Shown: positions 1 to 33,128 of the stretch, piece by piece
Position numbering within the stretch: the first letter of the stretch is position 1
How the letters are laid out: each line of letters starts with the position of its first letter
Assembly (NCBI GenBank): GCA_947175575.1
Contig: CAMWNG010000016.1
Location: forward strand, 1 to 33,128
Source: an uncultured Bacteroidales bacterium
GTDB taxonomy: Bacteria; Bacteroidota; Bacteroidia; Bacteroidales; Muribaculaceae
DNA length: 33,128 nt
Direction of reading: 5' to 3'
Notes under the pieces: model-generated
Database searches by the model: none
Seen by the model: the letters and a program-made list of their open reading frames with translations, nothing else
Told to the model about the DNA's origin: nothing
Made by a program: the position numbers and the translations under genes

Positions 1-131
1 TTAATACAGACGTAACTGACTATCCTTTTGGTAGTGGTGGCGCGATAACTTATATTCCACGGAACAATTTTTAGCGATACTTTTAGATAAGGATTATTTG
101 TTCACCGCCTCACTCTTTCCCGGTTATACTT
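1..131. other. Non-coding left edge
   Basis: A short A/T-leaning stretch downstream of the last gene of the minus-strand glycosyltransferase operon. I see no open frame with a credible start, no tRNA and no clear hairpin followed by a T-run. Confidence 0.4.
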
Positions 132-1121
132 TTACAGACGTTTGATCCAGTGGCGGATGTCGTAGGTTTTGATGATCCGGTCGGGGACGGGGACGTTTGG
201 GGCGGCGAGGAATGTGCGGATATCGGGCCAGGGTTGAGCGGGGTCGTCTATTATATAGATATTCTCGGGGCGGTAGAACGGCTCGTTTTTCACGTTCAAA
301 TTGTCGGTTATCAGTTTTTTCCCGAAGAAAACAGCCTCAAGCACACGCCACGTTAGCCCGGTCTGGCCCGGTTGCAGGATATCAAGCAGACAATCGGCTC
401 CGCGTGTGAGGTTCAATACCTCGGAATATGGAATCGGGGTCGTGATCTCACATGCGTCCAGGCGCGGAAACTGTCCGTGTCGCGAATGTTTGTCAAAGAG
501 CAGCTTGAATCGGTAACCGATGCCTTCGTTCTCAAGTTCAGCGGCTATCTCGTTAAGCTTCGGGGCGCGCCGTTTATCCACACCTATGAAAAACACCTCG
601 CCGCCGACATGCTGAATTCGCGCGTCTGTCTCGTCCGGAAAGCGATATGTCTGGCCCACATAATCAAGTCCGTAATTCCGGGCATCTTCAGGGTCAAAAG
701 TACACACCCGCACACCGATACGTTTCATAATTTCCGGATAATGACGCATCTTTCGCCTTGACCTGTGACATACCTGCCTCAGCGGATCCCAGAGCATGGA
801 GGTGACATGGCGGGCTGCCACATCTTCCTTGATTATCCTGATGTCCTTTTTGTTTCCTACAGCCCAGAAAATCAGTTTGTCTTCGGGACGGATATTACTC
901 AGAAACTCCACATAATCCGCTCCTAAGATGGTCCGGCTCCATAATCCCGGATGACTCCCGGGCAACAATGAACGCACAAATCTTAGCAACGTGGCGCCGA
1001 GCGTACGCCGCCGTCTGTGGACACGCACTACATAACCGCTTTCTTCCCGCAGAGGCGCCAGCAGATAATCGACAAACGAATGAGGCTGCCCCAGAATATA
1101 TGTCACGGATCCCTCTGCCAT
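132..1121 (-). CDS. GT-B-like glycosyltransferase (polysaccharide biosynthesis), 329 aa
   Basis: Probable cytoplasmic sugar transferase for surface polysaccharide; the substrate cannot be read from the sequence. The C-terminal half has the layout of a GT-B nucleotide-sugar-binding domain: an FFIGVDKRRAP strand-turn near residue 176, then PIPYSEVLNLTRGADCLLDI, and a Q-x-G-x-T-x-R-x-x-E-A motif (GQTGLTWRVLEAVFFGKKLI) typical of retaining transferases of the EpsF/CgeB-like type. The longest frame starts at 1184 but would overlap the upstream gene by 53 bases. The ATG at 1121 (MAEGSVTYILGQ) leaves a 10-base gap and has an A/T-rich leader, so I chose it. Last gene of a seven-gene minus-strand run that starts at 7517. 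The N-terminal half is not recognised. Confidence 0.7.
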   Translation of the reverse strand: MAEGSVTYILGQPHSFVDYLLAPLREESGYVVRVHRRRRTLGATLLRFVRSLLPGSHPGLWSRTILGADYVEFLSNIRPEDKLIFWAVGNKKDIRIIKEDVAARHVTSMLWDPLRQVCHRSRRKMRHYPEIMKRIGVRVCTFDPEDARNYGLDYVGQTYRFPDETDARIQHVGGEVFFIGVDKRRAPKLNEIAAELENEGIGYRFKLLFDKHSRHGQFPRLDACEITTPIPYSEVLNLTRGADCLLDILQPGQTGLTWRVLEAVFFGKKLITDNLNVKNEPFYRPENIYIIDDPAQPWPDIRTFLAAPNVPVPDRIIKTYDIRHWIKRL

Positions 1122-1131
1122 TCGTGAAATT

Positions 1132-1905
1132 TTATTTCCGATCGGCAGACTCATCCTGCACCTTGCGTTCGAGGTGTTTGCCAAGGAGGGCCACCTGATA
1201 AATCATTTCCATATATGCACGAATTATGCCTCGGCGCCCGTCGCGTATCGCGCCCTTAAGAATCAGCATCTTAAAGAAGAAAAACCATGGACGCACAAGC
1301 AATGCCAAAGCAGAATATCTCCTGCCGAGACGTTTTTCAACCTCATTATCGCTGTAACGGTTCAACTTGGCGATACGCATGGCCATAGTGGGATCATCGA
1401 AATGCTCGATCTCGAGCTCTCTACGGGCCGGAATTCGTCCCACCGTTCCGTCTATCTTCACCGGTGCATGAATAATTGCCGGCCAAAAAGCCTTGTCGTG
1501 ACGGAAAAAACGCACATGCCGTTCCGCCTTGGTGGATGTAAACCGCCCCATGAACATCGAGGCGAAAGGAACCGACAACGCGTCCTCGCAGTCCGGGCGC
1601 GCGATATGGTCGTAAAGATAACGCTGCAGCGCGGGCTGTACCCGCTCGTCGGCATCGACCACCAGCACCCAGAGATTCGAGGCACTATGAATGGCGAAAT
1701 CACGCGCCACCTCGCATATATTATGTCCGTTTCTCGGGAAAGTCACCACTTTCGCTCCATATTCGCGCGCGATAGCTACGGTTTCATCGGTGCTTTCCAT
1801 ATCGCACACAACGATCTCGTCGAATCCCCTGACGCTTTCAAGAGTTTCACGCAACTGCGATGCGGCATTGTATGTATTGATGACTACCGAGATCTTATTA
1901 TCCAT
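1132..1905 (-). CDS. Family 2 glycosyltransferase, WaaE/KdtX-like
   Basis: Likely an inverting sugar transferase acting on LPS core or a related surface glycan at the inner face of the membrane. The N-terminus (SVVINTYNAASQLRETLESV) is the classic GT2 nucleotide-binding start. IVVCDMESTDETVAIAREYG follows, then the metal-binding DxD motif within VVDADERV near residue 82. The C-terminal half has the R-HVRFFR and amphipathic helices seen in the small WaaE-type GT2 enzymes. Length 257 aa is normal for the group. It lies 4 bases downstream of another GT2 gene (1910-2734), so the two are probably co-translated. Acceptor and donor are unknown. Confidence 0.85.
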   Translation of the reverse strand: MDNKISVVINTYNAASQLRETLESVRGFDEIVVCDMESTDETVAIAREYGAKVVTFPRNGHNICEVARDFAIHSASNLWVLVVDADERVQPALQRYLYDHIARPDCEDALSVPFASMFMGRFTSTKAERHVRFFRHDKAFWPAIIHAPVKIDGTVGRIPARRELEIEHFDDPTMAMRIAKLNRYSDNEVEKRLGRRYSALALLVRPWFFFFKMLILKGAIRDGRRGIIRAYMEMIYQVALLGKHLERKVQDESADRK

Positions 1906-1909
1906 AACA

Positions 1910-2734
1910 TCAGAATTTTCCGGTTACAGCGTACCACAGCCGACTGAATATCGACCGACGCTTCCATTTGGCCACACGTCGGCGCATCTTGTATAATTCC
2001 TTGATATCGGCCAGACGGTCCGGGTAATATCTTTCATATTTATCACTGTGTTTCTCAGAAATATATCTCAAGACACGGGCTTCTTTATCAGGCCGCGATG
2101 CCGTCACCGACATCGACTCTTTCTTTCTCCGGTACATAAAAAGAGGTTCCGGTATCTGTAATACAACGGAATCCTCGTCCAACATCCGTATCCAAAACTC
2201 CCAGTCTTCAAAACCTATGGTCATTGATTCGTCATAACCGCCGATACGTTTGAAGTCAGACTTGCGGAACATGGCCGAAGCAAAAATAGAATTATCCGCC
2301 AAAAGGTCTCGGTAGCCGGTGTATGCGATATCTCGCACATGCGATGAAGCTCCGAAACCCCTCCATTTGCTGTAAACCACAGCCGCATCAGGATGACGGT
2401 TAAACTCTGCCAAACATTTTTCGATATACGACGGATGAAGCATATCATCCGCATCGAGCGGAAGCAGGTAAATCCCTGCGGCACGCCCGGCAAGAAAATT
2501 TCTTGCGCCGGACAATCCTCGGTTTTCAAAACTGAAAAATCTGATACGAGGGTCTCCTCCCGACACTTTTTCAACCTCCTCCGCGACATTGTCGGGCGAG
2601 CCGTCATCGCCAATCAGCAGCTCCCAGTCTGTAAAAGTCTGTGAGAGCACAGACCGTATGGCATCGCCAACATATTCCGCCTGTCTGTATGCCGGCATTA
2701 TCACAGATACTTTCGGAGTCTGTTCTGTTTTCAT
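1910..2734 (-). CDS. Family 2 glycosyltransferase
   Basis: GT-A fold sugar transferase, 274 aa. It begins KVSVIMPAYRQAEYVGDAIR, contains LLIGDDGSPDN, and has the DxD metal site in LPLDADDMLHPSYI near residue 95. A GFEDWEFWIRML segment follows; this ED-W motif commonly carries the catalytic base in this family. The open frame extends to 2848, but that would run over 110 bases into pdxB; the ATG at 2734 lies 4 bases after the pdxB stop and gives a normal GT2 N-terminus. Position in the purD-pdxB operon suggests co-expression with housekeeping genes. The glycan it builds cannot be identified. Confidence 0.85.
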   Translation of the reverse strand: MKTEQTPKVSVIMPAYRQAEYVGDAIRSVLSQTFTDWELLIGDDGSPDNVAEEVEKVSGGDPRIRFFSFENRGLSGARNFLAGRAAGIYLLPLDADDMLHPSYIEKCLAEFNRHPDAAVVYSKWRGFGASSHVRDIAYTGYRDLLADNSIFASAMFRKSDFKRIGGYDESMTIGFEDWEFWIRMLDEDSVVLQIPEPLFMYRRKKESMSVTASRPDKEARVLRYISEKHSDKYERYYPDRLADIKELYKMRRRVAKWKRRSIFSRLWYAVTGKF

Positions 2735-2738
2735 GGGG

Positions 2739-3767
2739 TTAGTTGGATTGACATTCGCGCGGTTCTGGACGCAGCGCATATGTATTTCTGAGACGTTCGA
2801 AATCGGCAGGACACGCTCTGAGAGCCTCAGTATCTGCAATTGGATCATAACACCTGAGAGCCTCCGCCGGAGTAATCGAAGCAGCCACTGAAGGTATTGG
2901 GTCGGTGTCCGGCTCTATTTTATCAAGACCGAAACAACGTGACAAAGCCTCCAGCACCATAGCCGTCGCGCGAGCTTTGCCCGGTGCGGAATATCCCGCT
3001 ATGTGAGGGGTGGCAATCGAAGCCGCTCTAAGGAGGTCCGGGTCAATCGCCGGTTCTCCTTCCCAACAGTCGACCACTGCCGGCCCGGCTATCCCTTCAC
3101 GCAGGGCGCGCACCCAGGCCGCAGTGTCGGTCACCGGTCCACGCGCGCTGTTTATGATTATCGGCGCACGGCGCAGCGAGCGGAAAAACTCCTCGCCGGC
3201 CATGTGATACGTAGGAAACTCACCATCAACAGTCAGTGGCGTATGAAAAGTTATGATATCGGCACGCCGGGCTATATCTTCCAGACTCACGAAACCTTCG
3301 GCTCCTTCGGCGGCCGCGCGCGGAGGATCGCAAAGCAGCACCTGCATATCCATTGCCTTGGCCCAACGCTCCACTATACTGCCGACATTCCCCACGCCTA
3401 CTATACCGATGGTATAACTTCCGAGGGGCCGGTTTATAAGCCGCATTATCGAAGAGAACACATACTGCGCCACAGCCGGAGCGTTCGAACCGGGCGCGTT
3501 GGCCACGGTCACTCCCAGAGCCTCGCATGCCTCGCGGTCGATATGATCTGTGCCTATGGTGGCTGTCCCTACAAACCGTACCTTCGACCCGCGCAACAAC
3601 GCTTCATCGCAGCGGGTACGGGTGCGGACAATCAGTGCGTCGGCGTCGCGTACTTTCGCAGGGGTGATTTCGTCGGCGTCGAGAGCCTCAAGGTCGGCGA
3701 CACGCGCCAAATTGCCGAGATAGGGCACATTGCGGTCGGCAACCACTTTCAGATAACGATTCTCCAT
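2739..3767 (-). CDS. pdxB: 4-phosphoerythronate dehydrogenase (pyridoxal 5'-phosphate synthesis)
   Basis: Oxidises 4-phospho-D-erythronate in the DXP-dependent vitamin B6 pathway, using NAD. This is a D-2-hydroxyacid dehydrogenase fold: the Rossmann motif G-x-G-x-x-G is at residues 124-129 (GIVGVGNVG), the substrate arginine is R209 in NSARGP, the acid is E238 in WEGEP, and the catalytic base is H255 in TPHIAGYS. These line up one residue off from the E. coli PdxB R208/E237/H254 triad. The phrase VVADRNVPYLGNL near the start and the extended C-terminal region (ASITPAEALRCYDP) separate PdxB from SerA. Length 342 aa is typical of Bacteroidetes PdxB. Its start overlaps the end of the upstream membrane-protein gene by 19 bases, implying translational coupling. 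Confidence 0.93.
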   Translation of the reverse strand: MENRYLKVVADRNVPYLGNLARVADLEALDADEITPAKVRDADALIVRTRTRCDEALLRGSKVRFVGTATIGTDHIDREACEALGVTVANAPGSNAPAVAQYVFSSIMRLINRPLGSYTIGIVGVGNVGSIVERWAKAMDMQVLLCDPPRAAAEGAEGFVSLEDIARRADIITFHTPLTVDGEFPTYHMAGEEFFRSLRRAPIIINSARGPVTDTAAWVRALREGIAGPAVVDCWEGEPAIDPDLLRAASIATPHIAGYSAPGKARATAMVLEALSRCFGLDKIEPDTDPIPSVAASITPAEALRCYDPIADTEALRACPADFERLRNTYALRPEPRECQSN

Positions 3768-4729
3768 AGATACAAAAGCACATACACCCCCGCCACCGAC
3801 AGCACTGCCACATACTGACGGTCAAAGGTATGATTTACGAAATAATGGGTAAGCTGATAGGCTGCACACATGTTCAGCAGCGGCAGATAAGCGAGGACAT
3901 TGTTATAGTTGAGCACCATGGCCGCAAAAGCCACGAGAGCCACAAGCACCAGCGCGCCGTTATACGCGCGCGCCCGCGCGTTGTAGGCTATGGTCTTCAC
4001 GACATTCAGCAAAGTGGCCGTAAGCAGAAGGGCAGCCGTAAGGCCAGCCACGATGAGCATGTACAGGACATCCATGAGGTCGGGTGCGGCAAAAATACTC
4101 TGCACCTCCGGCAGATGAAAATCGTCGAGGTCAACGATTCCGAATCCCAAGAGATTTATCCACACCGTGGCACACCCCAGAAATGCGGCAAGAAGAGTAC
4201 GGGTGTTGAATATGCGCATCTGAGCGCACATGAGCAGGAAGACAGGCACAAAAACCAGAAAACAATACTGCACCGCGCAGCCCAGCGAGAGTATCACGAA
4301 AACGAGAAAAACCCTGCGCACAGGCCATGGATGATCCCAACAGCTGAACATCAGATAGATACAGGTGATGACCGCCAGAGCCAACAGAGTGCCGGAATTG
4401 AAGACGAGCAATTCGCGCGGCACAGCAGCCTGCATTATGGCGAACAGACCTACTGGAAGGCGCGACGTAGCCCTCATCACGTTGAAGGCGCCGTTTACCA
4501 CCACCATCATCACCATTATCAGAAAATTCAGGCCCAGATTGATCAAAGCCGACCATAGGGGTGAGAACGGCCACAGGCCGGGCGATGGCAATGCGAGCCC
4601 CTGATCTCCCTGATCGGGAAGCATTGTTTCCATACTGCCGGTCAGAAGCACGAAGAACAGGGCCACTCCCACCATCCACATGGCGGTGACGTTGGCGTGC
4701 ATCTTCCTGCTGAGCTCGACAGACTGCAT
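3749..4729 (-). CDS. Polytopic membrane protein of unknown function
   Basis: A 326-residue inner-membrane protein with about eight hydrophobic segments (roughly residues 15-35, 60-82, 105-128, 138-165, 178-196, 215-240, 256-280 and 303-324). There is a short polar N-terminus and almost no soluble domain. I do not recognise a transporter or enzyme motif. It sits between purD and pdxB, 19 bases after the purD stop, and its 3' end overlaps pdxB by 19 bases. That tight packing suggests a conserved neighbourhood rather than an accidental gene. Similar uncharacterised multi-span proteins are common in Bacteroidetes housekeeping operons; no role is claimed. Confidence 0.7.
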   Translation of the reverse strand: MQSVELSRKMHANVTAMWMVGVALFFVLLTGSMETMLPDQGDQGLALPSPGLWPFSPLWSALINLGLNFLIMVMMVVVNGAFNVMRATSRLPVGLFAIMQAAVPRELLVFNSGTLLALAVITCIYLMFSCWDHPWPVRRVFLVFVILSLGCAVQYCFLVFVPVFLLMCAQMRIFNTRTLLAAFLGCATVWINLLGFGIVDLDDFHLPEVQSIFAAPDLMDVLYMLIVAGLTAALLLTATLLNVVKTIAYNARARAYNGALVLVALVAFAAMVLNYNNVLAYLPLLNMCAAYQLTHYFVNHTFDRQYVAVLSVAGVYVLLYLWRIVI

Positions 4730-4748
4730 TCCCTTGCGGATGTAAGTG

Positions 4749-6032
4749 TCAGAGGGCCAACACGTCGCGACCTATGTCACGGCGGAAATTCATACCCTCG
4801 AAATGTATCTCACCAAGAGTGCGGTAGCTGCGCTCGAGCGCTTCCTCAAGAGTATCTCCATAGCTGGTGACGGCCAGCACACGGCCGCCTGATGTCACCG
4901 TGCGCCCCTCGGCATCGAGAGCTGTTCCGGCATGGAACACGATAGAGTCATGGGAATCAAGATTACCTGTGATAACCTTTCCTTTAGGATACGACCCGGG
5001 ATAACCTCCGCTCACGGCTATCACAGTGGCGGCGGCGCGAGGGTCATGTTCGGCGGGAATGTCGGCGAGGTCGCCGCGGGCGCAGCCTTCGAGCAGATCT
5101 ACCAGATCCGAAGCCAGACGCGGCATCACCACTTCTGTCTCCGGATCGCCCATACGCACGTTGTATTCGATCACTTTGGGATCTCCATCGACATTGATAA
5201 GACCCAGGAATATGAAGCCGCGGTAGGTGAGTCCGTCCTGTTTCAGGCCGTTGACTGTCGGCAGGATGATGCGTTCGCGCACCTTATCCATAAAAGTTTC
5301 ATCAGCGAATTTTACGGGGCTTACGGCTCCCATACCGCCGGTATTCGGACCGGTATCGCCCTCTCCCACACGCTTGTAATCCTTGGCTACGGGCAGCACA
5401 CGGTAGCCGCCGTTGCCGTCCGTAAGCACGAACACGGAGCACTCTATGCCGGCCATGAACTCTTCGATCACAACCTTCGAACTCGATGCGCCGAACTGCC
5501 CTGCGAGCATCTCGGCCAGAGCTTTCTTAGCTTTTTCAAGATCATTTATGATAAGCACACCTTTGCCGGCGGCAAGCCCGTCGGCCTTGAGCACATAAGG
5601 AGCTTTCAGAGTTTCGAGAAATTTCTCACCATCATGCAGAGTGTCTGAGGTGAATGTGCGGTAGGCGGCTGTCGGAATTCCATGACGCATCATGAAATCC
5701 TTAGCGAAATCCTTTGACCCCTCAAGCGCGGCAGCGGCTTTCGACGGGCCGACAACCAGCAGCGGACTATCTTCGAAATAATCATAGATTCCGGCCACCA
5801 ACGGGTCCTCGTTACCGACAACCAGCATGTCGATGCCGTTGCGCTCCACAAACTCCTTTATGGCAGGAAAATCAAGCGGACTGAGCGACGGAACGGTAGT
5901 GCCGTAACGAGCCGTGCCGGCGTTTCCCGGAGCAATCCAGAGGTGTGCGGTACGCGGACTTTCGGAGATTTTGCGGGCCAGGGCACTTTCGCGTCCTCCC
6001 GACCCTAAGAGCAGAATGTTGAGCTGATTCAT
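4749..6032 (-). CDS. purD: Phosphoribosylamine-glycine ligase (GAR synthetase)
   Basis: Second step of de novo purine synthesis: joins glycine to 5-phosphoribosylamine with ATP, in the cytosol. An ATP-grasp enzyme of normal length (427 aa). The N-terminal domain starts [17 protein letters not shown]. The ATP-grasp core has [13 protein letters not shown] near residue 148, [12 protein letters not shown], and the metal-binding tail [20 protein letters not shown]. The usual GGREHA reads GGRESA and the usual GPEAPL reads GNEDPL; I take these as lineage variation, not damage. It follows the rlmL-like gene by 12 bases and precedes the membrane-protein gene by 19, so it is an internal operon gene. 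No PurR-type site or riboswitch is visible in front of it. Confidence 0.96.
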
Positions 6033-6044
6033 CGGTAATTTTTC

Positions 6045-7517
6045 TTATGATTTTTTCTTCCAGCCACGTGAACGCATGATCGGGCCTTCCTGCGGCGGTA
6101 GCTGAGGCTGACGGCCACGAAGCATCTTGAGTGCATCGGGGTTGCGTCGCTTTGCCAGCGGATTTTCTGATTCAATATCTGACACGGGAGCCGGGGCCGG
6201 TTTTACGAAACGTGACCGGGAATCGCCTTGAGCGGCAGGGCGCCGTCCGCGGTCGGCGCCGCGGCTGTCGCGCCGGTCAAACCTGTCGCGGCCGTCACCG
6301 GAGCCATGACGCGGCCCGCGCTCGGGTCGTTCGGCTCCCTTACCGATCTTACCTCCGCGGCTTACAAAACTTTTGCGGTCGCCTTCAAAAATTATGTATT
6401 CACGCAGCGAACATTCAAGCGACCCGTTGAGCATCGGGATTTTCTCGCTGGGTGCAAGTCCTATCTTGGCGAAATATTCGTCACGGTAGCCGATTATCCA
6501 GACATGATATCCCGTGAACACACGTTTGAGTTTCTGACCGATGGTCTGATAGAGTGCGTCCATATCGGGAGCCGATATACGCTCGCCGTAAGGAGGATTG
6601 GTCACCAGCACACCTGCCGGTTTCGGAGCTTCTTCCCATGCACTGATAGGTTTACGTTCCAACTCGATGTATTTGCCTACACCCGCACTCTTTATGTTTG
6701 CCGTGGCAATATCGATGGCTTTCGGGGAAATGTCGGCACCGTGAATCTTGAATTTTACTTCTCGCTCGGCTGAATCGTCATTGTAAAGGCGGTCGAAAAG
6801 CTCGCCGTCGAAATCCGGCCAGCGTTCGAAGGCAAAACCCTTGCGGTAGATGCCGGGATTTATGTTCGCGGCAATAAGGGCAGCCTCTATCAGGAATGTA
6901 CCTGAACCACACATGGGATCGACCAGCGGGCAGTCGCCACGCCATCCGCTACGCAGTATTATGCCTGCGGCAAGCACTTCGTTGATGGGAGCTTCTGTCT
7001 GCGCCACGCGATAGCCGCGCTTGTGAAGCGATTCTCCTGACGAATCCAGCGAAAGAGTTACGTCGTGACCGTTTATGTGCACGTTTATCATGACATCCGC
7101 ATCTTGAAGACGCACGCCGGGACGGCACTCCTCGCCGTAACGGTCGCGGAACCAGTCGACGATGCCGTCCTTCACTCTGTATGTAACGAAGCGGGAATGT
7201 TTGAATTCGTCAGAATTGGCTACAGTGTCTATGCAGAAAGTCTTGTCAGGCGACAGTATGGTACTCCAGTCATATTCCTTTATCTGCTCATAGAGAGCAT
7301 CGGGATCGCCTGCTTTGAATTTGAAAAAAGGCTTAAGGATGCGCAGTGCCGTGCGCGATGAAAGATTGGCCCGGTATAAAAGTTCAAGATTGCCTGTGAA
7401 CGACACCATCCTCCGTCCGGGCATCACATTCTCGGCGCCCATCGCGCGCAGTTCTTCAGACAACACATCTTCAAGACCCTGAAAGGTCTTTGCCACCATT
7501 TCAAATTTCTGTTCCAT
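6045..7517 (-). CDS. rlmL: THUMP-domain 23S rRNA (guanine-N2) methyltransferase with a basic RG-rich tail
   Basis: S-adenosylmethionine-dependent rRNA base methyltransferase, equivalent to the N-terminal half of E. coli RlmL (G2445). The THUMP/ferredoxin-like RNA-binding part is residues 1-165. SAM motif I is PMCGSGTFLIEA at 201-212, and the catalytic motif NPPYGER is at 307-313. The enzyme core ends near residue 380. About 105 further residues form a low-complexity tail rich in R, G, D and P, ending in KKKS, that resembles RNA-binding tails of cold-shock helicases. The start at 7517 fits a promoter at 7540-7570 with a leader of about 17 bases. First gene of the seven-gene operon. Exact target base is inferred from the family only. 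Confidence 0.88.
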   Translation of the reverse strand: MEQKFEMVAKTFQGLEDVLSEELRAMGAENVMPGRRMVSFTGNLELLYRANLSSRTALRILKPFFKFKAGDPDALYEQIKEYDWSTILSPDKTFCIDTVANSDEFKHSRFVTYRVKDGIVDWFRDRYGEECRPGVRLQDADVMINVHINGHDVTLSLDSSGESLHKRGYRVAQTEAPINEVLAAGIILRSGWRGDCPLVDPMCGSGTFLIEAALIAANINPGIYRKGFAFERWPDFDGELFDRLYNDDSAEREVKFKIHGADISPKAIDIATANIKSAGVGKYIELERKPISAWEEAPKPAGVLVTNPPYGERISAPDMDALYQTIGQKLKRVFTGYHVWIIGYRDEYFAKIGLAPSEKIPMLNGSLECSLREYIIFEGDRKSFVSRGGKIGKGAERPERGPRHGSGDGRDRFDRRDSRGADRGRRPAAQGDSRSRFVKPAPAPVSDIESENPLAKRRNPDALKMLRGRQPQLPPQEGPIMRSRGWKKKS

Positions 7518-7539
7518 ACAGTGCTATTAAAAAACACTG

Positions 7540-7570
7540 CAAAATTACAAAAATTTCCACGTCTGCCAAA
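7540..7570 (-). promoter_or_regulatory. Bacteroidetes-type promoter for the rlmL-purD-pdxB operon
   Basis: On the minus strand TTTG (7567-7570) is followed after 19 bases by TAATTTTG (7540-7547), a match to the sigma-ABfr -33/-7 pattern TTTG-N19-21-TAnnTTTG. The ATG at 7517 would lie about 17 bases after transcription start. Confidence 0.65.
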
Positions 7571-7601
7571 GCATCCGCGGGGCAAAATGACAAGCTCGGT
7601 C

Positions 7602-8666
7602 TTACGGCCTTTTTCCGGACGGGACGAAACGCCGCCCTACAAGATTCCAGGACATGAACGAGGCTGCCACGGTGATGATGGTGACGGTCGCCAGCCCGGC
7701 CCACGGATTCCATTCGCGTACACCGTACCACACGGCCAGCTGGATTATCGGGTAATGGAAAAGATACATGTCGTAGCTGACATTATCGTGCCGGCTAATG
7801 CGACCACCCCAGTTCCCGATCATCGACACCCACATCACCAACGCACTGAAAACAAACGGACTTAGTAAAAGATAACTGTCAGGTATAAGGTAGATTATAG
7901 ACCACAGCACCACTATACCCGCAGCGATTGACTTGCTGTAACTCAAGAACTGACGCAGGTACAGACGGATAAGCGCGCCTACATAGAAAAAGGACAGCTG
8001 ACCGCAGAACTGTCGGGAAAGTATATCGAAGATATTACGCCCTGTAGTTTCATAAAGATAATTGAATCCGATACGGTAAGCTATGGATAAAATTATTATT
8101 GTCCATATCACTGCATCACGCGCACGCGCAAGTTTATGAATACGGTAGATTATCCATGAAACCACAGGTACACTGAGATATAGAAACCATTCGACTTTCA
8201 TTGTCCATAATGATCCGTTAACGGATGCTGTCATCATCTGACCGCCCTGAAACACTCCGGGCAGGTCAGGCTGAATGAAATTCATGAACGAAAGATTGGC
8301 TATAAGATATTTCCACCATTGACCCGAAGTGAAATATTCAGCGACAGACAGTGTGGAGATGGCCGAAAGTCCTATTGCACAAACGATCACGATGAAAAAA
8401 TAGGGTGGCAGAATACGCCGCGCGCGCAATTCCAGATATTTTTTCAATCGCGGATGTTTATGATAACTGTCAAACATCAGGAAGCCGCTGAGTGTGAAGA
8501 AAGAAGCCACCGCCACATTTACATTGATAAGCGGTAAGGGAAATGACGTTCCCGCCAGATCATTGTAGTGGGAAACCAGAACCGTCATCGCAAGGAAATA
8601 GCGCACCACGTCCATATTGTTGTTGGTGCGTATAAGTTTATTCTTAACTTCCTGTTCTGTAACCAT
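7602..8666 (-). CDS. Acyltransferase family 3 membrane protein
   Basis: Integral membrane enzyme that probably moves an acetyl or other acyl group onto a surface sugar. The 354-residue chain has about ten hydrophobic segments. It opens with the family signature: NNNMDVVRYFLAMTVLVSHY with the conserved H near residue 33, then FFTLSGFLMFDSYHK and ARRILPPYFFIVIV. It starts 3 bases after the upstream GT2 gene stops and is the last gene of a four-gene operon whose other members are two glycosyltransferases and an unknown protein. That context favours O-acetylation of the glycan those transferases build. The acyl donor and the modified sugar cannot be deduced. Confidence 0.88.
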   Translation of the reverse strand: MVTEQEVKNKLIRTNNNMDVVRYFLAMTVLVSHYNDLAGTSFPLPLINVNVAVASFFTLSGFLMFDSYHKHPRLKKYLELRARRILPPYFFIVIVCAIGLSAISTLSVAEYFTSGQWWKYLIANLSFMNFIQPDLPGVFQGGQMMTASVNGSLWTMKVEWFLYLSVPVVSWIIYRIHKLARARDAVIWTIIILSIAYRIGFNYLYETTGRNIFDILSRQFCGQLSFFYVGALIRLYLRQFLSYSKSIAAGIVVLWSIIYLIPDSYLLLSPFVFSALVMWVSMIGNWGGRISRHDNVSYDMYLFHYPIIQLAVWYGVREWNPWAGLATVTIITVAASFMSWNLVGRRFVPSGKRP

Positions 8667-8669
8667 TTC

Positions 8670-9458
8670 TTAATACTCTGACGGTTTCACTTTCATAAAT
8701 CCTTCTGTCATGTATCTCAACGCCTTGAAAAACGGTGCATTCCGACGGGGAACATCACGCAAAAGATGCATAAATCCTGACAGCAGTCCATAATGTATAC
8801 GCATCAGTGCGCCTTGAGCGCGCAGAACCGGCGCGGTCGACTCTCGGCTGCCTGTGGTAAACCCGGGATGTTCAGTTATTGTGACAGGGAAAAAACATCC
8901 GTGCAGACCTTTCTTTATCAGCGAACGCAGAAATATATCTTCCTCACCCGAACCGAATACAGGAGCGCCTATACCGAAATCAAGTGGAAACCTGACATCA
9001 ACGGGCAGAGAAACGCGACGCAAGGCCAGTTCGAAAGACGTCAGATAAAAGCCTTTCGGATATGCAAGCTTGAAATCAAAGGGATGTTCAGGATAGGTCT
9101 TGTTATCAGAACCTGAATAGCGGAACGTGGCAAAATCAAGCTGCGGATCATTTTTGAAAACATCAATCACTGACTGTAATCCTTCCGCTGAATAATTGAG
9201 ATCATCGTCGGCTATAAGCAATATGTCTCCGGTGGCATGATCAAGTCCGAAATTGCGGTTGGCGCTCAGGCCTCGTCCCGGATGTTGTTTCACAGTGATG
9301 TCATCGCGCAGCAACGACCGCGGGATGTCGAACGGCGCGGTATCCGGATTCTGCACTGCGACAAGATACGACACTCCTTCAAGCGACGGCAACTTCATCT
9401 GTGCCGTTCGCTCAAGTCCTTTAAGACCATAGGTGGATATGATAACCTGAAGTGTCAT
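8670..9458 (-). CDS. Family 2 glycosyltransferase
   Basis: A 262-residue GT-A enzyme. The start LQVIISTYGLKGLERTAQM is a variant of the GT2 opening. PGRGLSANRNFGLDHATGDILLIADDDLNYS contains the metal-binding DDD cluster near residue 80, and GSGEEDIFLRSLIKKG supplies the E-D motif expected for the catalytic base. Its ATG overlaps the stop of the upstream GT-B gene by 4 bases, a sign of coupled translation. It acts with that gene and the downstream acyltransferase on one surface glycan. Sugar specificity is unknown. Confidence 0.85.
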   Translation of the reverse strand: MTLQVIISTYGLKGLERTAQMKLPSLEGVSYLVAVQNPDTAPFDIPRSLLRDDITVKQHPGRGLSANRNFGLDHATGDILLIADDDLNYSAEGLQSVIDVFKNDPQLDFATFRYSGSDNKTYPEHPFDFKLAYPKGFYLTSFELALRRVSLPVDVRFPLDFGIGAPVFGSGEEDIFLRSLIKKGLHGCFFPVTITEHPGFTTGSRESTAPVLRAQGALMRIHYGLLSGFMHLLRDVPRRNAPFFKALRYMTEGFMKVKPSEY

Positions 9459-10570
9459 GAATTAGCTTCCCAGAATTTAACAGAACGGTCCGCCACTTTA
9501 TCCACCGAGTTATGACGTTCCACAAATTCGCGTCCTTGGGCACCTCTGTTCCGAATGTCCTCAGGATTCTGCACGGCCGAGGTAAGAATCCCGTGAATAC
9601 GTTCTTCATCAGGAACAACATTGATTATCGGCCGCAGTTTTTCCTCGCCTATGAACCGGTAATATTCTTCTTCTCCACCGCTCACCACAGCCTGCCCGGC
9701 TGCCATCGCGAGCAATGCGTTTGTTGCGGGAGTATAGGAATAGAGCTGATCTATCACGACATCAGCAGAACGCATCCGTTTCACATACTCGGCATAAGGA
9801 AGATTTTCCACAATCTCGAGACTTGATCTTTCGGGATTTTCAGCCACCACACGCCGGGCTACCCGTTCAAGCACATCGGTGCCTTTGAACGCTTTGCGGT
9901 GAGAATGTCGCCCAAGAAAGAGATTTACTTTACCGTCAGCCGCGAGAATCCTGTCTATAGGCTTCACCGATTGCAAGTCGACAGGGATTCCTACATACTC
10001 GAGGGGTACTCCGGTTCCAAGCAGTTCAAAAGCTTTATGATATTCATAAAGCGCTGTAGTAATGCCGTTTACACCGGAATATACCTCATCGCACCATCGG
10101 CCTATCTCTCCTTCACGCCAACGGGTGTCGGCACGCAATACCGCATCGTTCGCATGATTAGGATTGCCGGGAGAAAGAAAATATTCATTGTACTGTAGAG
10201 GTGATCTGTCGGAAAGCACCATATCCATGAATGCCTTATCGGTACCGGCAGCGTTCAGAAAAACGGCTCCGTTATGACGTCTGAGCATGCGGAACACCTG
10301 CCGCAGCCGCGCCGGACGCAACGTGGCGAAAGCCGGACTTATGATAGAAACCACATCATAGCCCCGGAAAACTCCTGACCACAACATTTTGGCAAATAAA
10401 AACGCTCCGCCGGCCGGTCCCGGAAGAGACCGTCTCAGCGAGAGCGTGTATTCGGTGTTCATGAAACCGCCACCGTCCGATGCCACAGCCGCATCATGCC
10501 CCATGCGTCTAAGCCCGGTGGCCAGACAGGCATGCAGATTGCTGTAATCGCCCAGCAGCAGAATTTTCAT
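9455..10570 (-). CDS. GT-B fold glycosyltransferase (family 4-like)
   Basis: A 371-residue transferase beginning MKILLLGDYSNLHACLATGL, the N-terminal Rossmann half of a GT-B enzyme. In the C-terminal half LFLGRHSHRKAFKGTDVLERV marks the start of the donor-binding domain. YTPATNALLAMAAGQAVVSGGEEEYY corresponds to the region where family 4 enzymes carry their conserved glutamates, and the chain ends EFVERHNSVDKVADRSVKFW. It lies 12 bases downstream of the unknown 173-residue gene and overlaps the next gene by 4 bases. Retaining mechanism is inferred from the family; donor and acceptor are unknown. Confidence 0.82.
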   Translation of the reverse strand: MKILLLGDYSNLHACLATGLRRMGHDAAVASDGGGFMNTEYTLSLRRSLPGPAGGAFLFAKMLWSGVFRGYDVVSIISPAFATLRPARLRQVFRMLRRHNGAVFLNAAGTDKAFMDMVLSDRSPLQYNEYFLSPGNPNHANDAVLRADTRWREGEIGRWCDEVYSGVNGITTALYEYHKAFELLGTGVPLEYVGIPVDLQSVKPIDRILAADGKVNLFLGRHSHRKAFKGTDVLERVARRVVAENPERSSLEIVENLPYAEYVKRMRSADVVIDQLYSYTPATNALLAMAAGQAVVSGGEEEYYRFIGEEKLRPIINVVPDEERIHGILTSAVQNPEDIRNRGAQGREFVERHNSVDKVADRSVKFWEANS

Positions 10571-10582
10571 GATAGGATTATG

Positions 10583-11104
10583 TCACATTGTGAGTCTGCG
10601 AAGATTTTCCATTACCTCCGCGGCCGACATCCGGCGGTGGGAACGAATAGCCGCAGCGAAATCACTGGCTGCAGCTGAAACTCTCGGATGCTGGAACAGA
10701 CGCCTGTAATATTCGTACCGGTCGTTATAAAGCGCATCTACTTCGTCGGCTTCGAGAGCGCACCAGCGTTCACCCTCCTCAACCATAAATGTATGTATCG
10801 CGTCGAGCATCTCTTGCTCGATGCGCAGGGTCGAGGCATAATGACGGCATAGTATGTTTCCGAGAAGGAGATTGCCTCCAACCTGATATTGTCTGAGTAT
10901 GTCGCGCCACGCAAGTTTGGCGGACATTCGCGGGCTGGTGGCGAAAAAGAACTCTCCGGCCATCTCGAAAGATTCCTCACCCGGCTCCATCGATACGGAA
11001 GCAAGCATATCCTCGCTGTCGCATGTCAGCAGAGCGATGGCCATTCCGGCAAGTCCGTAACTCTTGTCGTTGTCGTCTGTATATTTAAAATATTCTTTCA
11101 TCAA
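10583..11104 (-). CDS. Uncharacterised 173-residue protein heading a glycan operon
   Basis: I do not recognise this protein. It is soluble, acidic, without signal peptide or membrane segment, and mainly predicted helical (YRRLFQHPRVSAAASDFAAA, SAAEVMENLRRLTM). It starts MMKEYFKYTDDNDKSYGLAG; a second methionine immediately follows the first and either could be used. It is the first gene of the operon with a GT-B transferase, a GT2 transferase and an acyltransferase, 12 bases upstream of the GT-B gene. That gene order suggests a role accessory to glycan synthesis, but it may simply share the promoter. A TAATTTTG -7-like element lies within the repeat just upstream, without a clear -33 partner. 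Confidence 0.65.
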   Translation of the reverse strand: MMKEYFKYTDDNDKSYGLAGMAIALLTCDSEDMLASVSMEPGEESFEMAGEFFFATSPRMSAKLAWRDILRQYQVGGNLLLGNILCRHYASTLRIEQEMLDAIHTFMVEEGERWCALEADEVDALYNDRYEYYRRLFQHPRVSAAASDFAAAIRSHRRMSAAEVMENLRRLTM

Positions 11105-11126
11105 TTTCAGAGTATGGTCTCCGGAT

Positions 11127-11321
11127 TAAGTAACTCTTCAAAATTAGTTTATATTATGGCTTTTTTTGTAACCCTTCGGGCTGATATGCCTTTGATTGTC
11201 TTGATGGAGCCTTTCTCCCTTTCGTTCAGTCGTGTAGCTCGCTACACTCCTTCTCTCAACGAAGAAATTCCCGCATCAATCCTACTCAAATTCATATCAG
11301 CTAATTTTTAAGAGTTACTTA
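11127..11321. mobile_element. 195-bp palindromic MITE-like element with 21-bp terminal inverted repeats
   Basis: The ends 11127-11147 and 11301-11321 are inverted copies with 20 of 21 bases matching by hand alignment (both begin TAAGTAACTCTT when read inward). Inside is a long imperfect palindrome: CTGATATG at 11181 is matched by the inverted CATATCAG ending at 11300, and the centre holds GTGTAGC-TC-GCTACAC at about 11231-11246. There is no credible reading frame. This architecture fits a non-autonomous transposable repeat or REP-like element. No target-site duplication is obvious. It separates the porZ 3' end from the glycan operon. Confidence 0.6.
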
Positions 11322-11328
11322 TGTGGAT

Positions 11329-13824
11329 TTACTTGATAACAACTATCTTGGTGACAGCTTTGTCTGACATCTGGTCGCTGCCTGTAGAGGCGAACACCAG
11401 ATATACGCCCGAATGAACACGGTTTCCGCCGGCGTCGCGACCGTCCCAAACTATCATACCGCCTTCACTTGTGGCCTGATATACAGCATGACCTTGTGTA
11501 TCCGTGATTTTCACGAGAGTATTATCCATAAGGCCGGTAATGGTTATCCAACCCTCGTAATCGGGACGTACAGGATTAGGATAAGCATACACATCGCTGA
11601 GATCCTCGGCTGTAGGTGCAGCGTCCGAACTGTAGACATATTGTCCGTAGGGGGTGGCTATGAACACGTCATTGCCTTCGGGATTGCAGGCTACGGCATG
11701 TACAAGGTTTGACATCAGGGGAGAATTGTCAGTAGTGAAATGTTTCAGTATTTCGGTACCGTCCGGATTCACCTGATACAGACCCGAGTTGGATGTAGCA
11801 ATCCATTTATTGTTGTTCACATCCACGGCTATACCGAAAATGGTTTCGGAAGCGAGCAGATGATCCGCATAGTTTGTACCGTCGTTACGGGCAACTTTCG
11901 GTCTTACCACGAGCAAATCTTTTGACGAGCCCTGTCCGAGCTGCTCAGTATCTTTTATAATATATATACCGCTTGAGCTTCCGAGCCATATATGATTGTT
12001 CTTATCAGCCACGGCCGCTGTCTTGTATGTGGGGAAAGAAACCTGATTGTCCTGATCGCGCCAACCTGTGTACTGACACACTATATCGTCCTTCACATCG
12101 GAGGTTCCGCGTGTATCGTAACCGTACACCACACCGCCGTAATCGCCATCAAGATAGATCGCCTTTCCGGAAGGAAGTATGGTGAAGCGAGAGTCAAGAC
12201 TCCCGATGAAATTGTTAGGCATACCGGACGATACATACCAGTCATCGTATGTTATCTTCGCATTCAGATCAGCGCGCAGACGGTCGAGAGCGGCTTTCTT
12301 GAGCACATGAAGTGTGCCGGGAGCGGCTCCGGGAAGATGATTGGCGGCATCATAGTAATTTTTCTCGGCTAACCACAGATTACCTGAATTATCGAAAGTC
12401 AACCAGTTGCCGTATGCGCGCCATACGGATGTTTCTATTGGAGAATTGCTGCTGTCGAAGCGAAATTTTATTTCACCATCCTTGATGCCGAGAATACCAT
12501 CCCATGTTGTCATGACATATATGAGACCATCTACAACCGGATCAGCCAGAATAGCGGAAGCACCGCTGTAAAGCAGCTTGCTTCCGTATTGTTCAGCTGC
12601 TGATTTGGCTTCATTGGAAAGCTGGCCGGAAAGTTCAACTTCAGGATAGTATTTGATTATATCACCTGTCTGCCAGTCGTATGCCTCGAGCATAACAGGG
12701 GTTCCGAATATGTTTTGGGCACCGGGAATGAATCCGCTCATTGTCTCCGGATGATAATACAACCGACCGGGAGTGCTCGCAGTGTGGGTGGTGGTGAGCT
12801 GTATGGTACCCTGAGGTTTGTATCGTTCCGATATTACAGAAGGGGTAGACCCCGAAAGATCGAAACAGCCGAGTCCTTCATAATTGCTCTGCCACACTTT
12901 CTTAGAACCCTGCCAACCGGAAGCCAACCCACCCTGAAGATTAGCGGGGAGAGAAACTGTTGATTCAAGCGAACAGTCCTTTCCTATAAAGTAAATCTTG
13001 TCTGATGTAACGGAAGCCCAACCGGTCGATGTCGGAATCAGAGTTTTAGTATCGGGCACAGAGGCTCTGTTTTCAAAAGATGACGCATAGGAACCGTCTG
13101 CATTCTTTATCATCTTGACCTTAAAGATTTTTCCGCCTTGCAGATTCAAGAATGAGTTGTCGTCCAGAGTCTCCCAGTCGTCGATACCTATGCTCTGCAC
13201 AGGTTTGAACGAGTCAAGACTGTTATGACGCGCGTTTATATCCGAAACACACAAAAAGCCTGTTTCAGGATTTCTGATGAGCAACAGATTGCCTACAGGA
13301 AGTACTCGTGTGATAGATTTGTTATAAACTCCGCTTTCAACAACCACATGTTTCTGGTCGTCATATACCACAAGACCGAAATCCGTGCCAATATATATAC
13401 GGTTGTTCTTACCGAACTTTACAGTATTGATCGTTTTTGCCGTATTGAGCGATGAATCTTTAATTTCGGGAAGATTGACCACACGGCCCGAGTCATATAT
13501 GAGATCGATGTTGCCGTTAGTATAAGTTACAAGAAGATATTTTCCGTCGGGATTATAGTAAAAATCGCGTACATTCGCATCAGACAACAATCCTCCGGGA
13601 GTAAAATATACGGTTTCGTTGGCTTCCTTGTCATAACAGTAAAGAAACTGTTTTCCGTAAGAGGGGGTCGATGTGGTGTAATACACCCTTTCAGGCGTAT
13701 CAATAACTTTGGTTATATCTGTACCGGTAGTGGGGAGGATTTTCCACGTGCCGGGCGCGCTCTGCGCGGAAGATACTAAACCCGCCACAGCAAGAACACT
13801 AAGGAGAAAGAATTTTTTTATCAT
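11329..13824 (-). CDS. porZ: PorZ-like type IX secretion protein (beta-propeller plus C-terminal sorting-type domain)
   Basis: Secreted 831-residue protein. Residues 1-20 are a signal peptide (MIKKFFLLSVLAVAGLVSSA). The body is repeated propeller blades: YNPDGKYLLVTYTNGNIDLI near residue 94, GKNNRIYIGTDFGLVVYD, NKNHIWLGSSSGIYIIKD and VNNNKWIATSNSGLYQVNPD. The last 85 residues are a beta-sandwich of the type IX sorting-domain kind: YPNPVRPDYEGWITITG, KITDTQGHAVY, SGVYLV and a KIVVIK end. The YTNGNIDLI blade and the two-propeller-plus-C-terminal-domain plan match PorZ, which sits at the cell surface with the PorU sortase that attaches cargo to A-LPS. Alternative: another regulator-propeller surface protein. 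No other secretion genes lie in the window. Probably the last gene of nadA-leuS-rdgB-porZ. Confidence 0.72.
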   Translation of the reverse strand: MIKKFFLLSVLAVAGLVSSAQSAPGTWKILPTTGTDITKVIDTPERVYYTTSTPSYGKQFLYCYDKEANETVYFTPGGLLSDANVRDFYYNPDGKYLLVTYTNGNIDLIYDSGRVVNLPEIKDSSLNTAKTINTVKFGKNNRIYIGTDFGLVVYDDQKHVVVESGVYNKSITRVLPVGNLLLIRNPETGFLCVSDINARHNSLDSFKPVQSIGIDDWETLDDNSFLNLQGGKIFKVKMIKNADGSYASSFENRASVPDTKTLIPTSTGWASVTSDKIYFIGKDCSLESTVSLPANLQGGLASGWQGSKKVWQSNYEGLGCFDLSGSTPSVISERYKPQGTIQLTTTHTASTPGRLYYHPETMSGFIPGAQNIFGTPVMLEAYDWQTGDIIKYYPEVELSGQLSNEAKSAAEQYGSKLLYSGASAILADPVVDGLIYVMTTWDGILGIKDGEIKFRFDSSNSPIETSVWRAYGNWLTFDNSGNLWLAEKNYYDAANHLPGAAPGTLHVLKKAALDRLRADLNAKITYDDWYVSSGMPNNFIGSLDSRFTILPSGKAIYLDGDYGGVVYGYDTRGTSDVKDDIVCQYTGWRDQDNQVSFPTYKTAAVADKNNHIWLGSSSGIYIIKDTEQLGQGSSKDLLVVRPKVARNDGTNYADHLLASETIFGIAVDVNNNKWIATSNSGLYQVNPDGTEILKHFTTDNSPLMSNLVHAVACNPEGNDVFIATPYGQYVYSSDAAPTAEDLSDVYAYPNPVRPDYEGWITITGLMDNTLVKITDTQGHAVYQATSEGGMIVWDGRDAGGNRVHSGVYLVFASTGSDQMSDKAVTKIVVIK

Positions 13825-13866
13825 CGTAGGCTTTAATGAGCTTGGTTGTACAGAATAACTATAAAA

Positions 13867-14457
13867 TCAGTGCTGACACTGTTTCTGCAGGTATTCAACG
13901 AGCAGGCGAGTGGCACGTCCCCGATGGCTGAGGGCATTTTTTTCTTCTGCCGTAGCCTCGGCGAAAGTTTTCACTTCGCCTTCGGGTAAAAAAACAGGAT
14001 CATAGCCGAATCCATCATTTCCGCGCGGAGCTTCCATTATTTCGCCATTCACTATCCCTTCAAACAACACAGGTTCTGAATTTCCCTGTATGAGGGCTAT
14101 GACTGTACGGAAGCGTGCCTTGCGGTTGTCCACACCTTTCATTTTCTCAAGCAGCAGAGCCATATTGGCCTGCGAGTCATGACCTTCACCAGGCGCGAAA
14201 CGTGCCGAATGCACTCCGGGAGCACCGTCAAGAGCCTCAACTTCAAGACCGGTATCATCAGCAAAGCAGTCGTAACCGTAACGGTCTTTTATCCAACGGG
14301 CTTTCTGAATAGCATTATCCTCAAGAGTGGTACCGTCTTCGGGAATATCGTCATGACAGCCGATATCAGCCAACGACAGAATTTTCATCCTGCCGTCGAC
14401 TATCCGGCGTATTTCTGAAAGTTTATGGGCGTTATTGGTGGCGAATACTATGTCCAT
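13867..14457 (-). CDS. rdgB: dITP/XTP pyrophosphatase (HAM1 family)
   Basis: Removes deaminated purine nucleoside triphosphates (dITP, XTP) by hydrolysing them to monophosphate and pyrophosphate, protecting DNA and RNA. It has all the family marks: IVFATNNAHKLSEI at the N-terminus, CFADDTGLEVEALDGAPGVHSARF with the metal-binding acids near residue 68, GNDGFGYDPVF, and the closing ALSHRGRAT substrate motif. Length 196 aa is standard. It is 42 bases downstream of leuS and 42 bases upstream of porZ, on the same strand, so probably in one transcription unit. Confidence 0.96.
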   Translation of the reverse strand: MDIVFATNNAHKLSEIRRIVDGRMKILSLADIGCHDDIPEDGTTLEDNAIQKARWIKDRYGYDCFADDTGLEVEALDGAPGVHSARFAPGEGHDSQANMALLLEKMKGVDNRKARFRTVIALIQGNSEPVLFEGIVNGEIMEAPRGNDGFGYDPVFLPEGEVKTFAEATAEEKNALSHRGRATRLLVEYLQKQCQH

Positions 14458-14499
14458 GTTTATTTAATAACGTAAACGGACCTTATTTATTGTACTGTA

Positions 14500-17277
14500 T
14501 CACCCAACCACAATATTCACAATCTTTCCGGGCACGACTATCACTTTTCGTACCGTTTTGCCCTCGAGCCATTTCGCGGCAGATTCATGACCAAGTGCCA
14601 ATGCTTCCACTTCGGCAGCGGGCATGTCGGCTGCAACATCAATGTTGAATCGTGCTTTGCCGTTGAAAGACACTGCATAGCGTGCCGTGCTTTCACGCAG
14701 ATAATCCTCGTTATGTTCAGGCCAGCGTGCGTCGCACACAGTGGTGTCATGTCCCAGAGCTGAATGCCAGAGTTCTTCTGCCACATGCGGAGCAAAAGGC
14801 GCCAGCACTATCACAAGAGGTTCAAGTATCGCACGGCTGTGACAGTTCTGTTTGCTGAGTTCGTTCACACATATCATGAATGCCGCTACGGAAGTGTTGT
14901 ATGAGAAATTCTCGATATCGGCAGTCACTTTCTTGATGAGTGTATGGAGAGTCTTGAGATTTTCAGCTGTCGGAGCATCATCGTTCACCAGACATTCATC
15001 ACCCTTGTAATAAAGGTTCCACAGTTTTTTGATGAAACGGTTCACACCGTCGATGCCGTTGGTATCCCAGGGCTTTGACTGTTCAAGCGGGCCGAGGAAC
15101 ATTTCATACAGACGCAGAGTATCCGCACCGTAACGGTCCACTATATCATCGGGATTGACTACATTGAATTTTGATTTCGACATTTTCTCCACCATGCTTC
15201 CGCAGATGTATTTACCATCTTTCTCGGTGATGAACTCAGCGTCAGCAAATTCGGGACGCCAGCGACGGAATGCCTCCGTGTCCAGCACATCATTATGCAC
15301 CATGGAGATGTCCACACGGATAGGTGTCACTTCATAATCATCCTTGAGGCCGTAAGACACAAATTTGTTAGTTCCCTGAATACGGTACACAAACGATGTG
15401 CGTCCCTGAATCATACCCTGATTGATGAGTTTTCGGAACGGCTCATCTTCACATACCTTACCGAGATCGTAAAGGAATTTGTTCCAGAAGCGTGAATAGA
15501 TAAGGTGACCGGTGGCATGTTCCGTACCTCCTATATAGAGGTCTACCTGACGCCAGTAACCGTTCGCCTCCGGACTTACAAGTTCGTTGTGGTTGCGCGG
15601 ATCCATATAACGCAGATAGTAGGCCGACGAACCGGCGAAACCGGGCATAGTGTTCAGTTCCAGCGGATACCCTTCGGGAGTTTTCCAGTTTTTGGCGCGA
15701 CCCAGCGGCGGTTCACCTGCCGCGGTGGGCTTGTATTCCGAAATTTCCGGCAACAGCAACGGAAGCTGATCTTCCGGCAGCATACAGGGTATTCCATCCT
15801 TATAATATACGGGGAAAGGCTCGCCCCAATAGCGCTGACGGCTGAAGATGGCATCGCGCAGGCGATAGTTCACCTTTACACGTCCTATTCCTTTGGCTGC
15901 TATAAATTCCTTAGCTTTTGCAATGGCTTCCTTGACTTCGAGACCGTTGAGATCAAGTTCGTCCGAAGCCGAATTTATCATTTTTCCTTCTTTGGCTTCG
16001 AAACTTTGTTCGGACACATCGGCACCTTCAATCAGCGGAATCACTGGAAGATCGAAAGCACGGGCGAATGCATAGTCACGTGCATCATGAGCCGGAACCG
16101 CCATGATGGCACCGGTACCATAGCCTGCCAGCACATAATCGCTCACATAAATGGGTATTTCACGACCTGTGAGCGGATTTACCGCATATGATCCTGTGAA
16201 TACACCTGTCATCTTCTTATCGATCATGCGTTCGCGCTCCGTCTTGTGTTTGACAGCGGCAAGATATTCATCCACAGCCTTGCGTTGTTCAGGAGTGGTG
16301 ACCGCATCGACATATTCGCTCTCAGGTGCAAGCACCATGAATGTCACTCCGAAAACTGTGTCGGCGCGAGTCGTGAAAATTTCAAGTTCGAGATCATCAC
16401 GGCCTGCTACCTTGAAGCGCATTTCGGCGCCCTCGCTGCGTCCTATCCAGTTGCGCTGGGTTTCTTTCAGTGAATCGCTCCAGTCGATGGTATCGAGGCC
16501 ACGAAGCAGACGCTCGGCATAAGCGCTCACCCGCAGACACCACTGATACATCAGTTTCTGTTCTACCGGATAGCCACCGCGTACGCTCAGACCCTCGCTC
16601 ACCTCATCGTTGGCAAGCACGGTGCCAAGTTCGGGACACCAGTTCACCATGGTGTTGCCAAGATAGGCTATGCGGAAATTCATAAGCGCGTCGCTCTTCT
16701 GCTTTTCATCCATGGCTTTCCATTCCTCGGCAGTGAAGCTCACCTCGTCGCCTGCTGCATTTATGCCTTCCGTGCCGTATTTTTCGAAGTGTTCAACAAG
16801 GCCGGTTATGGGCATCGCCTTCTGCAGCTTGGTGTCATAATAATGATTGAACATCTGTTGGAAAGCCCACTGCGTCCAGTGATAATATTCAGGATCACAT
16901 GTGCGTATCTCGCGATCCCAGTCGTAGCAGAAACCTATCTTGTCGAGCTGAGAGCGATAGCGGGTTATATTATCGGTAGTGGTCTTTTCAGGATGCTGAC
17001 CCGTCTGTATGGCATACTGTTCGGCCGGCAGACCGTAAGCGTCGTACCCCATAGGATGCAACACATTGAATCCCTGAAGACGTTTGTAGCGTGAATATAT
17101 GTCGGAAGCTATGTAACCCAGCGGATGTCCTACATGCAGACCAGCGCCCGAAGGATACGGAAACATGTCGAGCACATAGAATTTGGGACGTGCAGGATCA
17201 ATTTCGGCTTTATATGTCTTGTCTTCTTTCCAGCACTGCTGCCAACGCTGTTCGATGTCGCGATGATTGTATTCCAT
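14500..17277 (-). CDS. leuS: Leucyl-tRNA synthetase
   Basis: Charges tRNA-Leu with leucine in the cytosol; class I synthetase. The HIGH-type signature is HVGH at residues 48-51 ([17 protein letters not shown]). The CP1 editing domain is recognisable by [17 protein letters not shown] near residue 307. The KMSKS loop is intact ([18 protein letters not shown], near residue 700), followed by the anticodon-binding helices and a C-terminal domain ending [15 protein letters not shown]. Length 925 aa suits Bacteroidetes LeuS. It follows nadA by 38 bases. I see no T-box leader in that gap, as expected outside Gram-positives. Confidence 0.97.
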
Positions 17278-17315
17278 CTTTATATTTAGTTGTATTATTG
17301 ATCTGATTATTACGT

Positions 17316-18269
17316 TCAGCTCATTTCGAGCATTCTTTCGATAGGACGACGCGCCGCTTCGGCGAGTTCAGGATCTACCGTGATTTCGGGTGTTTCGTCG
17401 CGCAGACACGCATACAATTTTTCGAGGGTGTTGAGCTTCATGTATCCGCAGTCGTTACATCCGCATGTTGTGGCGTCGTCCGGCGGAGCGGGAATGAAGG
17501 TCTTTCCGGGACAATCCTTGCGCATCTGATGGAGAATGCCGCTCTCCGTAGCCACTATAAATTCTGATGCTTCGCTTTCGCGCGCAAAATCAAGCAGTGC
17601 GGCAGTCGACCCTACTTTGTCGGCAAGGAGAACTACCGCGCGTTTACATTCGGGATGTACCAGAATCTTTGCTTCAGGGTGAGTTTTTTTGAGTTCCAGA
17701 ATTTTTTCTACTGAAAATTTTTCATGCACGTGACAGGCTCCGTCCCATAACACCATATTTCTTCCGGTAACGGAATTTATATAGTTTCCGAGATTACGGT
17801 CCGGTCCGAAGATAATTTTGGAGTCCTCCGGCATGGCATCAATTATCCGGCGGGCGTTGCCTGAAGTGACCAGGATGTCAGTAAGAGCCTTGACTCCGAC
17901 AGAAGTGTTCACATATGAAACTACAGTATGCCCCGGATGCTCCTTGATGAATTCCGCGAAGCTGTCGGCCGGACAGCTGTCCGCGAGCGAGCAACCCGCA
18001 TCGGCATCCGGCACGAGCACCTTTTTATCCGGACACAGCAGTTTGGCTGTCTCACCCATGAAATGTACACCGCAGAGCACTACGATCCGTGCATCGTCAA
18101 GTGTGGCTGCATAGCGGGCCAGAGCGAGGGAATCGCCTATATGGTCGGCTATATCCTGTATAGGACCCTGCTGATAATAATGAGCGAGAATTACGGCTTT
18201 CTTCTCTTTTTTCAGACGCAGGATTTCCTGTTTGAGCTGATCGGTCGACATGGAGTTTTCAACACCCAT
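17316..18269 (-). CDS. nadA: Quinolinate synthase A
   Basis: Condenses iminoaspartate with dihydroxyacetone phosphate to quinolinate, the precursor of NAD; needs a [4Fe-4S] cluster. Family marks: [21 protein letters not shown] near the N-terminus, [16 protein letters not shown] with the first cluster cysteine, [12 protein letters not shown] with the second, and [14 protein letters not shown] with the third. The frame extends to 18329, but the ATG at 18269 ([13 protein letters not shown]) has a purine-rich leader (AAAGAAAAAGAAG) and gives 317 aa, normal for NadA; ATG 18251 is the alternative. No nadB is present here. It has an unusually long upstream non-coding region of over 500 bases. Confidence 0.95.
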
Positions 18270-18682
18270 CTTCTTTTTCTTTAGTGTTTTTGGAAAAAAA
18301 TTTTTTAACCAAAAAATATCAAATAACAATAATGGGGTGTAGAAAAGTTCAAAACTCGGAACCTATAAATTTGCTTTTTAGGGTTATCAAACTTTTACAT
18401 GTCTTTATAGACAGTCTGTCTACATCCGTAAATGTTGAATGACAGTGAGTTCTAAACCTTATCAACACCCTGTTTATAAAGTGCAAAGTTAATAAATTTA
18501 TTGCAAACATAAGCCCAAAACATGTACAAAAACATCATCACAACCACGTTACGGTGGTTTACAACCTGTGTCTTCACCTATGTGTTCAGATGTGCGGTTT
18601 GCTCTTTATACACTTTCTCTACATGGTTTTCCACATACTTATGAACATACTCGCGAATGTGTGAACCGGGGCTTAAAACCGG

Positions 18683-18711
18683 CGAGACGACTACCTCACG
18701 GTGCCGTCTCG
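18683..18711. other. Hairpin in the gene-free region
   Basis: CGAGACG (18683-18689) pairs with CGTCTCG (18705-18711), a 7-bp stem with a 15-base loop. It is G/C-rich within A/T-rich surroundings. No T-run follows on either strand, so a simple terminator is unlikely. Confidence 0.4.
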
Positions 18712-18758
18712 TCAGTTAAACCAATCATTATCACATTTCTTACATATACATAACACTT

Positions 18759-18787
18759 CGTCCCTGCGGATGGTTCACGCAGGGACG
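18759..18787. terminator. Perfect 10-bp hairpin after the kinase gene, possible terminator
   Basis: CGTCCCTGCG (18759-18768) and CGCAGGGACG (18778-18787) form a perfect 10-bp stem with a 9-base loop, about 25 bases past the stop of the LPS-kinase gene. The minus strand has no strong T-run after it; the plus strand has an interrupted one (ATTTTTCAAAAATTTT). Placement fits transcription termination or mRNA 3' protection. Confidence 0.45.
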
Positions 18788-18812
18788 GAAATTTTTCAAA
18801 AATTTTCAGACT

Positions 18813-19526
18813 TTACTTTTTCATGAATCTGTAGGCTGCCGCGGTGTGCGCTTCGGCCAATGCCTCTGAATAAGGAATATGCGCGTGTCTGGCATAAGCT
18901 TTCACAAGTTTGTACCAGAATCGTTCGTCTTCGGTGATGGTACGGAAATTCTTCATCAGTTTTCTACGGTCGGTGACATCAAATTCCATACGGTTGAGAT
19001 CTACCATGAAGAAGTCGTAACGGTTACGTTCGTCCAGGCGTCGCAGGAGATTGCCTTGTGAAAAGTCCTTGACCCAGACCCCTACGTCGTGCAATCGGGC
19101 TATGAGCGCACCAAGCTGATCGGCCAGACGGTCGATGTCTTCTCCCGGAAGGAACGACCGCATTTCATGAAAACCGGTAAGTTGCTGACTTACAAAATAG
19201 CTTTTTCCGAGCAGCGGGCCATGATGGATTTCCACGTAAGCCAGAGGTTCGGGTGTATTGAAACCCAGGTTTCGCAGGCGCAGGGAATTTTCATAACTCC
19301 GGCGTGCTTTGCTGTGACGCAGAGTAGTGTAGACCAATCGGTTTATTATATGAGGAATACGGAATGATTTTATGTTTATATCACGATCTTCATGACATAG
19401 TTTCACCACTCTGTTTCGTCCTTCGTATATGACTGTACAGCCGTCAGGAAGTTCACCTGTAAGGAGTGTGTCCACTACAGGTGCAACATCTTTGGCCCAG
19501 GGGGCTATGAGTTGTTTAACTTTCAT
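18813..19526 (-). CDS. Lipopolysaccharide kinase (InaA/KdkA/WaaP family)
   Basis: Probable kinase that phosphorylates a sugar of the LPS inner core (heptose or Kdo) at the cytoplasmic face of the inner membrane. The chain (237 aa) has a protein-kinase-like layout. IYEGRNRVVKL is the ATP-binding strand with its lysine. The catalytic loop is HDVGVWVKDFSQGNLL near residue 147, where D in KDFSQGN takes the place of the HxD aspartate. MVDLNRMEF near residue 173 matches the metal-binding DxG position. Neighbours are two glycosyltransferases (19516-20466, overlapping its start by 11 bases, and 20463-21221), which supports LPS core work. The phosphorylated sugar is not identifiable. Confidence 0.82.
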   Translation of the reverse strand: MKVKQLIAPWAKDVAPVVDTLLTGELPDGCTVIYEGRNRVVKLCHEDRDINIKSFRIPHIINRLVYTTLRHSKARRSYENSLRLRNLGFNTPEPLAYVEIHHGPLLGKSYFVSQQLTGFHEMRSFLPGEDIDRLADQLGALIARLHDVGVWVKDFSQGNLLRRLDERNRYDFFMVDLNRMEFDVTDRRKLMKNFRTITEDERFWYKLVKAYARHAHIPYSEALAEAHTAAAYRFMKK

Positions 19527-20466
19527 TATATACGGCTTTTATGGCATTATAGAAATGGTCGTAAGTGCCGGTGGATTCATAATGTTTGCGCCCGGCCAGA
19601 GCAGTTTTATCTATTTCCGTACGGTTGAAAACACGTGTTGAAAGTTCGGCAGGTTCAGCGGATATGAAAGCTGTGGCGGCGCAGTCAGCCATCAGACGGT
19701 TGTATGGAGTGTCTTCTCCCACGATTACATCGGCACATGCGAGTCGTTTCATAGGATCGAAGTCGTCACCGTGCCAGGTGATACGGGAATCTATCCCTGC
19801 GCTGCGTGTACGTCTTATAGGTCCCATAATGAATGATCCACGTCCTGTGCCGCAGACATCAAGAGTCCATTCGCGATCCTTTAAATCTTCAAGATTTTTC
19901 AACAGCTCCGGCAGCCTGCATCCTTTAGTCAACTGTCCTATGTAGAGGAGGCGTGTGATACCATCGGTTTGCGGTGTTTTTTCGAGATGTATATCAGGAA
20001 TTCCCGGAGCTACATAAATGGCTGATTCTATATCTTCTACAGGTTCTGGCGTATCCTTTGTAACTGCTGATACCATATTTATCGTCCTTCGCTCACATTC
20101 TTTGAATTTCGGAAGAAGTGAGGCATTAAGGAACGCAAGCACTGTCTTTATTTCCTGTTGACGGCCTGATAATCGGGCAGAGTTCAGGGCAAGACGGGCA
20201 TCTTTAGTTGTGAATACATGAATGATTGTAGGTCCGGATAATTCCCGCAGGACACCTGAAAGTTTTACAGGAGATAATACGTCCAAAGGTCCACCGTTAC
20301 CGATAGTTATCGGTTGCATATCCGAATATACTTCAGCCCGTGGATCTTTTTTACGTATGAAGACCTTGACTACATGTCCTTCGGCTCTGAGTGTGGATGC
20401 CAGAAAAGATGCGTAATCAGTCGCATAGTTTGAATATACACCCCCGGTCAGAAATATAATGTTCAT
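19516..20466 (-). CDS. GT-B fold glycosyltransferase
   Basis: A 316-residue sugar transferase. It begins MNIIFLTGGVYSNYATDYASF, a Rossmann-type N-terminal half. The donor domain starts LLYIGQLTKGCRLPELLKNL and has LDVCGTGRGSFIMGPIR and a CADVIVGEDTPYNRLMADC segment, with GEDTP where family 4 enzymes carry an acidic motif. The frame opens 33 bases earlier at 20499, but the ATG at 20466 overlaps the stop of the upstream GT2 gene by exactly 4 bases and gives the better N-terminus. It forms a unit with that GT2 gene and the downstream LPS kinase. Substrate unknown. Confidence 0.78.
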   Translation of the reverse strand: MNIIFLTGGVYSNYATDYASFLASTLRAEGHVVKVFIRKKDPRAEVYSDMQPITIGNGGPLDVLSPVKLSGVLRELSGPTIIHVFTTKDARLALNSARLSGRQQEIKTVLAFLNASLLPKFKECERRTINMVSAVTKDTPEPVEDIESAIYVAPGIPDIHLEKTPQTDGITRLLYIGQLTKGCRLPELLKNLEDLKDREWTLDVCGTGRGSFIMGPIRRTRSAGIDSRITWHGDDFDPMKRLACADVIVGEDTPYNRLMADCAATAFISAEPAELSTRVFNRTEIDKTALAGRKHYESTGTYDHFYNAIKAVYNES

Positions 20467-21221
20467 CGGGCAGAAATCATGTGTCGGGCCATACGCCATG
20501 CCTGATATGCGGTGGCTGCCCGGCGGCGCGCTATTTTCAATCCTGCTTTTCCGTCAAGCCATGCAGACTGTCCTATCATACATTTCATATAAGCCTTCAT
20601 TCCTTTCAAGGCAGGGGTAAGAAATCCTACCGATTGATGTGCTGCCGCGATAATCTGGGATTCCAGGGCTGCCAGTCTGTTTTCCTTACGATAAAATTCT
20701 TTGAGGGAAGCACAGCGGTAATGATGTATGGCTCCTTCAAGCGATGCAGGCATCACTCCGTCCGGATACGATATTTTGTCACTTACGTCGCGCAGGTTCC
20801 AGTTGGCGTAGCGTTTGTTGAACAGACGCACGTGTCTGGTAGGATTGAAACCGGAGTGTCCGAGCGGTTGACCGCAGAAATAGTTCTGCACTTCTATGTC
20901 GTACACCCTGTGTTTGAATCCTTCTTTTTTCATTTCGATGATGTGGGCGCGCAACTGTTCGTCGAGCACCTCATCGGCATCGATACTCAGAACATAGGAA
21001 TGGGTGGTGAGGCCTGTGGCAAACTGACGCTGCGACCCGAATCCGGCGAATTCGCGTCGTGTTACCTTGCATCCGTAGCGTTCGCATATCTCGACACTGC
21101 GGTCGGTGCTGTATGAATCCACCACCACGATCTCGTCGGCTACTCCCTGCAGCGCGTTGAGACAGCGGTCCAGATTTGCTTCTTCGTTACGGGTTATAAT
21201 GGTTGCAGAAATCAGTTCCAT
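20463..21221 (-). CDS. Family 2 glycosyltransferase, WaaE-like LPS core type
   Basis: A 252-residue GT2 enzyme, close in plan to the gene at 1132-1905. It starts LISATIITRNEEANLDRCLN, has EIVVVDSYSTDRSVEICERYG, a DxD in VLSIDADEVLDEQL near residue 90, and HVRLFNKRYANWNLRDVSDK, which is typical of WaaE/KdtX LPS-core transferases. The open frame begins at 21308, but a good promoter at 21242-21273 lies inside that extension, so the ATG at 21221 is the real start. It heads the GT2-GT-LPS kinase unit. The sugar transferred is unknown; WaaE enzymes move glucose onto core heptose. Confidence 0.87.
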   Translation of the reverse strand: MELISATIITRNEEANLDRCLNALQGVADEIVVVDSYSTDRSVEICERYGCKVTRREFAGFGSQRQFATGLTTHSYVLSIDADEVLDEQLRAHIIEMKKEGFKHRVYDIEVQNYFCGQPLGHSGFNPTRHVRLFNKRYANWNLRDVSDKISYPDGVMPASLEGAIHHYRCASLKEFYRKENRLAALESQIIAAAHQSVGFLTPALKGMKAYMKCMIGQSAWLDGKAGLKIARRRAATAYQAWRMARHMISAR

Positions 21222-21241
21222 GACCTTAGACAAAAGATGCG

Positions 21242-21273
21242 CAAAGTTAACAAATTTTTTTTGCCACGGCAAA
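21242..21273 (-). promoter_or_regulatory. Promoter of the GT2-GT-LPS kinase unit
   Basis: Minus strand: TTTG (21270-21273), 20 bases, TAACTTTG (21242-21249), matching the Bacteroidetes -33/-7 pattern. It lies between the hydrolase gene and the GT2 gene, so the latter is independently transcribed, and it fixes the GT2 start at 21221. Confidence 0.65.
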
Positions 21274-21304
21274 ACCCTCGCTTTATTTTTTTGAAGTTGA
21301 GTGG

Positions 21305-22012
21305 TCAATACCCTCTCAAGCGCAGGAAATCCTTGAATTTTTGTTCTATCACAGATCTTTCAGAGTCGGTGTAATAGAAATGTCCGGATGCCGGTAGAAA
21401 GGTCAGTTCAAAATTATTTTTGTTTATGAAAAATTCGTTGATAGAGGGTGCTATAAGTTCGTCCTTTCCGGAAATGAATACCCACGACGGTATATTGATA
21501 TTCTCTATCAAGGGTCTCACATGTCTTATTTCCTTGAATAATTCCAAAACCCGGCGCGGCCAGCCGTAATAATGGAATAAATTCAGATCCACAGCTATTC
21601 CGTAGGCTTCTTTGGCAGCGGCAGCCACAACGTCTGATTCAGTTAATCCCAGGAATGCTTTAGTTGATTTTTTCAAAAGCCGGGATGTCACACGTATGCG
21701 CAATGCAGGATTTAAAAGAAACAATGCCTCGCAACGTCCGCGACAGGCATTATCAAGCGCGAACAGTCCGCCCATCGAATGTGCCACAATCGCCACCCTT
21801 CCGTAGCGTTCGAGCAGTTGGTCTACCGCTTCATTTATCTGGTCTTTCCATTGTGTCATGGAAGCCTTTGAAAAATCAAGGGCGTCGCCACCGTGCCCTC
21901 TCAGAGTGATGTTCATGACAGGACATTGCGACGGAACATATGGTTTCAGAAAGTCAAAAATATGAATATTGCCCGTGAATCCATGGACAAACAGCAAAGC
22001 ACATTTTTTCAT
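21305..22012 (-). CDS. Alpha/beta hydrolase (serine lipase/esterase type)
   Basis: Cytosolic hydrolase with the usual catalytic triad. CALLFVHGFTGN supplies the oxyanion loop (HGFTGN), VAIVAHSMGGLFAL is the G-x-S-x-G nucleophile elbow, KDELIAP carries the acid, and PASGHFYYTD carries the catalytic histidine near the C-terminus. The plan resembles carboxylesterase Est30 or monoacylglycerol lipases. Candidate starts are 22033 and 22012. The promoter at 22037-22067 ends only 3 bases before 22033, so 22012 (MKKCALLFVHGF), with GAACAGGAA just before it, is preferred; that gives 235 aa, normal for the group. Substrate unknown. Confidence 0.83.
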   Translation of the reverse strand: MKKCALLFVHGFTGNIHIFDFLKPYVPSQCPVMNITLRGHGGDALDFSKASMTQWKDQINEAVDQLLERYGRVAIVAHSMGGLFALDNACRGRCEALFLLNPALRIRVTSRLLKKSTKAFLGLTESDVVAAAAKEAYGIAVDLNLFHYYGWPRRVLELFKEIRHVRPLIENINIPSWVFISGKDELIAPSINEFFINKNNFELTFLPASGHFYYTDSERSVIEQKFKDFLRLRGY

Positions 22013-22036
22013 TTCCTGTTCAGAAAAATTCATAGA

Positions 22037-22067
22037 CAAAATTACATCAAATTTTTTTGATTGGCAA
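22037..22067 (-). promoter_or_regulatory. Promoter of the alpha/beta hydrolase gene
   Basis: Minus strand: TTG (22065-22067), 20 bases, TAATTTTG (22037-22044). Transcription would start near 22031, which makes the ATG at 22033 unlikely and supports the start at 22012. Confidence 0.6.
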
Positions 22068-22122
22068 TAGAAAAAAATCGCACAATCGGTCCGATTGTCG
22101 TCTACGCCCTCCTCTGATGTAT

Positions 22123-22130
22123 TATCTTTG
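22123..22130 (+). promoter_or_regulatory. -7 element before the 168-residue protein gene
   Basis: TATCTTTG fits TAnnTTTG and lies 48 bases before the ATG at 22179. The nearest TTG (22095-22097) is 25 bases upstream, longer than the usual 19-21, so the promoter is weakly supported. It is divergent from the hydrolase promoter. Confidence 0.4.
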
Positions 22131-22178
22131 TACCGGAATTCCACAACACTCCAAACAAATCCATTAGAAAAAAGCATT

Positions 22179-22685
22179 ATGAAAAATTCCAAACTCACTC
22201 TTCAGCCCCTCTGGATCAACCACATCGAACGCTTTCCCGAACGCATGCGCCCACGGCTCTACGGCGCCCTCATCGCCTTCCTTCTCCACGGCACTCCTAT
22301 TTCCGAAAAACTATTGCCATATCTGGGCATACTCCTCGACCTGATGGAGGAAGAAAAGGGTGATGTTCATGATAAGACTGAGAATGAACTTGTCTCTGAT
22401 TCCTCTGAATGTCTTCCCACACTTATCTCTGATATTCCGGCGGAAGAACTCGAATACCTGCGTACGTATACAACAGATTGTGCGCAGCGCTACTGTGACA
22501 AATTCAATATCGGCCGCGAAACATTCGAGACCACTGTGCGAAATATCTTCGATCACTGGCAGAAACCACACGGCACCGGAAGTGCGATACGCCATAAGGA
22601 TGAGGATGATTTCTGGCAGCACATGAGCAGTGCGGTTTACTACGAATTTACTGTTACACAGCGTATTGTTCCAAAGGAAGGGTAA
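22179..22685 (+). CDS. Uncharacterised 168-residue protein
   Basis: Not recognised with certainty. The frame opens at 22095, but that extension contains the -7 element, so the ATG at 22179 (MKNSKLTLQPLWINHIERFP) is chosen. The first 50 residues (IERFPERMRPRLYGALIAFLLHG) resemble the helical start of small Bacteroidales proteins that recur in phage or conjugative DNA. A middle stretch rich in D and E (EEEKGDVHDKTENELVSD) looks like a linker. The second half is helical with aromatic residues (CDKFNIGRETFETTVRNIFD, DEDDFWQHMSSAVYYEF). No signal peptide or membrane segment. It stands alone between a divergent hydrolase gene and the Na/Pi gene, which has its own promoter. Confidence 0.65.
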   Translation: MKNSKLTLQPLWINHIERFPERMRPRLYGALIAFLLHGTPISEKLLPYLGILLDLMEEEKGDVHDKTENELVSDSSECLPTLISDIPAEELEYLRTYTTDCAQRYCDKFNIGRETFETTVRNIFDHWQKPHGTGSAIRHKDEDDFWQHMSSAVYYEFTVTQRIVPKEG

Positions 22686-22744
22686 TAAATTAAGCAGCCG
22701 TTTTGCAAGGCGGTTTGTCTCCCGAAAAAAATATTGAAAAGATG

Positions 22745-22774
22745 TTGTCGTGTGCAAAAATATTTATACCTTTG
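22745..22774 (+). promoter_or_regulatory. Promoter of the Na/Pi cotransporter-rsmA-mgtE unit
   Basis: TTG (22745-22747), 19 bases, TACCTTTG (22767-22774) matches the Bacteroidetes consensus. The ATG at 22800 is 25 bases downstream. No Pho-box-like direct repeat is evident. Confidence 0.65.
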
Positions 22775-22799
22775 CAACGTCTAACGACTACCCCGCATT

Positions 22800-24617
22800 A
22801 TGAACTACTCGATTCTTGACTTCCTTGGCCTGCTCGGTGCCGTCGGATTGTTCCTCTACGGCATGAAAGTGATGAGCGAAGGCCTTCAGAAAGCCGCCGG
22901 CGACCGCCTGCGCAACATTCTTTCAGCAATGACCCGCAACCGGTTTACCGGACTTCTGACTGGTTGCGCGATCACCGCTCTTATTCAGTCATCTTCGGCG
23001 TCTACCGTAATGGTGGTGAGCTTTGTGAACGCCGGTCTGATGACATTGGCGCAGTCGATGGCAGTGATTTTCGGTGCTAATGTAGGTACAACCTTTACTG
23101 CATGGATCATCGCGCTGTTCGGTTTCAAGGTTGATGTGTCTGTGGCCGTATTGCCGCTTATCGCCCTGGCCGTAGTGCTTCTTTTCACGAATGGGTCAAA
23201 GACGAAGAGCATAGGCGAATTTCTCATAGGTTTCGCTTTCCTGTTCATGGGCCTGAATATGATTTCGGATTATGTTCCCGATCTTCAGAATAATCCGGAA
23301 ATGTTCGCTGTTCTGCGTTCTTATGCTTCCATGGGCATAGGTTCCATTCTGCTTTTCGCTTTTGTCGGCATGATTCTGACAGCCATAATTCAGTCCTCGG
23401 CGGCTACATTCGCCATCGTGCTTATTATGTGTACGAAAGGATGGATCACCTTTGATCTGGCCTGCGCTGTGGTGCTCGGTTCAAATATAGGTACCACAGT
23501 AACACCTCTGTTAGCCTCCATGAGCGGTAATGTAGCCGCAAAACGTACAGCGATGAGCCATTTGCTTTTCAATCTGCTCGGTACGGTGTGGTGTCTGGCG
23601 GTGTTCGTTCCGTTCGCATCCATGAACGCATGGCTTACGGAACTGATAGGTCAGGGTAATCCGGAAAGTCTATACGGTTTTGTAAACGAAATTGAGCGTA
23701 CAAGGCCTGAAATATATAATCATCTGTTTGATAATTCGCTGCCTGCCGGCCATGATGTGGTGGCTCAGATAGCCAAGATGCAGATGAGCGTGTCATTCGG
23801 ACTTTCAGTTTTCCACACCACTTTCAACATCGTGAACGTGTGCATCATGATATGGTTCACCAACGTGTATGTCAAGATTGTGGAATGGCTTATTCCTTCT
23901 AAAAAGAACGATGAGGAATTCACTCTCAAATTCATTTCCCGCGGTCTGCTCAATGCTTCTGAACTCAATATTGCGCAAGCTGAAAAAGAGATTTCAGTCT
24001 ATGCCGAACGTGTTTACCGCATGGTTGGTATGGCGCAGCAGCTCATTCATACGAAAGAAAAGAGCGAGGAATTCAATAAGCTTTATTCACGACTCGAGAA
24101 ATACGAGGATATATCCGACCGTATGGAACTTGAGATCGCCCGCTATCTCAATCAGTGTGCCGAAGGCCGTCTGTCAAATCAAGGTAAGGCACGATTGTCG
24201 GCCATGCTGGGCATAATCAGCGAGATAGAGAGTATCGCGGACTGTTGCTCGGGTATCGGAAAGATACTCAACCGCAAGATCGAGTCGAACGCGGAATTCA
24301 CTGAAGAGATCTACCACAACATCGACACGATGTATAAGTATATCGATGAGGCCATGATTATGATGATTGAAGAACTTTCCGACCTCGAGAACGTGTCGGA
24401 ACGTCCTCTCATAGCTTCCTACAACAAGGAACGCGAGATCAACAACATGCGCAATGCCCTCCGCTCCCAGAATATTGCGAATATCAACGACGGCAAGTAT
24501 GCATATCAGGCCGGTATTTACTATATGGATATAATTTCCGACCTTGAACGCACCGGTGACTATATCATAAATGTGGTCGATACGATAAAAGACAAATTCC
24601 GTGTTCCCGGTAAATAA
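22800..24617 (+). CDS. Na+/phosphate cotransporter with C-terminal PhoU-like domain
   Basis: Inner-membrane carrier of the NptA/SLC34 type, 605 aa. The transporter half (residues 1-360) has the two inverted-repeat signatures: LIQSSSASTVMVVSFVNAG at about 62-80 and IIQSSAATFAIVLIMCTKG near 197. Each is followed by a GAN/GSN-x-GTT motif (FGANVGTTFTA and LGSNIGTTVTP). The second half, about residues 385-600, is helical and PhoU-like (AEKEISVYAERVYRMVGMAQ, LERTGDYIINVVDTIKDK). PhoU fusions are common in bacterial members and probably regulate uptake. First gene of a plus-strand unit with rsmA 16 bases downstream. Phosphate as substrate is inferred from the family. Confidence 0.92.
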   Translation: MNYSILDFLGLLGAVGLFLYGMKVMSEGLQKAAGDRLRNILSAMTRNRFTGLLTGCAITALIQSSSASTVMVVSFVNAGLMTLAQSMAVIFGANVGTTFTAWIIALFGFKVDVSVAVLPLIALAVVLLFTNGSKTKSIGEFLIGFAFLFMGLNMISDYVPDLQNNPEMFAVLRSYASMGIGSILLFAFVGMILTAIIQSSAATFAIVLIMCTKGWITFDLACAVVLGSNIGTTVTPLLASMSGNVAAKRTAMSHLLFNLLGTVWCLAVFVPFASMNAWLTELIGQGNPESLYGFVNEIERTRPEIYNHLFDNSLPAGHDVVAQIAKMQMSVSFGLSVFHTTFNIVNVCIMIWFTNVYVKIVEWLIPSKKNDEEFTLKFISRGLLNASELNIAQAEKEISVYAERVYRMVGMAQQLIHTKEKSEEFNKLYSRLEKYEDISDRMELEIARYLNQCAEGRLSNQGKARLSAMLGIISEIESIADCCSGIGKILNRKIESNAEFTEEIYHNIDTMYKYIDEAMIMMIEELSDLENVSERPLIASYNKEREINNMRNALRSQNIANINDGKYAYQAGIYYMDIISDLERTGDYIINVVDTIKDKFRVPGK

Positions 24618-24633
24618 TCTTATACGATAAAAA

Positions 24634-25422
24634 ATGGCTCCTGTACGTCCAAAGAAGTCACTCGGACAGCATTTTCTCACTGATCTCGGTGTGGCCCGGC
24701 GAATAGCGGCGGTCATCGATGACTGCCCTGGCTTGCCTGTTGTGGAAGTGGGACCCGGTACAGGAGTGCTCACACAGTTTTTGCTCGAGGCCGGACGGGA
24801 TCTCACCGTGGTTGAACTCGATCATGAGAGTGTGGAATATCTTCAGGCTGGAAATGTAGCCGGATTAAAACCTGAACGTATAGTCGAAGCTGATTTTCTG
24901 AAACTTGACCTTCCCGCTCTGACCGATGGACGCAAGATGTGCCTTATAGGAAATTATCCCTATAATATCTCGTCGCAGATTTTTTTCAAGGTGCTGGATT
25001 GCCATGACACTGTGGAAGAGTGTGCCGGAATGTTGCAACGCGAGGTTGCCGAACGCATCTGTGCCCCGGAAGGTTCCAAAACAAGAGGAATTCTGAGCGT
25101 GCTGCTTCAGGTGTGGTACTCTTGTGAGTATCTTTTCACAGTGTCGGAGGGCGTGTTCAATCCGCCTCCGAAGGTCAAGAGCGGAGTAATTCGGCTGCGT
25201 CGCAACGATGTGACCGATCCGGGCTGCGATTTCACCCTTATGCGGCTCGTGGTAAAGACAACATTCGGTCAGCGCCGCAAGACAATCCGTAATTCAGCCC
25301 GTTCGTTGCTCCGTCCGGGAGCCGTGTTCCCTGCCGAATGTCCTCTCGGAGCGATGCGTCCCGAGCAACTCACGGTGGCACAATTCGTTGAACTCACAAA
25401 TATAATAGCCGCACACAGATGA
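24634..25422 (+). CDS. rsmA: 16S rRNA (adenine1518/1519-N6) dimethyltransferase
   Basis: KsgA/RsmA dimethylates two adjacent adenines in the helix 45 loop of 16S rRNA late in 30S assembly. KKSLGQHFLTD at residues 7-17 is the N-terminal clamp. SAM motif I is VVEVGPGTGVLTQF at 36-49, the catalytic motif is GNYPYNISSQIFFK near residue 106, and VFNPPPKVKSGVIRL follows. NYPY replaces the usual NLPY, which keeps the catalytic N-x-P-Y pattern. Length 262 aa is standard. It starts 16 bases after the Na/Pi gene, and its stop overlaps the mgtE start by 4 bases (ATGA). Confidence 0.96.
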   Translation: MAPVRPKKSLGQHFLTDLGVARRIAAVIDDCPGLPVVEVGPGTGVLTQFLLEAGRDLTVVELDHESVEYLQAGNVAGLKPERIVEADFLKLDLPALTDGRKMCLIGNYPYNISSQIFFKVLDCHDTVEECAGMLQREVAERICAPEGSKTRGILSVLLQVWYSCEYLFTVSEGVFNPPPKVKSGVIRLRRNDVTDPGCDFTLMRLVVKTTFGQRRKTIRNSARSLLRPGAVFPAECPLGAMRPEQLTVAQFVELTNIIAAHR

Positions 25423-26786
25423 AAGATTTTACTCCGGAATATCTTGAACACATGCGCGGCGTTATAAAAGCGCACGACGCCGAGCAGGCCAGAGAACTGC
25501 TGCAGGACCTTCACCCAGCCGACATCGCCGAGCTTTACCAGAGTCTTGAACTCGAGGAAGCCGAATTCCTTTACGAACTTCTGGACGAGGAGACAGCCGC
25601 CGATGTGCTCATGGAGCTGGACGAGGATGACCGTCTCAAACTCCTGGAGGACATGCCTTCCGAGGAGATTGCCAAACAGATCGAACACCTCGATACGGAC
25701 GATGCCGTGGATATCATCCAGCAACTTGACCGCGAAGAGCGCGACGAGGTGCTGTCTCACATCGACGACGTGGAACAGGCAGGCGACATCATTGACCTGC
25801 TGAAATATGACGAAGACACCGCCGGCGGTCTTATGGGCACGGAGATGATCGTGGTGAACGAGAACATGTCCATGCCGGAGTGTATCAAGGAAATGCGTAT
25901 GCAGGCCGAGGAAATTGACGAGATATATTATGTTTATGTCGTCGATGATGACCAGAAGCTTTGCGGTATTTTTCCGTTACAGAAGATGATAACTCATCCA
26001 TCTGTGTCGAAAATCAAGCATGTGATGGATACCGATCCGGTGTCGGTCAAGGCTGATACTCCAATCGACGAAGTGGCTCTTGATTTCGAGAAATATGACC
26101 TCGTGGCCATGCCCGTCGTGGACAGCATCGGGCGTCTTCTGGGTCGTATTACGGTCGATGACGTCATGGACCAGGTGCGTGAGTCTTCTGAACGCGACTA
26201 TCAGCTGGCATCAGGTCTGTCGAGCGATGTCGATGCTGACGACTCTATTCTGGCGCAGACCAAGGCTCGTATTCCCTGGCTTCTTATAGGCATTGCTTCA
26301 GGTATTCTCGCCTCTATAATACTCGGAGGTTTTGAGGATCAGCTGCATGCTGTCACAGCTCTCGCACTCTTTATTCCGATCATAGGCGGTACGGGCGGTA
26401 ATGTTGGTGTGCAGGCGTCCGCTATCGTGGTACAAGGTCTGGCGAACGGCTCGCTGAATATCGGACAGTTCACCAAGCAACTCGGCCGCGAGTTGCTTAT
26501 AGGCCTGCTGAACGCTTCGGTGCTATCGGGAGTGATATTGTGCTACAATCTCATCGTTCTGCCCGGACAACTGGCTGTGACGCTCTCTGTGGCATGTTCG
26601 CTATTCGTGGTGGTGCTCTTCGCCACACTTTTAGGGACATTTGTACCTCTTACTCTGGAGAAGCTTAAAATCAATCCGGCTCTGGCCACCGGCCCGTTCA
26701 TTCAGATTTCGAACGACATTATGGGCCTGCTCATCTATGTCTGGGTTTCCGGTTTATTCCTCAGCCTGTTTGCTCCTGGAATCTGA
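25419..26786 (+). CDS. mgtE: Magnesium transporter MgtE
   Basis: Mg2+ channel of the inner membrane, 455 aa, with the full three-part plan. Residues 1-130 are the acidic superhelical N domain (LHPADIAELYQSLELEEAEF and repeated L-x-D-D steps). About 135-255 is a pair of CBS domains (GGLMGTEMIVVNENMS, VKADTPIDEVALDFEKYDLVAMPVVD, GRITVDDVMDQ). About 275-455 holds five membrane helices with GGTGGNVGVQASAIVVQGLA and the pore-lining aspartate in SNDIMGLLIYV. The cytosolic domains sense Mg2+ and close the pore. Its first codon overlaps the rsmA stop. It ends just left of the repeat copy at 26829. Confidence 0.95.
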   Translation: MKDFTPEYLEHMRGVIKAHDAEQARELLQDLHPADIAELYQSLELEEAEFLYELLDEETAADVLMELDEDDRLKLLEDMPSEEIAKQIEHLDTDDAVDIIQQLDREERDEVLSHIDDVEQAGDIIDLLKYDEDTAGGLMGTEMIVVNENMSMPECIKEMRMQAEEIDEIYYVYVVDDDQKLCGIFPLQKMITHPSVSKIKHVMDTDPVSVKADTPIDEVALDFEKYDLVAMPVVDSIGRLLGRITVDDVMDQVRESSERDYQLASGLSSDVDADDSILAQTKARIPWLLIGIASGILASIILGGFEDQLHAVTALALFIPIIGGTGGNVGVQASAIVVQGLANGSLNIGQFTKQLGRELLIGLLNASVLSGVILCYNLIVLPGQLAVTLSVACSLFVVVLFATLLGTFVPLTLEKLKINPALATGPFIQISNDIMGLLIYVWVSGLFLSLFAPGI

Positions 26787-26824
26787 TTACATCGCCTAAA
26801 ATCTAATTTGAATTAGACGCGCTA

Positions 26825-26866
26825 CAACAGTCTTATTTCAACAGTTTTGTCAAAATAAGACTGTTG
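26825..26866. repeat. 14-bp inverted repeat between convergent mgtE and the ATPase gene
   Basis: CAACAGTCTTATTT (26825-26838) pairs with AAATAAGACTGTTG (26853-26866). It could act as a two-way terminator for the convergent genes; it is also the palindrome shared with the copy at 28390, where only 10 bp of each arm are kept. Confidence 0.6.
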
Positions 26867-26945
26867 CAACCATACTTATTTTTACATTTTTGTCAAAATA
26901 AGCTCGTTTGACCCGTTTTTACGTGCTTATTTTACGCTTTGGATA
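26829..26945. repeat. 117-bp direct repeat, copy A
   Basis: Aligned by eye to 28390-28506 over 117 bases with 7 differences and no gaps. It includes the last 19 bases of the ATPase gene (IQSVK and stop). It also has two successive 28-base units of the form CTTATTT-N14-AAATAAG (starting near 26832 and 26875) and a further CTTATTTTACGC half-unit near 26926. The boundary at 26945 lies inside the ATPase coding sequence. Confidence 0.85.
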
Positions 26946-28351
26946 CCCTGGGTGTAAGTGTAGAGTGCTGTCGGAACAAAATGTAAAGAGCCACACTCCA
27001 TGGATCTTGCACCGGTTTCAGTGATTGAGGTTACAACCGCACGTGACAAACTGTTTGTAGACATAAAAGTCAGCAAAGATTTCAGCTCGGAGGGCTGTTT
27101 GAAGTATCTGTCACTCCATTTTATTTCCAAAGCTCTGTCGGGTTTTTGAGAGAGCGAGTCAAGTCTTACAAAATCGACTTCACCGTTTTGACGTCCTTTT
27201 TTCCAGTTGGCATAATACAGATCTTCGGTTCTCTGGCAGAATTGACTGAAAACAGCTGTTTCTACAAGATGATTGAAAGCGGTATCCGATTGCCCGACAG
27301 GTGAAAAAACAGCAGCGAATACCGATGGATTGGTCACATAGATTTTAAATGTAGTAACCCTTTGGAATCGTCTTGCATTTTCATCGACTTTATGAAGCAC
27401 CTTGATTAAGAAAGCTGATTCAAGATAATCTATATATTTTCTGATGGTTTCTTTCCTTATTCCAGATTCCTTGGATAGATCTTCGTATGAAAATTCTTCG
27501 CCTGTACGGAAAACTATATGGATAAATAGCCTGTAAAGATCCCTTGTATCGCCTATTCCATATAGACCGGGTAAATCTTTGAGCAGTACTTTATCCACTA
27601 TGTCTTCTTTTATGTAACGTCCGGGATTCCGGCGTAGCTGTAGAGAATATACCACTTCCGGATAGCCACCGAAGTTGATGTAATCTATGAATTTTTCATT
27701 CAGTTTAGTGATGTCTACAGCGTCATAACCTTGTGTTTCTTTTCCGAACCATTCGACTTTTGCAGGGATTACTAAATTTTCCTCACCTACCATAGAGAGA
27801 TATTCGCAGAAAAGTAAAGGAGGAAGCGAGAAGTGAGTGAACCGTCCTGCACCGCTTTCTATAGACTTCATTTTCAATGCCGCCGCGGCTGACCCTGAAG
27901 CTATAAACCGTATATTTCTACGGGTGTCACACAAGACTTTGAGATGGGTTTCCCAATCCTTCAGATATTGGATTTCATCGAAAAATACATAAAAAATACC
28001 ATCTGAGCCATCAGATTTTGCGGCTTTCATAAGCATGTCAACCATATTTTCAAGACTCATCCCACTATAAATGGGTGCGTCCACGCTCAGATAAAGAATT
28101 TTACGTTGTGGTACTCCCGAGTCAAGCAATTCTTTGATAGTGTGGAACATAAGCACGGTCTTGCCTACACGGCGCGGTCCTAACAGAATCACGCTGCGTC
28201 CTTTCGGCAATGATGATACCAGTTCCAAAAACGGCTTGAGGAGCATGCGGGGCTTCATTATATCAAAATCCTCAAAAATTGAACCGGAACTCCACCATGG
28301 ATTATCCACCACCATTCTTCTTAGTATCTGTTCTTCCGGAAAGTTTACCAT
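26927..28351 (-). CDS. AAA+ ATPase with DUF4143 C-terminal domain
   Basis: A 474-residue ATPase of a family that is abundant in Bacteroidales and whose biological role is unsettled. Walker A is GPRRVGKT at residues 58-65 and Walker B is FYVFFDEIQ at 120-128; FIASGSAAAALK carries the sensor-type serine near 152. A winged-helix-like segment (SYEDLSKESGIRKETIRKYI) is at 288-307. The C-terminal domain has the PD-(D/E)xK-like set E364, D393 (NGEVDFV) and E409-x-K411 (ALEIKWSD). It is bracketed by 117-bp direct repeats, and its last codons lie in one of them. It is lower in GC than its neighbours (21 of 60 G+C at 27361-27420, against 38 of 60 at 29581-29640), which suggests acquisition by transfer. 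Alternative roles include a toxin-antitoxin-like or defence component. Confidence 0.88.
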   Translation of the reverse strand: MVNFPEEQILRRMVVDNPWWSSGSIFEDFDIMKPRMLLKPFLELVSSLPKGRSVILLGPRRVGKTVLMFHTIKELLDSGVPQRKILYLSVDAPIYSGMSLENMVDMLMKAAKSDGSDGIFYVFFDEIQYLKDWETHLKVLCDTRRNIRFIASGSAAAALKMKSIESGAGRFTHFSLPPLLFCEYLSMVGEENLVIPAKVEWFGKETQGYDAVDITKLNEKFIDYINFGGYPEVVYSLQLRRNPGRYIKEDIVDKVLLKDLPGLYGIGDTRDLYRLFIHIVFRTGEEFSYEDLSKESGIRKETIRKYIDYLESAFLIKVLHKVDENARRFQRVTTFKIYVTNPSVFAAVFSPVGQSDTAFNHLVETAVFSQFCQRTEDLYYANWKKGRQNGEVDFVRLDSLSQKPDRALEIKWSDRYFKQPSELKSLLTFMSTNSLSRAVVTSITETGARSMECGSLHFVPTALYTYTQGIQSVK

Positions 28352-28372
28352 ATATCAAAAGTTTTTATGGCA

Positions 28373-28402
28373 CAAAGATACAAATAAAAAGTCTTATTTC
28401 AA
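28373..28402 (-). promoter_or_regulatory. ATPase promoter with overlapping palindrome
   Basis: Minus strand: TTG (28400-28402), 19 bases, TATCTTTG (28373-28380). The -33 TTG lies between the arms of an inverted repeat (AGTCTTATTT 28390-28399 and AAATAAGACT 28414-28423), so a protein bound there would cover the promoter. The -33 half belongs to repeat copy B; the -7 half lies outside it. Confidence 0.6.
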
Positions 28403-28506
28403 CAATTTTGTCAAAATAAGACTGTTGCAACCATGCTTATTTTTACATTTTTGTCAAAATAAGCTTTCCTGACCCGTTTTTATGTGCTTATTTTACGCTT
28501 TGGATA
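28390..28506. repeat. 117-bp direct repeat, copy B
   Basis: Second copy of 26829-26945, in the same orientation, between the ATPase start and the 3' end of rnhA (stop at 28510). It keeps a 19-base fragment that matches the ATPase C-terminus plus stop although no gene now precedes it. It also has the same two CTTATTT-N14-AAATAAG units. Four of the seven differences are clustered around 28465-28468. Confidence 0.85.
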
Positions 28507-28509
28507 ACG

Positions 28510-29160
28510 TCATTTCCGGCCGAAGTCAGCCGGAATCTCCCCCCATTTTTCCGTATACCATTTCAAAATAGGATTTGGAATGCTGTGCGAGGCCATCCAT
28601 GCGTCGGCGCGTTCAAGAACCGCACGCAGGGGTGCATTGGCTTCAGTAGGTTGAAGTTTAGTGTTGCTGTGACCGCGGCGCAGCCAGCTGAGCGCTGTCT
28701 TTGAATCGGTATAGATGGGGGTGGAAGTGTCACCTTGCCGGGCAAGCAGCGCGGCTACATGGATCAGGGCGAGGTATTCGCCGATGTTGTTGGTGCCTCC
28801 CTCGTAGGGGCCTCCGTGGAATATTTCTGCGCCGTCGGCCACCCGGACACCGCGGTATTCCATCGGGCCGGGATTACGGCTGCATGCACCGTCGACGGCT
28901 ATAGCGTCGAGGCGTATGCCCGGAATGGTGGTATAATCCGGTTTCTGCCGGTCCTTCATTTTGCGGGCGAGTTCGCGGGCGAAGTTGAGGTGTTCGCGGG
29001 GATCGCCCCGGAAGGCTTCCGTTGCATCATCCTGAGATGTGAAGGCTTTATATTTCGCTTCGGGATAGCCTTCAACCTGCTCGCGACATTCTTCCCAACT
29101 GTCGTAGATGCCGGGAGCACGGCCTTCCCAGACCACATAGAATTTTCGTGTCGCTTTCAT
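28510..29160 (-). CDS. rnhA: Ribonuclease HI with N-terminal viroplasmin-like RNA:DNA-binding domain
   Basis: Cuts the RNA strand of RNA-DNA hybrids (R-loops, Okazaki primers). Residues 1-50 (KFYVVWEGRAPGIYDSWEEC, YKAFTSQDDATEAF) are the small hybrid-binding domain also found in eukaryotic RNase H1. The catalytic domain follows, with acids D90 (IAVDGACSRNPGP), E128 (NNIGEYLALIHV), D152 (IYTDSKTA) and D212 (PADFGRK). All four are present. Length 216 aa suits the Bacteroidetes form. Its first base overlaps the stop of the upstream alanine-dehydrogenase-like gene, so translation is coupled. Its 3' end lies only 3 bases from repeat copy B. Confidence 0.93.
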   Translation of the reverse strand: MKATRKFYVVWEGRAPGIYDSWEECREQVEGYPEAKYKAFTSQDDATEAFRGDPREHLNFARELARKMKDRQKPDYTTIPGIRLDAIAVDGACSRNPGPMEYRGVRVADGAEIFHGGPYEGGTNNIGEYLALIHVAALLARQGDTSTPIYTDSKTALSWLRRGHSNTKLQPTEANAPLRAVLERADAWMASHSIPNPILKWYTEKWGEIPADFGRK

Positions 29161-30338
29161 CAGGTGAATTGCAGGAAAAGGTTTATGTCCACGCTGCGCT
29201 GACCCACCACGCGCGCTATATCGGGATTGACCACACGCCCCAGGAACGTGTATGCCGCCCGACTCAGACCCTGATTGAATTTCAGAGCGTTCGTAAGCCC
29301 GTCACACACCATTATATCGTCGAAGAATGTAAGCAGAGTGTTGCTTAGCGCCATCGCGGAGCTACGGGGTACGGCCGATCCGGCGTTCACGTAGCATACG
29401 CGCAGGCGGTGCAGGGGGCTACACTCGTCGGCGGATGCCCCGGCCAGGTCAACACTTTCGAGCGAGGGAAAAACTTCGCCTGCCGAACGGTCGGTGAGGT
29501 CGAAGGCTATCACTCCGCGTTTCATTTCTGCCACCATGTCGTAGCCTATCTCGACAGGATGGCGTGTGGGTGTGGCTACCACCACATCGGCCGAACGAAG
29601 CGCTGAGGCAAGCACCTTGGGGTGCAGTGCGCTTCCGATCACGCCGTTGCCGAGTTCGAAAATAGCCTTTCGCAGGCGGTAGACATCATTGTCGAACATG
29701 CGCACCGTGGCGCCCAGGCCGGCTGCGGCGCGGGCTGCGGCACGGGCCGCTATACCGGCTCCGAGCACTGTGACTTCGCAAGGCACCACTCCCGGAATTC
29801 CGCCCAGCAGGATTCCCTTGCCGTGCACGGCGTCGGCAAGCAGGGCCGCCGCCAGCGACACGGCGGCATGGCCGTCGATCTCGCTGAGTATGTCGGCGAA
29901 TGGAAAATGACCTTCCGGGTCGCGCACGAGGTCGAGGGCTATGGCTATCACTTTCCGGTTGAGCAATTGCCTGATGGCGCGCTCGCTCTGATGTGCCACA
30001 TGGAGCAGGCTCAGAAGCACTGTGCCCGGACGCAGACACTCGGCATCGCGGGCCGATATCGCCGGCAGATGAATCACGATGTCGGAGGTGAATGCAGTGC
30101 GGCGGTCAGTTATCATGACTCCTACGCGTGCGTAGGCATCATCGCTGAAATGTATCACTTCGGCGGCTCCGGCCTGCATGCGGATTTCAAAACCGCGTTC
30201 CACCAGCAGCGCGGCACCCTCGGGTGTGAGCGGAAAGCGCCGCTCGTTGGGAGTGGCGGCGGACGGCAGTCCTAATGTGAGTTTGCGGCGCCCTGTGGAT
30301 GTGGCGCAGGGCTGCTCTTGAGTGATCGGTTCAGTCAT
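29160..30338 (-). CDS. Divergent alanine dehydrogenase / transhydrogenase-alpha family protein
   Basis: NAD(P)-binding protein of the AlaDH/PntA family, 392 aa. The N-terminal domain begins LGLPSAATPNERRFPLTPEG and keeps the substrate arginine position (NERR, R33/R34) and VLLSLLHVA (H113). The usual KVKEP motif, whose lysine binds substrate in alanine dehydrogenase, reads IVIHLPA here, with H90 at that place. ILLGGIPGVVP near 176-186 and the Rossmann turn VTVLGAGIAARAA at 189-201 are clear. AFDLTDRSAGEVF stands where VAIDQGG is usual. It may not be a true alanine dehydrogenase. It overlaps aroK by 8 bases upstream and rnhA by 1 base downstream. Function in the operon is unknown. Confidence 0.8.
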   Translation of the reverse strand: MTEPITQEQPCATSTGRRKLTLGLPSAATPNERRFPLTPEGAALLVERGFEIRMQAGAAEVIHFSDDAYARVGVMITDRRTAFTSDIVIHLPAISARDAECLRPGTVLLSLLHVAHQSERAIRQLLNRKVIAIALDLVRDPEGHFPFADILSEIDGHAAVSLAAALLADAVHGKGILLGGIPGVVPCEVTVLGAGIAARAAARAAAGLGATVRMFDNDVYRLRKAIFELGNGVIGSALHPKVLASALRSADVVVATPTRHPVEIGYDMVAEMKRGVIAFDLTDRSAGEVFPSLESVDLAGASADECSPLHRLRVCYVNAGSAVPRSSAMALSNTLLTFFDDIMVCDGLTNALKFNQGLSRAAYTFLGRVVNPDIARVVGQRSVDINLFLQFT

Positions 30339-30906
30339 GGGTTCGGTTTTCCGGATATTTCAGAAACTTAACTGTGAAAGCTTTGACGCTTTCGTTTATT
30401 TCATCAGCTGTGTCGAGGTGTGAGGAATCGAAAACAGCATGTGCGCGTGAGTAGTGGGGGCTGCGTGCGGTCATGTCTGCATCGTGCCGTGCGGCGATGC
30501 CTTGGGCGTCGAGTCCGGACATCAGGGGGCGGCGCCCGTCGGCGGCAGCCTCAAGCAGCCGGGCTATGGTGCGCTCGCGCGATGCCCGCAGCCACACGAC
30601 TGTGCCTTCTTTCAGCATCAGGTCCATGTTGGAGCCGTGGCAGGGCGTCCCGCCTCCGCAGCCTATTATGACCGTTCCGGCTGCTGCCCGGGCTGTGTTA
30701 ACGAGTCTTTTCAGTGTATCGGATTCCATAAGGCGGAATTCTTTTTCGCCGTGTCGGGAGAAAATCTCGGATATCGGGCATCCGGCCTCGGCCTCCACTG
30801 CCTTGTCCAGGTCAAAGAATTCAACCCCGGCACTGCCTGCGAGGGCTGTGCCGAGGGTAGTCTTGCCGCAGGCCATATAGCCTGTCAGGAATACGATACG
30901 GGCCAA
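30331..30906 (-). CDS. aroK: Shikimate kinase
   Basis: Phosphorylates shikimate at the 3-OH, the fifth step of the chorismate pathway. The P-loop is GYMACGKTT at residues 9-17. Substrate-binding residues follow in FFDLDKAVEAE (D32, D34), FSRHGEKEFRLME (R58) and IIGCGGGTP near 80-88; the lid arginine is in DGRRPLM. Length 191 aa is slightly long because of a C-terminal extension after the last helix. It begins 9 bases after mscL and its 3' end overlaps the next gene by 8 bases. No other aromatic-pathway gene is in the window. Confidence 0.94.
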   Translation of the reverse strand: MARIVFLTGYMACGKTTLGTALAGSAGVEFFDLDKAVEAEAGCPISEIFSRHGEKEFRLMESDTLKRLVNTARAAAGTVIIGCGGGTPCHGSNMDLMLKEGTVVWLRASRERTIARLLEAAADGRRPLMSGLDAQGIAARHDADMTARSPHYSRAHAVFDSSHLDTADEINESVKAFTVKFLKYPENRTHD

Positions 30907-30915
30907 AACGGCTGA

Positions 30916-31347
30916 TTATTTCTTCTCTTTGAGCAGGTCGCGGATCTCGGTGAGGAGTTCTTCCTGGGTGGGTCCGGCGGGTGCTTCTGGTTCGGGTTCA
31001 GGTTCGGCTTCTTTCTTGCGCATGTTATTCATGACTTTGATAGCCAGGAAGATGCAGAAAGCCACGATGAGGAAGTCGACGATGGTCTGCACGAATGCGC
31101 CCCAGGTGAGGGCAACTTCGGGAGTGATGACTTCTGATGTAGCGCCGTCGATCACTTCCTTCTGGATCACATATTTGTATTCCGAGAAGTTCAGGCCGCC
31201 GGTGAGCACACCGATACCGGGCATGATGATGTCGTTGACCAGTGAAGTCACGATTTTGCCGAAAGCGCCGCCGATGATCACACCGACTGCCATATCGACC
31301 ACATTTCCGCGCATTGCGAATTCTTTGAATTCAGAAAGAAGTTTCAT
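30916..31347 (-). CDS. mscL: Large-conductance mechanosensitive channel
   Basis: Inner-membrane homopentameric channel that opens at high membrane tension and releases solutes during hypo-osmotic shock. MKLLSEFKEFAMRGNVVDMAVGVIIGGAFGKIVTSLVNDIIMP holds the N-terminal amphipathic helix and pore-lining TM1 with its G/A-rich face. TM2 is FVQTIVDFLIVAFCIFLAIK, and the cytoplasmic helix bundle is EELLTEIRDLLKEKK. The linker before the bundle is an unusual EPEPEPEAP run, residues about 116-125. Length 143 aa is typical. First gene of the mscL-aroK-AlaDH-like-rnhA operon; I could not place its promoter. Confidence 0.95.
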   Translation of the reverse strand: MKLLSEFKEFAMRGNVVDMAVGVIIGGAFGKIVTSLVNDIIMPGIGVLTGGLNFSEYKYVIQKEVIDGATSEVITPEVALTWGAFVQTIVDFLIVAFCIFLAIKVMNNMRKKEAEPEPEPEAPAGPTQEELLTEIRDLLKEKK

Positions 31348-31429
31348 GTGATGAGTAGTTATGAAGGGAGATTAATAGTGATTACAATTTATATAATGTT
31401 TCCGGCTCGAAAAAGTTCATGTCCGGAGT

Positions 31430-32500
31430 CTATTCTTTCCATATTCCCACGAGACGTACGGTCTGTACGGGTTGCATGGGATCGTTGGTTATTATCGTGA
31501 TACGTGCGTTGAGCAACCCCCCGGGACATTCGGCCGGGTCGACCGTGACTTTCACTGCGGCACGTTTACCCTTTTTGACGGTGGTGTTTCCGGGAGTGTC
31601 GACGCTGACGCCGCGGTCGGTGGAATAGACGCGTCGTATTTCAAGTGCGGATTGTCCGGCATTGGTTATGTCGAACTGTGCCGACACCGGACCCCTCGAG
31701 CGGTCTATCTCCCCGAGGTCAATCCGGGGTTCCATGGCAGCGATGGGCGACTTCGCCATTTTGTCCGGGGTGACGGATGAGAAGTCCTCTACCACGGTCA
31801 TTGTCACAGGCAGGCTGATGTCATATTCGCCGTCGATGCTGAATTTCACAGAGTCCTCGACCAGACCGTAGAGTGGGCATTTTGTAGAGGTCACGTAGGC
31901 GATGAATGTGGCTTGTTCTCCTGCGCCGATGGTGTCCGGGCTTACGATCACATCGAGCCATTTAGGCGCGCTAACGGTGGTGATGCTCATGGGTCGCTCG
32001 CTCTCGTTATATCCGTTGAAATAGATGGTTTTGAGTCGCCCCTTGGTCACCTCGCCTATCATCATGCCGGGGTTGGCCATCTTCAGGCGGCCGAAGTCGA
32101 CGGGATAGCGACGCGAGACGGTGCCTTCGTCACCTATCACCACGCCTTTGATGTCCAGGCGCGTCTTGGCGGGCACGGTGTTGGTCTCGATATACACTTG
32201 TTTGTTGAAACGGCCGGGGCGTCCCTGAGGGTCGAAACTCACTTCGATATAGGCCGTGTCGCCGGGTGCTATGACTCCGCGGGGATAGCGTGGCTGAGTG
32301 CAGCCGCATGTGGCGCGGGCAGACACCACCGACATGGCTTCAGTGCCCATATTCACCATCGGGAACCGGCATGTGGCGAGGCCGTCGGTCTCCTTTATGG
32401 AACCGAAATCGTGAACCGTGTGCGGAAAGAAAGCTCTGGGCTGTCCCCACACTGCGACTGCCATGCTCACAGCCGCCAGAAAAGAGAAAATTCTGCTCAT
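31430..32500 (-). CDS. DUF1573 secreted protein
   Basis: Exported protein of 356 aa with a signal peptide at residues 1-19 (MSRIFSFLAAVSMAVAVWG). No lipobox cysteine is seen. Residues 24-110 are a DUF1573/Ig-like beta-sandwich: FFPHTVHDFGSIKETDGLAT, then the conserved ARATCGCTQPRYPRGVIAPG. Two further Ig-like segments follow (about 125-235 and 260-356), the last matching the domain again in RIDLGEIDRSRGPVSAQFDI. Such proteins are abundant in Bacteroidales and lie in the periplasm or at the surface; the function is not established. A promoter-like pair at 32505-32536 ends 4 bases before the ATG. It stands alone and is divergent from the Rhs gene. Confidence 0.88.
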   Translation of the reverse strand: MSRIFSFLAAVSMAVAVWGQPRAFFPHTVHDFGSIKETDGLATCRFPMVNMGTEAMSVVSARATCGCTQPRYPRGVIAPGDTAYIEVSFDPQGRPGRFNKQVYIETNTVPAKTRLDIKGVVIGDEGTVSRRYPVDFGRLKMANPGMMIGEVTKGRLKTIYFNGYNESERPMSITTVSAPKWLDVIVSPDTIGAGEQATFIAYVTSTKCPLYGLVEDSVKFSIDGEYDISLPVTMTVVEDFSSVTPDKMAKSPIAAMEPRIDLGEIDRSRGPVSAQFDITNAGQSALEIRRVYSTDRGVSVDTPGNTTVKKGKRAAVKVTVDPAECPGGLLNARITIITNDPMQPVQTVRLVGIWKE

Positions 32501-32504
32501 ACCG

Positions 32505-32536
32505 CAAAATTAGCAATTCACCATCTACCCTCCAAA
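32505..32536 (-). promoter_or_regulatory. Promoter of the DUF1573 gene, almost leaderless
   Basis: Minus strand: TTTG (32533-32536), 20 bases, TAATTTTG (32505-32512). The ATG at 32500 is only 4 bases past the -7 element, so the mRNA would have no or nearly no leader; no later ATG would keep the signal peptide. Confidence 0.5.
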
Positions 32537-32632
32537 TTTTCAGCCGAAAAAGTTGTGTGATGATACCCGGGGAAGCGGTGCTGTACGAAATCAATATGTG
32601 TTTGTTAATATTTATTAAATGTTCTCATAAAA

Positions 32633-32665
32633 TTTGGAATTACCCTAATTCACATCGTATCTTTG
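32633..32665 (+). promoter_or_regulatory. Promoter of the orphan Rhs-core gene
   Basis: TTTG (32633-32636), 21 bases, TATCTTTG (32658-32665). The ATG at 32687 lies 21 bases further. The GGGAGG at 32665-32670 falls at or before the likely transcription start, so it is probably not a ribosome binding site. Confidence 0.6.
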
Positions 32666-32686
32666 GGAGGTGTAAACATTTCCGCC

Positions 32687-33128
32687 ATGAAAACCGGACA
32701 TCATTTCAATATAAAGCGCGATACCATCGTCTCGGAGCGGAAGACTTATACGTCGGATGCGCGGAAATATTACGGCGCGTTCGAGAACCACGGCACATCG
32801 TGGCTTTATCACACTCCCGCCGGATACATCGATCTTGTAAAAAGAAAACACTACTACTACGCTCGCGACTATCAGGGATCTACCCGTGCTGTTTATACCG
32901 CATACGAAGGCCCGACACCCGGCCTCGGCGGACTGAACTCGGCAAGCACCACCGGCGTTCAGCCTCTCGTGGATGTAACTCCGATCACCTATCAGGTAGA
33001 GCAGCGTATGGCTTACTTCCCCTCAGGAATGCCCGTGAACATTTATACCGGTCCGGCCGTCACCGACCGGCTGCACCTCGGCAAACCGTGGATCAACCTT
33101 GACGGCGTAGGACTCTACGACAACTCCG
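32687..33128 (+). CDS. Orphan RHS repeat-associated core protein, truncated by the window end
   Basis: The frame is open from ATG 32687 to the last base (147 codons, incomplete); an in-frame stop at 32606 excludes a longer N-terminus. Residues 26-50 (RKYYGAFENHGTSWLYHTPAG) are a YD-repeat-like piece. HYYYARDYQGSTRAVY at 55-70 and VEQRMAYFPSGMPV at 104-117 are the Rhs core, and DRLHLGKPWINLDGVGLYDNS at 127-147 leads into the conserved end of the core. Full Rhs proteins are far longer and carry a secretion module before this point, so this is a core-plus-C-terminus orphan with its own promoter. In the family a variable, often toxic, domain follows and an immunity gene comes next; both would lie beyond the window. 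A decayed fragment is the alternative. Confidence 0.78.
   Translation, partial: MKTGHHFNIKRDTIVSERKTYTSDARKYYGAFENHGTSWLYHTPAGYIDLVKRKHYYYARDYQGSTRAVYTAYEGPTPGLGGLNSASTTGVQPLVDVTPITYQVEQRMAYFPSGMPVNIYTGPAVTDRLHLGKPWINLDGVGLYDNS

Follow-up and report, generated by a model that had tools for sequence, protein, structure and literature searches.

The window analyzed here, a 33,128-nt stretch of DNA from the 2.36-Mb draft genome of a gut bacterium, contains a gene for an AAA_14/DUF4143 ATPase that is located between mgtE and rnhA (Table 1); rnhA is followed by a gene with alanine dehydrogenase domains (ald). An initial annotation had described two 117-bp direct repeats around the ATPase gene, and this description was borne out. 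The copies, designated R, lie at 26829-26945 (copy A) and 28390-28506 (copy B) and align without gaps and with 7 differences. As had also been stated, both include the 3′ coding end of the ATPase: copy A covers the last codons and the stop codon of the gene, and the same 19 coding bases (TATCCAAAGCGTAAAATAA) recur in copy B, where they belong to no gene and the rnhA stop at 28510 is 3 bases away. A repeat finder extended the copies to 120 nt (the limits given in Table 1; 93%) and listed R as the sole direct-repeat family of at least 40 nt in the window. When the genome itself was searched with copy A, copy B was recovered (E = 9.2e-47), while the other five matches were the inverted arms of both copies and three short matches at chance level; no third full copy was found in this search. 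The repeat finder and the genome search ruled out a chance match as the origin of R, and a known RNA was ruled out since all four Rfam matches at E ≤ 1 fell under their gathering scores. The lower GC content that had been noted for the ATPase gene was confirmed as well (41.5%, against 52.2% for mgtE and 57.1% for rnhA); the whole window has 50.1% and the repeats have about 30%.

Table 1. Features of the R-ATPase-R unit in the window and sites of the eight close units
Feature	Position	Strand	Basis or remark
mgtE, left neighbor	25419..26786	+	MgtE domains; pair ksgA-mgtE conserved in relatives
R, 3′ copy (copy A)	26826..26945	-	over last codons and stop of the ATPase
Second palindrome, copy A	26832..26859	.	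pattern match, 2 mismatches
Core palindrome, copy A	26875..26902	.	pattern match, 0 mismatches
Half-site m1, copy A	26925..26936	-	CGTAAAATAAGC on gene strand; overlaps ATPase stop; alignment of 18 R copies
AAA_14 + DUF4143 ATPase, 474 aa	26927..28351	-	Pfam AAA_14 52-185, DUF4143 258-412
Putative Bacteroidota -7 box of ATPase promoter	28373..28380	-	TATCTTTG; starts 29 bases before ATG
R, 5′ copy (copy B)	28387..28506	-	19 gene-less coding bases, 3 bases from rnhA stop
Second palindrome, copy B	28393..28420	.	pattern match, 1 mismatch; hairpin; overlaps -33 region of putative promoter
Core palindrome, copy B	28436..28463	.	pattern match, 0 mismatches; hairpin in fold
Half-site m1, copy B	28486..28497	-	sequence reading; alignment of 18 R copies
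rnhA, right neighbor	28510..29160	-	RNase H domains; pair ald-rnhA conserved in relatives
Unit site, G000			between mgtE and rnhA
Unit site, G062 and G190			beside CNNM gene
Unit site, G036			beside comM-type gene
Unit site, G240 and G272			upstream of topA
Unit site, G262 and G235			beside gene for 922-aa protein

Read on the gene strand, R consists of a half-site m1 (TGTAAAATAAGC type), which in the 3′ copy sits over the stop codon, a first spacer of 23 to 24 nt, the core palindrome, a second spacer of 14 to 15 nt, and the second palindrome. R is an array of inverted half-sites, which the annotation had not described, with the core AAATAAG/CTTATTT, placed at the ATPase promoter and again over the stop codon. 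The -7 consensus of Bacteroidota promoters is TAnnTTTG, and the putative box of the ATPase gene is listed in Table 1. A single-strand DNA fold of copy B displayed two hairpins (z = -4.0). In all 16 copies of the core palindrome that were scored (of 18), the innermost two positions of the arms were mismatched, and no compensation was seen, a pattern more in keeping with protein half-sites than with a base-paired hairpin.

The Pfam matches of the ATPase to AAA_14 and DUF4143 (106.5 and 75.4 bits) were both above the curated cut-offs, and seven PADLOC models of the phage-defense candidate PDC-S01 matched the protein (best E = 6e-54, 181.5 bits). Pfam, NCBIfam, and PHROGs gave no transposase or recombinase identity for this ATPase, whose gene is the sole one in the unit. 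The residues G58-P-R-R, G63-K-T65, D125-E126, E391-V-D393, E409, and K411 are invariant in 23 homologues and represent what we take to be Walker A/B and PD-(D/E)XK-type motifs; the signature E391-V-D393 ... E409-x-K411 would mark a nuclease. The protein is predicted to be a STAND-like ATPase, and in its AlphaFold2 model (mean pLDDT, 89) we read a winged-helix-like segment at about residues 269 to 322. The protein differs from the archaeal STAND-like ATPases PABY2304 (2qen) and Sso1545 (2fna) and from the Cdc6/Orc1 initiators in its C-terminal part with the PD-(D/E)XK-type signature and in its putative sites, which lie at the promoter and the stop codon and not at a known origin. PDC-S01 belongs to the same AAA_14/DUF4143 protein family. 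In the excerpts available of its description, it is a fusion of an ATPase with a PD-(D/E)XK-type domain, as is the case here, and the fourth most common defense across prokaryotes, with most such defense candidates still awaiting validation (PMC12988326). Unlike what is seen here, the available portions of PDC-S01 accounts name no cognate repeats, bracketing, solo repeats, or empty sites, and the excerpts of the searched literature contained nothing on repeats at DUF4143, PDC-S01, or AAA_14 ATPase genes.

The repeat was then sought in relatives, as the annotation had proposed, and was found either together with the ATPase family or as a solo copy. The sample comprised 397 genomes of the family, mostly draft MAGs, with one genome per species. 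At E ≤ 1e-100, the ATPase matched in 24 of them with one match each; the annotation had also raised the prospect of several ATPases in tandem, and no such multi-copy site was present in these 24 genomes. Eight ATPases were at least 75% identical (G000, which is the window genome, G062, G036, G240, G272, G262, G235, and G190), and all eight genes had R on both sides, the 3′ copy of G036 running to the contig end. R was also present on both sides of the G453 ATPase (56%). In G190 (L135 3986-5451), the ATPase frame was split into two open frames with both R copies kept, and a second, different DUF4143 gene adjoined the broken ATPase. The eight close units occupied five kinds of site (Table 1), and the two same-genus genomes G000 and G036 held the unit at unrelated sites. 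For the 922-aa neighbor in G262 and G235, Pfam gave only carboxypeptidase-regulatory-like domains; a TonB-type receptor is our own reading.

The palindrome pattern occurred in 14 of the 397 genomes, nine of which hold the ATPase, and it was located at units or solo repeats apart from one match with 2 mismatches in G330; the reversed-pattern control gave none among the matches listed. This single G330 match (L390; G330:C1:117692-117719) lies in a genome without the ATPase and represents chance or an old remnant. A dispersed repeat of the REP or MITE type was ruled out by this distribution and by the two copies in the window genome. The ATPases of G000 and G036 were 81% identical, while the same pair showed 85% for mgtE, 72% for comM, and 67% for rnhA. 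As this value is in the ordinary range and the ATPase tree resolves same-site pairs only, recent transfer is not indicated, and the tree was discarded as a demonstration of transfer. The pairs that share a site (G240/G272, G262/G235, and perhaps G062/G190) point to a large share of vertical descent.

The eight units also allowed the two R copies of a unit to be compared. The first spacer was unit-specific and common to both copies: in 7 of 8 units, the closest match to a copy was its own partner (the exception being G235), and none of 5,000 random pairings reached the observed mean. In full-length comparisons of R, identity within a unit was 71 to 94%, against a median of 67% between copies from the same side of different units. 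By these alignments, the two R copies of a unit demonstrably evolve in concert.

Sites with one repeat and no ATPase, which the annotation had wanted to see, do exist, and two of them share their place with a full unit in a relative. At topA, where the full unit is present in G240 and G272, G296 carries one R and lacks the ATPase. The nucleotide identity of topA was 92.7% for G296-G240, 86.9% for G296-G272, and 86.3% for G240-G272. Since topA puts G296 nearest G240, with G272 outside, a single loss in G296 is the simplest history; by parsimony, this solo R would represent a derived loss and not a waiting target. In G043, a genome only 65% complete, one R without the ATPase lies 3′ of comM, where G036 has the full unit. 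Solo copies were also present in G064 and G367 in the gene neighborhood of the G453 unit, and these are not the same site, because another gene lies between.

A site with neither repeat nor ATPase was found in G221, in which bcp, encoding the peroxiredoxin, adjoins the CNNM gene; at this place G062 has R-ATPase-R. The flanking proteins of the two genomes are 95% (CNNM) and 93% (peroxiredoxin) identical. The complete lack of R in G221 would favor an insertion in G062, and such an insertion does not require a circle to enter at a repeat already in place. The junctions are blurred, with no exact ends or target duplication readable and about 80 extra bases left of R in G062. Presence and absence at corresponding sites were thus observed for G062 versus G221 and for G240 and G272 versus G296.

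The R profile was absent from 21 other topA loci (other species of genus g6) and, in g1 genomes, from 28 other comM, 29 other mgtE, and 29 other rnhA loci, which disfavors a resident repeat awaiting a cassette. In the relatives, ksgA and mgtE were together in 29 of 29 loci, as were ald and rnhA in 29 of 29. The mgtE-rnhA junction, which the annotation had proposed to compare, was seen in none of these loci within the flank covered (at least 1.4 kb 3′ in 25 of 29 and 23 of 29 loci and less than 500 bases in two mgtE loci). If a solo R were the product of misassembly, the ATPase should persist on another contig. None of the DUF4143 genes checked in G296 (8 of 9), G043 (4 of 4), and G221 (2 of 2) was more than 25% identical to the ATPase, so that no displaced ATPase was found among them. 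A gene with a weak Y1/REP-transposase match was noticed 3′ of comM in G018 (L170:467-1387) and G001 (L172:913-1344). With this gene in two genomes, the unit in G036, and the solo R in G043, the comM intergene may be an insertion hotspot.

A wider scan covered the best 80 of 570 relatives from an 84,980-species collection, six of the 80 being close homologues. AAATAAG/CTTATTT was the most enriched 7-mer upstream of these homologues. The core was present upstream in 61 of 78 loci (16 of 219 control genes) and downstream in 32 of 76 (7 of 211 controls). At least two copies were found upstream in 45 of 78 loci (2 of 219), downstream in 24 of 76 (0 of 211), and on both sides in 18 of 74. Since only 24 of 76 homologues among these best 80 of 570 had at least two 3′ motifs, bracketing is no general need of the ATPase. 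A direct-repeat test placed 18 of the 75 testable loci (of 80) above the 95% level of 175 control genes and 14 of 75 above the corresponding level of cross-locus pairs; the highest control score, 139 for a single gene, was above every ATPase locus. Bracketing in all distant homologues was rejected on this basis.

An ATPase on an Acinetobacter plasmid (43%) displayed an upstream palindrome with two perfect 21-nt arms and the same core, and had the palindrome upstream only. Eight viral contigs were read, seven of which had upstream DNA. L342 to L345 (45 to 48%) carried AAATAAGATCAG and CTGATCTT upstream, L343 being the same as L345 there, and L340 carried the core once upstream; no motif was found upstream in L346 (46%) and L347 (41%). 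Phage or plasmid cargo was also considered: homologues occurred in 2 plasmid records, 1 weak phage record, and 9 viral contigs, and nothing of the kind was noticed in passing around the window unit. None of 21 other DUF4143 genes tested (of 27 loci) in the same genomes had at least two core copies upstream. The motif is tied to this ATPase subfamily.

Other DUF4143 genes were associated with repeats unrelated to R. At L316 (G062:C72), a gene of a third DUF4143 subfamily, a 72-nt repeat with 71 identical positions lies on both sides and holds 16 nt of the gene's own 3′ coding end, including the stop. A promoter palindrome is retained left of the left repeat, and the left flank also keeps the 3′ end, a remnant that reads as a lost first tandem copy. 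In the window genome, L319 (G000:C5) and L325 (G000:C23) are bracketed by iterons with AAAACGTG on both sides, and L363 (G272) has a palindrome twice upstream and once downstream. Among 53 other DUF4143 matches in ten genomes, of which 50 were examined and 48 were testable, a repeat score of at least 30 was reached by 4 of 48 and a score of at least 20 by 7 of 48, compared to 0 of 26 controls (Fisher p = 0.047 for scores of at least 20). With 7 of 48 genes at this level, bracketing is weak as a general rule for all DUF4143 genes. It is a doubtful, though conceivable, proposition that DUF4143 (PDC-S01) ATPases form a class of one-gene selfish or defense elements with subfamily-specific cognate repeats that the AAA+/PD-(D/E)XK-type protein itself would recognize and recombine at both of its ends, the window unit, L316, L319, L325, and L363 being instances of one mechanism. 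Direct iterons of the GATTGAAAAGTGTA, GGAAAAAGTGT, or TTGAAAACGTGG types were observed just 5′ of the start codon at L357, L360, L327, L356, and L359, which belong to other DUF4143 subfamilies.

The arrangement might be regulatory only. R would then be an operator for autoregulation whose 3′ copy arose by duplication, for example through a tandem duplication with loss of the first ATPase; the gene would be inherited vertically and often lost, its neighbors would differ through fluid gene order, and the unit would never move. Such a history would agree with R abutting the putative promoter, with the upstream motif being commoner than the downstream motif in the wider scan, with the upstream-only palindrome of the Acinetobacter plasmid, and with the same-site pairs. 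The topA and comM neighbors vary between species anyway, and the left flank of L316 retains a promoter palindrome together with 3′-end sequence of an apparent lost first copy. However, both flanks of the G221 empty site are conserved without a trace of R, the unit lies at unrelated sites in G000 and G036 despite their common genus, and its presence is patchy (24 of 397 genomes). We therefore regard a purely regulatory role as a possible but rather unlikely explanation. The window unit may have lost a tandem copy, and such a loss is better supported at L316.

The initial annotation had proposed a lost tandem copy or the integration of a circular cassette, and it had stated that a repeat occurring nowhere else, the same two-repeat arrangement in relatives with neutral divergence, and a lack of empty or multi-copy sites would speak against this idea. 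Because R occurs in relatives and solo sites and an empty site exist, the idea is not refuted in this way. In the cassette scheme, a circle of ATPase plus R would enter a resident R by site-specific or homologous recombination, give rise to R-ATPase-R, and exit again as a circle. Solo R sites would be its targets, the 3′ coding end lies within the repeats, as expected of a circle joined inside the tail of the gene, and a like anatomy with unrelated repeats is seen at L316 and L319. The proposal of the annotation is thus partly supported. However, the topA solo is better explained as a loss, G221 was empty without a resident R, a second ATPase of this kind was found in 0 of 24 genomes, and the unit contains no recombinase gene, which makes such integration improbable. 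Movement in trans by a single-strand Y1 transposase (IS200/IS605 or RAYT) that recognizes R hairpins would explain the imperfect hairpins at both ends in the same orientation, and palindromes flank IS608 according to the portion of the account available (PMC3116915). The weak Y1 match 3′ of comM in G018 and G001 occupies the place of the unit in G036. However, this gene stayed under the curated cut-offs for Y1_Tnp (E = 0.006 and 7e-4) and for NCBIfam REP_Tyr_transpos (E = 1e-6 and 1.6e-4), and Pfam gave nothing at 1e-5. No such gene was noticed inside any unit, the window unit lacks the TnpA (Y1/HUH) transposase of IS200/IS605, R is not dispersed, and the motif tracks the ATPase family across phyla. 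We consider a Y1 transposase in trans highly improbable. RAYT genes, in the excerpt available, are single-copy and flanked by their own palindromes, which vary by lineage and apparently coevolve with these genes (PMC3116915). The window unit resembles the RAYT/REPIN system as a single-copy gene flanked by its own palindromic sequences. It differs from this system in that the protein is an AAA_14/DUF4143 ATPase per Pfam and not a Y1 transposase, that R is undispersed with two copies in its own genome, and that the gene and both R copies are present or absent at corresponding sites.

On balance, we lean toward R-ATPase-R being a compact module of gain and loss that is bracketed by its own recognition arrays. 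R would be the recognition array of the ATPase, whose winged-helix part may bind TGTnAAAATAAGC-type half-sites. Because its putative promoter has half-sites over the -33 region, the ATPase is probably self-regulating. By comparison of genomes, the module occupies different intergenic sites depending on the lineage, and it would arrive or leave with both R copies, the direction being our deduction. Once in place, the direct copies exchange sequence with each other, as seen in 7 of 8 units, where the 5′ R most closely resembles the 3′ R of the same unit. Recombination between them may at times delete the ATPase and leave one solo R, the state observed at topA and comM; its reading as a loss would follow from topA parsimony. 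As the ATPase is of the PDC-S01 kind, phage defense is the likely payload, and R × R recombination could provide a cheap way to shed it.

Solo long terminal repeats (LTRs) are left by recombination between direct repeats. By analogy, the gain-and-loss module would resemble LTR elements in that full unit, solo repeat, and empty site coexist and the repeats of one unit evolve in concert. It differs in that the unit holds a single gene, for an AAA_14/DUF4143 ATPase, and repeats that are identical at insertion are a feature of the LTR side. The motif, traced from Bacteroidota to an Acinetobacter plasmid, constitutes a direct handle on what the ATPase binds, and comparing the full, solo, and empty states offers a natural approach to the gain and shedding of such genes. 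The like anatomy with unrelated repeats at some other DUF4143 genes suggests a rule that is testable genome by genome.

The second spacer of R was also found in inverted form. In G036:C55 (L090), the two R copies have second spacers that are reverse complements of each other (93%), and this spacer is likewise inverted between the 3′ R of G062 and the 5′ R of G190 (80%); 0 of 3,060 shuffles gave such a match at 75% or more. Inversion between inverted half-sites seems to occur.
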